This document shows positions 1-64,000 of a DNA stretch of 64,000 nt, one piece after another. The position numbers and the translations under genes were made by a program. The notes beneath the pieces were generated by a model, which saw only the letters and a program-made list of their open reading frames with translations, searched no databases and was not told where the DNA came from. The DNA comes from Sinorhizobium fredii USDA 257 (GTDB lineage Bacteria > Pseudomonadota > Alphaproteobacteria > Rhizobiales > Rhizobiaceae): assembly GCF_000265205.3 (NCBI RefSeq), contig NC_018000.1:4960001-5024000 (forward strand), in the 5' to 3' direction. Numbering within the stretch: position 1 is the stretch's first letter; every line of letters starts with the position of its first letter.

Positions 1-1233
1 ACCGAAATCGACACCCGGCTGCTCGGCATGGTCGGCGCGCTCATCATCATATGGCTCGGCTTCCAGGTGATGACCGGCGGGCTGTTCCTGACGCCGCGCA
101 ACCTGTGGAACCTGACGGTCCAGACCTCATCCGTCGCCGTCATGGCGACCGGCATGGTGCTGATCATCGTCACCCGCAACATCGACCTTTCGGTCGGCTC
201 CGTGCTCGGCTTCTGCGGCATGACCATGGGGGTTCTGCAGGCGCAGGTGCTGCCGCAATATCTCGGGCTCGGTCACCCCGCCATCTGGGCGATCACCCTG
301 GCCTGCGGCATCGCGGTCGGCGGCGCCATCGGCGCGTTTCAGGGATCGATCATCGCCTTCCTCAACGTTCCCGCCTTCATCGTCACGCTTGGCGGCCTGC
401 TCGTCTGGCGCGGCGCCACCTGGTTCGTGACGAGCGGCCAGACGGTTGCGCCGATGGACGCCACCTTCCGCCTCATGGGCGGCGGCACCGAGGGGTCGAT
501 CGGCGCCACGGCGAGCTGGATCGTCGGCGTTCTCGCCTGCATCGCCATCGTCGGGGCCATCCTCAATTCGCGCAAACAGCGCAAGCGCTTCGGCTTCCCG
601 TTGCGTCCCGTCTGGGCGGAGTATTTCCTGGCAATCCTTGGCTGCGTCCTGGTGCTTGGCGCGATTGCGGTTGCCAACCACTATTACTGGCCGGTCAACA
701 TTGCCCGCAAATATGCCGATGCCAACGGCATCGCCTGGCCCGACGGCGGCCTGCAGATCTCGCACGGCATCGCCATTCCCGTGCTGGTCGCCGTGGCCGT
801 CGGCATCGCCATGACTTTCATCGCCACCCGCCTCCGCTTCGGCCGTTACGTCTTCGCGCTCGGCGGCAACCCCGAAGCGGCTGAACTCGCCGGCATCAAG
901 ACGCGTTGGGTCACCGTCAAGATCTTCATGCTGATGGGCGTGCTCTGCGCCATCGCCGCGGCGATCTCGACGGCGCGTCTCAACGCGGCAACCAATGCGC
1001 AAGGGGAACTCGACGAGCTCTACACGATCGCCGCGGCCGTCATCGGCGGCACCTCGCTCGGCGGCGGTGTCGGGACCATAGCCGGCGCCATGATCGGCGC
1101 GCTCGTCATGCAATCACTGCAATCGGGCATGGTGCTGCTCGGCATCGACTCGCCGTTCCAGCGCATCGTCGTCGGTGTGGTCCTCGTCGTCGCCGTCTGG
1201 CTCGACACCGTCTACCGCGCCCGCGCCAAGTAA
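1..1233 (+). CDS. xylH: Xylose-type sugar ABC transporter permease (5' partial)
   Basis: Inner-membrane permease of a pentose/ribose-class ABC importer, most like XylH. The frame is open from base 1, so the start lies outside the window. Many hydrophobic segments are visible. Family hallmarks include the IDLSVGS motif after the first membrane segments, the PAFIVTLGG segment, and the C-terminal AAAVIGGTSLGGGVG loop that contacts the ATPase. About 400 residues are present, matching XylH rather than the shorter RbsC. The ATPase gene follows after 15 bases. A periplasmic binding-protein gene is expected upstream but is not in view. Xylose specificity is inferred from length and sequence style only. 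Confidence 0.9.
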   Translation, partial: TEIDTRLLGMVGALIIIWLGFQVMTGGLFLTPRNLWNLTVQTSSVAVMATGMVLIIVTRNIDLSVGSVLGFCGMTMGVLQAQVLPQYLGLGHPAIWAITLACGIAVGGAIGAFQGSIIAFLNVPAFIVTLGGLLVWRGATWFVTSGQTVAPMDATFRLMGGGTEGSIGATASWIVGVLACIAIVGAILNSRKQRKRFGFPLRPVWAEYFLAILGCVLVLGAIAVANHYYWPVNIARKYADANGIAWPDGGLQISHGIAIPVLVAVAVGIAMTFIATRLRFGRYVFALGGNPEAAELAGIKTRWVTVKIFMLMGVLCAIAAAISTARLNAATNAQGELDELYTIAAAVIGGTSLGGGVGTIAGAMIGALVMQSLQSGMVLLGIDSPFQRIVVGVVLVVAVWLDTVYRARAK

Positions 1234-1248
1234 GAAGGAGTTCGAACG

Positions 1249-2034
<786 letters not shown>

Positions 2035-2057
2035 GCAATCGTCTGTGCATAAGCAAT

Positions 2058-2083
2058 GCCGCATCCCCGGATGCGGCTTTTTT
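2058..2083 (+). terminator. Rho-independent terminator of the sugar ABC operon
   Basis: An 8 to 9 bp GC-rich perfect hairpin (GCCGCATC/GATGCGGC) is followed directly by six T residues, 24 bases after the xylG-like stop codon. This is a textbook intrinsic terminator. Confidence 0.9.
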
Positions 2084-2241
2084 CTTGACCCGCGCGCACC
2101 GGCGAGCGATGCGCTTCAAGCACAGCCGCGAAGCGGAAAGCGCGTTTCCCCCACAATCTCTTGCAATTGACCATTGAAGCGGCACGCAAGCTAGGCTAAG
2201 AACCGCTACAGCCTGCTTCGGCGGCCATGCCGCCAACGGAT

Positions 2242-2318
2242 GCACCCGTAGCTCAGCTGGATAGAGTGTTGGATTCCGATTCCAAAGGTCACAGGTTCGA
2301 ATCCTGTCGGGTGCGCCA
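2242..2318 (+). tRNA. tRNA-Arg (anticodon CCG)
   Basis: The 77-base cloverleaf has a 7 bp acceptor stem (GCACCCG/CGGGTGC), the D-arm AGCTCAGCTGGATAGAGT, anticodon stem TTGGA/TCCAA around the loop TTCCGAT (CCG at 2276-2278), the T-arm GGTTCGAATCC, and an encoded CCA end. It reads CGG arginine codons. tRNA-Arg genes are common integration sites, and nearly all genes downstream in this window look accessory. Confidence 0.96.
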
Positions 2319-2366
2319 AAATGCCGGACAAAACAAACACTTGCCGCGGTCTTGTGAAAGCGCTCC

Positions 2367-2545
2367 TATGATTCGTCGCTGGTGGCGATTGGCCAGGGTT
2401 GCTTGTGCCGATAGGTTTATCCCTGCGCTTGGCGACGCCGGAACCGCCGTGAACCCGACTGATAAAGCTCTTATGGTTTGTCGCTACGGCCGCTTATTTG
2501 GTACGATTGTACCGTTAGGTTTGTCCCTGCGACGCGCGACGCCGC
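2367..2545. repeat. Degenerate direct repeat, about 105 bp period
   Basis: Two successive blocks share the order (A/G)TT(C/T)GTCGCT ... TAGGTTT(A/G)TCCCTGCG ... GCGACGCC. The TCGCT elements start at 2376 and 2481, and the TAGGTTT elements at 2412 and 2516. Spacing inside the two copies is conserved although the sequence has diverged. Origin and role are unknown. Confidence 0.5.
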
Positions 2546-2815
2546 AGCACTGCCGCCGCAATCGAGTGCTCACCTCCGAGGAAAGAGGATCGCCTCACCG
2601 TGCTTCTCAGCCATTGTCGGCCCCGCTGAGTTCGGTCAACAGCCGGGGACAGGTGATGGGGCTTTTGACCGCTGTCGCTCCAAATGCTGCCGCATCGCAG
2701 ATACCGCCCGGCAAGTTCCGTGTTGGTCCCGGCAGGACACCTCGCTAAGAGTCGCAGTCAGTCCGCGCCGGTTGCGAGGCCACAATGCTCGTTGCCCTCA
2801 GGCGGGTACCAAAGC

Positions 2816-3052
2816 CTAAAATCGTGACTCCGGTAAATATGCGATTTGCGCCACTGCCTTAGTCGCATCGCCGCGCCCGCCATTTGTTCCGATGAGCTTC
2901 CCTTTTTCTTCGGCCGACAACCCGCTAATTCGGTGCCTTTCCCACCGTTTGCCGTGCGTCAGCTTCAGTCGAAACGTGCGTCCATTGCTGCGGCAATACC
3001 AGATCGGTGCCCTTCCGATTTGCGTCCAACCGCAGTCAGCCCCGGACAACAA
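2816..3052 (-). CDS. Possible small hypothetical protein
   Basis: Reading frame of up to 78 residues with protein-like composition: a basic, aromatic middle (APIWYCRSNGRTFRLKL) and a C-terminal part containing LSAEEKGKLIG. No domain recognised, and no clear ribosome site at the ATG. It lies in the otherwise gene-poor stretch behind the tRNA and may be a remnant of a longer gene. Confidence 0.3.
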   Translation of the reverse strand: MLSGADCGWTQIGRAPIWYCRSNGRTFRLKLTHGKRWERHRISGLSAEEKGKLIGTNGGRGDATKAVAQIAYLPESRF

Positions 3053-3345
3053 TCGCTGCTCCGCCTCTGCTGGTGGAATTCGGGTCGGGCCGACAGGTGC
3101 GTCAAAAAAATCGAATAAGTCACGCTCGAAAGCTCCCGAGACGGAAAAGCCGGGTGTAATTGCTTCCAGTCTTCAGGCGCTTATCGGCTGCGTTGTCCTG
3201 ATGATTTTGATCGCCATCTTCTGGTGATGTGACGATGACCGGATCAGGGACCTGCGACAAAGGCAATAGATTTCATTCTGCCGTTGGCTTGAGGTAAATC
3301 GATGAAATCAGACGTTTATTGCTAGAGATGGGCGAAAGATGGGTG

Positions 3346-4167
3346 CTATTTCCACTTTGACGCCCAGTTCCGGAGGAATACCTTTGCCTTCTCTGGCCAG
3401 TCCTTAACTACTGGACGAACGATGATTTTCTCACCGGATGGCTTCCAGGCCAGATAGACCTTCTGCTCTGTTATGGAAGCAATCAATATTGCCTCCTGCT
3501 CAAAACACATATGGGGCGTGCAGGCGGAACCCGCGAAGTAATCACCGTCGAATTCACCACTTCCGACGCCCATTATGATGTCTTTAAAAGATGCTTTATC
3601 GGCTCCAAGCAATGCGTCGATCTGTTCCGCAATTTCGCCAAACTTCAGCAGATCGCCAGGGTGAGAGGCGGTTTTCTCACGCAATTGCGCCCAGCCCTTC
3701 GACGTGTCGGCCGAAAAGGTTTGCCCCTCGACTCGTTTCAAGCCGCCTTCGAGGCTCCACATCCATCGTTCGCCCGGCCGATTTGGCATAGCAGTTGTTG
3801 AGAAAGAGAGTTGCGTCGGAGTCGCATGCGTCGTGACGACAAAACAAGTATCCAGTGGTCCGTCGATCCGAGGCGCTGCATTCGGCGGAAACGAAATAAT
3901 GAATGGTGCGCCTTCGCATGCGTTCCCTCCAGGCGACGCGCTCCCAATTACCACGGGAGTGCCCGAAATCAGATGCACCTCGTCGATGTCAATGATCGCC
4001 TCCTTCAGCACCTGGCGACCATCCACTTCCAACAACTGTTCTGTATCACTGCCGAGAACTATGACCCGATGACCAAACAAGAGCATCTCGAAGTCCGCCG
4101 CCTTTGCGCCAACAGTCGCCGCGAATAAAGCGGTGATGGAGAAGAGTACTGCCTTGCGTATCCTCAA
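3346..4167 (-). CDS. Exported hypothetical protein
   Basis: A 273-residue protein beginning with a clear Sec signal peptide (MRIRKAVLFSITALFAATVGAKA, cut after AKA), so probably periplasmic. No known domain recognised. It has a few Cys residues in the middle and a basic, tryptophan-rich end (LRNWASKWK). It lies 39 bases downstream of the MauG-like gene on the same strand, so it may be the last gene of the HXS operon, although it is not a named HXS component. Confidence 0.75.
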   Translation of the reverse strand: MRIRKAVLFSITALFAATVGAKAADFEMLLFGHRVIVLGSDTEQLLEVDGRQVLKEAIIDIDEVHLISGTPVVIGSASPGGNACEGAPFIISFPPNAAPRIDGPLDTCFVVTTHATPTQLSFSTTAMPNRPGERWMWSLEGGLKRVEGQTFSADTSKGWAQLREKTASHPGDLLKFGEIAEQIDALLGADKASFKDIIMGVGSGEFDGDYFAGSACTPHMCFEQEAILIASITEQKVYLAWKPSGEKIIVRPVVKDWPEKAKVFLRNWASKWK

Positions 4168-4206
4168 CGGGCCCTCCTGCGATTGCGGCGCTTCACATTT
4201 TATGTC

Positions 4207-5457
4207 TTAGTCGCTCACTTGGACCGGCGACGCACTGTCGAATTCAAGCGTCCTCAGGAATGCAGTCAGCGCGTCGATCTCTGCATCATCAAGCGTCACC
4301 CCGACCAACGGCTCATCCGACCAAACCTTCAGCGCCTGGTAATACTCGGCTCTCTGCACGGCAGACATGCGAGAGGGGTCGTAGACTGCGAACGGATCAA
4401 CGTGCACGCGTATCGCGTCTCCCAGCTTCATGATCGACCCTGAGTGAGAATAGGGTGCGGTCTTCGATACATTGAACAGCGGCGGCGTCCGGAACCGGTA
4501 ACGGTCATCCGGATTTAACGTCACATTGAATCGGCCGTAGTCGACGCCAAATCCGTTCTTTCCAAAGCCACTCTGCGGGAACGGCACTGCGTGGAATTCC
4601 AAGTCCGAGAAATAAGCCCCGTTGTGACAGGTCGAGCACCGAGCTTTTCCGTAGAAGATGAGGCCGCCCGCATTTTCCCGTTCGGACATCTTGCCGTCGG
4701 CAAATACGAAGTCATGAAATCGGGTCGATTGGAGTTTGAAGTTATCCCGAATGAACGCCGCAATGGCAGATGCAACATCAAGAAACTCGATCTCATTGGC
4801 CGATTTTCCGGTTGCCGCAACGAGCGCCGAGTTGATCTCATCGTCCTTTAGCAAGCGGTCCAGCAGTTGATCGTAGACTGCTGCCGCCGTCGAGACGTTT
4901 TCTGTTTTAAGGGGCTCGTTGTCCTTGCTGTCGGTAACCATTTCGCCGATTTCGACAGGGGGCAGGTGGGCAGCAACCACCAGCGGATCATCTGAAGGAT
5001 TCAGGTCACCAAATTGGCTGACGACTGTTCCCGATGACTTGTCGACTTTCCCATCCCAAAAGAACACATCAAACCCAACGCCACCTCGTCCCCAAAACGG
5101 CAGTGTATTCCTGGGAATGATGTCGCCGCCAGCCAGCAAGCGTTCGACGCCCTCTCCATGTCCCTCGGTGCCAATCGCATTGGGGATACCGTCTGCTGAT
5201 CCAAAACGGTCAACATGACAGGTCGCGCAAGCTGTCTCGTGATCGAGTGACATTTTTTTCGACTGGAACAAGAGCTTTCCGGCCGCCACGAGCTTATCGT
5301 CCACGCTTACATGAGTCGCATCAGCGGGGACGAGGCCCGCCCGTTTTGCGGCGTCCCTCAGCACCTGCTCTCGCAGGTTGTTGGCTAATACGATGCTTGC
5401 TTGTAAGGCAAGCAGAATGGCGATAGCGAAGCAGCCGAGTTTAGTAGCGGATTTCAT
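4207..5457 (-). CDS. MauG / cytochrome-c-peroxidase-like di-haem protein (HXS-associated)
   Basis: A 416-residue exported protein with an N-terminal signal segment and two haem-binding CXXCH motifs, CATCH near residue 77 and CSTCH near 274, as in bacterial di-haem peroxidases and MauG. The region RFRTPPLFNVSKTAPYSHSGS matches the conserved peroxidase C-terminal block. MauG uses two haems to oxidise protein residues, and homologues occur in HXS loci. A role in oxidative modification of HxsA or a partner is inference. Its start overlaps the preceding gene by 17 bases, which indicates translational coupling in the HXS operon. A plain H2O2-scavenging peroxidase is the alternative. Confidence 0.88.
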   Translation of the reverse strand: MKSATKLGCFAIAILLALQASIVLANNLREQVLRDAAKRAGLVPADATHVSVDDKLVAAGKLLFQSKKMSLDHETACATCHVDRFGSADGIPNAIGTEGHGEGVERLLAGGDIIPRNTLPFWGRGGVGFDVFFWDGKVDKSSGTVVSQFGDLNPSDDPLVVAAHLPPVEIGEMVTDSKDNEPLKTENVSTAAAVYDQLLDRLLKDDEINSALVAATGKSANEIEFLDVASAIAAFIRDNFKLQSTRFHDFVFADGKMSERENAGGLIFYGKARCSTCHNGAYFSDLEFHAVPFPQSGFGKNGFGVDYGRFNVTLNPDDRYRFRTPPLFNVSKTAPYSHSGSIMKLGDAIRVHVDPFAVYDPSRMSAVQRAEYYQALKVWSDEPLVGVTLDDAEIDALTAFLRTLEFDSASPVQVSD

Positions 5458-5836
5458 GGATTCTCACCACGTCCGGCAAGGTACCCGCGCGTTCCTCGAC
5501 CGCCTTCAGGGACATTTCACTCAGCTCGTTTTCGGACAAGCCCCAACGCACAAGTTGTTTGCGCATGAGATCGTAATCCTGACAGTCTAAGAGAGCGATC
5601 TCCGCCGCCTCGACGTGGGCAACAGTCTTCGCCGAGGGCTCCTGTACGACAGCCTGCTTCGCCACCAGATGTTCCCGCATGGCGTGGTCACATTTAAACG
5701 TCAGTGTTGCGAACGATGGCTGCGCGTAAGCCATCAGGATCATTTTCCAGATTGGCGCGGCAGCAATTCCGGCCACAACGCCGATGGAAAACGCAACACC
5801 TCCAATGATGCTACTCCGCCGTGATGCCAAGCGCAT
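5441..5836 (-). CDS. HXS-system protein, TIGR03982-like
   Basis: A 131-residue protein with one N-terminal membrane anchor (about residues 10-35) and a periplasmic part containing two Cys residues (FKCDHAMREH and LLDCQDYDLMRKQL). Its size and place between hxsA and the MauG-like gene match the uncharacterised family named TIGR03982, known only from His-Xaa-Ser loci. It overlaps hxsA by 26 bases and the MauG-like gene by 17. Function unknown. The family assignment is from memory of the locus layout and residue pattern. Confidence 0.75.
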   Translation of the reverse strand: MRLASRRSSIIGGVAFSIGVVAGIAAAPIWKMILMAYAQPSFATLTFKCDHAMREHLVAKQAVVQEPSAKTVAHVEAAEIALLDCQDYDLMRKQLVRWGLSENELSEMSLKAVEERAGTLPDVVRIHEIRY

Positions 5837-6377
5837 TCAGCACCTCCGGTGTAATCGTGCCGGTGACTTTAAGCCCGTATGCCTCCTGCATCTTCGCAAG
5901 CGCCACTTTGGACTCGGGGCCGATCCTCCCGTCGATGGTCCCGGTATAGTAGCCGTAAAGGGATAGTGCTGTTTGGACCTGGATGACAATCTGACGGAAC
6001 TTATCAGTATTGCCCGGCAGAACCTTTAGTTTTTGGCCCGGCACCGCCGGGTAGACAGGTGTATCGGGAGTGGCTTGATAGACGTTCTGCCCGCTATTCG
6101 GCAGAATGGTCGTATTCGGAGTGCTGGTAATATTCCGATTATATCTTGGAGCAGCATAGCTACCGCCGCTCGATGACCTGTGGCTCGAATGGGAGCGATG
6201 GCTCGAATGGGAGCGGTGAGCGGCAAGGCTGTAGATATGATTGAGGTGTAGGCGCTCGAATATGGAAGCTGGAGCGTCCTTTTTCTCGACTACGCCTGCA
6301 GGCGACACAGCATCAGCCTTGGCGGGCAGAAATCCTGCCGCCAGGAACGAGGGAATTGCAAACAGCCGCTTCTTCAT
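5811..6377 (-). CDS. hxsA: His-Xaa-Ser repeat protein HxsA
   Basis: A 188-residue exported protein. It has a signal peptide (about 1-22), then a His/Ser-rich tract AHRSHSSHRSHSSHRSS near residues 53-70 with successive His-Xaa-Ser units. A Pro/Asn/Thr linker follows, then a C-terminal peptidoglycan-binding-1 type domain (IQVQTALSLYGYYTGTIDG, KVTGTITPEVLNAL). The HXS tract is the presumed target of the radical-SAM maturases HxsB and HxsC encoded directly upstream. The family's modification and biological role are not established. The start overlaps the hxsC stop by 4 bases. Confidence 0.93.
   Translation of the reverse strand: MKKRLFAIPSFLAAGFLPAKADAVSPAGVVEKKDAPASIFERLHLNHIYSLAAHRSHSSHRSHSSHRSSSGGSYAAPRYNRNITSTPNTTILPNSGQNVYQATPDTPVYPAVPGQKLKVLPGNTDKFRQIVIQVQTALSLYGYYTGTIDGRIGPESKVALAKMQEAYGLKVTGTITPEVLNALGITAE
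6181..6216 (-). repeat. 18-bp tandem repeat inside hxsA
   Basis: Two adjacent 18-bp units (TGGCTCGAATGGGAGCG plus A or G) differ at a single base and encode RSHSSH on the minus strand. This near-identical DNA produces the His-Xaa-Ser tract and would allow copy-number change by slippage. Confidence 0.85.
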
Positions 6378-7462
6378 AGTGGTCGAATCCCTTCAAACCC
6401 CTCATCGTGACTGTACCATTCGAAAAAACCGCCACAAGCAGAACGCGAGGAACATTCTCGGCATACGTGAAGAAATTTCCTTTTCCAGTCGGAAATTGTT
6501 GATGGCGCGAACTGTCGGTAATCCGGGGGCACCGAGCAGAGAGGAAAATTATACAGCGCGACCTCCACTCCTTTAGCTACGGCCATGTTGATCGCCGACT
6601 TCAGAGCGCTGAACTCGGTGGATGTGTCTTTAAAGGTGTTGCGCCAGTTCATTCTGCCATAGCCAATGCGTTCGAGCTGCATCAGCGCCCATACGGAGAC
6701 AAACGGGAGCCGGTTGGCGACGAAGTTCGCCAAGTCCGGTAGAAAGCCCCAGTTCTGTTGCATTACCACGGTGCGCAGCTCGACCGATGCTCCAGCGCGC
6801 ATCAGGAAAGCGAGGTTGCGTTCCAGACGGTGAAACGCGCCCCGTTTGCCCACGATCTCGTCGTGTAGCTTCGAATCCGAAGCATAGAGGGGGATGCCCC
6901 AAAGCACGCGTTCCGGGCCAATTTCATCGAGGCGCTTCATGTCTTCGGCTTCCAAATGCTGCGCATTGGTCAGAACATGGAAGCGCAAGTCGGGCCGAGC
7001 GACGGCGGAGGATGCGAGGAACTCGAACAGCCGCGCCTTATGGAGAAGCGGCTCGCCCCCGGATATTCCGATGTAAGCACCAGAAGGAGCCAACTTCGCG
7101 GCGATGGCGAATTGGTCGAAGAAATCCAGGTGATGCTTCTTCGGTGGCTGCGAGCACATGACGCAGAGCTGATCGCATTGCTCGGTGATCAGCAGCGTGT
7201 TGTGCATCGATGTTGCGCGAATGAGCCTGTGAGCACTCGGTTGGCCCGGCAGAATCATCAACACGTCACCATCCAGCGGCAGCTCATCGCTGGCATGAAT
7301 TCGAACGGAAAACCCAAGATACTCATACTCACGACAGCCGGTCTCGCGCCCAATCAGATGAGCGTCATGTTCAGAATGTTCGGATCGGTCGCGCTCGCAC
7401 AAGCGAAGCACCAACGGTTCGACAATAGGTAACGGATCGACTTTCAATCGGAGGTCGATCAT
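6374..7462 (-). CDS. hxsC: HXS-system radical SAM maturase HxsC
   Basis: A 362-residue cytoplasmic radical-SAM enzyme. The 4Fe-4S/SAM motif is Cys96-x3-Cys100-x2-Cys103 (TEQCDQLCVMC), followed by ISGGEPLL for SAM binding. A C-terminal cysteine cluster (CRECSSRSACGG) probably holds an auxiliary cluster. With HxsB it is presumed to modify the His-Xaa-Ser tract of HxsA. The start overlaps the hxsB stop by 4 bases, and its stop overlaps hxsA by 4. The two paired maturases and repeat substrate make the assignment firm, although the chemistry is unknown. Confidence 0.93.
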   Translation of the reverse strand: MIDLRLKVDPLPIVEPLVLRLCERDRSEHSEHDAHLIGRETGCREYEYLGFSVRIHASDELPLDGDVLMILPGQPSAHRLIRATSMHNTLLITEQCDQLCVMCSQPPKKHHLDFFDQFAIAAKLAPSGAYIGISGGEPLLHKARLFEFLASSAVARPDLRFHVLTNAQHLEAEDMKRLDEIGPERVLWGIPLYASDSKLHDEIVGKRGAFHRLERNLAFLMRAGASVELRTVVMQQNWGFLPDLANFVANRLPFVSVWALMQLERIGYGRMNWRNTFKDTSTEFSALKSAINMAVAKGVEVALYNFPLCSVPPDYRQFAPSTISDWKRKFLHVCRECSSRSACGGFFEWYSHDEGFEGIRPL

Positions 7463-8868
7463 CTGTGAACCTTCGCCAGTGCGGGCTCATACTCGGGAAT
7501 GCCAGCCCAAATTGCCAAGGACTTCTGAACCTTCGGATCGGCCGAATAGATCAACTCGAAGACCTTATCGAAGATATGCGTGTGCCGTTGGCAGAAATCC
7601 GTCAGATGTTTCGGCAGGTCAATGCGCCCATAGCGGGAGAGGTCGTCAATAAGGTCGACACCGCAGAACGCTTGGTACGGACAGTGTACACAGTCAGGAT
7701 GGAAGTTATTTGACGCCTCCGCATTGAGGCTGTCGAGAGCAGTTCTATCGAGACCTGTTTGCACGTTGCCCATCGAGAGGTCGAACTGGCCGACACGCGT
7801 CACCATTCGAGCTTCGTCGGTGGGGTAAAATGTGCCGTCGTAGTCCACGACAAGATAACTGTCGCCAAGGATGTTCGGGTTCCGGAGGTCGGTGTGGCCG
7901 TTGTGCCCAGCTCTCAACACCCGGCGTAGGCAGTGGACGAAGTAGTATTCTTCGACCGGCTCGGCAGAAGTCCAATTGTATTCGACAAGGGCGTCGATGA
8001 AGGCAGAGTGATAAGCGTTCCAATCAGCGGCCGAATCCCAGGCGGTAAATCGCTTACGCGCGAAGCCCTGAAAGTTCACTGGTCGCAAATAAATCGAGCG
8101 CAAGCCGAACAGCGTGAAGGCTTCGATGATTGAACTCGGCTCGGGTAGATTGCGCACGTCAAGTGTCGGAAGCGCGGACACCTTCGCAGTCCCGAGCTTA
8201 TCGACGGCATGCCGTAGATTGCTGAGGAACTCTTGCGTCTTCTCGGCCGTCACGGTGCGCTGACGCTGATGAACCTGAGGATTTGCATCGAGCGACGTGC
8301 TGATGAACGTATCCGGCTCCGACAAGAATGACCAAGCCTCGTCGCTCACGACTTGCAGATTTGTGCAGACAACGAATTCCGTGTGCTCGAAACGCTGGCG
8401 ACAGAAATCCCGCACACGTTTCAGCATCTCTAGTTTCAGGAGGGGCTCGCCGCCCTGGAACTCGACTTTCAACCTGGTCGTCGTCAGGCCATCAAGAAAT
8501 AGAAGAACAGCGGCCAAGGTAGATTCGTCCCAATCGAAACCGGGCGTGTTCTCGTTGACGCGGGAGACCTGGCAATAACCGCAAGCGAGATTGCAGCGGA
8601 GCGTCGGAACAAGAATGACATAGTCTGTTTCCATCGCCGCGTAGAGCCGATTGGCCCACCGGTATGCAAATCCGGTGTACGCGAGATCATCGGCCTCCCT
8701 GAAGCTATGCCCGTTCTCTTCAAGGAACCGTTCATCGTTGGAATTTAGCCGGTCTTCGATGTAGCGCCGTAGAAACGCCAGATCGGACTTGAAGAACCCG
8801 CCTGCGTCATCGGCGAAAAACAATGCGCCGTCGTCGGAGGGTTTGAATTTCAGCGGAAAAACAGTCAC
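7459..8868 (-). CDS. hxsB: HXS-system radical SAM maturase HxsB
   Basis: A 469-residue radical-SAM enzyme. Cys92-x3-Cys96-x2-Cys99 (RCNLACGYC) binds the SAM cluster, and FQGGEPLL is the SAM-binding GGE motif. A SPASM-like C-terminal cysteine region (CVHCPYQAFCGVDL, with a later Cys in DFCQRH) resembles maturases of ribosomally made peptides. It overlaps hxsD and hxsC by 4 bases each. The protein substrate is presumed to be HxsA. Confidence 0.94.
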   Translation of the reverse strand: MTVFPLKFKPSDDGALFFADDAGGFFKSDLAFLRRYIEDRLNSNDERFLEENGHSFREADDLAYTGFAYRWANRLYAAMETDYVILVPTLRCNLACGYCQVSRVNENTPGFDWDESTLAAVLLFLDGLTTTRLKVEFQGGEPLLKLEMLKRVRDFCRQRFEHTEFVVCTNLQVVSDEAWSFLSEPDTFISTSLDANPQVHQRQRTVTAEKTQEFLSNLRHAVDKLGTAKVSALPTLDVRNLPEPSSIIEAFTLFGLRSIYLRPVNFQGFARKRFTAWDSAADWNAYHSAFIDALVEYNWTSAEPVEEYYFVHCLRRVLRAGHNGHTDLRNPNILGDSYLVVDYDGTFYPTDEARMVTRVGQFDLSMGNVQTGLDRTALDSLNAEASNNFHPDCVHCPYQAFCGVDLIDDLSRYGRIDLPKHLTDFCQRHTHIFDKVFELIYSADPKVQKSLAIWAGIPEYEPALAKVHR

Positions 8869-9131
8869 CGGCCCATCACACCCTCAATAAGAGCTTTTCG
8901 GAGCGGCAGCGTCTCAGCGTAGATTTTTTGTCTGTAAAGAGCGAAATGGAGATCGCGGACCAGATCGCCGACATGGCGGGAGTCGGCGAAAAGAGAGATT
9001 ACTTCCGGGCCGACCTCAATTTCGACGGAAGGATGCAGATATGAAAAACGGTGTATCGCATCACTGATATGGGCCCGGAAAGCAGGTCCAACAGCCACAT
9101 CGCAACGATGTTTACCAGATCGATCCCCCAT
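8865..9131 (-). CDS. hxsD: HXS-system protein HxsD
   Basis: Small protein of about 88 residues at the head of the HXS operon. The ATG at 9131 is chosen over a longer frame reaching 9242 because GGGAGG precedes it at ideal spacing. The C-terminal stretch FALYRQKIYAETLPLRKALIEGV fits the HxsD family's Leu/Arg-rich ending. HxsD is always found beside HxsB and HxsC and may recognise the substrate, but its function is unproven. Its stop overlaps the hxsB start by 4 bases. Confidence 0.82.
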   Translation of the reverse strand: MGDRSGKHRCDVAVGPAFRAHISDAIHRFSYLHPSVEIEVGPEVISLFADSRHVGDLVRDLHFALYRQKIYAETLPLRKALIEGVMGR

Positions 9132-9369
9132 AGCCAGCCTCCCACCTAGCAGCAAGCCACAACCTGTGCCAACGGGATCGTTCACGCAAGAGTTTTGATC
9201 GGCGCAATCAGCAATATAATTGATCTGGCGTCGTGCAGTCAATAGTTGCGCTTCGGGGCGGGCTTCGACTGTCTGGCGATCCCCTGGCGACTGGTTAGGA
9301 AGCCGAATGCGACGAGCTTTCGTCGACGATTTCTTATCCGCCGCCGAAACGCTTCACTTTCGCACTGAG

Positions 9370-10026
9370 TTACCGTCCCCAGTATGGCGCACGCCAACCG
9401 GCCTTAATCGCCTCCGCTTCGTCACAGAACCAGCGCTCACCCTGCTCGACGTTCACTTTGGTCTTCTTGTACCAAGGCGACCACGGCGTATGGTAAATGT
9501 GACCGTTTTCGGAGATGTTTCCCTTAATCGGGCAACCGTCAGGTGCTTCCTGCTGTGCGACCGCCCACTTTTCAGCACGGTAATCCCAAGGCGGTGTCTG
9601 CTGCTCGGTAATCCAAATGCCGATATGCTTCTGGTGCGCCTCCTCTTCGAGACCGACGTAGTCATTGGAATATTTGCGAAACGCCCAAGCGTGACCAGTC
9701 GCAACCATAGTTGCGTTTATGTCGTCGCCTCCGACCTTGCAGACAGCGATTGTTCTGCCGTAGCCGTCTTGCCCACGATCATCGCAATTGACTGTTTGCC
9801 CAAGAATAAGCCCTTCGAGAGCTGAAATGGCAGCCTTGCCGCAATTCCAGGCTTTGCCGTTTGGCTTGCTGCATTTCTGTCCGGCCTCGGGTGCGTCGAT
9901 CCCGTGCAGGCGATAAACGATTCCATTCAGCTCTATCGTGTCACCGTCGACCACACGGGGAGAGGATGTTGCCCAAACAGGGCTGCTGACCAGTGTGAAC
10001 AGAATCAACGCTAAGGCGTATCGCAT
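9370..10026 (-). CDS. Exported thermonuclease-like protein (SNase domain)
   Basis: A 218-residue exported protein. The ATG at 10026 begins a signal peptide (MRYALALILFTLVSSPVWA). The staphylococcal-nuclease fold is seen in VVDGDTIELNG, YRLHGIDAPE, and DRGQDGYGRTIAVCKV, with metal-binding Asp and catalytic Arg positions present. The C-terminal block (CPIKGNIS ... YHTPWSPWY ... GERWFCDEAEAIKAGWR) is the module common at the end of rhizobial ExoI-like nucleases. It is likely a periplasmic or secreted nuclease. The 238-base gap to hxsD argues against being in the same operon. Confidence 0.85.
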   Translation of the reverse strand: MRYALALILFTLVSSPVWATSSPRVVDGDTIELNGIVYRLHGIDAPEAGQKCSKPNGKAWNCGKAAISALEGLILGQTVNCDDRGQDGYGRTIAVCKVGGDDINATMVATGHAWAFRKYSNDYVGLEEEAHQKHIGIWITEQQTPPWDYRAEKWAVAQQEAPDGCPIKGNISENGHIYHTPWSPWYKKTKVNVEQGERWFCDEAEAIKAGWRAPYWGR

Positions 10027-10151
10027 TACAACTCTCAATTCCCCGTCCGGGTCAAGTCGCGCCTGACCTAAGAACCGCAAATCGCCAAGCGCCGCGACCA
10101 AGAAACGACGAAATCAATTAAGCACCTAATGATCTAATGCGACTCGGCTGG

Positions 10152-10838
10152 CTAATCGAGGTTTTTCCTTATCTCGTTATAACAGGCCTCGACCGGCCCG
10201 ACGTCGCGCTTTGCCAAGGCAGTCCAGTTCGAACCATCAAACTGGAAGTGCTCGATAAAGCATGTCGATTGATCGTAATCAGCCCATTGGGCGATCATAA
10301 GCTTACTGGTGAGCTGATATTTCAGGGTAAGGTACATATTGTCCTCGCCCCCGCGCGGGAAATCCAACGGCTGCCCGGTTCGATTGTTGCCCACGATTAC
10401 GAACGAGCATCCTGCTCCGCACCCGATCTGAATGACGGAATACTCGCCTGCGAAGTTCGGCCCCTCCTGCATCCCGTTTCGAATACGAGTGCGGAAGTTG
10501 TTGAACGCCTTGTCTCGCCCTTTGAAGTCAGGGAGTTTTGTTTTTCCGGTGAAGATATCAGTTATCGGGAACTGATCCGGTCGGAATACGTCGGCGTCGG
10601 CCTTAGATTCGGTAGTGGCCGATCCACTTTGGGCAGCTCCCCAAATGATAGGAGCGTAGCCTTGGTCGTAGATTTTCTTTGCACCCCAAATCGTGTCGAC
10701 ATAGTTTCGTTCGGCAAGGATGAGCGCGTTCAGCTTCGCTGCTGGCCCGATGTGATCACTTAGTTTCTCGTTCCCGTGCCTTGCCTGCAGCTCGGCAAGC
10801 GCGGCGGCCGAAATCGTCGTCACGAAGGTGGCGATCAC
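10152..10838 (-). CDS. Hypothetical protein
   Basis: A 228-residue protein read from a GTG whose first bases overlap the stop of the upstream gene (GTGA overlap), so the pair is translationally coupled. A recognisable but unnamed segment is PNFAGEYSVIQIGCGAGCSF. It also contains IWGAAQSGS and a late Cys (EACYNEIRK). A weak hydrophobic N-terminus might allow export. No domain can be named. Confidence 0.75.
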   Translation of the reverse strand: MIATFVTTISAAALAELQARHGNEKLSDHIGPAAKLNALILAERNYVDTIWGAKKIYDQGYAPIIWGAAQSGSATTESKADADVFRPDQFPITDIFTGKTKLPDFKGRDKAFNNFRTRIRNGMQEGPNFAGEYSVIQIGCGAGCSFVIVGNNRTGQPLDFPRGGEDNMYLTLKYQLTSKLMIAQWADYDQSTCFIEHFQFDGSNWTALAKRDVGPVEACYNEIRKNLD

Positions 10839-11272
10839 ATCACTTCCCGATATTTCGTAGGAATGAAGAGAGCCACACCACCGTCGGGCAACATCGACAC
10901 GCCCTGCCTGGCATCAAACATCATGCCGTTGTGGCCGAAGTGCCGCCGGATATCTGCGAGCGACGTGTGACCGTACTTCAATTCCTCGAAGTCCGAGAAT
11001 GCACCCCCAGGCTCGCCGCCCCAGTCCGTCTCAAGATAGACGATCTTGCCGGTGGAGCGTAGAAACGTTGCCGAAAGCTCGTTTCCACCCGGCAGGTGAA
11101 ATTTCACGGAGGTGTGTGGACCCATCGCCTGCGTGGAAGTCGGCTTTATTCCAAGCTGGTTGAGGGCCGCCCTGTCGCTGCCAATCGTGACTCCCGACAT
11201 AGACTGAGCCATCGCCGGTGCCGATGCGCAAACGAGGCAAATGGCCCAAAGACTCAGGTTTCTGAACAGCAT
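10835..11272 (-). CDS. Exported hypothetical protein
   Basis: A 145-residue exported protein. The ATG at 11272 starts the signal peptide MLFRNLSLWAICLVCASAPAMA, and an in-frame GTG nine bases earlier is the alternative. The mature part has GVTIGSDRAALNQLG and a later FIPTKYREVM end. Probably periplasmic. It is coupled by overlap to the 228-residue gene downstream. No family recognised. Confidence 0.78.
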   Translation of the reverse strand: MLFRNLSLWAICLVCASAPAMAQSMSGVTIGSDRAALNQLGIKPTSTQAMGPHTSVKFHLPGGNELSATFLRSTGKIVYLETDWGGEPGGAFSDFEELKYGHTSLADIRRHFGHNGMMFDARQGVSMLPDGGVALFIPTKYREVM

Positions 11273-11379
11273 TTCTGACACTCACAATTCACTTCTAATT
11301 AAACCCATAGTTCAAAACACCTTGACGAAACAACCTCATTGATGAAAGTTATGGTTGTTTCTAGGGGTGGGAGGGTAAC

Positions 11380-11520
11380 TTGCATTCAAAGATTACGATT
11401 GCCGTGGCACTTGTTGTCTCGATGTTCATGGGCTTGGTTCAGGCGTACGCTCATAGTGGCGGAACAGATGAGAATGGTTGTCACAACGACCGAAAAAGAG
11501 GGGGATACCATTGCCACTAG
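11380..11520 (+). CDS. 46-residue exported YHYH-type protein
   Basis: Micro-gene starting at a TTG seven bases after GGGAGG. It encodes a signal peptide (IAVALVVSMFMGLVQAYA) and a short His/Cys mature part, HSGGTDENGCHNDRKRGGYHCH. That HSGGTD-x2-GCH ... YHCH pattern is the small YHYH-type domain found in many proteobacterial secreted proteins, probably metal-binding. It overlaps the start of the DUF5334-like gene, so the two are likely co-translated. The exact function is unknown. Confidence 0.82.
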   Translation: MHSKITIAVALVVSMFMGLVQAYAHSGGTDENGCHNDRKRGGYHCH

Positions 11521-11795
11521 TGCGTTGCGTCTCGTTTGCAGCTCTCATCGTGCCGCTGGTTTTTTCGAGTCCTCTACTCGCCTGGGATGGCGTTGATAGC
11601 AACACAGGTGACTCTGTCGAGATTGGCAAGGGCAACCTGGTCAGACCCGGCCAGAACATCGAAATCTACGACTGGGGCTCTGCCGAGTATCGGGACGTCG
11701 AAGTTCAGTCGATCCAGGACAGTGGCGGGTCTGTCGAGGTTGAAGTCTACGACTCCAAAAGTGGCGAGTATCGGACTTTCGAAATGGAAGATTAG
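11478..11795 (+). CDS. Exported DUF5334-like protein
   Basis: About 105 residues with a signal peptide ending at LLAWDG. The mature part (SVEIGKGNLVRPGQNIEIYD, YRDVEVQSI, VEVEVYDSKSGEYRTFEMED) matches the small DUF5334 family of beta-rich exported proteins. The ATG at 11478 lies inside the YHYH gene. A GTG at 11520, touching that gene's stop, would also leave an export signal. Role unknown. Confidence 0.8.
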   Translation: MSQRPKKRGIPLPLVRCVSFAALIVPLVFSSPLLAWDGVDSNTGDSVEIGKGNLVRPGQNIEIYDWGSAEYRDVEVQSIQDSGGSVEVEVYDSKSGEYRTFEMED

Positions 11796-12047
11796 CAACC
11801 GAAGTGCTGCGGGGCGGCGTCGCTCTGGTCGGAGACGCCGCCCGACTTGGTCCCTGGGCAGTCCGGAGGTTCGGCAGATGGGGTTTCCGTATCCAACTCC
11901 GCCACCGATCTGCCGCCTAGCCCGAATGGCTGCACGACGCGTGATCTTGCTCCACGCAAGGGAGCTTCGCGATAGCGCGAGGTCCTACGCCAGCAATGGA
12001 TCGAGCCACCTGCCATTGCCCACCGCCCAGCCAAGCCTACCTGCAGC

Positions 12048-12930
12048 CTAGTAGTGCAGCTTCGCAGCGAGGGGCGCGACCGCGAGGTCTCGCTGATTTC
12101 CCTTTGCGTAGGCGAAAAAAGGCGTTCTCCTACCGTTCTCTTTGTTCAGCGTTCCTTCCCCCGAGTTGGATGACGGTGCTCCGTCCCCCGGGGGCGTAAT
12201 TCTGTTGGTTGCCTGTCTGCGAGAGTTGCGAATTGCTCGCCAATTTGGTGAGAGATGCGGCGGTGACCAAATGACCATGTCCATCAGGATGCCGCCGACA
12301 AAAACGAACTTTGCAAAAAGCGCCAATATGGTCCCGAGGAGTCCGACCCAAAACGTCGCCCGTCGCGCCCCCGAATGCTTCTCGATCACGCTGAACAGCA
12401 AACGCCCGCCGTCTAGGGTGAAACGCGGGGAGAAGATTGACGGCAGCCAGAATTATGTTGATCCAGCCCAATCAATTCAAAGCTCGAAACAAAGGGGGAT
12501 CGGCCATTGGTGGCGGTGTGAGCCAGGGCCGCCCCAGCGAGGGCTGGAAGGCGCTTGATGCATCACGAAGAAAGAGCGCATAGACGGCGAGGCAAGCCGT
12601 TCCGAGTATAATGTTGATGCATGGCCCAGCTATTGTGATCAGCCGATCTTGTGTACGCGTCCAGTTGTCCCCCTCCCAAATAGCTTCGCCACCACCCGAA
12701 TGAAGCTTGATGAGTACGGGCTTTAGCCCCAGCCGCCGGGCCATCAAGGCATGACCCGATTCATGGGCGAACACCGATACGATGATCCCGACCACGAATG
12801 AGGACCGGCACAAGACAGGGCGGCTTTGAAATGCCGCAGAGCGCAAAATTGTATTTCCTGTCGAGCAGCCTCCTCGACACCCAAGCAAGGTGCCACACCT
12901 ACACTGTTGTGCTAACGAAATGTTAACCAT
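12048..12930 (-). pseudogene. Site-2 protease (M50 family), disrupted
   Basis: Membrane zinc protease. The N-terminal part carries the catalytic HExxH as FAHESGHALMARR, followed by TIAGPCINIILG. The frame is then broken by an in-frame TGA at 12472-12474, in ALN-stop-LGWINIILAAVNLLPAF. A further one-base shift near 12418-12423 leads into the second metal motif LDGGRLLFSVIEKHSG, a last membrane segment and a basic tail. All key motifs survive across the breaks, so decay looks recent, although a read error could explain the shift. Family members cut membrane-bound regulators. Confidence 0.82.
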
Positions 12931-12986
12931 AACCGGCCACCGTCAATAGCCAACTGAAGCGAGCTAGCACCTCAGTGGAGGCAGGC

Positions 12987-13508
12987 ATGTTTCTCTTGGA
13001 CACCAGCGTTCTCAGTCATGCGCAATATAGCCGGCAGCATCCAGCGGTGGGTGCGTGGTTGGAAGAGCAGGAAAGCGTAGCGATACCGTTTCCAGCTCTG
13101 CTTGAGGTTCAACAAGGCATTTTCGAAGTAAGGCTGACCAAGCCAGACCTTGCCGCAGAACTCCTCATTTGGCTCGAGGGGCTTCTGTCGGTGGACCACG
13201 ATTTTCCAGAGATCAATCCGGAAGTCGCACGTGTCTTGGCGATGTTGTACTGTTGCGAGCCCCTCAGGCATCTCTGGTATACGAACCCGGACAGCTCAAA
13301 AAAGAAGAAGCCTGGCCAAGACCTCTTCATCGCGGCGGTGTCGATCGCACACAACATACCTATCGCTACCCTCAACAATAAGGATTTTGCGATGATTGAT
13401 CGGTATCATAGGTTGCCGGGGGCCTATAATCCGGCCTTTTCCTTCTGGATCGTCGCCCCCCCGGAGACCAGACAAACCTGTGTAGTAAGTAGGGTGAAGG
13501 TAGCCTAG
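12987..13508 (+). CDS. PIN-domain ribonuclease, VapC-like toxin
   Basis: A 173-residue protein. The ATG at 12987 is preferred over a GTG at 12975 because TGGAGG sits at ideal spacing. Acidic PIN residues are visible: Asp in FLLDTSVLS, Glu in PALLEVQQG, and Asp in PGQDLFIAAVS, with IATLNNKDF near the end. PIN toxins of type II modules cleave RNA and are held in check by an adjacent antitoxin. Here the antitoxin-like gene is convergent and overlaps the stop by three bases, instead of being upstream in an operon. Confidence 0.85.
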   Translation: MFLLDTSVLSHAQYSRQHPAVGAWLEEQESVAIPFPALLEVQQGIFEVRLTKPDLAAELLIWLEGLLSVDHDFPEINPEVARVLAMLYCCEPLRHLWYTNPDSSKKKKPGQDLFIAAVSIAHNIPIATLNNKDFAMIDRYHRLPGAYNPAFSFWIVAPPETRQTCVVSRVKVA

Positions 13509-13750
13509 CGTTTTATCGGGCCACCGCGGGCAAGGTATCGGCCTGCGGGTTCTTTCTTGGCCACCGCTTTGAAGGTCAGCTCGAAAACGCCATCGCCATC
13601 CCGGATGGTCTGCACGGTTCCACTGCGAGCGGCGTCCAACACCTCAGCGATCCGCTGCTCGGCATCCTCTCGTTCCCAAGTCTGTGCTAGTTTCTGCACG
13701 AGTCCTCGCTTTTCTCGACGGCGCATTGATAGCCGATTCCGGATAGACAT
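13505..13750 (-). CDS. Small Phd-like antitoxin candidate
   Basis: Up to 81 residues. The core WEREDAEQRIAEVLDAARSG ... TIRDGDGVFELTF resembles the Phd/YefM fold, in which a helix with (A/R)F-type residues is followed by a turn and strand (GPQ-x-I-x-RDG). The start may instead be the ATG at 13726 (MRRREKRGLV), since neither ATG has a strong ribosome site. Its stop overlaps that of the PIN gene. The pairing is inferred from proximity and fold. Confidence 0.6.
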   Translation of the reverse strand: MSIRNRLSMRRREKRGLVQKLAQTWEREDAEQRIAEVLDAARSGTVQTIRDGDGVFELTFKAVAKKEPAGRYLARGGPIKR

Positions 13751-13804
13751 GGAACATCGCGTCGAAAATACAAGAACCCGAGTTCCTGGTAGGACATCCG
13801 CACG

Positions 13805-14005
13805 CTATAAGCTATCTTTGTCTTCCGGCTCAGGAAGGGATTGTTTGCGCTTCTTTTTTAGCTTCGGTCCGGACGTCCCTGGTCTTACAATTCGGCGGGG
13901 AAGAGTGGGCCGTTCCACACCACCGTCGAGTTCTTCTCCGAACGACCGCTCATTCGAAGAAATCCCCTGAACCCCGTTATCGTTCCCCAGTCTTCCGACG
14001 GCCAC
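13805..14005 (-). CDS. Small basic protein downstream of the FtsH-like gene
   Basis: A 66-residue frame from a GTG directly abutting the stop of the FtsH-like gene (TGAGTG), which suggests coupled translation. The C-terminus is lysine-rich (KLKKKRKQSLPEPEDKD). No homology recognised. It could be a chance frame. Confidence 0.35.
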   Translation of the reverse strand: MAVGRLGNDNGVQGISSNERSFGEELDGGVERPTLPRRIVRPGTSGPKLKKKRKQSLPEPEDKDSL

Positions 14006-15952
14006 TCACGGGGTCGACCTTCCGCGTGGCACCTCCCCAACGACATTGCCGCGCACGGTGGCTTCATCTCCCTGGAGCAATTCGGAAAACCGCTCGGCTG
14101 TCATTTCGACTTCGTCAGCGAGTATCCGCGCAATGGACCGTAGTGCTTCTCGCTTCGGCTCCAGCAGTTTGACAGCCCGCTGGCGGCAGGCTTCGAGGCG
14201 CGCCTTAACGGCCCTATTCGCCGCAGGGTCGACCCTATGGAGGCGCGGGATTGTCCGCTCGTTGTACGCCTCTGCGATCAAGCTTTCCCCGAAGCCAAAA
14301 AGCATCTCCATCATCGTTGCAAGACGTGTCGCCTGCGCGAGGTCGGACGCTGCGCTACCACCAACGGAAGTCGAGTGCCCTCCGAGTGCGATCTGCTCCG
14401 CGACCATCCCGCCCAGCAGAATGGTAATTCGCGAAAGGAAGTCTTCCTTTACCGGCATCAGGGGAAAGACTGATTTGAAGTCCGTGCCTCCAAGTTCGAG
14501 CCGCTTGTCATCGATTGGCCGCGAGACGTCGATGCACAAGCTTTCGAGATTACCCGGCTGCAGGATAACACCAACCATGGCATGCCCTACCTCATGGACC
14601 GCGATGCGAAAACGCTCGTCATCGGTGAAATCTCGTCGGGCTGGCATGGCGGCTTCGATGTCCTCGATGACCACGCGGTCCCCTCCTCGCCTGCGCGACA
14701 CACGTCTCGAGTCCCGCGCTAGCTTCGCCAGGTCCGCGCCACTCCAGCCCTTCGTGTGCTTCATAGACACCAGGAGGTCGAGGTCATCGTGAGCACCCAG
14801 GTGATGACGCATGATCGCTACCCTCGCATCCAAGTCAGGCAGCGGGATTCTGATTTCCCTCTCAAGACGTCCAGACCGAAGTAGCGCTGGATCAATAGCG
14901 TCGGAGTCGTTGGTTGCACCGATGACGATTACGCCTTCTCTTCCCTCCGACGGAGCAAGGCATTCGAGCAGCCCGTTAATCACCTGCCTCTTGTAATCAT
15001 GGTTGTAGCCCCCCTCGCCAACGTTGCGTGATCCAAAAGCGTCAAACTCGTCGAGGAACACGATCGACGGCCGCGATTTCGCCGCGGAGGCGAAAAGCTT
15101 ACGCATGGCCTTTAGCATATCCCCCAAATGACCCTCGGATTGCCACCGGGCCGCGGATGCAAGAAACAGCGTTGCCTCGCAACTGTTCGCCAATGCTTGC
15201 GCGTACATCGTTTTGCCGACACCAGGAGGGCCGCTTAGCAAGATGCCTTGGTCGATATCCTCCCACTTGATCTTGCCCTCTCGCCAATCATTGAGGTCGC
15301 GGACGAGTTCGAGGCCCCATTGCTTCGCCTCACCAAAGCCTGCGAGCGTCTCCAGGCGGATGCCCGCCGGCTTACTAACCGGAAAAGGCTGCTCTTCTTC
15401 GCGTGTTGACAACGTCGTCAGGTTCTTGATGACTCGGGCCATCGGGCGCGCTCGGTACGTCGCCAGGCGCACGCGTCTCAAGGGCTGCGCGGCCAGGAAT
15501 TCGGCATCGCCATACGAGAGCGTAAATCCCGGGAAGGTACGGGCGGCCGCGACAAAGTGGGCGGCAGTCGGGGGCAAGAGATCGATTTCCGCATCGAGCA
15601 TCATCCGGACATCTGCATTCACGCTCCTGTGGCCGTCGTGGCAGATGATGGTCTGGCGGAACCGTTTCATTTTGGAAACGATCTGCCAAGGCGCGGTGTC
15701 CAGGGAGTAGCTGCCATGGACGGCCGCCATGTCCTCGCCGTCGTCGTTGCAGCCTCCGCCGGCACGGAAGAGGAGGCGCGATGCCTCCTCATAAATGAAC
15801 CCATCTTCGGGCTCAGGCACGTGCAGCAAGATAGCAAACGAGAGATGCTGACGCCTCAGGAAAGGTCGCAACTGGCGGCGTAGGGCAAAAACTACGGCGG
15901 TCACGGCAAGGTTACGCGATTCTTCGCGCTTGGTAGTATCGCGGAATGACAT
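14006..15952 (-). CDS. Soluble FtsH-like AAA+ zinc protease, copy 1
   Basis: About 648 residues from the ATG at 15952 (preceded by GAGG). A novel N-terminal domain of ~220 residues without membrane segments comes first. An AAA+ module follows: Walker A GPPGVGKT near 241, Walker B VFLDEFDAFG near 297, and arginine finger LLRSGRLER. A pore-loop-like ARWQS contains Trp. An M41-type peptidase follows, with HEVGH near 453 and the third zinc ligand Asp in SAASDLAQATRLA. True FtsH is membrane-anchored, and this one is not. It is second in an operon behind a TnsA-like gene under a LexA-box promoter. A paralogous pair lies at 35040-37631. Function unknown. Confidence 0.88.
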   Translation of the reverse strand: MSFRDTTKREESRNLAVTAVVFALRRQLRPFLRRQHLSFAILLHVPEPEDGFIYEEASRLLFRAGGGCNDDGEDMAAVHGSYSLDTAPWQIVSKMKRFRQTIICHDGHRSVNADVRMMLDAEIDLLPPTAAHFVAAARTFPGFTLSYGDAEFLAAQPLRRVRLATYRARPMARVIKNLTTLSTREEEQPFPVSKPAGIRLETLAGFGEAKQWGLELVRDLNDWREGKIKWEDIDQGILLSGPPGVGKTMYAQALANSCEATLFLASAARWQSEGHLGDMLKAMRKLFASAAKSRPSIVFLDEFDAFGSRNVGEGGYNHDYKRQVINGLLECLAPSEGREGVIVIGATNDSDAIDPALLRSGRLEREIRIPLPDLDARVAIMRHHLGAHDDLDLLVSMKHTKGWSGADLAKLARDSRRVSRRRGGDRVVIEDIEAAMPARRDFTDDERFRIAVHEVGHAMVGVILQPGNLESLCIDVSRPIDDKRLELGGTDFKSVFPLMPVKEDFLSRITILLGGMVAEQIALGGHSTSVGGSAASDLAQATRLATMMEMLFGFGESLIAEAYNERTIPRLHRVDPAANRAVKARLEACRQRAVKLLEPKREALRSIARILADEVEMTAERFSELLQGDEATVRGNVVGEVPRGRSTP

Positions 15953-16000
15953 GGAAACCTCATGTATCGCTGGATGAATACGGGCGGGTGGCAAATTGGC

Positions 16001-16633
16001 CTAGCTTCGTATTCGGCGAACCATGGTCTCAGGGCCAATGAGCGCGTCGTCGAGTTCCACGTCGACAAAGCGCTGCAGGATCAGCGACGCAATCGCCGCC
16101 ACGGGTTCCGTGTTGCGAATGGCGCTAAGGCATTCCGACATTGTGAGCGAGCCCTCCTGATCCAGGAAGGCCAGTAAACGCAGTCTGTCTGCAAGGCTGA
16201 CTGTGACATTGGCATATTGAAGAAGATCGCGGGCATTCCGAAGCCGGAAACCGCCATCGTAAACTTCATCGACAGCAACAAGGCGATACGATGCCCGTTG
16301 CTCTCTGACCGCCTGTTTAATGTGTTCGATATCGACAGCCAGCACACGGTCAGCGGCGTCGAGGAACCGCACCCCGCCGTCACGGTCAACGACCCGAAAA
16401 TCCGGGGTATGACCGCATGATCCCACTTTAACGGTGGGGCCTGGCGCGGTCCAACAGGCAACGTCGGGATTGATGTCGAGGATGCAGGCAAGATCGCGCG
16501 CCTGCCTGGAGCGGAACAAGGGCTTGCCAACACACTTCAGCGTCGGCAGCGGCTCGGAATAGTCGACGGGAGCCGGCAGATCAGAGACCGCTTTATGCGG
16601 AGACTTCCTACGAGATGACATGGCCGCACTCAC
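16001..16633 (-). CDS. TnsA-like protein lacking nuclease residues, copy 1
   Basis: 210 residues. The segment SRQARDLACILDINPDVACW ... HTPDF ... GVRFLDAAD lines up with the TnsA endonuclease core S-x2-E-R-D ... D-P-D-V ... PDF ... (E/Q)-x-K. The expected catalytic Glu is Ala and the final Glu/Gln-x-Lys is replaced by LDA, so cutting activity is unlikely. The C-terminal ~90 residues (RNARDLLQYANVTVS ... IGPETMVRRIRS) resemble the TnsA winged-helix half. It is first gene of an SOS-type operon with the FtsH-like gene, 48 bases apart. The homology is my alignment by eye. Confidence 0.7.
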   Translation of the reverse strand: MSAAMSSRRKSPHKAVSDLPAPVDYSEPLPTLKCVGKPLFRSRQARDLACILDINPDVACWTAPGPTVKVGSCGHTPDFRVVDRDGGVRFLDAADRVLAVDIEHIKQAVREQRASYRLVAVDEVYDGGFRLRNARDLLQYANVTVSLADRLRLLAFLDQEGSLTMSECLSAIRNTEPVAAIASLILQRFVDVELDDALIGPETMVRRIRS

Positions 16634-16724
16634 AACACGAACGACGTTTCATGCAGCCGCGCGGCGGGCGCGGCGGACGATCAACGTATTCGGGAAGCGA
16701 GCGCGAACAGGTTTTTCATGAAGG

Positions 16725-16756
16725 GAACATATACAGAACAAACATTTTCAAGTCAA
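16725..16756 (-). promoter_or_regulatory. LexA-box promoter of TnsA-like/FtsH-like operon 1
   Basis: On the minus strand, -35 TTGACT (16751-16756) and -10 TATATG (16728-16733) are separated by exactly 17 bases. A GTTC-TGTATAT-GTTC box (16725-16739), the alphaproteobacterial LexA consensus GTTC-N7-GTTC, overlaps the -10. LexA binding here would block RNA polymerase until DNA damage. The first start codon is about 92 bases downstream. Confidence 0.85.
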
Positions 16757-16889
16757 GGAACTTCCCGCAACTGAACAAGCGTTCGTTCGCCATCGGCGCA
16801 TTGCAGCCGATGCGAGGTCTTCCGCACCAATCAAATGGAACATCGTCCGAAAGGCAGCACTATCGCGTGAACTTGTCGGCCAAGCGCTA

Positions 16890-17258
16890 TCATTTTCGAA
16901 GATAGCTTTTCTCCCCGCTATCGGTCGTGCAGAACTTGCCGCCCCTCGGACCTGTACACAATGCACCCGACCGACAACTGCAGTCCTTGTCGGATGACGG
17001 AACCATGTCGGCGTTTCCCGCCTGGAGGAGGCCGGCTGCTCCCATGTACGACGAGCAAGATTTCTTGCTTCCGCTGACAGAGCCGTCATTGCAGATAAAC
17101 GTGTCTCCCTGACAGCCTGAAATTCCGCCCTTCTTGCCACTGCACGGCAGATTGGCCGCCTCCGAAACACCAGCCAGCGAAACCAGGACAGCAACCACGG
17201 GCGCGGCGCTCACGCGCACCGTGGCGTACATGCGTGATCCGCCGAGATAGTTCGTCAT
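16890..17258 (-). CDS. Exported cysteine-rich protein
   Basis: Up to 122 residues. A signal peptide begins at Met10 ([25 protein letters not shown]), but the upstream ATG at 17258 overlaps the helicase-gene stop by 4 bases and allows coupled translation. The mature part has two Cys-rich modules ([13 protein letters not shown] ... [14 protein letters not shown] and [18 protein letters not shown]) known from small exported proteins of rhizobia. It is probably disulphide-bonded in the periplasm. Its coupling to a cytoplasmic helicase-nuclease is odd. Confidence 0.8.
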
Positions 17259-20200
17259 GCAGGCGCGACCCCGCTACCCTGAGTCAGCATTCCATCCTTG
17301 TCTTCGAGAATCCCATGCCCCTTGAGAAGATCGATGCGAGCGCGGATCATCTCGCGAAGCTGACCGCTCGTAGCCTTGAACCCCAGTCCTCGCGCAACTG
17401 CATTCACCGCCTCGTCCTCAGTCGCGCCAAAGCTCTGGCCGATGATCTCCTTCAAGCCATCGTCGATTTCCATCGGCGGAAGCAGTTCAAGCCGTCGAAG
17501 GCTCGGAGACGAAGCTAGACTACGATCCCGCAGCCTGATCGAAGCGCCGGGCCAGAGGAGGAACTCCCCCGAGCGCAGAACCTCGCCTGAATTGACCGCG
17601 ATCCGGATGGCGTTTCCGACATGAGCGTCGATGCGGCTTCCTGCCCGCTGTAGGCCCCAGGCCGTTCGTATGCGCGTTACGATTTCGTCCGAGTGGATCG
17701 GACCTTCCACTTCGACCGTCTGCTTCACGAGCTTGACGAGAAGCCCCGTCGGCGCTTCGTGCAGCTCGGTCGAGGCTTCTGGCCGCAATTCGGCCTCCTT
17801 GTAGAAACACGACGAATCGACGTCCTGACCAACCTGCTGAAGCCCGATCTCCGTCACGTTTGTCCGCTCGATCATCACGACTTCCACAGGTACCGCCCGC
17901 TTATTGCGCTCAGCCTCGGAGTTACCTGAAATCATGTCGGCCTTGGCACGTTCGATCGCATTGACGACACGATCGAGTTCGGCCTTGGGCCGCTGGAACC
18001 AGTCAGCGCTCCAGATGCGGTGGATCGTCCAGCCATGGTCCTCGAGGACCGCCTGACGGAGACGGTCGCGGTCACGAGCAGATCGGGCGTCGTGATAGGA
18101 TGCCCCGTCGCACTCGATGCCGATCAGGTAGCGCCCTGGAACGTTCTCGTCGGCAATGGCTAGGTCGATGAAGAACCCGGCAATACCAACCTGCGGATGG
18201 ACCTGATAGCCCTTTTCCTGAAGCGCCGCCATCACCTGTTCCTCGAAGACGCTGTCCATCGAACGATCGGCCCTAGCTGCCATCGAAAGACGGCCGGTTC
18301 GGGCAAAATGCAGGAAGAGCTTGAAGGCGAAAATCCCTTTTCCCTTGCCGCGCTCGAGGTCGATGTCTTCGTCCGTGATCGAGGCGTACACCTCGCAACG
18401 CCGCTTGGCGCGGCTTATGAGAACGTTCAGACGGCGCTCGCCGCCTTCGGCTCCGAGCGGTCCGAACCGCATGCTCACGTAGCCTTGCGGGTTCTTCGCG
18501 TAGGCCACGGATATCAGGATAACATCGCGTTCGTCGCCTTGTACGTTTTCCAGATTCTTTACGAAGAACGGTTCGTTCGGGTGCGAATGAAAAAACGCTT
18601 CCGTCTGCGGATTGAGACGTCGGAGGAGCTCGAGCTGATCCTGAATTTCACGACGCTGCTTGATCGAGAAGGCTGCCACGCCCAGCGACAAGTGGGGCGT
18701 GTCGAGAGCATGACGGATGATGGCTTCGGCGACCATCTTGGCCTCGACTTTGTTGACGCTATCCTCGAATACGCCGTTGGGAACGTGGTGAAAGCGAAGC
18801 CCCATCCCGGCTTCCTGTGTATAAGGGCTCGGCACGATGAACAGTTTGCTGTCATAGAACTGGCTGTTCGATACCGCGATCAAAGATTGATGACGGCTGC
18901 GGTAGTGCCAGCGTAGCATCCGCTCGGGAAGTCCCCGGGCGGAGAAGAGGCCAAGGATGCTTTCGATGTCGGAGACCTTGGCTCCGTCCTGCTCCTCCTC
19001 GTCGTCCGAACCGTCAGAGGTCATCTTCGCGAAGAAGCGCGTCGGCGGCAGCTGTCGCTCGTCGCCTACGACGACGACCTGCTTGGCGCGCGCGACGGCA
19101 CCAAGGGCGTCGACGGGCTGAATCTGACTTGCCTCGTCCATCACAAGGAGATCGAATTCCAGAACTCCCGGAGGCAGGAATTGCGCGATGGAAAGCGGGC
19201 TCATCATGAAGACTGGCTTCAATGCCTGGACCGCCTGCGACGCCTTCTGCATCAATTGGCGAATAGGCATGTGGTTGCGGCGGCGTGCCATTTCCCCGCG
19301 AAGAATGCCGACAGGCCCAATGCCACTTACCGACGGAATCTTCTTATGATGGGAGCGAACAACTTCGAGCCTCGACAGACGCATCCGGCTGCGATCGAGG
19401 TCGGCGAACTCGGACACCAACCGACCATGCACCTCCCCATCGAAACGAGCGAGTTCGGGGTCCTTGGCATGCTGGTCGCGCAGAACAGCTTCGTAGAAGG
19501 CCATTTCGAAATACGGGATGACGTCCGCCGTCGCGAGTCGGCCGTCACGAAGCCGATCGACGATCAGACCCACGCCCGCATTCGATGCGTCGAGCGCACG
19601 CCCGTTATACGCGGCGTACTTCGACAGCTGCTCCTCGTTTTCAATCCAGCGAGCCAGCCGTTCTTCGACTGACGTCAGCGAGACCTCTGCCAGCGTTTCC
19701 GATCCGAACAACGAACGGGAGTCCGCTTTCAAAAACTCCAACAGGCCCGTCATCCGCGTCAGGAAATCCTCGCCGTCTCGCCCTGCCTTGAGAGCGAGGT
19801 CCGCGACGACCCGGGGGTCGGTAATGCGTGAGGCCAGCTGCCGGATGTCGCGGTTTGACGAGACCCATGCCACAACCTCGGCAATCTTGTTCCAGTCGGT
19901 CCTGGCACCTGCCCAAAGTGAGCCGAACGCAGCCTTGCCGTTCGCGTCCGAAGCCTCGAGATTACGCTGCCTTTCCTGGGCTGAAGCGAGTGTCTCGAGT
20001 AACGAAACGCGAGCGGCGGCGTCAGCGAGCGGCCCGCGCAGCAGGTCGGTCAGAGTGGTCTCGGCGGTGGTGACTTCCTTCAGAACCGACGCTGCCTGAG
20101 TGAGGATGACCTCGTCCGCGTCGATCACGCCAGGAAACAGCGAGGCCGTTCCTTCGCCAAGATCGGCCCAAAGGGACTGGAATTGCCGACGCGTTTCCTC

Positions 20201-22816
20201 CAGCAGCGCGCGAACCTGTTCACATCGTTCGGCCACGGCCGACTTGTCCGTCAGTCTGCTCGCAATAGTGCGCGCTTCCGCGCCGACGCCACGCAGACTC
20301 CGCATCCAGAGCACCAGGCTTTCAAGCGGCTTGGGATCAGACTTTTCGCCTCTCCAGTCCGCTCCGAAAGCGGATCGTCCAAGACTGTCACCTTCCCTGA
20401 TGGTTGCACGGGCTTCCTTTCCCTTCTGAAGCAGATCGAGCAGCCTCACGGTTTCGGCGGGAGGCATTTCCGTCATCACCGTTTTCAACAGGGCTTTTGC
20501 CTTGCGCCAGTCACCGCTCATGAACTTCAGAAATTTTTCACCGTGCATGGCGATGGCGGTGCGCGCTGCCATCAGGTCCATTTCCCAGGCCTGATCGGCA
20601 AACTTACCTGAAAGCTCGGACCGTATGTGGCGATATGTGGAAACCGCTTCCGCGAGATCGCCTGCCTGCTCGAGACCGCGTTCCCAGATCGCGGCGACGA
20701 AAGCGTCGGGACTGACGTCCGGCGCGTCCGCCACTCGTTCTCCAATCGTCAGCAACCGCGCAACTGAACCCAGCGTCGGGGATGCGTTGGTTCCAAGCAT
20801 CGATCGCAGCGAAGCCGCAGTGTTCAGGAACCGCGGCACCAGATTGTTCAGCTGGGCAATAACCGCGAATCCGGAGTGCGGGAAACCAGCCGGCAGCTTT
20901 CGGAACGATGCGACTAGAGTGCTCGGATCGGCCTGCCAAGCTGCATCGACGACCAGCTCGCCGATCCTTACCGACAGCTGTTTGAACTGAGCTCCGTCTC
21001 GGACAAGGCGCTCAATCTCCGGCAGCGATGTCTCCCACAGGGCATTTCCAATCGCCTCGGTACTGATGCCCTCGGGGCGTGTAGCCAGCCGCTCCGCAAT
21101 CTCGATCTCGGGCTTGAAGTCCGCAATCGTCCGCGCCGAAGGCCGCTCGAGCGCGTTGGCAACGGATGTCATGTCCCCAACCAGAGATGTCGAGCTGGAT
21201 AGGGCGTCCCGCAAGCGAACCACCAGGCGCTCGAGGTCTAGGGGCGTGATCCCGACCAGGCCGACACCATGCCAAGGGTGATCGGATGGGACGCCGATGT
21301 CGTCGATGCGCTGCCCCAACTCCGAGAGCAAGGCAACAATTCGGCTGCGCGTTTCTGGCTCCCACTTCACCGAGCCTGTCAACTCGATGTCAGAGGGCGG
21401 CATGCCAAGCCGGCGAAGACGCGAAAGATGTCCGATCACCTGATACGGCGAGAGCTCGTAAGGACGGTAAACCGCGTGAAGCCTTGCGGCATGGGCGTTG
21501 AGCGCGTCGCGAGCGTCGGCAAGACTCCGATCGATAGCGTCTACGTTCTCTCCCCGCGGAGCTCCAAGGTCCCAAGTGTGCTGAAGCTCGGCGAGCAAGG
21601 CGCGCTTGTTGGCTTTGTTCGAGTGGAGCTCGAGGCACGCATCGCCGACCCCGGCCTGATCCAGGCGTCGCTTCACAACCTCCAGGGCAGCCATTTTTTC
21701 GGCGACGAAGAGGACGGTTTTCCCGTCGGCCACGGCGGCGGCAATTATGTTGGCGATCGTCTGTGATTTCCCTGTCCCCGGGGGCCCTTGGATCACAAGG
21801 TCTCGCCCCCTGCGCGCTTCATGGATCGCCACGGTCTGGGAGCTGTCCGCATCAACGATATGCGTCATCTCCGTTGGCGAAATGTGATCGTCGATCTTGG
21901 CGTCTTCAGCGAGAAGTTCATCCGACGACGTAAAACCGTTCGAAACGAGAGAGGTTATCAGCGGTCGATCAGTAAACTTCGCATTCTGCGGCCAGAGGCT
22001 AGGGTCGAGATCGCGATACATTAGGAATTTCGCGAACGAGAAGAACCCAAGCACGATGTCGTCGGGCTGCACCGACCAACCGGGTTTGATGGAAACCGCG
22101 GCCGCGACCTGAGAAGCGTAGTCGTCAAAGGAAAACTGATCCGACGGTTCGAAATTCGGCAGGGTGATCTTGTGGATGCGGTCGAGAAAACCTTCCAGGG
22201 AGAGGTTCGAAGCGTAGTCCTCCTGCCTCGCCCGCAATTTGAATCGTTCCGCCGCGCTCCCGCGCTCGAGAAGGACGGGCACGAGGACGAGCGGCGCATA
22301 GCGGATGTTCTGGTCATTGTTCGGGTCGATCCACTTGAGCGTCCCGAGGCCGAGATACAGAATGTTCACGCCCTGCTCTTCTTCCAGCGTCCGAGCGTCG
22401 AAGTAGAGGTCGAGGAGCCGCTTCTGCAAGGCGTTCGGCGTCATTCTGGTCTGGAGTTTGGTATCCGCATGCCTGAGGAGCCGACCCGTTCCGTCTCTGT
22501 CGTCGTCGTCAGGAAGAGCAAGCTCGATAAGTTCTTCCGTACCGTCGCCTTCCTTGGGCTCCCGGCCCTTTGCACCTGCTAGGAAGGTCATCGCCTTGCC
22601 TTCCGACACCAGAACGCGGAAGACTTCGGCAGCGCGCTCGTCGACGATATCGACGGTCTTCGCGCTCTTCGAGAAGCGCGGCACATTTAGCAAACGGTTG
22701 CGGGCAGAGAAATCAAGTAGCTCTGTTCGAGCGCGTTCTACTTTCGCTTCAACCGAAAGATTGCTCTGAAAAATCGATTGTTCTGAAAACTGACTTGCGT
22801 CCGGTGTCTTGTTCAT
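17255..22816 (-). CDS. Giant DUF4011/DUF3320 SF1 helicase with C-terminal nuclease domain
   Basis: About 1,853 residues from the ATG at 22816, which follows GGGGGCGGGA; an in-frame ATG at 22846 is less likely. The N-terminal DUF4011 region ([18 protein letters not shown]) is followed by Walker [10 protein letters not shown] near 345. A long linker with coiled-coil-like composition comes next, then the SF1 DEAS Walker B ([17 protein letters not shown]), GDERQLPP, and motif VI ([10 protein letters not shown]). A VSR/MTES_1575-type nuclease domain ([23 protein letters not shown]) and a DUF3320-type end complete it. Such proteins are common in defence islands and thought to act on foreign DNA. 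The activity is inferred. Confidence 0.9.
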
Positions 22817-22986
22817 TCCCGCCCCCTGATCGCGCAAGTCATGCACAAAGATGGTTGTAGGTCTAGTGCAGGGACAGTCAACTCAAGCGTTTATTCAAAG
22901 AAGGACCCCCACTTCGCTTGAATGCAGCGCCATGGTAACCGTTGCAACCTGTGGGGCACACAAGCAACAATTTGGGAGGGGAAGCC

Positions 22987-24375
22987 ATGGGGAGTCGACG
23001 TTTATCACACGTGTTGCTGTTCTCGATATCGTTCACGTGGCTGTCTGCGGGGTCATTTATGGAACCGGCTGCGTTCGCTGCCAACATAAGCAAATCCTCC
23101 AATGACATATGCGTGCTGACACTCGAAGGCGAGATCGTTCCCGGCGACTTTTCCAGCTTGGTCGATATCGCCGCCAAAGAGTTTTTGGGAGTAGATGGCG
23201 AGAGTTCGGCGCATGACACCATCTGCCTCGACAGTCCGGGTGGCGATGTCACGGAGGGCGTCAAACTGGCGGAGTTCTTCTACAAGAATGGTGTCGGAAC
23301 GGTCATTGATGACGGCGCGGAATGCTATTCCATGTGCGCGATCCTGTTCATGATGGGAATCGCGCAAGGGCCAGAGGTGACCTTCGTTAATCGCAAGCTC
23401 CACATTAACGGGAAGCTTGGGTTTCACCGTCCTTATCTTTCGCTGACCACGGAAAGTCTCGTCAGTACAAAAGCGCTGGCAGTCGCTCACGACGTCGCCC
23501 TGGAGAACATGAACAAGATCATGGTGCTGGCGAACAATCTGGTCCCTTGGTCGAACTCGACGATGATGCGCCCGGACCTGATCCAGGAGATGCTCAAGCA
23601 CGTCGGCAACGATTTCTTCTACATCGACACGGTCGAGAAGGCGGGACGGTTCGAAATCGAGCTTCTTGGGCTTCCCAGGCAGTCTGCGCCTCCTGAAGAG
23701 CGCGCTTACTATGCCTGCGAAAATTCCTTCCATTGGCAGGTCGGCCTGATGAAGGAACCCGTGGATGCCAGGAAATTCCAGAAACCCGTCACCCAAGACG
23801 AGGCGATCGTCAAATTTCTCCAAGCGGAGGGCGGGACGAAGTATTTTTCGGTCACCAGCATGGACGCTGGATATTCGGAAGCTGGTTGCCTAATCGCGGT
23901 CAACGGCGACTCACTACAGGGGTGCGGTTATAACGGGATGTACAACGTGCTTCTTGGTCAAGGAACTTGCACGGTGGAGAACTTCGCGGCTCGAAGCTGG
24001 CACATTGGACAACTGGCGTCGTATAGGCCAGGACTCAAGCTTCAGGAGCTTGGCGGCGCGGCCACCCAGCCTAAAGAAGCCTCGTCTGAGCCCATCATTG
24101 GCGCGAAGGTGCCAGCGACCTGCACGGTCTTCAGCAAGCAGGGGGTGAAGGAAGTCGAACCCTGCGCAGCCACGCTGACGATGAATGTCGTGGTGGATGA
24201 CCGGAGGACCGACCGCTACGAATTCATTTGGCCGACAGGAAATAAAACCATCCTCGCACGCGACGGGGACTTCTTCACGATCAACGGCAAGCCGTCTATC
24301 CCTTACACCGAAGACGGCTACACACTTTGCGCGCTGAACAGCGAGACCAGAAATCGGTTCTGCTTCAAACTTTAA
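22987..24375 (+). CDS. Exported ClpP-like serine protease homologue (COG3904 type), A
   Basis: 462 residues. The ATG at 22987 follows GGGAGGGG. A signal peptide ends near AAFA. The N-terminal ClpP/crotonase-like core has ICLDSPGGDVTEG, then AECYSMCAILFMMG with the presumed catalytic Ser between two Cys, and LGFHRPYL with the likely His. A C-terminal ~250-residue region with several Cys is unassigned. These COG3904-type proteins are predicted periplasmic peptidases of unknown substrate. Two more lie at 25467 and 27507. Confidence 0.82.
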   Translation: MGSRRLSHVLLFSISFTWLSAGSFMEPAAFAANISKSSNDICVLTLEGEIVPGDFSSLVDIAAKEFLGVDGESSAHDTICLDSPGGDVTEGVKLAEFFYKNGVGTVIDDGAECYSMCAILFMMGIAQGPEVTFVNRKLHINGKLGFHRPYLSLTTESLVSTKALAVAHDVALENMNKIMVLANNLVPWSNSTMMRPDLIQEMLKHVGNDFFYIDTVEKAGRFEIELLGLPRQSAPPEERAYYACENSFHWQVGLMKEPVDARKFQKPVTQDEAIVKFLQAEGGTKYFSVTSMDAGYSEAGCLIAVNGDSLQGCGYNGMYNVLLGQGTCTVENFAARSWHIGQLASYRPGLKLQELGGAATQPKEASSEPIIGAKVPATCTVFSKQGVKEVEPCAATLTMNVVVDDRRTDRYEFIWPTGNKTILARDGDFFTINGKPSIPYTEDGYTLCALNSETRNRFCFKL

Positions 24376-24522
24376 CAACCTATCGCCAAGACCGGGAGTT
24401 TCATGAAAACACAGAAGTCGAGGCGGTCTTTCCGATGGCCTTTAAGGATCAAACATTCGGCAGGGTGGCAAATCAGTAGCCTGATCCAACCCCAATGGCC
24501 GAACGCCACAGCAGGGTCGTAT

Positions 24523-25164
24523 ATGAAAATTATTGCCCTCATGTCAGCCTTCACGCTGACGCTTGGAGGTTCAGCATTTGCTGATGAGTCAGGAGACCCG
24601 TACGAAGCCGCACGGCGTCGAATCCGCGAGGACATGCAACGCGCCGTGGAACAAGGCAGGGCAGATGCCGAAGCAAATCGAGACCCAGAAATGGAAAAGC
24701 TTTTGGAGTACCAGCGGCGCGGATATGGTCCCGAACCGCATCAAGTTCTGCGCCAAATGATGGACAAATTGGCAGAATCTGACAGCCGGTGGGCCGAAGT
24801 ACCCCAAGACGAGAAAACCTTGATCGGACTTTGCAATGTCTACCGCTTCTACGTTTCCAAGGCCGATTTTGAGAGAGCGTCCAAGACAGCCCGACTGATC
24901 CAGAAAGCCTACCACCACGCTGACCGACGGTTCAACATGATCGTCAAGGCGACGGACCATCAGGATGTGATTTCCGAGAATATCATCTTGCTCGAAAGAT
25001 ATGCAGGCATAGAAGATGTAACAGAGCTCAAGCTGTCTCGAATTGAAAACGGTAGTGTACTTGTTGACTTCGAGTCGAAAGACGGAAGGCCTCATACGCG
25101 GATTTTACGTTCGCCAAAGGTGATTGGAGCTTACGTCCTTGGCGGTACCCGTGGATGTCTTTGA
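24523..25164 (+). CDS. Exported helical hypothetical protein
   Basis: 213 residues from the ATG at 24523 (weak AGGG upstream). A signal peptide MKIIALMSAFTLTLGGSAFA is followed by a highly charged helical region (YEAARRRIREDMQRAVEQG) and a C-terminal strand-rich end. A longer in-frame start 120 bases upstream would bury the signal peptide and is rejected. It follows ClpP-like protein A by about 150 bases and is probably in the same periplasmic set. Function unknown. Confidence 0.72.
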   Translation: MKIIALMSAFTLTLGGSAFADESGDPYEAARRRIREDMQRAVEQGRADAEANRDPEMEKLLEYQRRGYGPEPHQVLRQMMDKLAESDSRWAEVPQDEKTLIGLCNVYRFYVSKADFERASKTARLIQKAYHHADRRFNMIVKATDHQDVISENIILLERYAGIEDVTELKLSRIENGSVLVDFESKDGRPHTRILRSPKVIGAYVLGGTRGCL

Positions 25165-25466
25165 AAGCGAACTCAAATTGGCTGCGCAGTAATTGAAATT
25201 GCTCGAGCAACGCCAGCATGCGATGAGGAAGAATTTCGATGCTCCTTAGGTGCGAGCGGCAACAGGATGAAATGATCTTCGAACACGACCTCGTGTTTTG
25301 GGCCTAGCACACGCGTGTCGGTCGGACACTTCGACCAGGCGGCCTCATGTTTGGCCCTTTGGTCCGTCTGAAACAAATGGCAAATAGTCTCATTGTCGGG
25401 ATGGAGTTGAAACTATCTGCGCACGTCTGACCGCACGGGACTGTCCATGGGTAAGGGCGATGCCGT
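25165..25466. other. Intergenic stretch between convergent genes
   Basis: 302 bases between the ends of a plus-strand and a minus-strand gene. No coding frame with protein-like composition and no clear U-tract terminator seen. Confidence 0.6.
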
Positions 25467-26696
25467 CTATTTAACCGCCATAGGTGTCTCGGTCGTTCGA
25501 TAGGTTTCCAGCTGTCGTGTGACGTCACTTAACTTTGTTTGCGGCGGGACCAGATCGAGGGCCCGCATCATGTCGTCGATCGAGTCGCCTGTCGAAAGGC
25601 GAATAGTCGTCTCGGACGATGAGTACGACCAAAGGTCGTTTTTCACCTCGAGTTGCGAGAACAATTCCTCGATCGTGCCGCCCGGCTTGTAGAACGTTGT
25701 CGGGCTTCCGACGGCGGGGGAGAACAGGCACCAGACGAACCGATCCCCATCCTGTGTTTTTGCAATCGGCAGGTAGGCGACCCAGGTAGTGGCAGTGCCT
25801 TGCATAACCTTACGCACACCGAAGGCTATGGCCTCCTCGCCGTTCCCCATCAACCGCGATCCCTCGATGAACTCGTTGAGAACAGAAAGGGCATTCGCAA
25901 ACCCGTCGGCACTGCTCCGGCGCTGTAGATGGTAATATCGGTTAACGCACCCGTTTAGGATCATCGATTGCGTGAAGCCGTAGTTTTCTCGGATTTGGTA
26001 CGAGAAATCCGTGTATGAGATGCCCAGTACCCGCACGGCATCGACATCGTCGGCCATATACATCTCATCTCGCCCAGGTGCGAGCAAACGGGGCAGTTCG
26101 GCTGGAACTATGTAGAGACGGTCAGCGAGCGCGACCAGCCGCGCGATTCCGAGAACTGCGGCGCGATATGCATCCTGAACCAGTCCCGCCTCGTAGTTGC
26201 CGTCCGGAACGGCAAGGTATGGCGCGTGAAATCCGAGTCGCGCATCCTTCTCCAGCGAGCGGGACGGCCTCTGGCTGGGTAGTGGGTCATCCTCTCCCAC
26301 AGGTGTCGGGTCTTTCGGCAGGTCAACGCCGCCGAGGAACGCGATTGCGCAGGCCGAGTAGCAAGCGTCCGCTGACCTGACAACTGTCGCGAGACCAAGG
26401 CGACGAAAAGTGATCGCGAGATCGATGCCCTCGTGGAATTCGCCTCCCGAGCTGTTCAGGGCGATGACAATCCGCCGCCACGGGTCCTGCTGAGGGGATA
26501 CGTCGGCTTTGCGCAGAGCCTCTGCGACCCGACCGCTGTCTCCCTCGACAATATCGCCCTCCAGGCGGAACCTGGCCTCCGCTCCGATCTGTCCGTCCTT
26601 GATCCCCTCGAACACAACTTCTGCGGCGTGGGTCATCGACGCAAGGGCGAGCGCCGAAACCATTGAAGCGCATAGGGTCAGGGGACGAAGCATCAT
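25467..26696 (-). CDS. Exported ClpP-like serine protease homologue (COG3904 type), B
   Basis: 409 residues from the first of two adjacent ATGs at 26696, preceded by AGGAATCGCG; a longer frame to 26873 lacks support. A signal peptide ends at MTHAAE. The core has IALNSSGGEFHEG, DACYSACAIAFLGG with the Ser between Cys residues, and LGFHAPYL, parallel to protein A. The C-terminal part has two further Cys (NGCVNRYY, FVWCLFSP). The start overlaps the stop of the upstream 168-residue gene, so the two are co-translated. Confidence 0.83.
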   Translation of the reverse strand: MMLRPLTLCASMVSALALASMTHAAEVVFEGIKDGQIGAEARFRLEGDIVEGDSGRVAEALRKADVSPQQDPWRRIVIALNSSGGEFHEGIDLAITFRRLGLATVVRSADACYSACAIAFLGGVDLPKDPTPVGEDDPLPSQRPSRSLEKDARLGFHAPYLAVPDGNYEAGLVQDAYRAAVLGIARLVALADRLYIVPAELPRLLAPGRDEMYMADDVDAVRVLGISYTDFSYQIRENYGFTQSMILNGCVNRYYHLQRRSSADGFANALSVLNEFIEGSRLMGNGEEAIAFGVRKVMQGTATTWVAYLPIAKTQDGDRFVWCLFSPAVGSPTTFYKPGGTIEELFSQLEVKNDLWSYSSSETTIRLSTGDSIDDMMRALDLVPPQTKLSDVTRQLETYRTTETPMAVK

Positions 26697-27199
26697 TTCG
26701 CGATTCCTGGGCAAAGCTCCTGAAAAATGCTTAGTGCGACCGGATATCCCGAAGCGGATGAACCATCCAGGATATCTCCGGAAGCCACGTTGCGGACGAT
26801 GTAATCCGCCATCAGATCGGACGACGTCGCCTTTCCCTCGAAGGCGTAGGCTTGGCCATAGACGTCTGTCCACGTCCGTTTCTTGCAGTTGGCAGTGACC
26901 CGGTCGCCGACTTTCACCTCCGCCATCGTTCGCTTGACGCAGGCCATCGAATAGTCCTGCGAATATTCGACACAGAAGGCCTTCGCATCTTTTGGCGTGT
27001 GCTTGATCATGATGACGGCCTTCGACGTGCCGATCCCGGACTTGGATACTGTCGTAACGTGCATGCCGGCACGGGAGCCGTAGTAGATAGAGTGATCATC
27101 CTCCGCATGCGCCGGAGTTGAAGCGGCCGCCATCGTCGTCGCCAAAGGCACCAGGACACGCATGATGCGAACCAGCCATGCATTAGAGCTCAAATCCAT
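26693..27199 (-). CDS. Exported hypothetical protein coupled to ClpP-like B
   Basis: 168 residues. The ATG follows GGAGGGGAGG at good spacing. The signal peptide spans about 1-32, ending at TPAHA. The mature part has Cys residues in AFCVEYSQDYSMACVKR, VTANCKKR and FQELCPG. Overlap with the next gene implies stoichiometric production with ClpP-like protein B, perhaps as substrate, inhibitor or chaperone; this is inference. Family not recognised. Confidence 0.75.
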   Translation of the reverse strand: MDLSSNAWLVRIMRVLVPLATTMAAASTPAHAEDDHSIYYGSRAGMHVTTVSKSGIGTSKAVIMIKHTPKDAKAFCVEYSQDYSMACVKRTMAEVKVGDRVTANCKKRTWTDVYGQAYAFEGKATSSDLMADYIVRNVASGDILDGSSASGYPVALSIFQELCPGIAK

Positions 27200-27506
27200 A
27201 AAGGTGCCTCCCCTCCTGTGCCCGTGAGGGCAGCTTCGACTTCAATGCGGTCCAGGCCTGAAAAATTGTCCATGAAGGTACGTTCATTCAGGTTTTTCGG
27301 TTCTTCCGCTTCCGTGCCCCAACTACAGCTGAAAGTCGAGCGATGTCGATCAGTACAATGAAGCATGCGGAACTCCGAAGGGTAGAACGACGCTAAGCCC
27401 GCCTCGCCGTTTTAACTGGGAAAGGTTGATAGGTTCTCGCGTTACAACCTCTTGAAAGGATGGCCGCTCGATGCTCAAAGTGAGCCAAGGCTTCAGGGGG
27501 ATACGG
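27200..27506. other. Divergent promoter region
   Basis: 307 bases between divergently transcribed operons (26693-27199 minus, 27507 plus). It must hold both promoters. No clear operator or repeat was identified. Confidence 0.55.
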
Positions 27507-28412
27507 ATGCGATACATCGTAGTGGCAGGTTTGATGTTGCTCGCGCTCCCGCTTCGGGCGGCAGAGATAGCGAGAGAGCCTGGATCGGATGGAATCGAGA
27601 TCGTATCCGTCACCGGGACATTCAACGATGGCGATGACGCCGACTTCCGGAAACTCGCGGCCACTGTCGACCGAGCCGTTGTCGTCTTGAATAGCGGCGG
27701 CGGTAACCTCCACGCGGGCCTGGAGATCGGGCGAGCCATCCGACTGCGGGGCTTTGCGACCGCCGTTCCGCCAGATGCACTCTGCGCGTCGGCCTGCGCC
27801 CTCACCTGGCTTGCAGGATCACCGAGGCTGCTCGACGACACGTCCAAGCTCGGCTTCCACGCCGCCTACCGACTGGTAAACGGACAGGCCTCCGAGTACG
27901 GCGCAGCGAACGCCCTCGTCGGCGCGTACCTCAATCAGCTCGGCCTCAACGATAAGGCAGTGTTCTATATCACGTCTGCCCCGCCCGAGGGCGTGGAATG
28001 GCTGACGGCGAACACCGCAGCGACCGTCGGCATCTCTTACGAACCGATCGGCGTGAACTCCCCTACGGCATCCGATCAAGGGAAGCCCATGCCGCACGAT
28101 CCAATGTCCACGACGACGGCATTCTATTCTGCGCTCGCGGCAGCTGACGGCGAGGCTGCCGCCGCCCTTGTGGTTCCTGAAAAGCGTGGGAAAGGCCCGT
28201 TCAACGAAGGATCGATCCACACCTTCTACAGTGCGATGACCGTGCCCCTCACGCTGACGGGGACTACATTGCGGGGCGCGGACGAGGTGCGGGTGTCATA
28301 CGAATACGAGACCGACAAAGGACGCCAGTGCCGTGGTCGGGCCGACGTCCACACGATCTATCTCTACGGAAGGACCTTGATCTCGAGGATCAAGGCGCTC
28401 GACGGGTGCTGA
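27507..28412 (+). CDS. Exported ClpP-like serine protease homologue (COG3904 type), C
   Basis: 301 residues from the ATG at 27507 (CAGGGGG upstream). The signal peptide ends near LPLRAAE. The core has VVLNSGGGNLHAG, DALCASACALTWLAG with the Ser between Cys residues, and LGFHAAYR. The C-terminal ~100 residues form a separate small domain with Cys in RQCRGRADV. A PD-(D/E)XK gene starts four bases after its stop, so they share an operon. Confidence 0.82.
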   Translation: MRYIVVAGLMLLALPLRAAEIAREPGSDGIEIVSVTGTFNDGDDADFRKLAATVDRAVVVLNSGGGNLHAGLEIGRAIRLRGFATAVPPDALCASACALTWLAGSPRLLDDTSKLGFHAAYRLVNGQASEYGAANALVGAYLNQLGLNDKAVFYITSAPPEGVEWLTANTAATVGISYEPIGVNSPTASDQGKPMPHDPMSTTTAFYSALAAADGEAAAALVVPEKRGKGPFNEGSIHTFYSAMTVPLTLTGTTLRGADEVRVSYEYETDKGRQCRGRADVHTIYLYGRTLISRIKALDGC

Positions 28413-28416
28413 ACCG

Positions 28417-29364
28417 ATGACCAATGTGACCTTCGATACCATCGCTCGCGTCGAGGAGATCGTGACCGATGTGCTGGCCATGGACCTCCTTCACAGCTCA
28501 CCCGACTTTTTCAGGAAGGTCCTTGAGGTCGCTGGCGAATCCCGCGATCTGCACTTGGTCGCAATTCGCCGTTCCGTTGCCGACACATCCCTCGGTGAAA
28601 CGGACATCGAGATAGTTGCCGAAAGCTCGGACGGTCGATGCGGCATACTAATCGAGAATAAGGTTCGTGCGCCGTTGATGGACCGCCAGTTCGCCCGTTA
28701 TCGCATGCGCGGGGAAGCGGGTGTTCAGAGAGGCCAGTGGACGCGGTTCAAAGTGATCCTAATGTCGCCGCGGCACTACTTCGAAACCCTTGGTTCGGAG
28801 CATTCCGCGCACATCGACGTCCATCTCTCTTACGAAGAAGTCGTCGAGTTCCTCGGTGGCTATCCCGAGTTCGCGTTCAAACGGCACGTATTCGAAAGCG
28901 CGATCGCCGACTTTAGGAAAGGCTACGTGAAGTCGCCAGATTTGGCGATGATGGAATTCTACCAGAAATACTGGTTGGTGGCATCTACCGAGTTCCCACA
29001 GCTCCGGATGCTGAAGCCGGATACCGTCGGCAAAGACGGCAGCTGGATTTACTTTCCCGGGCTGTATGCCGGCAATAGCGTTCGACTGATCCACAAGTTC
29101 AAGGGTATTGGTTGCGAACTGGCGATAGTTTCCCGAAATGCCGAGTCGCTCGCTGCGGCGCTGGCTCCAATCCTAGAGCCCGAGATGCTCGTGAGGTCGA
29201 CGAAGTCCATGGCATTCGTGAACCTCAAGACACCTGCCCTCAACCACATTGTAGATTTTGAGACGATACGACCCGATGTCGTTTCCAGCCTCCAGTCGCT
29301 CGACCGGCTGCGGAAGTTCGCGATGAACGAGGAAGTCAGGCAGCGCATTACAAACTTGCTCTAA
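28417..29364 (+). CDS. PD-(D/E)XK nuclease-family protein
   Basis: 315 residues. The core is seen in LGETDIEIVAES ... GILIENKVRA (Asp ... Glu-x-Lys), followed by RQFARYR, typical of the PDDEXK_4-type nucleases found in defence islands. The start lies four bases after ClpP-like protein C. The C-terminal ~150 residues are probably a target-recognition or dimer domain. Catalytic residues appear intact. The target is unknown. Confidence 0.8.
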   Translation: MTNVTFDTIARVEEIVTDVLAMDLLHSSPDFFRKVLEVAGESRDLHLVAIRRSVADTSLGETDIEIVAESSDGRCGILIENKVRAPLMDRQFARYRMRGEAGVQRGQWTRFKVILMSPRHYFETLGSEHSAHIDVHLSYEEVVEFLGGYPEFAFKRHVFESAIADFRKGYVKSPDLAMMEFYQKYWLVASTEFPQLRMLKPDTVGKDGSWIYFPGLYAGNSVRLIHKFKGIGCELAIVSRNAESLAAALAPILEPEMLVRSTKSMAFVNLKTPALNHIVDFETIRPDVVSSLQSLDRLRKFAMNEEVRQRITNLL

Positions 29365-29433
29365 GACAGGGCCAACCACCAACCTGATTGGCTTCACCGC
29401 GACAGAACCTCTGATCACCAAGAAAGGATATGC

Positions 29434-30579
29434 ATGCCGTTGAACCCGAAGGCAAAATACGCTTTGGCGACCAAGCCTGTTTTATGGAGCACGAACGGCT
29501 ATTGCGGCCCCAGCGACCCTAAGGTTCAGGGAGGCTTCGTAAAGACATACGGCTATGGCGGCGAAGAGTGGAACGGGGACATCGGTCGCCAATGGAAAGA
29601 GGACCGATACTTCAGCTCTGAAACGGCGACGAAGCTCGATGCATTCGCTCAGCACGGCCATCTCGGCCTGATCATGACGGCCATGCGCGGTGACGTTCAG
29701 TATGTTGTGGGGATCGCCTGTGACGTGTCCTTGGTGACCGATCAAGAGGCAACCAAGCTCGCCAAGGTTTTCAAGCTCGGGGTGGTTGGTAACGAGCTGT
29801 GGGCGAGACCTGCGATAAAGGGCAAGTTCGCATCTGAAAAAGACTTCAGGCAACATTGGGGGACGGGGCTCCATACAATCCATTGGAAGTGCCCCGCATC
29901 GCTTTTTCACTGGTTCGACCAGCCGCTAGCTCTCCCGAAGTACCCTTTGCGCCCCGATAAAATGGTGCTCGCCAAGATGCATGGCGGCTATCAGGCTCTG
30001 CGTCCAGAAGATGGTATCAAGCTGCTGGCACAGGCGCTCGATGACGACCATCCGATCATGCAGTGGCTCATCACGAATGAATTCGATCCGCAGTTTCTGA
30101 ACCCGCGCGACAGAAAGGCTGGGCCGCCGCTAACTGCCAAGGAGCGAGCGCAGATCGCCTCAGCGGCCGCGGCGAAGAAGCCATACACACGCTATCTCGC
30201 TGAGCGCGTTATTACGGTGAACGCCGAACACGGTGTCTTGGAGAACGAATTCCACCAGTACCTTACAAAGATTGGCGCTACGGGAATTTCGCGTAATGTC
30301 GCAGGAATAGACATTTCATTCCGCCATCCGACCGCTGGCGACGTAATCGCGGAGTTGAAACCCGCCAGCAGGGGAGAAACGAGGTTTGCGTTACGAATAG
30401 CCATCGGCCAAGTTCTGGAATATCGACATTTCATCAAGTCACATGCCCATCCAATGATTGTTTTGGGATCAAAGCCATCACCGAAGGAAGTCGAGTTCGT
30501 GACGGCTCTGGGCATTTCCTGTGCCTGGAAGGCAGGACAATCGTTCGGCCTGAAATGGACTGACAAGCCAAAAGCGTAG
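29434..30579 (+). CDS. Putative PD-(D/E)XK endonuclease
   Basis: 381 residues, with AAAGGA before the ATG. The C-terminal ~130 residues hold an endonuclease-like core: NAEHGVLENEFHQYL, GIDISFRHP (Asp), and VIAELKPAS (Glu-x-Lys), then IGQVLEYRH. The N-terminal ~230 residues, rich in aromatic residues (WNGDIGRQWKEDRYF), are unassigned and may bind DNA. It is followed within nine bases by a GIY-YIG gene. A role in restriction-like defence is inferred. Confidence 0.7.
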   Translation: MPLNPKAKYALATKPVLWSTNGYCGPSDPKVQGGFVKTYGYGGEEWNGDIGRQWKEDRYFSSETATKLDAFAQHGHLGLIMTAMRGDVQYVVGIACDVSLVTDQEATKLAKVFKLGVVGNELWARPAIKGKFASEKDFRQHWGTGLHTIHWKCPASLFHWFDQPLALPKYPLRPDKMVLAKMHGGYQALRPEDGIKLLAQALDDDHPIMQWLITNEFDPQFLNPRDRKAGPPLTAKERAQIASAAAAKKPYTRYLAERVITVNAEHGVLENEFHQYLTKIGATGISRNVAGIDISFRHPTAGDVIAELKPASRGETRFALRIAIGQVLEYRHFIKSHAHPMIVLGSKPSPKEVEFVTALGISCAWKAGQSFGLKWTDKPKA

Positions 30580-30588
30580 CACTCCGCC

Positions 30589-31398
30589 ATGACCAAGATA
30601 ATGCTGAAGGACATCTGGAAGCTCGAAAACCCGACCGATTTCAAGCTCCACTTCGCCCGCTATAACGGTAAGAACCAGCCGCTAGACGTCTGGGCGCGCG
30701 ATCGAGACGAATGGCAGCAGTGGCAGGAATACCGCCCGGGTCGCGATGATTTCAATCGGCAATACGTCTTCTCCGTCATGCAGTTTTATCACGAACCCGA
30801 CATCTGGCTATTCGGGGGCGTCTGGCAAATCATGACGCGCCATGCCGACCGATACAACGTGGCCCTCACGGATCACGGCGCACCGTTTCTTGGCAGGCTG
30901 AAGTTGCGGCTTGCCTACGGTGACAGATCGACCCGAGTGCGCCTGGAGAGTCACTACGACACCTTCGAGGTGCAGGAGATCATTAGGGAGCCGTACTCCG
31001 GACGAGGCTTCCCCGGTTTCGAGAATATCGACGTCAGCTTCGAGGAACTGGAAACGCTGGTCCGCAACAGCAGACCCGATTGGATGGCTGCACTATCGAG
31101 CGTCAAGGGTGTCTACATGATCTCGGACGTGCAGACGGGGAAACGCTATATCGGGTCTGCCTACGGTACCCAGGGCATCTGGTCACGGTGGACGAACTAC
31201 GTTTCCACGGGTCACGGCGGAAACGTCGAGTTGCGCAAACTCGTGAGCGATCCAACCCTCGCCTATTGTCGGCAAGCATTCAGATTCACTCTTCTGGAGT
31301 ACCGCCCGGCCGCAACGACTGACGAAGTAGTAATCGGACGCGAGGCCTTCTGGAAGAATATTCTGTTGTCCAGAGAACATGGGCTGAACCGAAATTAG
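30589..31398 (+). CDS. GIY-YIG nuclease-domain protein
   Basis: 269 residues. The C-terminal ~100 residues have the GIY-YIG signature as KGVYMISDVQTGKRYIGSA, then a conserved Arg (WSRWTNYV) and a late Glu (VIGREAFWKN). The N-terminal ~165 residues are an unassigned domain rich in aromatic residues (FGGVWQIM). It is the third nuclease-type gene in a row on this strand. It could be a restriction or mobile-element-type nuclease. Confidence 0.8.
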   Translation: MTKIMLKDIWKLENPTDFKLHFARYNGKNQPLDVWARDRDEWQQWQEYRPGRDDFNRQYVFSVMQFYHEPDIWLFGGVWQIMTRHADRYNVALTDHGAPFLGRLKLRLAYGDRSTRVRLESHYDTFEVQEIIREPYSGRGFPGFENIDVSFEELETLVRNSRPDWMAALSSVKGVYMISDVQTGKRYIGSAYGTQGIWSRWTNYVSTGHGGNVELRKLVSDPTLAYCRQAFRFTLLEYRPAATTDEVVIGREAFWKNILLSREHGLNRN

Positions 31399-31648
31399 AC
31401 GGGATCACGCGCGCGACTCAGCTGTAAAGTGTCGGTCCGAAGTGGTGGTACTTAATGTCCCTTCCTTTTTCTTTCGTCCAACAAGCGGCTGTAGCAATGG
31501 GTTAGAGGGTTGCATGCTAGCCGTATGCCCATCAGTGTTCATTCGAATGAGTCGAGAACCAACCTCCGCTTTTGGATAGTAACAACGCCACCTTGATGAC
31601 CGGCATGGGGCGAGATCGTGACAACGCTATTTTTAAGGAAATTCCTAC

Positions 31649-32437
31649 GTGATTGATGACGGCCTGGAGGCGCTGAGGGCGGAGATCGGTCTTAGGGAAA
31701 TCGCCTCGCTAGTCGAGCGGACGGCCAGGTGGGTTGCGCCGGAGACATTTGTTTATTTGCCGGTGTGGTACCCGGAATATGCCCGAAGGAAGCTGTTCTA
31801 CAATGCGAACTGGTCGGAACCGCGCATAAACACCAACCGGGTCAGCAAGGCCAAGGTCCATAAGTTCGAGGGGAATATCAACGCGAATGAGGCGCTGACC
31901 AAAGCGCTTGGTCTTCGCAAGAAGAACCGTCCCAATTGGTCGTGCTGCCATCTATGGGGTGTCGACGATCCCAAGTATCAGAAGTCGAACGACGTCGTCG
32001 CGGATCATCGCTTTTACTCCTGCATCGCCAACATGGTTCTTTTGCCGACTCCGTTGAAGGCATTCACCGATACCATGCCCGAGATTAAAGCCATGTTGCG
32101 ACTTTGTGCGCGCAACCTTTACGGCTGGCAGTGCGATCACGAGACCATGGAAGCAACCAATAAGGCCCTTGATGCATGGAGCGACTGGTCGGCGTGGCCT
32201 AACAGCTGGCCGCGCCAGGGCGAGAAGAAACTCCCGCTTGGTACCACACCGTTCTCAGACGCAATCAAGGCAGACGCAGATCGAAGACTCGCAACGATTC
32301 GGCGCGACCTGGTCGAAGCGGGAGAATACTATCCACGTGAGGGAGTCCGTAACGCGCTCAATTACTGGGGGATTGCGGAGACGGCTGTTGAGCGGAATGC
32401 TGGGGCTAAGAATGAAGAAAATCGTATGGCGTACTGA
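31649..32437 (+). CDS. HNH-like hypothetical protein
   Basis: 262 residues. The segment NWSCCHLWGVDD ... ADHRFYSCIANMVLLPTPL resembles HNH-type nucleases in which Cys-Cys-His-Leu-Trp and a later Tyr-Ser-x2-Ala-Asn-Met-Val-x-Leu-Pro block occur, but the zinc and catalytic residues are not clear enough to be certain. It lies after the nuclease run with a 250-base gap that holds no other gene. The next gene starts inside its 3' end. Confidence 0.65.
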   Translation: MIDDGLEALRAEIGLREIASLVERTARWVAPETFVYLPVWYPEYARRKLFYNANWSEPRINTNRVSKAKVHKFEGNINANEALTKALGLRKKNRPNWSCCHLWGVDDPKYQKSNDVVADHRFYSCIANMVLLPTPLKAFTDTMPEIKAMLRLCARNLYGWQCDHETMEATNKALDAWSDWSAWPNSWPRQGEKKLPLGTTPFSDAIKADADRRLATIRRDLVEAGEYYPREGVRNALNYWGIAETAVERNAGAKNEENRMAY

Positions 32438-32809
32438 TGGAAGAGTGTTCAAGCCGGGTGATACGATGTCATCAGCGGGCGACCACATGGGACGCTTGCT
32501 GAGGCACATGTTGAATCGGAACGAATCCTACGTGAGGCGATGGCGGATGGCGGTGACGTCCGCGCAACATCGCTGTACACGTGGGAGGACGAGACCTGGG
32601 CCAGGCGCAGTTGGCGACCGCAAAAAGGAAAGTATCTCTACAGGCTCGAGATCGATGATGTCGATGTCAACCGCGGCGACGTTAATCACTATACGGATAT
32701 CGGCGATGCGCTGAAAACAACTGCGGATACTTCGGTGTTCGTCGATAAATACCTTTGTCGCCGAGACTCCGATCACAACAAGTACTCGACCGCCCGGTTT
32801 GAAATTTAG
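32412..32809 (+). pseudogene. Small protein gene with internal frameshift
   Basis: The N-terminal part begins at the ATG at 32412 (MKKIVWRTDGRVFKPGDTMSS) and runs to about 32510. The reading then continues in another frame (VESERILREAMADGGDVRAT, YTWEDETWARRSW, KGKYLYRLEIDD) to 32809. The parts join as one ~130-residue protein if one base is gained or two lost near 32505-32520. It overlaps the HNH-like gene by 26 bases. Family unnamed. Whether the break is decay or a read error cannot be told. Confidence 0.6.
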
Positions 32810-32882
32810 TTCGCAAGGCACTGGTTCTGGAGAGGTTCGACGTTTGGGAACCTGCAGCCTAATTCTTTGGCAGCCGTATGCG

Positions 32883-33629
32883 TCAACCACGTGGCAGCGT
32901 GCCTCGGGCAAGGTCTAGTCTTCTGAAAGGCCAGAGCGGAGGTGGCGTGGGCTTGGCAAATCCACGTATGGGCGCGCCGGAGAGGAAATGGTCGATGACA
33001 CTCTGCCCGTGGACCGGCGTTGCGATGACGCGACCGCGGGGAATGTAGGTCAGCCACCAAATCAATCCCGTGGAAGGCAGCCAAGGCGACGAAAAGTCCG
33101 CATCACCAAAATCCAGGAACACGGGGTGACTGCCTCCTCTCCAGCGTCCGATGATCGCCGACGTCTGATCCGACAGAAGCCATGCCCGCGCCTTCGTTTC
33201 GGCCGATGGAGCGTAGGTCAGCGACTCTTGGAATGACGGCAGATCGCGTTTCAGCCGAGTGCCGTTCACGATCCACACCATGCGGCCGTAGAAGGCCTCG
33301 CGAGACGCCCTCTCCTCGGGGGTGATAGCCGAATACTGGAACTCAAGGACGCTCCCGCTCGCCGTTTTGACATCGGCTATGTGGACATCGCCGTTGCACG
33401 CGGCATGCCTGATCTCCTGCCACTCCGCAGGAAACTGGTTCTTCCACCCCCGATGCCATTCGGTTTCGGGTTCCCACCAGTGGTCACAAGCGATGGTACT
33501 CTTATGAGCCCAATGGTGCAGTCGTTTGAGACCGCACTTGGGGATCATGGGCGATGAGCATCCGGGGCAAATCCCGCGAACGCCTGCCGTCGCCTCCAGA
33601 CGGATTCCTTCTACGAGGGCATATTTCAT
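32883..33629 (-). CDS. CoiA-like competence/nuclease-type protein
   Basis: 249 residues from the ATG at 33629 (GGAG upstream). A zinc-knuckle-like GICPGCSSPMIPKCG is followed by HHWAH and ETEWHRGWKNQFP, then HIADVKT ... VLEFQYS, matching the CoiA-type nuclease core (His-rich lead, Glu, Asp and Glu-x-Gln). CoiA acts in DNA uptake in Gram-positive bacteria. Homologues in rhizobia are often in islands, with unknown role. It lies alone, convergent to the frameshifted gene at 32412. Confidence 0.75.
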   Translation of the reverse strand: MKYALVEGIRLEATAGVRGICPGCSSPMIPKCGLKRLHHWAHKSTIACDHWWEPETEWHRGWKNQFPAEWQEIRHAACNGDVHIADVKTASGSVLEFQYSAITPEERASREAFYGRMVWIVNGTRLKRDLPSFQESLTYAPSAETKARAWLLSDQTSAIIGRWRGGSHPVFLDFGDADFSSPWLPSTGLIWWLTYIPRGRVIATPVHGQSVIDHFLSGAPIRGFAKPTPPPLWPFRRLDLARGTLPRG

Positions 33630-33841
33630 TGTCATCTCCAAACAGCCATGAGCCGCGCCAGAAACGACGCACGCTCGGTTCACAGGGGAAAATGGCGGGC
33701 GGCTTGGATACCGCTTGGAGATTCTTCGGGCAGTTTCGACTGCCTCTTCTTAGCCGTCTCGTCCGCCTGACGACTAATCGAAGACTAGAGGCTTGTTCCC
33801 GAGAATGCAATGCGGCCAGGAATGAGCCCGATCAGGCAGTC

Positions 33842-34609
33842 CTAGATTTCGATGACGAGCTGCGGATCGAAGGCCGTCCCCTCTCCCGGATATCCGCGAG
33901 GGTTGGCAACGATCCTGCACTCTCCGACTCGGTAATCGACCTTCTGATGGACGTGACCATGCACCCACAATGCAGGCTGCCCTTCGACGATAAGGTCCTC
34001 CAGATCGGAAGCGTAGCATGCAGACAGCGGATCACCCCGGAACTCGGGTGGAATTGATCTGGGTGACGGAGCGTGATGGCTTAGGACCACTGTCTTCCAG
34101 GACGAGGACTTGGGCAGTGTCGTTTTGAGGAATGCCCGGGACTCGTGGTGCATTCGATAGGCGTGGATCGGCTTGAACTTCCAATAAGGAAGCTTGGAAA
34201 ACTTGATCTTCCGGTAGTCGTTCATACCGCTCTGGGCGGCCGCCATTGCCAGTTCGGGATCGCCGCCGTTGAGGCGGAAGTCGGTCCAGAGCGTCGCGCC
34301 AACAAATCTGACGTCGCCGATATCTACCGCTTCGTTTTCGAGCCAGTGGATGTGGGGATAGCGATCACGCAGCAATCGCGCATCGCGGATGCTCTCCTGC
34401 ACGGAGGCTCCGTAGTATTCATGGTTCCCTGCCGTGAACACGACGGGCATCGAGGAAGGGATGTTGGCCGCCAACCATTCGATGCTGGGGACGATGCCGC
34501 GTGTCAAAAGGTCCCCGGCGCAAACAAGGACCTCCGCATCTCGAGGCGGTGACTGAACGAATGGCTGGCCGAACTCCAGATGCAAATCGGAAATGATCCA
34601 GAGTTTCAC
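33842..34609 (-). CDS. Calcineurin-type metallophosphoesterase
   Basis: About 255 residues from a GTG at 34609 that begins VKLWIISDLHLEFG; longer starts lack family sequence. All metal motifs are present: SDLHLEFG, CAGDLLTRG, TAGNHEYYG, VVLSHHAPS and WVHGHVH. It is likely a soluble phosphoesterase acting on nucleotides or phosphoproteins. A small divergent gene lies 160 bases away. The substrate cannot be inferred. Confidence 0.88.
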   Translation of the reverse strand: MKLWIISDLHLEFGQPFVQSPPRDAEVLVCAGDLLTRGIVPSIEWLAANIPSSMPVVFTAGNHEYYGASVQESIRDARLLRDRYPHIHWLENEAVDIGDVRFVGATLWTDFRLNGGDPELAMAAAQSGMNDYRKIKFSKLPYWKFKPIHAYRMHHESRAFLKTTLPKSSSWKTVVLSHHAPSPRSIPPEFRGDPLSACYASDLEDLIVEGQPALWVHGHVHQKVDYRVGECRIVANPRGYPGEGTAFDPQLVIEI

Positions 34610-34770
34610 GCTTCGGCACCTTCCTGAACTCCAAGAGTCATCTTTCTGACCCCGACACAACAATTGGACACCTAGAGCCGATCGGTTTTATTCCGACAGA
34701 CAGGCTTTCTGTCTTGCCGGATAAGCGCGCAGAGCCCAAGGTGCTCCTGATCCAATTAGAGGAGGCAGCG

Positions 34771-34947
34771 ATGGCGCGGCCATCACGCCGTAAACCAAAG
34801 TCCGCAAAGAAAACCTCGCTCGGCTCTGTCCTGGACGAGATCGGATTCAAACCGCTCGGCCGTCGGGTAAAAATCAAAGCTGGCATCAATCAGAGGCAAC
34901 TCCGTAAGCCCTTATCCGAAAATGCCTCAGGGGAGCGACGAGACTGA
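34771..34947 (+). CDS. Small basic hypothetical protein
   Basis: 58 residues from the ATG at 34771, which follows AGAGGAGG at good spacing. The N-terminus is strongly basic (ARPSRRKPKSAKKTS), then LGSVLDEIGFKPLGRRV. It could bind nucleic acid. Divergent from the phosphoesterase and convergent to FtsH-like copy 2. No family recognised. Confidence 0.55.
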   Translation: MARPSRRKPKSAKKTSLGSVLDEIGFKPLGRRVKIKAGINQRQLRKPLSENASGERRD

Positions 34948-34992
34948 AGTCGCAAGGTTCCCGAGTGGCAGGTTGCAGACGATTCGTTGAGC

Positions 34993-35026
34993 GGCTCCGC
35001 CCCTCTCTCGAGCGAGGAGCGGAGCC
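34993..35026. terminator. Possible terminator hairpin between convergent genes
   Basis: An 8 bp GC-rich inverted repeat (GGCTCCGC/GCGGAGCC) with an inner CTCG-CGAG pairing lies between the ends of the 58-residue gene and FtsH-like copy 2. There is no U-tract, so it is only a candidate. Confidence 0.4.
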
Positions 35027-35039
35027 TGACCGCTAGCCG

Positions 35040-36980
35040 TCACGTCCTGACGGATGCGGATTCGGTATTCCTGGACTTTACGCCGAGGAGCGCCCGGACC
35101 TCGTCACCGATGACATGTCCCTTTTCGACCAGCGCCTCGGTGAGATGGTCGAGTTCCTGACGACGCTCCGAAAGAAGCGCCACCGCTCGGTCGAACTGGG
35201 TCCTCAGCCTCGCATCGACGAGACTGCGCAGTTCCGGGTCACGATCACGGAGATACTCGAGGGGACGGTCCCCCTTTCCAAGCTCGACAGAAAGCACCTC
35301 ACCGAACCCGAAGTGACGCTCCAGCTTCGTGGCGATATCGCTTGCCAGCACCAGGTCCGACGACGGCGCGCCGCCTGCCCCGTCTGCATGGCAGCCATAG
35401 ACCACCGTCTCAGCCGCGATACCGCCCAAGAGCATCGCGATCCTGTCGTCGTAGTAGCTCACCGTCTTCACTCGTCCGACCTCGGGTTCGAAGACGGTCA
35501 TTCCGACGGACTGAGCGCCGACTCCAAGGGCCGCATCCCGATCGATGTGAACGTGTTTGAGCACGTCGCATGCAAGGACGACCGCGACGATGGCATGGCC
35601 AGCTTCGTGGATTGCAGTGTGCCGCAGTTCGCTCTCGCTTAGGACGTAGCGCTTGGGCATCACCTCGAGGAGGAGGTCTTCAGACAAGGCAACCTTCCGC
35701 CGCCTCGAAAGCCGCCTGGCATCGCGAGCAAGCTTCTCGATGTCAGCTCCGGACCAGCCCCTGGTCGCCGACACGAAACGAGCGAGATCGCCGCCGAACG
35801 CGTGATCCCGCAGATGGTGCCGGAGGATTGAGACCCGTGCAGCAACGTCGGGCAATGGGATTTCGATGAGCGTCTCGAGCCTTCCCGGACGAAGCAGGGC
35901 GCGGTCGATGATAGACGGATTGTTGGTGGCACCAACCACCACAATGCCCTCGCGGCCTTCCGACGGATCGAGACACTCGAGAAGCCCGTTGATCACCTGC
36001 CTATGGTAGTCTTGGTTCCCGTTATCGCTGAGAGCGTCCCTGTCGCCGAAACTGTCGAACTCGTCCAGGAACAGGATCGCGGGGGATTTCTTCCTTGCCT
36101 CGTCAAATGCTGCCCTCATTGCCTTGAGCAAGTCGCCGAGATGCCCCTTTGCCTGCCAGCGGGCTGCCGATGCCAGTACCAGTTCGACATCGCAGCTGGC
36201 GGCGAGTGCCTTCGCGAAGGACGTCTTGCCGCATCCCGGAGGCCCGTAAACGAGCGCGCCGCGGTCAACGTCCTCCCAGCCGATTTCCCTTGCCTTCCAG
36301 GCGCGGATGTCCTCGGCAAGTCGGAGGCCCCAATCCTTGGCCTGGCCGTAGCCGTGCATGTCCTCCAGCCTCAGGGTCGCCGTCGCTTCCGCAACAGGCT
36401 CCGGCTGTCGCTCCAATTGGGCCTGCCGTCGCAAGCGCCGGACTGCGCTCAGCAGCGGCCGTTGAGGCCGGAACGCCATTTTGACGTCGTCGAAGCAGTG
36501 CTGTGTCAGAAAGGCGGCAGTCTCGGTTGTCATCCCCGAGAGACCGATTTCCGATGCGGCAGCCATGTAATGGACGGCCGTAGCGCGAGGCACCTTCGCG
36601 ACGTAATCCGCAGCCAAGGCCAAATCAGACGACAGGCCATCGAGGGTGACGACAAACACCACCGCGCGACGAGCGGACCGGATTTTGGAGCAAGCGTTTC
36701 TGTCGCTGGCGAAATCGTCGTTGTCTGTGACCGACGTGACGGCAAACATGTCGTACCCGTGTTCGTCGTACGGACTCGCCGTGGCCAGCAACTCGCGCGC
36801 CGCATGCTCGTAGTACGTCACGGCGTCCGCGTCCTCGATCAGGAGGACAGCGACGAAACAGGCATCCGGTTTCTTCAGAAACGGCCGAAGGATACTACGG
36901 ACGCCGCACTTAGCGACGGCCACGGGCAGGCTGAAACTGGACTTCGGGCGTTTGGCTGTATCGAGGTGATTATATGTCAT
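35040..36980 (-). CDS. Soluble FtsH-like AAA+ zinc protease, copy 2
   Basis: 646 residues, the same architecture as the gene at 14006. An N-terminal ~220-residue domain without membrane segments comes first. Then Walker A GPPGCGKT at 246, Walker B LFLDEFDSFGD near 303, LLRPGRLE arginine finger, and ARWQA pore-like loop. The M41 centre is HEAGH at 458 with Asp in PSSDLVLASDIA. AAA+ sequence identity to copy 1 is high by eye, while the N-terminal domain has diverged. It starts 39 bases after the TnsA-like stop. Confidence 0.88.
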   Translation of the reverse strand: MTYNHLDTAKRPKSSFSLPVAVAKCGVRSILRPFLKKPDACFVAVLLIEDADAVTYYEHAARELLATASPYDEHGYDMFAVTSVTDNDDFASDRNACSKIRSARRAVVFVVTLDGLSSDLALAADYVAKVPRATAVHYMAAASEIGLSGMTTETAAFLTQHCFDDVKMAFRPQRPLLSAVRRLRRQAQLERQPEPVAEATATLRLEDMHGYGQAKDWGLRLAEDIRAWKAREIGWEDVDRGALVYGPPGCGKTSFAKALAASCDVELVLASAARWQAKGHLGDLLKAMRAAFDEARKKSPAILFLDEFDSFGDRDALSDNGNQDYHRQVINGLLECLDPSEGREGIVVVGATNNPSIIDRALLRPGRLETLIEIPLPDVAARVSILRHHLRDHAFGGDLARFVSATRGWSGADIEKLARDARRLSRRRKVALSEDLLLEVMPKRYVLSESELRHTAIHEAGHAIVAVVLACDVLKHVHIDRDAALGVGAQSVGMTVFEPEVGRVKTVSYYDDRIAMLLGGIAAETVVYGCHADGAGGAPSSDLVLASDIATKLERHFGFGEVLSVELGKGDRPLEYLRDRDPELRSLVDARLRTQFDRAVALLSERRQELDHLTEALVEKGHVIGDEVRALLGVKSRNTESASVRT

Positions 36981-37019
36981 CGCTCTCTCGCGCGGGTTCG
37001 AACGGATCGGCGGCTTCGG

Positions 37020-37631
37020 TTACCGCGATATCCTGCGGACCGTCGTTTCCGGGCCGAGCAGCCCTTCATCCAGATCGACCTCGATAAACCCGCGCAGAAT
37101 GAGAGAAGCGATCCCGGGAACAGGGCGCGTTTCCTGAAAGGCCTTGAGGCACTCGGCAACAGGCATGGAGCCGTGTTCGTCCAGGGCAGCCAGAAGGCGA
37201 AGACGGTCGCCAAGCGGCGTATCGTGGTCGGCATAGCGGAGGAGGTCCCGGGCGTTCGCCAACCTCGGGCCGGAATAGACCTCCTCGCGCGGGATCAGCC
37301 AGTAACGCGCACCGCGATGGCGGGCGGCGGCCTCGACGACGGCAACGTCGACCGACCTGTCGGGAGCGTCCACGAACATCTGACCGCCGTCCGTGTCGAA
37401 GACGAGAAAATCGGGGACGTGGGAGGGGGACTCGAGATCGAGGGCGGTCGGCATGCAGCGCCAGACGGCCACTGACGGGTTGACGTCAAGAAGGCACGCT
37501 ACGTCGCGCGAGACCTGCGAGCGATAGAGCCTTGGACCCTCGCACTTCACTGTGCCTGCCGGCGGATGGATGCGGATTGACGCGGAATGCCTCACTGCGC
37601 GGAGCGACGCCGCGCGCTTTGCGATACCCAT
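37020..37631 (-). CDS. TnsA-like protein lacking nuclease residues, copy 2
   Basis: 203 residues. The ATG follows AGGTAGAG. RSQVSRDVACLLDVNPSVAVW ... HVPDFLVFDTDGGQMFVDAPD parallels the TnsA core, but the expected Glu is Ser and the Glu/Gln-x-Lys is absent, the same losses as copy 1. The C-terminal half (LANARDLLRYADHDTPLGDRL, LGPETTVRRISR) matches copy 1 closely. First gene of the second SOS-type operon. A non-cutting DNA-binding or adaptor role is inferred. Confidence 0.7.
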   Translation of the reverse strand: MGIAKRAASLRAVRHSASIRIHPPAGTVKCEGPRLYRSQVSRDVACLLDVNPSVAVWRCMPTALDLESPSHVPDFLVFDTDGGQMFVDAPDRSVDVAVVEAAARHRGARYWLIPREEVYSGPRLANARDLLRYADHDTPLGDRLRLLAALDEHGSMPVAECLKAFQETRPVPGIASLILRGFIEVDLDEGLLGPETTVRRISR

Positions 37632-37735
37632 GATCTCTACCTCGATAGCGAAAACGATCGATCGTCGCCGCGGCCATGGCGGCGCGAGCGGTCAACCTAT
37701 TCGTACGAGGCGGGTCTGGTTCTGACACATAGGCC

Positions 37736-37767
37736 GAACAAATAGGGAACATTTTTTAGGAAGTCAA
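37736..37767 (-). promoter_or_regulatory. LexA-box promoter of TnsA-like/FtsH-like operon 2
   Basis: On the minus strand, -35 TTGACT (37762-37767) and -10 TATTTG (37739-37744) are separated by 17 bases. A GTTC-CCTATTT-GTTC box (37736-37750) overlaps the -10. The architecture is the same as in operon 1, and the sequence between boxes also shares an A-rich tract before GTTC. Confidence 0.85.
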
Positions 37768-37875
37768 CAGGTCGCCGCGTTTTTCTTCGGGCCGAGAAGT
37801 TTTCGAGAACGGCTGTCACCGCCATCGCCGCGGCGGCGGACGGCATGCCAGCCGATGCAGGTTGGAACCTTGGAC

Positions 37876-38307
37876 CTACGGCAAGATGACGTCACGAAAT
37901 TCGATTATCACGTTCCGGCCGTCACTGTTCGGATGACTGGCGATCAAGCGACCCGCCGCGGACTCGAAGGCGTTGTAGTCTGCCTCACTGAACTCCAGAA
38001 GATTGCCGTCAAACTCGATTCTGTTGCGAGCCATCGGCTTGGCGACGGAAAGATTGCCGTGTTCTTTGGTTATCTGCCAAACACCATGAGACTTGCGCCC
38101 CTGGCTCATCACCTGAAAATCAAGTACCCAGTCTCCGACGCTCAAATGTTCGGCCCAGTCCTCATAGGCCAATTCATCCGGACTCTGCCGAACCGCCTCC
38201 AGCGTCTCTTGCGCCTGCTGGCTGATTTCATCTTTCCAATAGGCGACTTTCACGCGGGAAAAAATCTCCCCCATTTTATGGGGCAGAATGTGATTTTCGA
38301 AACGCAC
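37876..38307 (-). CDS. Hypothetical protein
   Basis: 143 residues with acidic, mixed alpha/beta composition (VGDWVLDFQVMSQG, HGVWQITKEHG). The N-terminus has no signal. It ends about 110 bases upstream of the second LexA-box promoter and may be transcribed toward it. No family recognised. Confidence 0.65.
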   Translation of the reverse strand: MRFENHILPHKMGEIFSRVKVAYWKDEISQQAQETLEAVRQSPDELAYEDWAEHLSVGDWVLDFQVMSQGRKSHGVWQITKEHGNLSVAKPMARNRIEFDGNLLEFSEADYNAFESAAGRLIASHPNSDGRNVIIEFRDVILP

Positions 38308-38334
38308 CGAAGTTTGTCCTTTCTTTAAGCAGCC

Positions 38335-38524
38335 TCACCTGGACCGCCGGCGGCGAATAATGTTGGCGAAATCAGGCTCTGCGAAAAAGCCTAACGCGGC
38401 ACCGATCAACGTGAAGCTCCAAACGCCTGCGACGCCTCCGAAGCCCCCCGACGATACCGGTTCCTGATCCAATGAAAAGACCGAACAGCGCGCCGCCGAC
38501 AGTCCCTGCAGTCCTCCCATTCAT
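38335..38524 (-). pseudogene. Glycine-zipper small membrane protein, frameshifted
   Basis: MNGRTAGTVGGALFGLFIGS-type glycine zipper begins at 38524. A one-base gain in a C6 run (38444-38449, G6 on the coding strand) puts the rest, FGGVAGVWSFTLIGAALGFF and the basic end IIRRRRSR, in another frame. Removing one G restores a ~63-residue protein with two Gly-rich membrane helices. Homopolymer slippage, phase variation or sequencing error are all possible. Confidence 0.65.
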
Positions 38525-38546
38525 GTTAATCTTTTGCGCGTGCTCT

Positions 38547-38879
38547 TCACTGCTTCGATTCTGAACCGAGCCATTTCCGGTATGCGTCAACGTGCTGCTG
38601 CCAGATGATCTCAGCGCGTTCCGCGACGGCTTTCTTGTCGCTTGCCGTTCTGAAAGCGAAACGGCTATTCACCAGGATAAACTGGATTTCAAGCTCCTTT
38701 GCCGCCTCCGTCACAGACGATTCCCAATGCGCGGACCACCTCCCATCAGCTTCTTTGCGTTTCCCGCGAAGCCTGGCTGGAAACTGGTCGATCATTGCAG
38801 CGGCCCGCTCGCGAAGACGTTCTCTATCCTCGTCGTGCCGAGGGTCGTCACCGAACAGCAGTTCCTTAGTATAGCTCAT
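38547..38879 (-). CDS. Hypothetical protein
   Basis: About 110 residues from the ATG at 38879 (MSYTKELLFGDDPRHDEDRE), with GGGGAG upstream; a longer frame reaches 38981. Highly charged and helical, with Trp-rich parts (WSAHWESSV, IIWQQHVDAYRKWLG). No domain recognised. It precedes the glycine-zipper gene by 23 bases. Confidence 0.65.
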   Translation of the reverse strand: MSYTKELLFGDDPRHDEDRERLRERAAAMIDQFPARLRGKRKEADGRWSAHWESSVTEAAKELEIQFILVNSRFAFRTASDKKAVAERAEIIWQQHVDAYRKWLGSESKQ

Positions 38880-39236
38880 ACTTGAAAGGCTCCCCTCACC
38901 CTCAAAAAGTGCCTGGCTAAGATAAGAGCGGAAGCGGTCAGGCGTGCTGGCGGCCCCCTGCCGATGTCCATTCGCATCCATTGCAGTTTCCTACAGTGCT
39001 GATCAAGCGGAAGGTCATCTGACATGCCCACTGCCGATCGATGAACTGCATGGTGCCGAGCCAGTTTCAAGAGAGGCTGCGACCTCGCAAAAATTCCATG
39101 GCGAGAGGGTAATTTCCCCCTGGCGTTTTGACCTGACCGTTAACGAGACAAAGCCGAAATACAACCGGGGAGCGTTCGCCTTCCTCCTCGGCTCATGATG
39201 ACGCCGCATTGCCTCCAAAGACCCCGGCGGAATTTC

Positions 39237-40725
39237 ATGACCAGCATCCATACGAACACCATGGCCATGGCGGCCCTCGGCACTCTTCGTTCGATCAGCG
39301 GGCAGCTGAGTGCTGAGCAGGACAAGGTCTCTTCCGGACTGCGGATCAACACCGCCGCGGACAACGCCGCCTACTGGTCCATCTCGACGACGATGCGTTC
39401 GGACAACATGGCGATCTCGGCGGTCTCCGACGCCCTTGGCCTGGGGGCTGCGAAGGTGGACGTGGCCTATGCCGGCCTGAATTCGGTCGTCGACGTCCTC
39501 AAGGAGTTCAAGGCGAAGCTGGTGGCGGCCGAAGAGGACGGCGTCGACAAGGCCAAGGTCCAGGCCGAGCTCGACCAGTTGAAGGAGCAAGTCCAGAGTA
39601 TAGCGACGTCCGCCAGCTTCAGCGGGGTCAACTGGCTGAACACCGACATCGCCGACATCTACGACAAGACCCTCAACAGGGCTTCGACCGTCTCGTCATT
39701 CGCAAGGGACGCGACGGGCGGCGTCTCCGTCAAGACGATGGATGTCAACCTTTCCCAGGTATCCCTCTTCAACAGCACGGGAGGCGGACTGCTCCAGGCC
39801 GACCCCTGTGACCTCGGGACGATCGGCGGACTGCGCTTCTCCACTGGCTCGGATGTCATGAGGACGTACAGCGCCGGCAACACGATGGGGTCCGGCCCCT
39901 CCGACGACGTTTTTCACCTGCAGCGGCCCGCTCACATTCGGTGTCGGCGACCAGATTTCCTTCGACGTGACGGTGGATGCCGACAACCCCGCGGACGGCA
40001 TCTCTGCGCCCTATCACCCGGGGCAGACCACCTCCATCGTGATCGACCGGGCGACGGTCGATGCTGTCCTCCCGTCGGCGAACGGCGTGATCTCAACCTA
40101 CAAGCAGTATGCCTCGGTGCTGAGCTACGCCCTCTCCGGTTCCGGGGCGACGGCGACGACCTACTGGAAATACCAGACGAAGATCAAGGTCGATATCCCC
40201 GATCTCGTCGGCATCGTTTATCTCGGCAACTCATCTCTGGATGGCTCAATCGTGGCCCTCGACCCGGAAGGAACCGAGCCGGGACGGCCCCGTTGGTTTG
40301 GTCTCGACAATCAGGAGAAAGTCAAGTCGGACTGGAATGAAGGTCGTCGCCTGCGAGGATGGGTTGCCAACACCGAAACAATTGACGCCGTTCTTTCAAT
40401 CCACGGCGCGATCTTCGGCGACAAGGTTCCTCTTCCAACTGCGGACCCGACTTTCGCTTTCACCATCCCAAAGGATGGCTCGCTTCCCTTAGACGGTGCG
40501 GCCCCCTCGATTATCGACCACCGGGGCGACTCTAGCTATGTGGCCGCAATTCCTGATCTGGGCGCGCGCGTTCGTTCTCTCACCCTTGAACATCCAGACC
40601 CGAACGGCATCGGGGCGCTCTATCGCGAACTTTCCATCGACCATCCGCCTGTGATCGTCCAGGCCTCCGAAGTCCGATACCGGGCGCTCATCGAGACCGC
40701 AACCGGATTGAAAGAACTGACCTGA
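39237..40725 (+). pseudogene. Flagellin 5' fragment fused to a VOC/glyoxalase-like 3' fragment
   Basis: The 5' part is a flagellin N-terminal domain (MTSIHTNTMAMAALGTLRSI, VSSGLRINTAADNAAYWSI). A one-base shift in a T5 run (39910-39914) interrupts it; removing one T gives DDVFTCSGPLTFGVGDQISF and continued flagellin-like sequence. Near 40235 the sequence switches to the C-terminal part of a glyoxalase-like (PF13468-type VOC) protein: PGRPRWFGLD, LRGWVANTETIDA, LEHPDPNGI. The flagellin C-terminal filament domain is absent. It cannot make a working flagellin. Confidence 0.75.
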
Positions 40726-40962
40726 CCCAGCAGGAAGGTCTGCTTTGTCCGCACACCGCTCACGGCAAACCGATGACCGTGGTGACGGCTGGCCCTTTGA
40801 TCGGCGGTGGCTCTGCTCGGAATACCCCTAAGGTGTACGAGGCTAGGCGCTTCCCCCTCGTTCTCCCCCCCGGACGCGAGCGTTAAGGTGCATTAAGCCT
40901 TCCACAATAATCGGTTGAACGTCGGTAGTGACGCGGCGTACATTTCCCTCGGGGGCTGACCT

Positions 40963-42168
40963 ATGACGAGAACAATCCGGACGCTAATGGCCGCCGTATT
41001 GGCAACCATGGCAACTGCTGCTTTCGCAGAAGAAAAGAGGTCGTCGGGAACTGGATTTGCCGTCACGTCCGATGGCTGGCTGATGACGAATGCGCATGTC
41101 GTCGAGGGCTGCGATCGCATCGAGGTGAAGGGCATGGGGACCGCTTCCGATCCGAGGATTGACGCCACCAACGACCTTGCCCTGATCAAGGTTTCGGCAG
41201 ACAGGCCCCTGACGCCGCTGGTGTTCCGACGCGCGCCGACTAGACTGGGCGAGGACATTGTCGCCATCGGCTATCCGCTGGCCGATCTACTGTCGGATTC
41301 CGTGAAGATCACGACAGGGAACGTCAACGCCCTCGCCGGATTGAGAAACGACACGCGCTACATTCAGATTTCGACCCCCATTCAGCCTGGCAGCTCGGGC
41401 GGCCCCGTCATCGACCGTGATGGTTATCTGCTCGGAATTACCAGCGCGACGTTCTCAAAGAGGGCCGCCGACGAGATCGGGATCACGGCGCAGAACATCA
41501 ACTTCGCCATCCGCGCGTCGGTCGCTGAACTGTTCATGCAGACTCAGGGCATTCCCGCCCAGTCGGGTGACCGAGCCGCGGATCAGGCGGCTCTCTCGAC
41601 GGCCGATGTGGCTGACAAGATCACATCCTCCGTTCATCAGGTCCTGTGCTACGGAAAGCCCGAGGTCCAGACACCGCCGCAGATCGAAGGGGCGACGACC
41701 TCGCTGCCGAAGCCATCGATTCCCGCGGTGCTGCTCGAAGCAACGGGTTACGATGCGATCGGCTTCGATTACTCCGCATTGAAGGACGTGACCTTTGCGA
41801 ATTGCCGCGCGGTCTGCGAGGGAGACGCGCGGTGTAAGGCGATAACCTACAACGCGAAGCATCGCGTCTGTTTTCTCAAGGACGATGTCGTCGCCCTGAT
41901 CCGAAATCGAGACGCGCTCGCTGCCTATTCGTCATCGAAGGTGGCCGAGGTCATCGTGTCGGACTTCACGAGTTTCTCTGGCATGGACATTCCCGGAGGC
42001 GACTACAAGCGGATCAGGCAAACGAGCTATTTGGAATGCTTCGTGTCCTGCATCGGAGACAATGCCTGCAGGGCGTTCGCCTACGTGAGTAGGAAGAAGG
42101 AATGCTGGCTCAAAGACACCCTCGGACGACCGAAAGCTGCGAGGGGCATCGAGCTTGGCGTAAAGTAG
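40963..42168 (+). CDS. Exported trypsin-like serine protease with two PAN-like modules
   Basis: 401 residues with signal peptide (ends ATAAFA). The trypsin/HtrA fold has His45 (TNAHVV), Asp71 (ATNDLALIK) and Ser145 (PGSSGGPVI). No PDZ follows. Two Cys-rich Apple/PAN-like modules are seen instead: CRAVCEGDARCKAITYN ... CFLKD and CFVSCIGDNACRAFAYV ... CWLKD. PAN modules bind protein or carbohydrate. It is probably periplasmic or secreted, with unknown target. Confidence 0.86.
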   Translation: MTRTIRTLMAAVLATMATAAFAEEKRSSGTGFAVTSDGWLMTNAHVVEGCDRIEVKGMGTASDPRIDATNDLALIKVSADRPLTPLVFRRAPTRLGEDIVAIGYPLADLLSDSVKITTGNVNALAGLRNDTRYIQISTPIQPGSSGGPVIDRDGYLLGITSATFSKRAADEIGITAQNINFAIRASVAELFMQTQGIPAQSGDRAADQAALSTADVADKITSSVHQVLCYGKPEVQTPPQIEGATTSLPKPSIPAVLLEATGYDAIGFDYSALKDVTFANCRAVCEGDARCKAITYNAKHRVCFLKDDVVALIRNRDALAAYSSSKVAEVIVSDFTSFSGMDIPGGDYKRIRQTSYLECFVSCIGDNACRAFAYVSRKKECWLKDTLGRPKAARGIELGVK

Positions 42169-42281
42169 GGTTTCAAACCGTGCGATTGTCCGCAATTAGG
42201 TGACATTCAGAAAAGCAAAGCGTTTTGCCAACTCTGCGAATCGGACATGCTGCAGTTGAAATCGAACCGAAGATTGCAAGC

Positions 42282-42785
42282 ATGAGCGCGATAAAGGTCG
42301 TCGAATACGATCCTGCATGGCCCGGACTGTTCGACGGGGAAAAGAGCCGGATATTGGAGCTGATCGGCGATATGGTGGATGACATTCACCACATCGGCAG
42401 CACCTCGGTCGTCGGCCTATATGCGAAGCCCAAGATTGACATCGACGCAGTGCTTCGTAGCGATGCAGTGGTCGCCGATGCGGTCGAGCTCGTGAAGTCG
42501 CTCGCGAACTTCACCTTCCATGGCGATCCCTACAATGATGGCATGTGGACCTTCACGTCGGGTCACGGTTCCTATGGCACGCGGCTCTACCTCTGCGGGC
42601 CGGAGAACGCCACGCATGTCAAACGTGTGCTGTTCCGCGATTGGCTCCGCACCCATCCGAACGACGCGGCCGAATACGCCGCGCTGAAGCGCGAACTGGC
42701 AAGGGAGGCAAACGGCGACTGGAAATTCTACACTGCGGGCAAGGCAGAATTCTTCGCGAGGATCGTGCGGCAAGCGTCCCTGTAA
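42282..42785 (+). CDS. GrpB/UPF0157 family protein
   Basis: 167 residues from the ATG at 42282 (MSAIKVVEYDPAWPGLF). The nucleotidyltransferase-like signature HHIGSTSVVGLYAKPKIDID is present, then LRTHPNDAAEYAALKREL near the end, both typical of GrpB. The family is predicted to transfer nucleotides, but its function is unproven. The gene stands alone after the PAN protease. Confidence 0.9.
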   Translation: MSAIKVVEYDPAWPGLFDGEKSRILELIGDMVDDIHHIGSTSVVGLYAKPKIDIDAVLRSDAVVADAVELVKSLANFTFHGDPYNDGMWTFTSGHGSYGTRLYLCGPENATHVKRVLFRDWLRTHPNDAAEYAALKRELAREANGDWKFYTAGKAEFFARIVRQASL

Positions 42786-42804
42786 TGGGTGTACCAGAGG
42801 TCGG

Positions 42805-42825
42805 CTGTCGACCCAAACCGGTCAT
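42805..42825. repeat. 21-bp direct repeat, left copy
   Basis: CTGTCG-A-CCCAAACCGG-T-CAT matches 44545-44565 in the same orientation with two mismatches. The pair brackets the transglutaminase and acetyltransferase genes. Confidence 0.65.
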
Positions 42826-42916
42826 TGGCAGTCGCAAAAACCCGCCGCGAAACTCCAACTTTTGCGACAGAGTTTTGCGGCGAGAATCTTCGAACGCTTT
42901 CAGGAAAGACCGGAGT

Positions 42917-42932
42917 GTCGCAAAAGTCAGGA
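42917..42932. repeat. 16-bp inverted repeat, left arm
   Basis: GTCGCAAAAGTCAGGA is the reverse complement, with one mismatch, of the sequence at 44460-44475. It lies just inside the 21-bp direct repeat. Related TCGC(A/G)AAAA(C/T)CCCGCC strings occur at 42832 and 43863. Confidence 0.6.
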
Positions 42933-43787
42933 GTTACGCAACATGACAGCCACCGGCTCGCCTTGTGGGAAGCTGATAACCTGCTTTGGCAAAGGCCAGT
43001 CCGCTACAGCTTCTGGCTCGCTCTCCCCACCAGCGCCGGCGCTTTCTAGCCGTGAAGCGAGTTGATCGAGCGTTATCCTCGTGTGCTGTGGCCACTCGGT
43101 TGGAGCGCGGGAAAGGTTCTCTGATAGACCCCAATAGTCCCACGGCTTCAGTTCCAGCTTGCGCAGTGCGGCGATCTCTCGAAACAGGCTTCCCGCGACA
43201 AACCATTCCCCGCCAAGATTGAGGCTCGACACGCCAAATCGCGGAGCGATACCCGGTTCGTCTTTAATCCGAAACCATGCCTCGCTTGCCGTTAGAAACC
43301 GCTCGTGCGGTACATCCAACGCGTTGAAGGCCGCTTCCCCGCCGGATGCAAACTCCACATCGAGCCGCTTCCATTGCCGACCATCGTGCCATTCGCAAAG
43401 CCAGTGATCTTCCCAAAAGTCGGGTACGATATAGTCAGCAAAGCCGACACGGAGACGTGCCGGGATACCCCTCGCACGAAATCCACTCGCGGCAAGAATG
43501 GCGAAATCCCGGCAGAGTCCACCAATCTTGGCCTGCGTGGCATCGCCTTCAAACAAGTTGCGCTTTACGGTGACGGCCAGAATCTCGTTCACGGAACGTA
43601 GCCCCAAATCGGCGGCCTGTTCAGGTGTGAAGCCTCTTTCCTTGGACTCAGCACCGCGAGGATGCTGCATGAATGAGCTAATCCACCGGGCAATTGCCCC
43701 CGGCTCGCCGCCGCCTTGCATCAAGATTTCACGATGCTGCCCGGGTTCCGAATAGATGCTTTGGGAAGCATAGAAGGTTTTGTGCAT
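42927..43787 (-). CDS. Transglutaminase-like protein
   Basis: 286 residues from the ATG at 43787 (MHKTFYASQSIYSEPG), preceded by GGAGAGAG. The papain-like triad is visible: Cys in GGLCRDFAILA, His in EDHWLCEW and Asp in RLDVEFASG. Such proteins act as cysteine peptidases or amide-transferring enzymes on proteins or peptides; there is no export signal. Its 3' end overlaps the left inverted-repeat arm. Confidence 0.82.
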   Translation of the reverse strand: MHKTFYASQSIYSEPGQHREILMQGGGEPGAIARWISSFMQHPRGAESKERGFTPEQAADLGLRSVNEILAVTVKRNLFEGDATQAKIGGLCRDFAILAASGFRARGIPARLRVGFADYIVPDFWEDHWLCEWHDGRQWKRLDVEFASGGEAAFNALDVPHERFLTASEAWFRIKDEPGIAPRFGVSSLNLGGEWFVAGSLFREIAALRKLELKPWDYWGLSENLSRAPTEWPQHTRITLDQLASRLESAGAGGESEPEAVADWPLPKQVISFPQGEPVAVMLRNS

Positions 43788-43957
43788 TGTCGTCTCTCTC
43801 TCCAGTTGAGGATTGAGACACGACAAGAAGGGCAAATTTTCAAAAATTGGCAATCGGCGCTTGTCGCGAAAATCCCGCCACCTGCGACAAACATATGTGG
43901 CGTAACATGTTTTAGGATTCGTGCGGCGAACCATCCTCGTGGAAGGGGAGCACCGGC

Positions 43958-44410
43958 CTACAGTGGCTTTCGGAAGAACACGACGCGCTGTGTCTCCTCA
44001 AATCCTAATGCGGTATGGAGCGCATGGCTGGCTGAATTCTCAAGCAGCGCGTCAGAGCCAAACTCAACACACCCAAGCGACTTCCCCCAATCGGCAACGG
44101 CATTGCAAAGCAATCGTGCGATACCCTTTCGCCTGTCAACGGGCCGGACATAAATCCCTTCGAGGAATAGAACGGGCGAGCTGCTGCATCCATTCACATA
44201 ATCATGTCGCAAAGTGGCCTCAGCAAACCCGACAGCTTCATTCGCAGCATTTCGAGCGATGAACGCGACGGCTTCGCCACTTTCTGAAAGAAACGCCCGG
44301 CCCAACTCGGCTCGATGATCTTCGAGTGAGTGATGCGGCCACAGCGCAACGCGAAGCTCCGCCCACGACTCAACATCTTTTATGGTCCCAATCTGGATAA
44401 TCGATTCCAT
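43958..44410 (-). CDS. Aminoglycoside 6'-N-acetyltransferase, AAC(6') type
   Basis: 150 residues, GNAT fold. HDYVNGCSSSPVLFLEGIYV and RRKGIARLLCNAV (acetyl-CoA loop) and HTALGFEETQRVVFF match chromosomal AAC(6')-I enzymes of the Iaa/Iy type along the whole length. The enzyme would acetylate the 6' amino group of aminoglycosides. Such chromosomal genes are often poorly expressed, so resistance is not implied. Variable context and repeats suggest transfer. Confidence 0.85.
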   Translation of the reverse strand: MESIIQIGTIKDVESWAELRVALWPHHSLEDHRAELGRAFLSESGEAVAFIARNAANEAVGFAEATLRHDYVNGCSSSPVLFLEGIYVRPVDRRKGIARLLCNAVADWGKSLGCVEFGSDALLENSASHALHTALGFEETQRVVFFRKPL

Positions 44411-44459
44411 ATAGTGGTTCTCTTTTCTCGCGAAATTCCCGATTAAAGCGACACTTGTT

Positions 44460-44475
44460 TTCCTGACTTTTGCAA
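44460..44475. repeat. 16-bp inverted repeat, right arm
   Basis: TCCTGACTTTTGCAAC is the reverse complement, with one mismatch, of 42917-42932. It lies upstream of the acetyltransferase gene. Confidence 0.6.
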
Positions 44476-44544
44476 CGTCGCAGAATAGACGGTTTTGCGA
44501 TGCCGGCAGTGTTGGCGCATTCCAGTCGAGGGCTTTCCGTCTCC

Positions 44545-44565
44545 TGTCGGCCCAAACCGGACATG
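44545..44565. repeat. 21-bp direct repeat, right copy
   Basis: CTGTCG-G-CCCAAACCGG-A-CAT, direct copy of 42805-42825, only eight bases from the end of the next gene. Confidence 0.65.
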
Positions 44566-44572
44566 TTCTAAG

Positions 44573-45996
44573 TTATAGGCACAAAACTCCTACGGGGCCG
44601 GGCGACACTAGAGTCTTCAGACCAGTCGCGATCCGCCTGACCTCGGTCGGAGTGTAGGCCTCATAGAATCTTTGGTTCTTGCGTCCGATCGCGTGCTCGG
44701 CGCTAAAGCTCCCACCAAACTCTTGAACTGTGACGTCGAATACCCATTCCCTGAGCGAGGTCTCGAAATCGCTGATGGGCAGCCGCGCATCGTCCCCAGG
44801 CACCACTAGATTGAAATGGACGCCTCCATCGCCAATGTGGCCGAAATCGCAGATATCGACATCGGGAAAGCGCCTCGGCAGTTCCTGATTCATCCAGTCC
44901 AGGAACCGCATGACGTCGCCCCGGCGGAAGGATAGGTCGAAAGCGATGAGCTTGCCCCTGTGCTTCACGCCCTCGGAAAGCGCGTGGCGCAAAGCCCAGA
45001 TTTCGTGCGGCGGTCCGATGAAGGCGTCGGCCAGCACTGGGTGTCCCTGCTCCCAGATATCCTCAAGGACCGACTGAAGCACTTCGTCGAGGCTCTGCTC
45101 GCCCTTGCGGGGAGCGTTTGACCGGGTGACCTCCACCAGGATCACAAGATCGGGAATTCCGGTTCCGTAGAAGGGGTTACGCAACGACGGAACATGATCG
45201 AAGGCTGCCCTAACCGCGTTCCCCGACATGCCCTCGAAGGCGCTCAGGTAGCCTCCAAGCGCGGTCTCCATGGTTACAAGCAGTTCGGACACCGCTTCGG
45301 CCGACGAGGGCACAAGCAGCGCCGTGGCTGTCTGCTGAGGTATCGGTTCCAGGTTCAAGACGCATTCGGTCACGACGCCGAACGTGCCGGACGTCCCGAT
45401 GAAGAGCTGCTTGAGATCGATCCCCATGTTGTTCTTCCGGAGGTCCGATGAAAGATCGAGGACGGTCCCATGCTCGTCGGCGAGAACGACCTTTAGGCCC
45501 AACGTGCTCCGGCGGACGTCGCCGTAGCGGAGAAAGCGGGAGCCGCCCGTGTTCGTGGCGATCATGCCGCCGAGCCGCGGATCGGCTCCGAGGTCGATCG
45601 GGAAGAACAGCCCGAACTCCTCGAGGCGGGCGTTCAAGTCCGAAAGACGGATGCCAGCCGAGGCTCTGACCGACCTGTTCGTCCTGTCGAGTTCGAAGAC
45701 GCCTGTCAGACGGTCGAGGCTTAGTACACCCTGGGTGCCGCTGCTGTCCGGGGTCGATCCAGATACGAGCCCGGTGTTACCGGACTGCGGAATGAGATGG
45801 ATGCCTTCCCGCACGCAGTAAGAGACGGCGTGCGACACCTGTTCTGTCGATGTGGGCCGCAGGACGAAGGCCGCCTTTCCGACATCGTAGCGCGCCCCGT
45901 TTCGTACGCGGCCATGTCGCCCGGCTCGGTCAAGACCGCCTTGTCTCCGAGGAGGGTGCGGAGAGCGTCTATATGGTTCTTCGTCATGTCGCTCAT
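44573..45996 (-). pseudogene. D-2-hydroxyglutarate dehydrogenase-like FAD oxidase, frameshifted
   Basis: FAD-linked oxidase of the GlcD/D-2-hydroxyglutarate type: PQSGNTGLVSGS and GADPRLGGMIATNTGG bind FAD, and GHIGDGGVHFN with FSAEHAIGRKN form the C-terminal metal/FAD site. The natural start is the ATG at 45996 (MSDMTKNHIDALRTLL), overlapping the HglS stop by 4 bases. A missing base in a C4 run (45894-45897) breaks the frame at AAYETG/ARYDVGK. Adding one G restores ~475 residues. The pathway partner of HglS: oxidises D-2-hydroxyglutarate to 2-oxoglutarate. May be intact in reality if the shift is a read error. Confidence 0.85.
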
Positions 45997-47387
45997 TCCG
46001 CCGCGGCCGTGGTCCCGGTGCCAACGCACCTCTCGATGGACGCTCTCATCATGCCCGCATAGTGGGCGAATTCGTCGAGCACGGTCGTGCCGAGATCGCG
46101 CTCGAACATCCGCTGGTTCGGGCTGGCGACGAATTCCTGCGCCGCGTCGTCCCCGAGATTCGACTGGAAGATGCCTGCAGCGCTGACCGGAAGGAAGTCT
46201 TCGTAAACGAGGGGATCGAACCGCACGTGACCCGCATCGATGGCCGCCTCGAGATCGAGCCTCTGGCTGGCGGAGGAAAATCCCTTGTCCGTGAGCGCAT
46301 AGACAAAATAACCCAGACCCTGCTTGCGGATTTCGTTCCAGTCGTCCGGGAACGCCTTGAACACCTCCGAGAGGACGGCCAGGTACTCCGCCGCGTTCGA
46401 TCCGTCCGCGGCGGGACGGCACCGATCCCTCGTCTCGTTCAGCAGGCGGTCGTAGAGCGCACGGCCCTTCGGAGTGAGCGCGACGCCCCTTTGCTCGATC
46501 TCGCCGAACCGCGCCGTGTGCGATCCCGAATGCCAGGTCCCGTCTTCGCCTTGGAACGACACGTCTTCCTCGAGCGCCTTGAACGACGTCTGCCGGAGCA
46601 GGATAGGGCACTTGCGTTGCGGAGGGCCTTCGACGATGGCCTTGGGCGTTATGCCCTCGGCCGGCATCCTCTCCTGGACGACATCGATGTCTAGCGTGCG
46701 CGGTGTCAAGTGGTTGATGTGCGGACCCTTGAACGAGACGACGTCTGCGACAAGGCGGTGGGCATCGTGGAGGCGGGCGTACATCTCGGGACTGACGATC
46801 GCCTTGTCGTGCCAACGGAAGGTTTGGAGGACGTCGTCGACGAACCGTTTCGCGTCATCCTGACCCAAACCTCCTTGCCGCTCGGCCTTCTCGACCAGCG
46901 CGACCGCGCCCGCGGTGAAGATGTCGCGTTCGGCCAGCAGCTTCTCGGCCTCACGCCGCAAGTCCTCGTCCTTTATGAGGTCGAGGCGCAGCAAGGACGT
47001 GAACACGCGAAACGGATTGACCTTGAGACTGGCTTCTTGGACAGGTCGGAAGGCAGTCGCATGGACCGGGACGCCAGCGGTCGACAGATCGTAGTAGCCG
47101 ACCGGAAACATGCCCATGACCGCGAACACGCGGCGCATCATCGAAAGCTCGGCGGCCGTGCCGAGCCGGATAGCCCCATGTCTCTCCTCTGAGATGCGAT
47201 CTAGGGAATCGGTCACCGCGAGCCGCCGCAACAGTTCCGGATTCGCGTCAAGGGTCTCTTCGTTGACCCGCTTTACCAAGGACATGAGGGTGCCGTAGGC
47301 GGGCACCTCGTCGCGGTACATGGCCGACATGGCGGCCGAAAAGTCCGACCGGATGGTATCGGCGGAAACGAACTCGGGATTTGTCAT
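45993..47387 (-). CDS. hglS: 2-oxoadipate dioxygenase/decarboxylase HglS (DUF1338)
   Basis: 464 residues, full DUF1338/VOC-type enzyme. It converts 2-oxoadipate to D-2-hydroxyglutarate in lysine catabolism. Conserved metal-site regions are seen: ERHGAIRLGT (His), GPHINHLTPRTLDID (His) and RFGEIEQRG (Glu). The next gene on the strand encodes a D-2-hydroxyglutarate dehydrogenase and overlaps by 4 bases, giving two sequential steps to 2-oxoglutarate. The substrate may come from D-lysine, pipecolate or 2-aminoadipate. Confidence 0.93.
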   Translation of the reverse strand: MTNPEFVSADTIRSDFSAAMSAMYRDEVPAYGTLMSLVKRVNEETLDANPELLRRLAVTDSLDRISEERHGAIRLGTAAELSMMRRVFAVMGMFPVGYYDLSTAGVPVHATAFRPVQEASLKVNPFRVFTSLLRLDLIKDEDLRREAEKLLAERDIFTAGAVALVEKAERQGGLGQDDAKRFVDDVLQTFRWHDKAIVSPEMYARLHDAHRLVADVVSFKGPHINHLTPRTLDIDVVQERMPAEGITPKAIVEGPPQRKCPILLRQTSFKALEEDVSFQGEDGTWHSGSHTARFGEIEQRGVALTPKGRALYDRLLNETRDRCRPAADGSNAAEYLAVLSEVFKAFPDDWNEIRKQGLGYFVYALTDKGFSSASQRLDLEAAIDAGHVRFDPLVYEDFLPVSAAGIFQSNLGDDAAQEFVASPNQRMFERDLGTTVLDEFAHYAGMMRASIERCVGTGTTAAAE

Positions 47388-47519
47388 GGCAAACTCGCCG
47401 TTGATGGACTTGGATAGTTCTGGCGGACCCTAGCCCATCGGCCCCCACATGTGTCGCGACGTTGTCGTCTGAGATTATGCGAGTTCGGAATGCGCGTCGC
47501 CGAGACGCCAAGCCGGGGA

Positions 47520-48053
47520 TCAGCCCGGCAACTGCTGGCCCTGTCTGGGCTGGCGCGGATCGGCCAGTGGCTTGCTCCTGGCTAGCGCGAAGACGAGGAG
47601 GAGGATGCGGAGGCACAGCGCCCCGGCGAGAGCGGCGACGCCTGGCCAGACCCAGTGTGTCCATGCGAAGCCCCCAGCCGACCCGAGGACGCTCGATCCG
47701 ACGTAGTAGGCGAAGAGATAGAGAGCTCCCGCGCTGGTCCGGTTGTCGAACGACCGTCTGCTTACCCAGCTCGACGCGGTGCTGTGCGCCCCGAAGAATC
47801 CGACCGTGACGATCCCGATCGCCGAGATGTTGAGCCATAAGAGCGACGCCAGGGTAAGGAGCACGCCGACGAGCAGGACGGCCACCGGAATCCAGAATGT
47901 CCTGCGGACGCCGAGCGCGCCTGCGAGCCGTCCGAAATAGGCCGAGCTCACGGAACGCGATCGCGCCAATGGCCCGGTCGCGATCGACACGGACAGGCTC
48001 GCGTTCTCAGCCGACACGCCGAAAACCGACGAGAACACCGGGAGCCACGGCAT
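47520..48053 (-). pseudogene. MFS transporter remnant, internal deletion
   Basis: 177 residues. The front (MPWLPVFSSVFGVSAENASLS, then IATGPLA) matches the first helix region of YnfM-like MFS permeases. The rest (YFGRLAGALGVRRTF, GIVTVGFFGAHSTASSWVSR, ALYLFAYYVGSSVLGS) matches the last four to five helices. About 200 middle residues are missing, so it cannot fold as a 12-helix transporter. It lies upstream of hglS in the same orientation. Confidence 0.8.
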
Positions 48054-48089
48054 TCATCGCCTCTCCGCTGGGCCTCGCGCCCCGGTCGT

Positions 48090-48554
48090 TCAACCACGCA
48101 GTTCGAAGATCGCGTCGGCCTCGACCATGACGCCCCTCGGAAGCGAAGAGCAGCCGACCGCCGCGCGGACATGCTTCCCGTTCTCGCCGAAGACTTCGAT
48201 CATGAGCTTCGAGCATCCGTCCATGACGGCGGCATGCTTGGTGAAATCGGAAGTGGCGTTGACGAAGCCGCCTATGCGGACGACCCGGGCGATCCTCTCG
48301 AGGTCGCCGCCGCATGCGGCTTTGGCCTGCGAAAGTATGGCCAGCCCGCATGCCCGCGCGGCGTACCGGGCACGCTCCAGGTCTTTGTCGCCCGACACCA
48401 CCCCCAAGATCATCTCCTCGCCCTTGCGCGCGATCTGGCCCGCGATGAACAGCAGCGATCCGGATATCAGCCACGGCACGTAGTCGGCGGCCGGAACAGG
48501 GGCCTCCGGCAGTTCGGTCCCAAGCGCCTTCAGTCTGTCGTCGATAGTCGTCAT
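48090..48554 (-). CDS. RidA/YjgF-family protein
   Basis: 154 residues from the ATG at 48554 (MTTIDDRLKALG). LLFIAGQIARKG, ACGGDLERIARVVRIGGFVN and the C-terminal AAVGCSSLPRGVMVEADAIFEL are family hallmarks. The Arg in SSLPRG binds carboxylates in deaminating RidA members. RidA proteins hydrolyse reactive imines made by PLP enzymes and amino-acid oxidases, which fits the neighbouring divergent genes. Confidence 0.9.
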   Translation of the reverse strand: MTTIDDRLKALGTELPEAPVPAADYVPWLISGSLLFIAGQIARKGEEMILGVVSGDKDLERARYAARACGLAILSQAKAACGGDLERIARVVRIGGFVNATSDFTKHAAVMDGCSKLMIEVFGENGKHVRAAVGCSSLPRGVMVEADAIFELRG

Positions 48555-48782
48555 TTCCACTCCTCGCGTTGTTCTCCCATCCACCTAACGCGCGGGTCCG
48601 TTCCCACGAAGAGACAAGTCGGCATGAGGTCATGAAGCCTCAGAATGCCAGCGCATTCCGGCTTGGAATGACCTGTTTCGCCATCGTCGCGAGCGTTGCA
48701 AACACGCCTTTTCTATCTTGCCGGAAACCAAGAACGTCCGGGTGCTCTATCGATCCGGCGTCGGACACAGGAAGGACCGGAA

Positions 48783-49937
48783 ATGGCAAAAATCGCGCTC
48801 GAAACCCTTTGCGCACAGGCGGACCACCACGCCGACCCGATCAGCGGCGATGTCGTTCCGGCTCTCCACGCCTCGACGACATTCGCTCGGAACGCCAAAG
48901 GCGAGCTTCCCGCCGGGCTGCGCTACTCACGCTACGGCAATCCAACTGTTCTGCAGGCCGAGGCCCTCCTCGCCAAGATCGACGGTGCCAAGGAAGCCCG
49001 CCTGTTCGGTTCGGGTCTTGCCGCTACCGCGGCGGTGATCGGCACGCTGCGCGAGGGCGAGCACATTGTCGCGCCGCGGATTATGTACCACGGTGCCCAG
49101 GACCTGATCCGCAAGATCGCCGACGAGCATGGTGCCGACGCGACCTTCTTCGACCAGGCCGACGCCAGCGCGCTGGCGGCCGCCCTGCGGCCCGAGACCT
49201 CGATGGTCTGGATCGAGTCTCCCGTGAACCCGACCTGGGACGTCATCGACATCAAGGCCGCGGCCGACGCCGCGCACAAGGTCGGCGCGCTGCTCCTCCT
49301 GGACGCCACGGTCACGCCTGCCGTTACCACGCGTGCGCTCGACCTCGGTGTGGACATCGTCTTCCAGTCGGCGAGCAAATACCTGAACGGCCACAGCGAC
49401 GTCCTCGGCGGATGCCTCTCGACCAACACCATCGACGAGCGATGGGCCAACATCATCAGGCATCGGAACCTTGAGGGCGGCGTGATCGGCGCGATGGAGG
49501 CGTGGCTTCTCATCCGCGGCCTGCGCACGCTTCCGCTGCGGTACCGCGCGGCGTCGGCGAATGCGCTCGCTATAGCCAAACACTTCGAGAAGCACGACCT
49601 CATCGAGCGGGTCCTTTATCCGGGTCTCGAGAGCCATCCCGGCCATGCCGTCGCCAGGAAGCAGATGACCAACGGGTTCAGCGGGATGATGTCGATCCTC
49701 GTCAAGGGCGACGCCGATTTCGCGCGATCCGTCACCCGCAACCTCTGCGTCTTCCTTGGCGGCGCGTCGCTGGGCGGCGTCGAAAGCCTCGTTGAACACC
49801 GCGCGTCGGTCGAGGGACCGAACAGTGTCGTGCCCGGCAACCTGATACGGTTCTCGGTCGGTATCGAGCACGCCGACGACCTCATCCAGGACATCGAGCA
49901 GGCTCTTCACAAGGCGAAAGCGGAGTCCGGAAAGTGA
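48783..49937 (+). CDS. PLP-dependent trans-sulfuration-family lyase
   Basis: 384 residues from the ATG at 48783 (AAGGACCGGAA upstream). A Cys/Met-metabolism PLP enzyme: VVPALHASTTF near the start, RYSRYGNPT, LLLLDATVTPAV (Asp for the pyridine nitrogen), and QSASKYLNGHSDVLGG with the PLP Lys. The C-terminal SLGGVESLVEHRA is also typical. Reaction (cystathionine, methionine or other lyase) is not fixed by sequence. It overlaps the next oxidase gene by 4 bases. Confidence 0.9.
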   Translation: MAKIALETLCAQADHHADPISGDVVPALHASTTFARNAKGELPAGLRYSRYGNPTVLQAEALLAKIDGAKEARLFGSGLAATAAVIGTLREGEHIVAPRIMYHGAQDLIRKIADEHGADATFFDQADASALAAALRPETSMVWIESPVNPTWDVIDIKAAADAAHKVGALLLLDATVTPAVTTRALDLGVDIVFQSASKYLNGHSDVLGGCLSTNTIDERWANIIRHRNLEGGVIGAMEAWLLIRGLRTLPLRYRAASANALAIAKHFEKHDLIERVLYPGLESHPGHAVARKQMTNGFSGMMSILVKGDADFARSVTRNLCVFLGGASLGGVESLVEHRASVEGPNSVVPGNLIRFSVGIEHADDLIQDIEQALHKAKAESGK

Positions 49938-51208
49938 CCAAAACCATTTGGGCCAAGACGGCGGTCGCCTCACGTGACCGCGCACCCTTGAGCGGGTCGC
50001 TGAGCGCCGACGTTGTGGTGATCGGGGCGGGCGTCAGTGGGCTTTCCGCCGCTTACTTTCTCGCGGACGGCGGCGCGTCGGTGGTGCTGATCGAGGCGGA
50101 CAGGATCGGCTCCGGGGCGGTCGGCCGAAGCTCGGGCTTCGTGAACGCGGGACTCTGGGTTCCTCCCACCGACATCGTGAAGGCCATAGGTGAGGTTTAC
50201 GGCCCACGCCTGATCTCCACGCTCGGGGACGCGCCCCGGCGCACCTTCGAACTCATCAAGAGTCTTGACCTCGAGTGCGACGCGCGAAACGACGGCACGC
50301 TTCAATGCGCGCCCGACGAGGCGTCCTTCTTGGACCTAAAGGAGCGCCTTGCAGGCATGGCGGGAAGGGCGCGCGATCTCAAGCTCGTCGAGCGCCAGGA
50401 GGCAGCCTCGTTGACTGGAAGTTCGGCGTACCGAGGCGCGCTAATCGACTACAGGGCCGGATATCTCCAGCCGCTGTCATACGTGCGCAGCCTTGCGAAG
50501 GCTGCGGAATCGGCCGGAACGGTCATCCACGAGAAAAGTCCCGCGATCCACTTTGAGCAATTGCCCGGCGATACCTGGAAGATTTGGACCGGGCGGGGCC
50601 ACGTGGCGGCGAAGCAGCTCCTCGTGGCCACCGAGGCCCACATGATTGGCGCACATTTCGGTCTGTCGGGTGAATATGTTCCGATGCCCTTCTTTAATGC
50701 CGCCACCCGTCGCCTAACGGAATCCGAGAAGGCGGCGGTGATGCCCGCGGGCCAGCCTATCGTCGATCTGAGGAAGGTCGTCAGTTCCTACCGCTACGAT
50801 GCCCATGACCGTCTTGTCGTCGGCAGCATCGGTTCAACGAGCGGCCCCGACGGCGCGATAAACCGCCAATGGGTGTCGCGAAAGATCGCGAAGCTTTTCC
50901 CCATTCTCCGCAACATCGAGATCGAGTTCGCCTGGACGGGCCGGATCGGGGTCACCGACAATCACATGCCGACAGTGCACCGGATCGGGCGGCAGGCATT
51001 TGCCCTGGGCGGTTACAACGGGCGGGGCATCGCCGCCGGAACTGTCTTCGGCGAGGCGATATCCAAGGTAATACTCGGCCAGATGCCGGAAGGCGACCTT
51101 CCGGTCCCGGTCACCGAGCCGAGGGAAACCCGCATGCCGGGTCTCCGCGGCATGGGTCTTCGCTCGGCGGCCGCCGCGTTCCACTTACTGGATGCCCGCC
51201 GGGGTTGA
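49934..51208 (+). CDS. DadA-type FAD-dependent amino-acid oxidase/dehydrogenase
   Basis: 424 residues. The N-terminal FAD-binding VVVIGAGVSGLSAAYFLADG and VVLIEADRIGSGAVGRSSG are typical of the glycine/D-amino-acid oxidase family. The C-terminal GYNGRGIAAGTVFGEAIS binds FAD. It starts inside the stop of the lyase gene, so the two act in one pathway. Substrate unknown, likely a D-amino or secondary amine acid. Confidence 0.9.
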   Translation: MTKTIWAKTAVASRDRAPLSGSLSADVVVIGAGVSGLSAAYFLADGGASVVLIEADRIGSGAVGRSSGFVNAGLWVPPTDIVKAIGEVYGPRLISTLGDAPRRTFELIKSLDLECDARNDGTLQCAPDEASFLDLKERLAGMAGRARDLKLVERQEAASLTGSSAYRGALIDYRAGYLQPLSYVRSLAKAAESAGTVIHEKSPAIHFEQLPGDTWKIWTGRGHVAAKQLLVATEAHMIGAHFGLSGEYVPMPFFNAATRRLTESEKAAVMPAGQPIVDLRKVVSSYRYDAHDRLVVGSIGSTSGPDGAINRQWVSRKIAKLFPILRNIEIEFAWTGRIGVTDNHMPTVHRIGRQAFALGGYNGRGIAAGTVFGEAISKVILGQMPEGDLPVPVTEPRETRMPGLRGMGLRSAAAAFHLLDARRG

Positions 51209-51222
51209 CGCGAGTAGAAACC

Positions 51223-51828
51223 ATGACATTGAGCTGGATTGCATTCGTCGTGTTCTTTTCGATTGCCTCGTCGGGATCGCCGGGACCGAACAACATGCTC
51301 CTGACGACAACCGGAGCCAACCACGGTTTCGCACGCGCGATGCCGCATGTCTTCGGCACTGGGGTCGGCATATGCCTGATCCTGGTCGGCCTCGGGCTTT
51401 TCGGCAGCCAGTTGTTGGAGAACGGTACATTCAGGGGCATTCTGAAATGGGGAGGCATGGCCTACCTCATCTGGCTTGCATACAGAATCGGCACGAGCCG
51501 GCCCAAGGCGGAGTCGGACGACGAAAGCGCCAAGCCTCTTGGCTTTCTCCAAGCAATTCTCTTTCAGGCGCTCAATCCAAAGGTCTGGCTGGGCGGCGCA
51601 AGCGGCATCGTGGCTTACGGCGCGGTGGCGGGCGAATGGACCTCCCTGTCCATGAGCCTGTCGTTCGCAATTCTGTTTTCTTTGATCAGCATGCCGTGCG
51701 GTGCGGTATGGGCGTTGATCGGCGCGTCGGCCCGACACCTTTTGCGTTCGGAGCGGGCATTGCGTTTGTTCGACGTCACGATGGTATTGCTTCTACTTGC
51801 TTCGCTTGTCCCGGTGGCGCTCAGCTGA
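51223..51828 (+). CDS. LysE/RhtB-family amino-acid exporter
   Basis: 201 residues, about six membrane segments. SPGPNNMLLTTTGANHG near residue 20 and FQALNPKVWLGG in the middle are diagnostic LysE/RhtB motifs. It lies 15 bases after the oxidase gene and would export an amino acid or toxic intermediate. Last gene of the three-gene operon. Confidence 0.9.
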   Translation: MTLSWIAFVVFFSIASSGSPGPNNMLLTTTGANHGFARAMPHVFGTGVGICLILVGLGLFGSQLLENGTFRGILKWGGMAYLIWLAYRIGTSRPKAESDDESAKPLGFLQAILFQALNPKVWLGGASGIVAYGAVAGEWTSLSMSLSFAILFSLISMPCGAVWALIGASARHLLRSERALRLFDVTMVLLLLASLVPVALS

Positions 51829-52001
51829 TCGCATACCGACCAACTCGGCGGCGGAGATGGCCTCTTCAGCGAGTCTGGCGGCTGCCGATGTGAGAGGAGC
51901 GTCTCGGGCCCCGTCCGCTCGTGGATGGACCGCCTCGTCGGCGCTTCTTTTGAGGAGACTTCGGGAGAAGGGACGGAACGAGGGAAGGCGTCGCTTCAGC
52001 C

Positions 52002-53069
52002 TCAGGCCGCCTCAGAAGCAGTTGGGACAAGTGTTGAGTTCCCGAAGCTCCCATTATCCTTTGGTATCGCGCCGTCATTCACCGTGACTTCGCTGTCGGG
52101 CGGTGCGGTTCCCGGCGATCTTCTAGTCTCCGTCGGACTTTCCCCAAAGGCGACCCTGTAGGTCTTCGAAAAGTGGGAGGCGGAAACAAACCCGGTGGCG
52201 ATGGCGACTTCCAGGACCGACATCATGGAATTGTTCAGCAACTCCCTGGCTCGCTCCAGACGGAGCTGACGATAGAACCGCTTTGGCGGCATTCCGAATT
52301 CTGATACGAAGTGCCGCTCGACCTGCCGACGGGAAAGCGGCACTTCCTTGATCAATCTCCCCAGGGGCAACGGCTCCGCGATGTGGTCGTGCATTTTCTC
52401 GACGATGCGCGCGAGAGGTGAGCCGAGCTTTTCAAGCTGGGCGACGTCGGGAAAGCATTGGCGGTCCCCGTCTTTCCGCGGAACACTGGGCAACGACTGG
52501 AGTCCGATCTGCTCAGCGGTTGCCGCGCCGCAGTCCTGCTCGACCATCCGAAGCATCAGGTCGAACGTCGCCATTTCACCAGGCGATGTGTAGAATGGTC
52601 CATCGACTTCGAAGTAATGCCGCGTGATCTGCACGGATGGGTATTTCTCGGCCATGACGGCATAGTCGCGCCAGTGCGCCGCGCATCGCCTGCCCGCCAG
52701 AAGACCCGCTTCGGCCAACAACTGCGACGCATCGCCGATGGCGACGACGCGGCCTCCATAAGCAGCCACCCGGCGGGACCAGTTGGCGATCCGCCGCCGG
52801 GTCTCCTGGGCGAACCCGCCATCGCAGATCAGAACGAGGTTCTGGCCTGTTTCGGGCAAGTGGCTGCGATCCATGACGCCCATGTCGTCGGTCGGAAGGC
52901 AAATGCCCGAATCTGAAACGACCGGGCCACCCTCAACAGACGAAACCGACCATCGATAAATCTCCGACGCGCACGCGCGGTTTGCGGCGTGAAGTGCTCC
53001 GACCACCAACGAGAACGCCAGGATCGAAAAACCGTCCTGGACGAAAATGCAGAACCGCATCTGCCGCAT
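52002..53069 (-). CDS. GlxA-type AraC-family regulator
   Basis: 355 residues. The N-terminal ~190 residues are a DJ-1/PfpI-like domain (FVQDGFSILAFSLVVGAL, LVLICDGGF, AEAGLLAGRRCAAHW). The C-terminal part is a double helix-turn-helix (LSRRQVERHFVSEFGMPPKR, LLNNSMMSVLEVAIATGFVS ... SHFSKTYRVAFGESP). This layout is shared by regulators of choline, carnitine and amino-acid use. It faces the lyase/oxidase/exporter operon and probably controls it or the hydantoinase operon. Confidence 0.9.
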   Translation of the reverse strand: MRQMRFCIFVQDGFSILAFSLVVGALHAANRACASEIYRWSVSSVEGGPVVSDSGICLPTDDMGVMDRSHLPETGQNLVLICDGGFAQETRRRIANWSRRVAAYGGRVVAIGDASQLLAEAGLLAGRRCAAHWRDYAVMAEKYPSVQITRHYFEVDGPFYTSPGEMATFDLMLRMVEQDCGAATAEQIGLQSLPSVPRKDGDRQCFPDVAQLEKLGSPLARIVEKMHDHIAEPLPLGRLIKEVPLSRRQVERHFVSEFGMPPKRFYRQLRLERARELLNNSMMSVLEVAIATGFVSASHFSKTYRVAFGESPTETRRSPGTAPPDSEVTVNDGAIPKDNGSFGNSTLVPTASEAA

Positions 53070-53214
53070 AGTTCCTCCTCCGGATCGACGTCAGCGTTGC
53101 GTGGCGAAACTTGCCGATCAACGGCCGAGCCGAAAACCGGATCGGCGAAGCGCGCAGAACTTGCCCTTAGGGGCGGTCTGCGAGTTCAGACTCCCCGACC
53201 GCCATCTGACGTCA

Positions 53215-53979
53215 TCATTCGACCGGAACGGTGTAGTTCAATCCAAGGCGGCCGCCGTCCGGGTAGATCGTCTGGCCGGTAATGTAGGAGCTATCATCGG
53301 TCGCGAGGAACAGGGCGACGGTGGCGACTTCCTCCGGGGTGCCGAAGCGGCGGATCGGGGTTCTGGACAGGGCGCGGACGCGGGCCGCCTCGTCACCGAG
53401 GACCGCCTTGCGGCCGAGTTCGGTCAGGATCGTGCCCGGGCCAATCGCGTTGACACGGATGCCGTGGCCGCCGAGGGAGATCGCCATCACGTTGGTGAGC
53501 TGCGTCGACCCGGCTTTAGAGACCGCGTAGGGTGTCAGCGTCGGGATAGCGAGACGCGAGTTCACCGACGACATGTTGATGATGACGCCGCCGCCGCCTT
53601 GGGCGATCATCTGCCGCGCCGCCGCCTGCCCGGTGAGGAACTGGGACTTGAGGTTGATCCGGATGACCCGGTCGAATTCCTCTTCCGGCAGGTCCACGAA
53701 TTCGGCAGGCTTGTTGGTGATGCCGGCGTTCGAGACCATGATGTCGATCCGTCCGAACGCCTCGACAGTCCTGACGACCAGGCGGTCGGCGTCAGCCTTC
53801 ATGCCAGCGTCGCCGACGTCGTACGGCATGCCGAGCCGCCCCGCTTCCTGTGCCAGGACTTCGGCGTCGATGTCGCCCATGACGACCTTCGCGCCTTCGG
53901 CAACGAACTTATCGGCGATCGCCAGACCGATACCCTTTGCCGCGCCCGTGATGGCGGCAACTTTGCCTTCCAATCTCAT
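53215..53979 (-). CDS. Short-chain dehydrogenase/reductase
   Basis: 254 residues from the ATG at 53979 after AAGGAG. Classical SDR: TGAAKGIG cofactor motif, NAG in VSNAGITN, catalytic Ser in MSSVNSR and Tyr-x3-Lys in YAVSKAG. NAD(P)-dependent. Last gene of the hyuA-hyuB operon, 17 bases after hyuB, so it probably works on a product of that pathway. Confidence 0.93.
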   Translation of the reverse strand: MRLEGKVAAITGAAKGIGLAIADKFVAEGAKVVMGDIDAEVLAQEAGRLGMPYDVGDAGMKADADRLVVRTVEAFGRIDIMVSNAGITNKPAEFVDLPEEEFDRVIRINLKSQFLTGQAAARQMIAQGGGGVIINMSSVNSRLAIPTLTPYAVSKAGSTQLTNVMAISLGGHGIRVNAIGPGTILTELGRKAVLGDEAARVRALSRTPIRRFGTPEEVATVALFLATDDSSYITGQTIYPDGGRLGLNYTVPVE

Positions 53980-53996
53980 GTTCGATCTCCTTCTGA

Positions 53997-55589
53997 TCAG
54001 GATGTGAGGCCGTGACGCCGATCGCGTGCGACTGCGTCGGCCGTGCGTTCGGAAGCGGGACCGAAGCCGCCGCCGCCGGGTGTTTCGAGAAGCAGGCGTG
54101 CCTTCGGCTCGATGCTGTGCATGCCCATGCCGCCGCGCTGTTCGCCCGATATCGAGAGGCGACCTGGCGCACCCGCCGTACCACCGTTTCGGCCGCGCGC
54201 CGGATTGCGCATGCGGTCGAAGGACGTCTTGAGGGTGACGGCTCCGCGCGAGCGGTTCTCGACTTCGATGCGGAGGCCGTGGCCGCCGTTCCACTTTCCG
54301 GCCCCGCCCGAGCCCGGGCGAAATTCCTTGGCCCAGAAGAGCAGCGGCGTGGTTGCCTCGAGCACTTCGATCGGCGCGCTCTTCACGCCGCTCGGATATG
54401 CGGTGGCGGAAAGGCCGTCCTTGACGGGCCGTGCCCCGGTGCCGCCGTTGGTGAAGAACGTCACCACGAACGGATCGGCGGCCGAGCCTTGGAAGGTCGC
54501 GTTCCAGAGGCAGGACGCGCCCTCTGCCGGAACGGCGTCCGGGAGCGCCTGCACCAAGCAGCCGAACACGACATCCGGCAACATTTGTCCGATGACATGG
54601 CGGCACTGGACCGCGGCGGGACGTTCGGCGTTGACGATCGACCCTGACGGAGCCGTCACTTCGAAGACCGAGAGCGACCCCGCGTTGTTCGGGATGTCGG
54701 GGAAGAGTGCCGAGGCGAGGCCGTAGACCGTGTAGGCGGTTGCGTAGATCAGCGGGCAGTTGACGCCTTTCTGGACCTGGGAAGACGTGCCCGAGTAGTC
54801 GACCTTGATCTTGGCCCCATCCATCATGAGCGTCGCTGCAAGGAGCACAGGGGCATTGTAGCCGTCGATGGTCATCTTCGCCGACCATTCGCCCTTCGGC
54901 AGAGCCGCGATCTTCGCCAGCGCCGCGTCGCGAGAGCTGTTCAGGATGTGGTCGGAAACGCCTTCCAGCGTGTCGAGCCGGAACTCGTCCATCGTAGCCA
55001 GGAGACGGCGACCCGCCATCTCGTTGCAGTTGGCGAGGGAGTACATGTCGCCCTCGCACTCGATCGGCAGGCGCGAGTTGTCTTTGACGATCGCCATCAG
55101 TGTCTCGTTGAGGGCCCCGGCGTCGAAGAGCTTGAGGAACGGGATGCCGAGCGCCTCCATAAAGACGTCGGTCCCTTCCGGGCTGAAGCCCAGGCCACCG
55201 AGATCGGTGAGATGCGCGGTGCAGGAGAAGATCGCCACGACACGGCCGCCAAGGAACACGGGCGTGCAGACGACGAAGTCGTTGCGGTGGCCGGAGCCGA
55301 GCCAGGGGTCGTTCGTGACATAGACATCGCCCTCGACCATCGTTTCAAGCGGAAACCGCTTGAGGAAGTGGCCGACCGAAGCCGCCATCGCGTTCACGTG
55401 ACCCGGCGTTCCGGTCACGGCCTGCGCGAGCATGCGGCCCTTGGCGTCGAACACGCCCGCGCTCAGATCGCCGCATTCGCGGACGATCGGGCTGAACGCG
55501 GTGCGGAGCAGCGTCTGGGCCTGCTCTTCGACGAGCGCGATCAGGCGGTTCCAGATCACCTGGAGGTCAAGTGCGTCGAGCTGGATCAT
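53997..55589 (-). CDS. hyuB: Hydantoinase B / oxoprolinase family protein
   Basis: 530 residues from the ATG at 55589 (GGAGG upstream). HyuB signature regions include VRECGDLSAGVFDAKGRMLAQ, VTNDPWLGSGHRNDF and METPGGGGFG-like LLETPGGGGFGPASE at the end. It forms the ATP-dependent hydantoin/oxoproline-type hydrolase with HyuA, encoded one base upstream. The natural substrate is uncertain. Confidence 0.93.
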   Translation of the reverse strand: MIQLDALDLQVIWNRLIALVEEQAQTLLRTAFSPIVRECGDLSAGVFDAKGRMLAQAVTGTPGHVNAMAASVGHFLKRFPLETMVEGDVYVTNDPWLGSGHRNDFVVCTPVFLGGRVVAIFSCTAHLTDLGGLGFSPEGTDVFMEALGIPFLKLFDAGALNETLMAIVKDNSRLPIECEGDMYSLANCNEMAGRRLLATMDEFRLDTLEGVSDHILNSSRDAALAKIAALPKGEWSAKMTIDGYNAPVLLAATLMMDGAKIKVDYSGTSSQVQKGVNCPLIYATAYTVYGLASALFPDIPNNAGSLSVFEVTAPSGSIVNAERPAAVQCRHVIGQMLPDVVFGCLVQALPDAVPAEGASCLWNATFQGSAADPFVVTFFTNGGTGARPVKDGLSATAYPSGVKSAPIEVLEATTPLLFWAKEFRPGSGGAGKWNGGHGLRIEVENRSRGAVTLKTSFDRMRNPARGRNGGTAGAPGRLSISGEQRGGMGMHSIEPKARLLLETPGGGGFGPASERTADAVARDRRHGLTS

Positions 55590-55590
55590 T

Positions 55591-57675
55591 TCAAACCTCC
55601 GTCTTGCGGGTGAGCACGATGCAGCCACGAGCGTTGACGTGGGCGTCGAACGCCGCCGACACGACGGTCGTGGTCTGCTTTTCGGAAAGGATCGCGGGAC
55701 CGGAGAACCCAGCCCCCGGCTTCAGGTCGTGACGCCAGTAAACGGGAACGACGGCTTCTTTTTTCCGGGCAGGGTCGTAGACATTCCGATCGCCGATCTT
55801 GTCAGGTTGATAGCGGGCGGGTTCCGCGGCCCCTGTGACGACGACGTCGGTCTTCGTCTCGACGAGAACCGTCCAGGTCAGGACTTCGATCTCGGCACCG
55901 GGGATCGTGCGGGAGAAGAGCCTCGCGTATGCCTTCTCGAATAGGACGCGCAAGGTCGAGGGACTGCTGGCGTCAAGCGCAGCGTTGGGCAGAGTGATCG
56001 AGACCTCGTGCCCCTGGCCGAGATAGCGCATGAACGCCGTCGCCGTTTCCTTTAGAGGACGGTCTCCCGCCCCGGCGCTGACAATCTTCTGCGCCTCCGC
56101 CGACATGGAGGCCAGGACCTCGTTGATGGCGACGTGATCAAAATCTCCGAGCTGCGCGTACTTGCTCCGCACGACTTCGAACGAGATCGGTGCTCGCAAA
56201 AATCCGACGGCGGAGCCGACCCCGGCGTCAGGCGGAATGATGACTTTTTCGATCCCGAGCTTCTCAGCGAGGCGGGCGATGTGGAGTGGGGCCGCGCCGC
56301 CGAACGCCACCATGGTGTAGTCAGCGAGATCGCGGCCGCCTTCCACCGCGTGAACGCGGGCGGCGTTCGCCATCGCCTCGTCGACGATCTCAGAGATCGC
56401 GCCAGCGCCGACATGCGCGGCACCTTCGAAGACCTCGCCGACTGCCCGTTTGATGCCCGCCTGCGCGCCTGCAGTGTCGAGTTCGATCCGCCCGGCCGCG
56501 AAGGCCTTGGGATCGATCTTGCCGAGCGTGAGGTCGGCATCCGTGACGGTCGGTTCATGTCCGCCGCGCCCGTAGCAGATCGGGCCGGGTTCGGAGCCCG
56601 CGCTGTCGGGGCCGACGGTCAAGCGCTTCATGGCGTCAAGTCGGGCGATTGAGCCGCCGCCGGCACCGATCTCCACCATCTCGATGACGGGAACGCGAAC
56701 CGGGAAGCCGCTGCCCTTCATGAAGCGGTCGCGCCTGTCGATCTCGAAGGTGCGGGTCGTCGTCGGCGCATGGTCGTCGATGAGGCAAATCTTGGCGGTG
56801 GTTCCGCCCATGTCGAACGAGAGCGCCCGCTCGATGCCGTTCTCGGCCGCCACATGGGCCGCCATGATCGCGCCGCCCGCGGGGCCACTTTCGACCAACC
56901 GGATCGGGAACTCGGCGGCCGTTCGGAGGGTGGTGAGACCACCGCCGGAGGTCATCAGATAGAGTGGGCAGTCGGTGCCGCGATTGGCCAGCTCCTTCTC
57001 GAGGCGGTCCAGGTACCCCGCCATGAGCGGCCGGACATAGGCGTTGGCCGTCACCGTCGAACACCGCTCGTATTCGCGGATTTCCGGGGAGACCTCGCTG
57101 GATATGCTGACGAGGAGCTGCGGCGCTTCTTCGTTGAGGATTTGCCGGACGCGACGCTCGTGCGTGCCATTGGCGTATGCGTGGATCAAGCAGACGGCGA
57201 CGCTCGCCACTTCGGCTTCGACGAGTGTGCGGGCGAGCTTCGAGACTGCGTTCTCATCGAGCGCCAGGAGGACAGAGCCGTCAGCGGCCAGGCGCTCGGG
57301 CACCGTGAAACGCAGGTCGCGGGGTGCGAGCGGCGCGGGCCGCTCGATCATGAGGTCGTACTGGTTATAACGGCTTTCGTCCGCGATCTCGATCGTGTCC
57401 CGGAAGCCCTCGGTCATAATGAGCGCTGTCTTGGCACCCTTCCGCTCGATGAGGGCGTTCGTCGCCAAGGTCGTCCCGTGCACGAAGTATTCAAGCTCGT
57501 CGTTCCGGATGCCCGCCTGGTCGAGGAGTTCCTGCGAGCCCTCGAGGATCGCCCGCTCGGGGGCGTCATGTGTCGTCAGCACCTTGAGCGTGGATCGGCC
57601 CTTGTCCGTCTCCAGGACGATGTCCGTGAACGTACCCCCAATGTCTACCGCCAGACGCGCTGTTTTCTCGGCCAT
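55591..57675 (-). CDS. hyuA: Hydantoinase A / oxoprolinase family protein
   Basis: 694 residues, full HyuA: N-terminal ATPase-like VDIGGTFTDIVLE, HGTTLATNALIERKGAKTAL, SGPAGGAIMAAHVA, FDMGGTTAKICLI. The Zn/metal-rich centre and C-terminal SRTIPGAEIEVLTW match the family. ATP-dependent ring-opening with HyuB. Divergent from the LysR gene, which likely regulates it from the 170-base gap. Confidence 0.94.
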   Translation of the reverse strand: MAEKTARLAVDIGGTFTDIVLETDKGRSTLKVLTTHDAPERAILEGSQELLDQAGIRNDELEYFVHGTTLATNALIERKGAKTALIMTEGFRDTIEIADESRYNQYDLMIERPAPLAPRDLRFTVPERLAADGSVLLALDENAVSKLARTLVEAEVASVAVCLIHAYANGTHERRVRQILNEEAPQLLVSISSEVSPEIREYERCSTVTANAYVRPLMAGYLDRLEKELANRGTDCPLYLMTSGGGLTTLRTAAEFPIRLVESGPAGGAIMAAHVAAENGIERALSFDMGGTTAKICLIDDHAPTTTRTFEIDRRDRFMKGSGFPVRVPVIEMVEIGAGGGSIARLDAMKRLTVGPDSAGSEPGPICYGRGGHEPTVTDADLTLGKIDPKAFAAGRIELDTAGAQAGIKRAVGEVFEGAAHVGAGAISEIVDEAMANAARVHAVEGGRDLADYTMVAFGGAAPLHIARLAEKLGIEKVIIPPDAGVGSAVGFLRAPISFEVVRSKYAQLGDFDHVAINEVLASMSAEAQKIVSAGAGDRPLKETATAFMRYLGQGHEVSITLPNAALDASSPSTLRVLFEKAYARLFSRTIPGAEIEVLTWTVLVETKTDVVVTGAAEPARYQPDKIGDRNVYDPARKKEAVVPVYWRHDLKPGAGFSGPAILSEKQTTTVVSAAFDAHVNARGCIVLTRKTEV

Positions 57676-57845
57676 GTGTCACCTTCCGCAAGTTCTTGCG
57701 CAATAGGTGCCAAGATCGGGCGGCGACCGAAAGCAATGAAACTGAAGGAGGTTGTTCCAACTCGGAATGCCGCGTCGCCCGGATTCCTATGGGGGAATGA
57801 TGGCGACCATGTTAGAACCGCCCTGACTGACGGGAGACGGTATCT

Positions 57846-58739
57846 ATGAGAATTCCCAGGCGTTTCTTGCCTCCGACGCATCTGCTGACGGCGCTGGAGG
57901 CATCTGCCCGGACAGGGAGCTTCACCGAGGCGGCCAAGGAGCTCGACCTGACGCAGAGCGCAGTCAGCCGTCAGATCAGGAATCTCGAGGACCAGATCGG
58001 CTTCGAGCTTTTCGTCCGGGAACATCAGACAATTCGGCTGACCGAGGCGGGTGCGAAATACGCCTACGAGGTGCGCCTCGCGCTTCGCCATATCGCTGCC
58101 GCATCGATGGGACTTCGGGCGAACCCACGGGCCAAGACCCTTAATGTCGCCACCGTTCCAGCGCTAGGAAATCGATGGCTTGTTCCCCGGCTCAAGGATT
58201 TCAACAAGAAGCACCCCGACGTGACGGTCAACATCTACACTCGACCCGAGGTGTTCGATTTCGCCGAACAGGCGATCGACGTAGCTGTCCATTTCGGTTC
58301 AGCCGACTGGATGGGGTGCAACGGCGTAGAGCTCATGGACGAGGCAATCGTGCCCATGGCGTCACCTGACCTGCTGGCCGAGGGGGAGTTCACGGTTCCG
58401 GCCGACCTCCTCGGCCATCCACTCCTGGTCTTGAGCTGCAGGCCCGACAGCTGGGAGACGTGGTTCACGCAGACCGAAGTCGAGTTCGACTTCATCCACG
58501 GCCCCATCTTCGACCAGATGGAGGCCTGCGCGGCCGCGGCGGTGAGCGGCGCGGGGATCGCCCTTCTGCCGAAGTTCCTTTTCCAGAGGGAGCTAAACAG
58601 TGGGCAGTTGAAGGTGGTGTTCGAAGACGCGATGCACAGCCGATTGAGCTACCGCGCGGTCTGGCCTGTCGAAAAGGAAAACAACGCGCTCCGCGGGCAG
58701 TTCGTGACATGGTTGGTCGACGAGCTTGCCCGCCGATGA
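57846..58739 (+). CDS. LysR-family regulator (GcvA-like)
   Basis: 297 residues. The helix-turn-helix spans AARTGSFTEAAKELDLTQSA-like sequence near 20-45, then RQIRNLEDQIGFELFVRE. The effector domain (LNVATVPALGNRWLVPRL, DVAVHFGSADW) is GcvA-type. It is divergent from hyuA, the usual layout for a regulator of the facing operon. Its stop overlaps the hydrolase start. Confidence 0.92.
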   Translation: MRIPRRFLPPTHLLTALEASARTGSFTEAAKELDLTQSAVSRQIRNLEDQIGFELFVREHQTIRLTEAGAKYAYEVRLALRHIAAASMGLRANPRAKTLNVATVPALGNRWLVPRLKDFNKKHPDVTVNIYTRPEVFDFAEQAIDVAVHFGSADWMGCNGVELMDEAIVPMASPDLLAEGEFTVPADLLGHPLLVLSCRPDSWETWFTQTEVEFDFIHGPIFDQMEACAAAAVSGAGIALLPKFLFQRELNSGQLKVVFEDAMHSRLSYRAVWPVEKENNALRGQFVTWLVDELARR

Positions 58740-59437
58740 CGATCCTCCTCGTGCCCGGCTTCATGCTGGATGGCGACCTTTGGCGCGACCTGCGCCCGGA
58801 ACTCGAACAATTCGGTTCCATCGTCGACGTCGACACCACCCGCGACGCCTCGATCGAGGATATGGCGGCGCGGGCTATCGCTTCAGTCGACGGGCCACTC
58901 CTACCGATCGGGTTCTCAATGGGCGGATATGTGGCGCGCGAAATCGCTCGGCGAGCGGCCGACCGTGTTCGGGGTCTTGTCCTGATCGCGACTTCGGCGA
59001 GAGGGGACTCGCCTGGGCAGGCGCAGCGAAAGGCATTTCATGCAAAGCAGCTCGCGGACAGTCGCTTCGGAGGATTGAAGAGGTCGGCCATCGCCAACTC
59101 GCTTCATTCGACGAGGGCCGAGGACGAAGAATTGATCGATCGCATCCAGGCGATGTCACGCCGCCTCGGTGGCGAGGTCTTTCGAGGACAATCTCTGCTG
59201 CCGCGGCACGGCGATCTTGAACGGCTCGGCGACATACGCTGCCCGACCCTGATACTGGCCGGTGACGGCGACCAAGTCCGCAGTCTCGCGGAAGCCAGGG
59301 AACTGCATGACAACATCCAAGGTTCAGAGCTGTCGGTGATCGAAGGGGCAGGCCACATGCTGCCAATGGAGGCCCCGAGCCGCGTATCGCGCATCATTGC
59401 CTCTTGGGTTGCAAACTTGAGAGCCGCTTCGGCATGA
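58736..59437 (+). CDS. Alpha/beta hydrolase
   Basis: 233 residues, ATG overlapping the LysR stop by 4 bases. VPGFMLDGDLW oxyanion region, nucleophile Ser in IGFSMGGYVA, Asp in LILAGDGDQV and His in IEGAGHMLPM. Soluble esterase or peptide/lactone hydrolase. Likely part of the hydantoinase-linked pathway by coupling to its regulator. Confidence 0.88.
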   Translation: MTILLVPGFMLDGDLWRDLRPELEQFGSIVDVDTTRDASIEDMAARAIASVDGPLLPIGFSMGGYVAREIARRAADRVRGLVLIATSARGDSPGQAQRKAFHAKQLADSRFGGLKRSAIANSLHSTRAEDEELIDRIQAMSRRLGGEVFRGQSLLPRHGDLERLGDIRCPTLILAGDGDQVRSLAEARELHDNIQGSELSVIEGAGHMLPMEAPSRVSRIIASWVANLRAASA

Positions 59438-59468
59438 CCGCTTTTGGCGCAGTCCGGTCGATTGCCGA

Positions 59469-60098
59469 TTATCGAAGAAGTCCATCGCGTCCGAACTCCT
59501 CCCATCCGACCAGGTTGGAGGCGACGTCTCCGTGTTCGGCTTCGGAATTTGACCCGCCCTTGGTGGTGTTTCTCAATGACCGCGTCAACTTCGCCTTGTA
59601 CGCAGCCCGTCTGCGGTTTTCGGCGGCAGCCGCCGCGTCTTCCTCGCGCCAATCTTCGACGACGCCCCCATCGAGAATGTCTCCGACAATCCTCGGATCG
59701 AAGACGTGAAACGTTATCTTCCTGGCGCGCCCGCGCAGCTTGACCGTTCGCGTTCCAGCACTTGGTAAGCGACCGTCGGCCAGCCAACGATGTCTTTCGC
59801 TCGTCTTGATCGTAAGGATGTCCTCGATCTCCCGCGGAATCACTGGAAGGGTCTCGATGTTTACCAACGCCTTGGCGACGATAGCCGATGCGGCGTGGAA
59901 TTCAGCCTTCTCGCTTGTGGACATCATAAGCGTGAGCTCGCGACCATCGAGATTGAGCGATTTCTTCGTGGCATGCGGAAGCCGCGCGCGAATTTCCAGA
60001 AGGATGCCCTTCATGCGGACGGATGAACCCAATGTTGCCGCTGGCGCTAGCACCCATGTCTTGAGCAGCTCGATGTGGTTCTTGTCGTGTTTCGGCAT
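59469..60098 (-). CDS. Conserved hypothetical protein with possible DNA-binding motif
   Basis: 209 residues from the ATG at 60098 (MPKHDKNHIELLKTWVLA); an in-frame ATG at 60161 would add 21 residues of plausible sequence. A segment IPREIEDILTIKTSERHRWLADGRLPSAG resembles a MerR-like or winged helix-turn-helix that reads a target. A basic end (RRRAAYKAKLTRSLRN) follows. Divergent from the small gene at 60220. Role unknown. Confidence 0.68.
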   Translation of the reverse strand: MPKHDKNHIELLKTWVLAPAATLGSSVRMKGILLEIRARLPHATKKSLNLDGRELTLMMSTSEKAEFHAASAIVAKALVNIETLPVIPREIEDILTIKTSERHRWLADGRLPSAGTRTVKLRGRARKITFHVFDPRIVGDILDGGVVEDWREEDAAAAAENRRRAAYKAKLTRSLRNTTKGGSNSEAEHGDVASNLVGWEEFGRDGLLR

Positions 60099-60219
60099 GA
60101 CGCCTAGATGGGTCGCTTCCTTTAGATCGTCAATGACGTCATGCTGTTGGAGACAGAGCATCCTCTAGGGTCAAGCAGAAAAATGTGGTAAGCGCCAGCC
60201 AAACAACAACAGGAGTGCA

Positions 60220-60456
60220 ATGGTGAGCGAACCGACCGTCGCAGATGCAATAAACCGCATTTATGAATCGCTCCGAGCGGACAATGCCGACATCGACGCG
60301 CATATCGCGACTCTCAAGGCAGCGTTGACGCGGGAGGGGTTGAAAGAGGCCGTCTTTGACCCGGCTAGGCTCGTGCAGAACAACCGTTCTGGCAGGAAGC
60401 TAATGCAGGCCTACTTTCGGCAGCGCGGCGTAACGGTCAAATACTCGGCTTCGTGA
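60220..60456 (+). CDS. Small conserved hypothetical protein
   Basis: 78 residues. AINRIYESLRADNADIDAHI then EAVFDPARLVQNNRSGRKLM and AYFRQRGVTVKYS. Such small proteins are widespread in rhizobial plasmids and islands, function unknown. ATG follows AACAGGAGTGCA, a good ribosome site. Confidence 0.75.
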   Translation: MVSEPTVADAINRIYESLRADNADIDAHIATLKAALTREGLKEAVFDPARLVQNNRSGRKLMQAYFRQRGVTVKYSAS

Positions 60457-60826
60457 TGCCGTCCCATGTCGTCAGACAGGCCGTAGTAGACGGTTGACCT
60501 GATCACCCAGCATTGGCCTTCAAACGCGAATTGAAGTGCCGCGTCCGTTCCGGGGCGCGACGCTGCCGAAGTAACTTGGCAGCTTTCGGCCGAAGCCGGC
60601 CGTTACAGGGCTCAAGTATGTCAGAGACGAGTGGGTAGCCGAAGAGCTGTTTTCGGCTATGCGTTGCTAGAAAGCTGTCGAAGACCCGGGCGAAAGCAAG
60701 TTCGGCATTGACGCCAGTCGTAGGACGGGCACCGTGTTGATATACGAATCGGTCTCGGTAGCGCACTAAATGAGTATTGCAGACACCCATATCCAGTTTT
60801 GATGAAGAATAGGGGAAGGTTTCGAA
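60457..60826. other. Intergenic stretch before the TIR gene
   Basis: 370 bases. A minus-strand frame (60503-60790) of 95 residues has no recognisable motif or ribosome site, so I do not call it. The ribosome site of the TIR gene (GGGGAAGG) is at the right end. Confidence 0.55.
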
Positions 60827-61534
60827 ATGGCTCGATGCACAGCACCATCACGTGGCCACCGCACAGCGAGTGGCAGAGCAGAGTGCCCTGCTTGCGGTGG
60901 TGGCTCTAGCCGGTATGGCGGGTACGGCTATGGGGGGTATTCGCGCCCGTCCCCGTCTTACTCCACTCCGTCATCTTACCCCTCTTCGTCGCCGCGTAGC
61001 GGCGGCGGGTCCGGCACTGTAAGAGCGAAGTGGTCGAAAGCCGGTTCCATAGTTTTGTATACACCCGTGGAAGTTAAGGCACTCACGCCAATCCGCGAAA
61101 CCGTCGAGAAGCGAGCGGAACTACCTGATCTTCGTGATGTCTTCCTATGTCACGCGTGGGCTGACCGGCTGGAAGACGCCACAAAACTCTACGATCTGCT
61201 CAAAGCTCGCAGTGTCTCCGTCTGGTTTAGCGAAAAGGACATTCCTCTTGGATCGTCGTTCCTTCGCGAAATTGATAGGGGATTAGCAAAGTCGCGCATC
61301 GGGATTGTGCTGGTGACACCCGCGCTGCTGCTTCGCCTTCCAACAGGGGGCGTTGCAGACCGAGAGCTTTCGGCGCTTCTCGCGACTGATCAACTCGTGC
61401 CCATCATTCATAATACGACTTATGATGCACTTCGCAATGTCAGTCCGCTGCTGGCCTCGCGAAACGGCCTGAGCACGGGGGAGGATACACTGGCGGGCGT
61501 TGCTGATAAGCTCGCTGATCTTGTTGCCACCTAG
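60827..61534 (+). CDS. TIR-domain protein with N-terminal zinc-ribbon-like motif
   Basis: 235 residues. The N-terminus ARCTAPSRGHRTASGRAECP-ACGG has Cys/His spacing of a small zinc motif, then a Gly/Tyr/Ser/Pro-rich linker to about residue 65. A TIR domain follows: DVFLCHAWADR, SVSVWFSEKDIPLGSSFLRE, IGIVLVTPALL, and DRELSALLATDQLVPI with the likely catalytic Glu. Bacterial TIR enzymes split NAD during phage infection. It lies 266 bases before qatA, in a defence cluster. Confidence 0.87.
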   Translation: MARCTAPSRGHRTASGRAECPACGGGSSRYGGYGYGGYSRPSPSYSTPSSYPSSSPRSGGGSGTVRAKWSKAGSIVLYTPVEVKALTPIRETVEKRAELPDLRDVFLCHAWADRLEDATKLYDLLKARSVSVWFSEKDIPLGSSFLREIDRGLAKSRIGIVLVTPALLLRLPTGGVADRELSALLATDQLVPIIHNTTYDALRNVSPLLASRNGLSTGEDTLAGVADKLADLVAT

Positions 61535-61800
61535 CTTGATTACGATGTTGGCTACAACGCTCGGTCTCGTCGTTTCACGCCTTACGCCATCTCTGACCTC
61601 CGGGGATGAGCCTCGCTTCTGCACCACGGTGGCGGACCGCGTTTGGCGGGCATGGTGGCACCTGGCGCAAGGATGGTCGAGATCGGCCGCGCAACTAAAA
61701 CATCCAGTGAATAATCACGGCGTTTATTCCTAATAGTTGTTGCTCTTCTTGACCACGCGTATTGGTAGACCCTATCTCTCCAAAAGGAGCGGGGGGAACC

Positions 61801-63576
61801 ATGTGGGCGGATAGCGAAAGCCAAACAGACTATCTCAACTACTCCGAAGTCTCGGAGATGATCTGCGACATGGTGTGCGACGACGCTATGCTTCCGATTT
61901 CACTCGGGGTCTACGGCACGTGGGGCGTCGGCAAGTCAAGCATTCTACAGTTGATCGGGAAGCAACTCGAGGCGGATAAGCGCAACCTCGTCGTGCCGTT
62001 CGACGCTTGGCTCTACCAGGACTTCGACGAGGCGAAATCGGCTTTGATGACGGTCATCGCGAAATCCGTGTACGAGGCCGCCCCGGAGACGTTGAAGGAG
62101 AAAGCCGCGAACTTCTATCGCCGTGTGAACAAGTTAAAGGTGCTGGGAATAGCGGCCGATGTTGGCGCGTTCTTTGCCGGCGTGCCGACTTTGGGAATGT
62201 TCGCGAAAGCCGCTGGCGCTGCGGGCGACATGTGGGACGGTACATCCGACGAAGAAGACATTACTGCGGTCAGGGAAGCGGCGGCCGAAGCCGAGAAGAG
62301 AACGACGGGGCTACTCAAACCCAAAGAGAAGCGGAACGCACCCGAAGAAATCGTAGCGTTTCGCAAAGACTTCAGCGAGTTGTTGTCAAAACTCGACCGA
62401 CGTCTAGTGGTCTTCGTCGATAATCTGGATCGATGCCTTCCGCCAAACGCGATCTCCACGCTCGAAGCCATGCGGCTCTTCCTCTTCCTACCCAAGACGG
62501 CATTCATCGTGGCCGCCGACGAAGACATGGTCCGGCTGGCAGTCGCAAAGCATTTCAAGGACCCGGGCGACCGCCATATTACCGACTACCTCGACAAGCT
62601 GATCCAGGTGCCGCTGCGCGTTCCGAAGCTCGGTCTGCAGGAAGTCAGGGCGTATCTTTTCATGTTGGCGGCGGCCAGGTCTGAAGTGGAACCCGCCAAG
62701 GTGGAAGACCTCAGGACGTTCCTCATCGAGAAACTCCGCCGCAGTTGGTCCGACGAGGCTCCTTTCGACGTAGACCGGGCTGCGGCAAACTTGGGCATCC
62801 CGGTCGGCCATGAGCTGCGTCGAACGCTCGAGACGATGGACAGGTTGGCTGACCTCCTCGCGCACTCGAACCAGGTAAACGGTAATCCGCGGATCGTGAA
62901 GCGCTTGCTGAACGTGGTCCGGATGAGAGCTTCGGTTGCGAGGCGTCGTGGCATGGCGCTGGACGAGTCGATCATAGCGAAGCTCGCCCTTTTCGAGAGG
63001 TGCACGGGAGAAGACGCCATCCGGACTCTGAATGCAATGATTAGCTCTGCGCCGGCCGGAAAGGCTCCGACGCTGACAGAGCTGGAAGCGATACCGGATG
63101 CGGTTCCCCCCGATCGCCTTCCGAAAGATTGGCAGCAGTATGCAGATTTCGTTTCGGATTGGCTGAAACTGCACCCGCCTCTCGGTGGCTTGGACCTGCG
63201 TCCGGCGGTCTATCTTTCGAGGGAGACAATGCCTGTCAGGGTTTCCATTCAGCGTCTGAGCGAGAAGACACGGAAGGCTATCGAAATTCTCCTCAAGACG
63301 GCAATTGCAACTTCTCCGGCATCGAAGGCGGCTATCGACGACATCGACCCTTCCGAAGTCGGAGACGCTATGGACGAGATCATAGCCGCCATGAAGAGAA
63401 ACCCGGACTGGAGCAAACTACGCCCCGATTTCCGTGGCGCACACCTTCTCGCCACGAAGGAAAAGATCGCCCATGACAAGCTGGTCGCCTTCATAAAGAG
63501 CCTGCCCAAGACTCCAAAGTGGATGGCAACCATGATGAAGGGCGACGGCAACAAGAGCGCGGGTAGCAAAGGCTGA
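61801..63576 (+). CDS. qatA: QatA-like KAP-family P-loop ATPase
   Basis: 591 residues from the ATG at 61801 (AGGAGCGGGGGG upstream). KAP-type NTPase: Walker A GTWGVGKSS near residue 40, VFVDNLDRCLPP Walker B near 210, DKLIQVPLRVP later. A hydrophobic stretch near 115-145 (AADVGAFFAGVPTLGMFAKAA) is the family's membrane-like insert. The next gene starts inside the stop and is QatB-like, so this is the ATPase of a Qat anti-phage system. QatC and QatD should follow. Confidence 0.87.
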   Translation: MWADSESQTDYLNYSEVSEMICDMVCDDAMLPISLGVYGTWGVGKSSILQLIGKQLEADKRNLVVPFDAWLYQDFDEAKSALMTVIAKSVYEAAPETLKEKAANFYRRVNKLKVLGIAADVGAFFAGVPTLGMFAKAAGAAGDMWDGTSDEEDITAVREAAAEAEKRTTGLLKPKEKRNAPEEIVAFRKDFSELLSKLDRRLVVFVDNLDRCLPPNAISTLEAMRLFLFLPKTAFIVAADEDMVRLAVAKHFKDPGDRHITDYLDKLIQVPLRVPKLGLQEVRAYLFMLAAARSEVEPAKVEDLRTFLIEKLRRSWSDEAPFDVDRAAANLGIPVGHELRRTLETMDRLADLLAHSNQVNGNPRIVKRLLNVVRMRASVARRRGMALDESIIAKLALFERCTGEDAIRTLNAMISSAPAGKAPTLTELEAIPDAVPPDRLPKDWQQYADFVSDWLKLHPPLGGLDLRPAVYLSRETMPVRVSIQRLSEKTRKAIEILLKTAIATSPASKAAIDDIDPSEVGDAMDEIIAAMKRNPDWSKLRPDFRGAHLLATKEKIAHDKLVAFIKSLPKTPKWMATMMKGDGNKSAGSKG

Positions 63577-64000
63577 TGGGCACATCCTCGTCATCAAGAG
63601 GCTCTGGTTCCAACCAGCCTATGGTGCCGCCTTGGGCTGACGACCAGCCGGGCGCGCCTGTGCCGCCACCACCGCCCAAACGCTTTCAGGCATTCAGGAC
63701 CTCGTTCGGAAAGTTTCTCAAAGGAGGCGACGGCGGCGACCTCCGCAAATCGCTCGGACACTATGCCCGGACGTCGACTGGAGGAAGCGCCGTCGGGCCG
63801 AGGCGTTTTGGGTCCGTCTACACGACGGGCGGCGATCTCTACGACGTCCTGAAATCGCTTGGAGGAGACGGAGGTGAGGCGGCGGAGCGAGGCCTGTCGA
63901 AGGAGTCTCTCGCCGGCCAGCCGCTTGACGTCGTCTGCCAAAGACTGGCTGAGACCCTCGCGCCGGAGAACGGCGACAGCGACAGGATACGCGAGGCCAT
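63576..64000 (+). CDS. qatB: QatB-like protein (3' truncated by window end)
   Basis: ATG at 63576 overlaps the qatA stop by one base (TGATG). The first ~140 residues are visible: GTSSSSRGSGSN then MVPPWADDQPG, RFQAFRTSFGKFLKGG, and GHYARTSTGGSAVGPRRFG. This N-terminal layout matches QatB of the QatABCD anti-phage system as I recall it. Biochemical role unknown. The rest lies beyond the window. Confidence 0.82.
   Translation, partial: MGTSSSSRGSGSNQPMVPPWADDQPGAPVPPPPPKRFQAFRTSFGKFLKGGDGGDLRKSLGHYARTSTGGSAVGPRRFGSVYTTGGDLYDVLKSLGGDGGEAAERGLSKESLAGQPLDVVCQRLAETLAPENGDSDRIREA

Follow-up and report, generated by a model that had tools for sequence, protein, structure and literature searches.

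What could be the function of a two-gene unit that joins a relative of the transposition protein TnsA to an FtsH-type protease in Sinorhizobium fredii USDA 257? The window, i.e., the whole 64-kb stretch of DNA analysed, carries on its minus strand a TnsA-like gene (16001-16621; 206 aa from the best start at 16621, the length of database copy P0001) and, after an intergenic gap of 48 bp, a gene for a soluble FtsH-like AAA+ M41 protease (14006-15952; 648 aa from the best start at 15952, as in database copy P0055). An earlier note on this DNA had assigned the unit to 13805-16756; its two adjoining minus-strand genes are real, but the low end of that span takes in a 66-aa ORF downstream of the FtsH-like gene, for which support was sought and none was found. 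The label “copy 1” given to the unit at that time was justified, as a second copy spans 35040-37631, also on the minus strand, with a TnsA-like gene at 37020-37631 (203 aa; 50% identity to copy 1 over 188 residues) and an FtsH-like gene at 35040-36980 (646 aa; 40% identity over 632 residues). A third copy, with a LexA box of its own, is located 0.9 Mb away in the same genome.

Assigning the smaller protein to TnsA from sequence search alone fails: it has no family match in Pfam, PADLOC or NCBIfam at E up to 1 and none in PHROGs at E up to 0.01, and a PDB profile search did not retrieve TnsA. The assignment was therefore put to the test with structural models and profile alignments, and the two approaches agree. 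The AlphaFold2 model of the copy 1 protein (pLDDT 89.7) reproduces the two-domain fold of TnsA, with a predicted N-terminal fold of the PD-(D/E)XK type, an altered active site and a C-terminal winged helix, and it aligns to TnsA by both Foldseek and VIA-align, no other family being prominent when the whole model was submitted to the latter. Identity to the solved TnsA chains (PDB 1f1z, 1t0f and 9bw1 chain M) is 11-18%. Profile comparison by hhalign against TnsA of Tn7-like elements gave 94.4% (E 8.8e-8) and 97.4% (E 9.6e-12). Predicted structure and profile comparison together support both a TnsA fold and descent from TnsA. The catalytic residues of TnsA are E63, D114, Q130 and K132. With the numbering checked against the 1f1z sequence, the position equivalent to E63 is never acidic in 55 homologues and that of K132 is Lys in 2/55, whereas Asp occupies the D114 and Q130 positions in all 55 (D78 and D92 of the TnsA-like protein). 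The four residues of an active 5'-strand endonuclease are thus not retained as a set, and the alignment indicates a nuclease site that is altered rather than plainly absent; the previous description of nuclease residues as missing suits two of the four positions and not the two invariant aspartates.

The copy 1 FtsH-like protein contains Pfam AAA (3.7e-32) and Peptidase_M41 (4.1e-15) domains, and its model (pLDDT 83.9) matches FtsH by Foldseek with E 7.4e-28. The Walker A/B motifs, arginine fingers, HExGH motif and third zinc ligand are intact in 36/36 homologues, so that, in domain composition and conserved catalytic residues, the protein belongs with the M41 AAA+ proteases typified by FtsH (TIGR01241; PDB 2ce7). 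It differs from FtsH in having its own N-terminal domain, probably of alpha/beta type, in a W-Q pore-loop position, in its mobility and patchy distribution, and in the lack of an N-terminal anchor: within the first 230 residues, 19-residue hydropathy exceeds 1.6 in only one of 36 homologues, where it reaches 1.7, and the score against the membrane-protease equivalog NCBIfam TIGR01241 is 197 bits, versus a cut-off of 600. Structure, profile comparison, Pfam domains and hydropathy bear out the earlier view of a TnsA-type protein beside an FtsH-type protease that is soluble and free of a membrane anchor.

The association of the two genes is not accidental. The FtsH-like gene starts directly downstream of the TnsA-like gene in 71 of 80 relative loci, drawn from Rhizobiaceae, Phyllobacteriaceae and Methylobacteriaceae, and the two are adjacent in 41 of 54 in a separate genome set, which rules out chance neighbours or an accident of one lineage, a possibility that the earlier note had itself raised. 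Moreover, the two proteins co-diverge (rho 0.635). The TnsA-like gene is nevertheless patchy, occurring in 42/297 family genomes, and a search of 240 genomes of the wider class returned the source genome and three weak matches. Fifteen plasmid records contain relatives at E up to 1e-10 (13 from Rhizobium and 2 from Sinorhizobium); no phage record does at E up to 1e-3, and none was confirmed in IMG/VR.

A box of the type GTTC-N7-GTTC, which PMC3323433 names as the alphaproteobacterial LexA site, precedes the TnsA-like start of copy 1 by about 104-118 bp (16725-16739, minus strand), and a box of the same type precedes copy 2 (37736-37750, minus strand). An exact box is found upstream of the pair in 72 of 80 relatives, where 0.67 would be expected, and before none of 130 Tn7 core (transposition) genes near the pair loci. 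The pair is therefore apparently SOS-inducible and under DNA-damage control, in agreement with the earlier designation “SOS-controlled”. Such control would also suit a nuclease-protease pair in DNA repair, in which the TnsA-like protein retains nuclease activity or DNA-end binding through a site rearranged around D78 and D92, and the protease clears blocking proteins. The invariance of these two residues fits this scenario, as do the upstream partners of related FtsH-like genes, in which an apparent PD-(D/E)XK motif was recognised by eye (loci L119, L120 and L138; in L136 the Lys is replaced by Arg). However, the equivalents of E63 and K132 are lost and the distribution is patchy and tied to transposons, both of which make a repair role improbable.

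Tn7-like transposons of Hyphomicrobiales are the vehicles of the pair. Tn7-like transposition genes lie within 10 kb of it in 36/80 loci, and in locus L061 its relative is found inside an exactly delimited element of 45,653 bp with the duplication ACAGA. Both window copies probably share a single element, about 73 kb long and extending from a tRNA-Arg to tnsABC-tniQ just outside the window, so that the position of the pair between element ends is exact for L061 and probable here. The likely attachment site is tRNA-Arg(CCG) (2242-2318, plus strand); end-like sites start 35 bp downstream of it, in a left end-like region (2354-2485, plus strand) containing two transposase-site-like repeats (at 2362 and 2467). 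The inverted partner of these repeats lies outside the window (75193-75218 on the same coordinate scale) and shares with this region GTGAAAGCGCTCC (13 bp) and TGGTTTGTCGCT (12 bp); a target duplication was sought for this element and not found.

The association extends to whole genomes: 32 of the 44 family genomes that encode a long TniQ contain the TnsA-like gene, as opposed to 10 of 253 others, the 500-aa split that defines “long” having been chosen after the table was seen; the test with any TniQ also holds (35/83 vs. 7/214, Fisher 5e-16). TniQ, an independent Pfam family, was used in this repeated test because the first one (31/42 vs. 6/255 genomes) relied on a TnsB profile built from TnsB genes beside the pair and was biased. 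The pair is absent from 12/44 long-TniQ genomes and present in seven without such a transposase. By a hand count, the TnsA-like gene is broken in four of these seven and in 1/35 of the remainder (p 0.0015), it being noted that these are partial matches and some may reflect contig ends; for incomplete pairs the difference is weaker (4/7 vs. 5/35, p 0.028). Overall, the earlier picture of a TnsA-type and soluble FtsH-type pair with a LexA box is retained, whereas it missed the Tn7-like carriage and misdescribed the nuclease site.

Such linkage leads one to expect a core Tn7-like subunit, required for every transposition event in the manner of a self-encoded ClpX, and this reading draws on the tight genome-level association and on three loci (L017, L019 and L023) in which the pair forms one block with tnsABC-tniQ. 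Distance and tree tests, however, went against it. The pair hardly co-diverges with the TnsB of its element (rho 0.03 to 0.21), in comparison with 0.65 to 0.79 for tnsA, tnsC and tniQ and 0.36 for a PIN cargo gene, and it has been swapped between element types (27 changes in the tree test vs. a shuffled mean of 30.9), although element types are not wholly unclustered on the tree, 27 or fewer changes occurring in 8/200 shuffles. Nor is the pair constantly present: for 23/46 strong TnsB loci, a TnsA-like gene is missing from the contig up to a distance of 40 kb, in some cases owing to contig ends, and near the second Tn7-like element of the S. fredii USDA 257 genome there is no more than an FtsH-like fragment. 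We consider a core function very unlikely. In 31/35 loci the pair is found to the tnsA side of the core, which resembled a core position; because cargo occupies that side in the element of the window, the preference was not used as evidence. Elements also possess a separate tnsA alongside the TnsA-like gene, which differs from it in being LexA-controlled and protease-paired.

If the pair is cargo, a defensive function against phages or plasmids is a realistic alternative. Invasion would raise the SOS response, with the TnsA-like protein as the sensor of DNA or of a phage nucleoprotein; a phage or host protein would then be degraded by the FtsH-like ring, possibly with death of the cell. The window copies are indeed surrounded by defence genes (ProA/PDC-S37 adjoins copy 1; UzuA, Qat genes and a TIR protein resembling ThsB are also present), the swapping between elements is typical of cargo, and two diverged copies occur within one probable element. 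The top PADLOC match of the AAA domain is IetA (3.2e-24, residues 231-417), covering the AAA part only. In IetAS, the ATPase works with a protease that is a separate subtilase, whereas the present unit combines ATPase and M41 in a single protein and has a TnsA-like partner. On the other hand, PADLOC has no model for the pair, yielding AAA-domain matches alone and none for the TnsA-like protein; a TnsA-derived partner would be odd as a phage sensor; and presence in 32 of 44 long-TniQ genomes is, in our judgement, high for a single cargo item. We regard a defence role as quite possible.

The explanation we prefer, with a probability of roughly 0.4, is that the pair constitutes a portable, SOS-inducible module of targeted proteolysis on Tn7-like transposons, with a TnsA-derived adaptor and transposition complexes as the likeliest targets. 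Upon DNA damage, LexA would leave the box and both proteins would be made together. In Tn7, the partners of TnsA are TnsB, TnsC and transposon-end DNA. The TnsA-derived protein, its nuclease site altered and its winged helix kept, may act, in line with one reading in the earlier note, as an adaptor that recognises a nucleoprotein complex via surfaces inherited from TnsA and, by physical contact, passes a protein of this complex to the soluble FtsH-type ring for unfolding and cutting. Tn7-like transposition complexes, own or a competitor's, would be the likeliest targets, and invading elements or phages could also be; transposition would consequently be stopped, cleared or excluded in damaged cells. 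Computed support comes from both folds, the conserved residues of ATPase and protease, the pairing and co-divergence of the two genes, the LexA box and Tn7-like carriage; in addition, related FtsH-like genes adjoin tnsABC-tniQ in 5 of 15 regions examined. At the same time, the weak co-divergence with TnsB and the swapping between element types speak against a fixed cognate target, the 12 long-TniQ genomes that lack the pair and the seven that have it in the absence of such a transposase weigh against this explanation, and the invariance of D78 and D92, for which a pure adaptor would have no use, counts against the adaptor. A more specific version sees the pair as an element-borne, damage-switched transpososome shredder for control or inter-element competition, a TnsA duplicate with an altered catalytic site handing own or rival transposition complexes to a private cytosolic FtsH-type protease; it is put forward tentatively and is somewhat doubtful.

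The closest functional parallel is ClpX, likewise an AAA+ unfoldase, which acts on transposition complexes in Mu and in CRISPR-associated (Tn7-like) transposition. ClpX is a host housekeeping protein, whereas the FtsH-like protease is element-borne and LexA-controlled with a TnsA-derived partner, and its transposon role is putative. According to PMC12326709, ClpX raised CAST integration, which is thought to occur via clearing of the post-transposition complex, a precedent that counts for a transposition-complex target; PMC12757027 describes one screen in which ClpX was not found to be needed for a CAST in bacteria, which counts against it. The former source also presents the dependence on ClpX as a practical constraint when CAST tools are used in human cells. 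The pair provides a direct, testable handle on the disassembly of Tn7-type complexes and on the response of Tn7-like elements to host DNA damage; if its role is instead defensive, it represents a combination of effectors that the searched defence libraries lack. Either way, a transposition nuclease has acquired a different use in association with a protease. No described two-gene system of this kind was found in Pfam, PADLOC, NCBIfam or PHROGs, and no paper on the pair in the literature library searched, so that the earlier statement of novelty, for which database searches had been suggested, holds within these sources.

Other features recur around the pair. A PIN-domain gene (12975-13508, plus strand; Pfam PIN 1.1e-6) has relatives in 34/80 pair loci by clustering, the window gene itself being matched by profile, and relatives of the metallophosphoesterase gene downstream of copy 2 (33842-34663, minus strand; Pfam Metallophos 2.9e-13) occur in 9/80 by clustering. 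Two conserved stretches were also observed near the pair: one of 136 bp, which corresponds to tRNA-Met(CAT) plus an element end, and a second of 62 bp.

The pairing of a TnsA-like gene with a gene for a soluble FtsH-like protease forms a real and well conserved unit, of which, as the earlier note had supposed, the libraries and literature searched hold no description. In copy 1 both genes lie on the minus strand, the TnsA-like gene (16001-16621, 206 aa) being separated by 48 bp from the FtsH-like gene (14006-15952, 648 aa), with both starts set by database length. Copy 2 (35040-37631) is 50% identical to copy 1 in its TnsA-like and 40% in its FtsH-like protein, a third copy sits elsewhere in this genome, at 4.09 Mb, and Sinorhizobium meliloti has an FtsH-like protein 95% identical to that of copy 1. 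The copy 1 TnsA-like protein has no family match in Pfam, PADLOC, NCBIfam or PHROGs. Its partner carries the Pfam domains AAA (3.7e-32) and Peptidase_M41 (4.1e-15) and scores 197 bits against the FtsH model, whose cut-off is 600, making it an outlying FtsH relative; no membrane helices are predicted, which upholds the earlier description of a protease lacking a membrane anchor. The ATPase motifs (Walker A and B, arginine fingers) and the peptidase site (HExGH, third zinc ligand) do not vary across all 36 homologues, save for one Thr-to-Ser change in Walker A, and from these catalytic residues the protein looks active. In the predicted structure (pLDDT 83.9, pTM 0.56) the AAA and protease parts match FtsH, and the first ~195 residues are modelled as an alpha/beta domain.

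Relatives of the pair were collected by a genome scan, and the best 80 of 144 loci were analysed. GTTC-N7-GTTC, given in the accessible part of PMC3323433 as the LexA site of alphaproteobacteria, stands 101-174 bp upstream of the TnsA-like start in 72/80 loci (0.67 expected), 71 times at 101-150 bp; the other eight have a box with one mismatch (six) or no box (two). At the same loci it precedes none of 130 Tn7 core genes and none of 57 genes for PIN-domain proteins, phosphoesterases and methyltransferases. The box-free core genes are in line with the excerpted text of PMC12452197, according to which the transposases of Tn7 and one CAST are reportedly not under SOS regulation. A second conserved element, CGAATAGGTTGA, occurs with at most two mismatches in 52 of the 80 loci (L016-L095; 0.38 expected), following the LexA box and lying mostly 61-80 bp upstream of the TnsA-like start, as well as upstream of copy 2 in the window; it is perhaps the site of a second regulator or a leader element.

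The proposed pairing recurs widely, the FtsH-like gene starting directly downstream of the TnsA-like gene in 71/80 loci, though in some of these it is fragmented or short (L028, L049, L058). The remaining nine loci, classed partly by eye, are L051 and L094, at contig ends; L071 and L072, in which a DUF6634 gene intervenes; L055 and L084, which have DUF6634 but lack a forward FtsH-like gene; L047, whose start is broken, and L059, which has none; and L091, whose TnsA-like frame continues into an FtsH-like remnant. Across 73 loci the distances of one protein track those of the other (rho 0.635). Among 42 family genomes, 41/54 TnsA-like genes have an FtsH-like gene of at least 300 bits within 1.6 kb downstream, and of 60 FtsH-like genes of this strength 19 lack an upstream TnsA-like gene. 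DUF6634 genes adjoin the pair in 10/80 loci (L055, L071, L072, L076, L081 and L084 among them), and DUF6634 is a candidate third component.

The carriers of the pair, Tn7-like elements, are as solidly established as its identity. At least two of TnsA, TnsB, TnsC and TniQ lie inside the 10-kb flanks of 36/80 pair loci, and L017, L019 and L023 have in common a 9.1-9.5 kb block of the pair and tnsABC-tniQ. One element (L061) is exactly delimited: it measures 45,653 bp, has TGT...ACA ends with inverted site repeats and a 5-bp duplication, ACAGA, adjoins tRNA-Met(CAT), and holds the pair between tnsA and its right end. With Pfam TniQ in frames of at least 500 aa as an independent transposon marker, the TnsA-like gene, present in 42/297 family genomes, occurs in 32/44 long-TniQ genomes versus 10/253 others (Fisher 2e-24, a p-value that is too small because members of a single family are non-independent samples), and in 3/39 genomes having only short TniQ. 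A strong TnsB lies within 40 kb on the same contig for 24/54 TnsA-like genes, against 0.89 expected from random placement, with a biased TnsB profile and draft contigs. Seven genomes have the TnsA-like gene and no such transposase except two weak matches (29 and 19 bits); the complete pair is missing from 4/7 of them versus 5/35 others (p 0.028, one case being maybe a contig end).

In the window's own genome, a full tnsA-tnsB-tnsC-tniQ set lies just beyond the right edge (68977-75021, window numbering). A left end-like site (2354-2380), 35 bp past tRNA-Arg(CCG), and an inverted right one outside the window (75193-75218) share GTGAAAGCGCTCC and TGGTTTGTCGCT. Together they delimit one probable Tn7-like element of ~73 kb beside this tRNA, occupying most of the window (2242-64000), running on to ~75.2 kb of the contig and containing copies 1 and 2; it is only probable because no matching target duplication was found at the two sites. 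The defence genes ProA, UzuA, ThsB-like TIR and Qat, together with metabolic-looking genes at 44-58 kb, would be cargo of this element. No Tn7 core genes lie within ~9 kb on either side of copy 3. A second tnsABC-tniQ (L113, G000:C1:3978000-3997999) has, besides a PIN gene, only an FtsH-like fragment (43 bits) nearby, which may be what is left of a fourth copy. PIN genes recur in 34/80 pair loci; that of the window (12975-13508, plus strand) is convergent with a short ORF (13505-13750, minus strand) without Pfam matches, and the two possibly form a toxin-antitoxin pair.

Against TnsB distances, tnsA, tnsC and tniQ reach rho 0.65-0.79. In the elements we label type I the TnsA-like protein gives 0.18 (p 0.04) and the FtsH-like protein 0.21 (p 0.01), and in type II 0.03 and 0.07, neither significant; among cargo genes, PIN gives 0.36 and the methyltransferase -0.14 (8 loci). 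On the tree the element label changes 27 times, versus 30.9 when shuffled (as low in 8/200 shuffles). By the weak correlation and the label changes, the pair is no constant component of the machinery and is swapped between elements as a unit.

The most economical reading of these sequence data is that the pair may be a portable, SOS-switched adaptor-protease. In Tn7 the partners of TnsA are TnsB, TnsC and the end DNA, so Tn7-like transposition complexes would be the natural target. For comparison, in the available text of PMC12326709 ClpX increased integration by a CAST, thought to act via clearance of the post-transposition complex; in that of PMC12757027 a bacterial screen did not find it necessary for another CAST. 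Close behind comes defence cargo, which the cargo-like swapping favours, as do the neighbours of the window copies: ProA/PDC-S37 (above NCBI's cut-off), UzuA, a ThsB-like TIR gene and Qat (QatC and QatD above cut-off, QatA and QatB under it). PMC8649781, which surveys the cargo of Tn7-like elements, nowhere uses the words 'protease', 'FtsH' or 'SOS' in its main text.

Two observations concern the carriers' own sequences. A 62-bp stretch between the pair and tnsA is 85% identical in the otherwise diverged L068 (~+2805 to +2865 from the TnsA-like start) and L088 (~+2719 to +2779). The tnsA genes of type II, a single Tn7-like lineage (L022, L026, L032, L038, L039, L050, L053, L061, L068, L088, L094), share with the TnsA-like proteins an Asp at the position of Tn7 TnsA Q130 and no obvious x-K after it, and the encoded nucleases may have altered chemistry.

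Fifteen further regions were chosen, not at random, because their FtsH-like gene lacks a good TnsA-like partner. The set tnsABC-tniQ is present in five (L116, L117, L118, L131, L134), of which two lie outside the family, and in four (L118, L129, L130, L135) a LexA box precedes the protease gene by no more than ~220 bp. Weak TnsA-like matches of 18-28 bits occur in L129, L133 and L134. By eye, the upstream ORF has an apparent PD...D-x-K motif in L119, L120 and L138, with Arg for Lys in L136; such D...(D/E)-x-(K/R) motifs are characteristic of PD-(D/E)XK nucleases and suggest that the protease is partnered with nuclease-fold proteins more widely. DUF6634 also lies beside the protease in L116, L129, L130, L135, L137 and L138.
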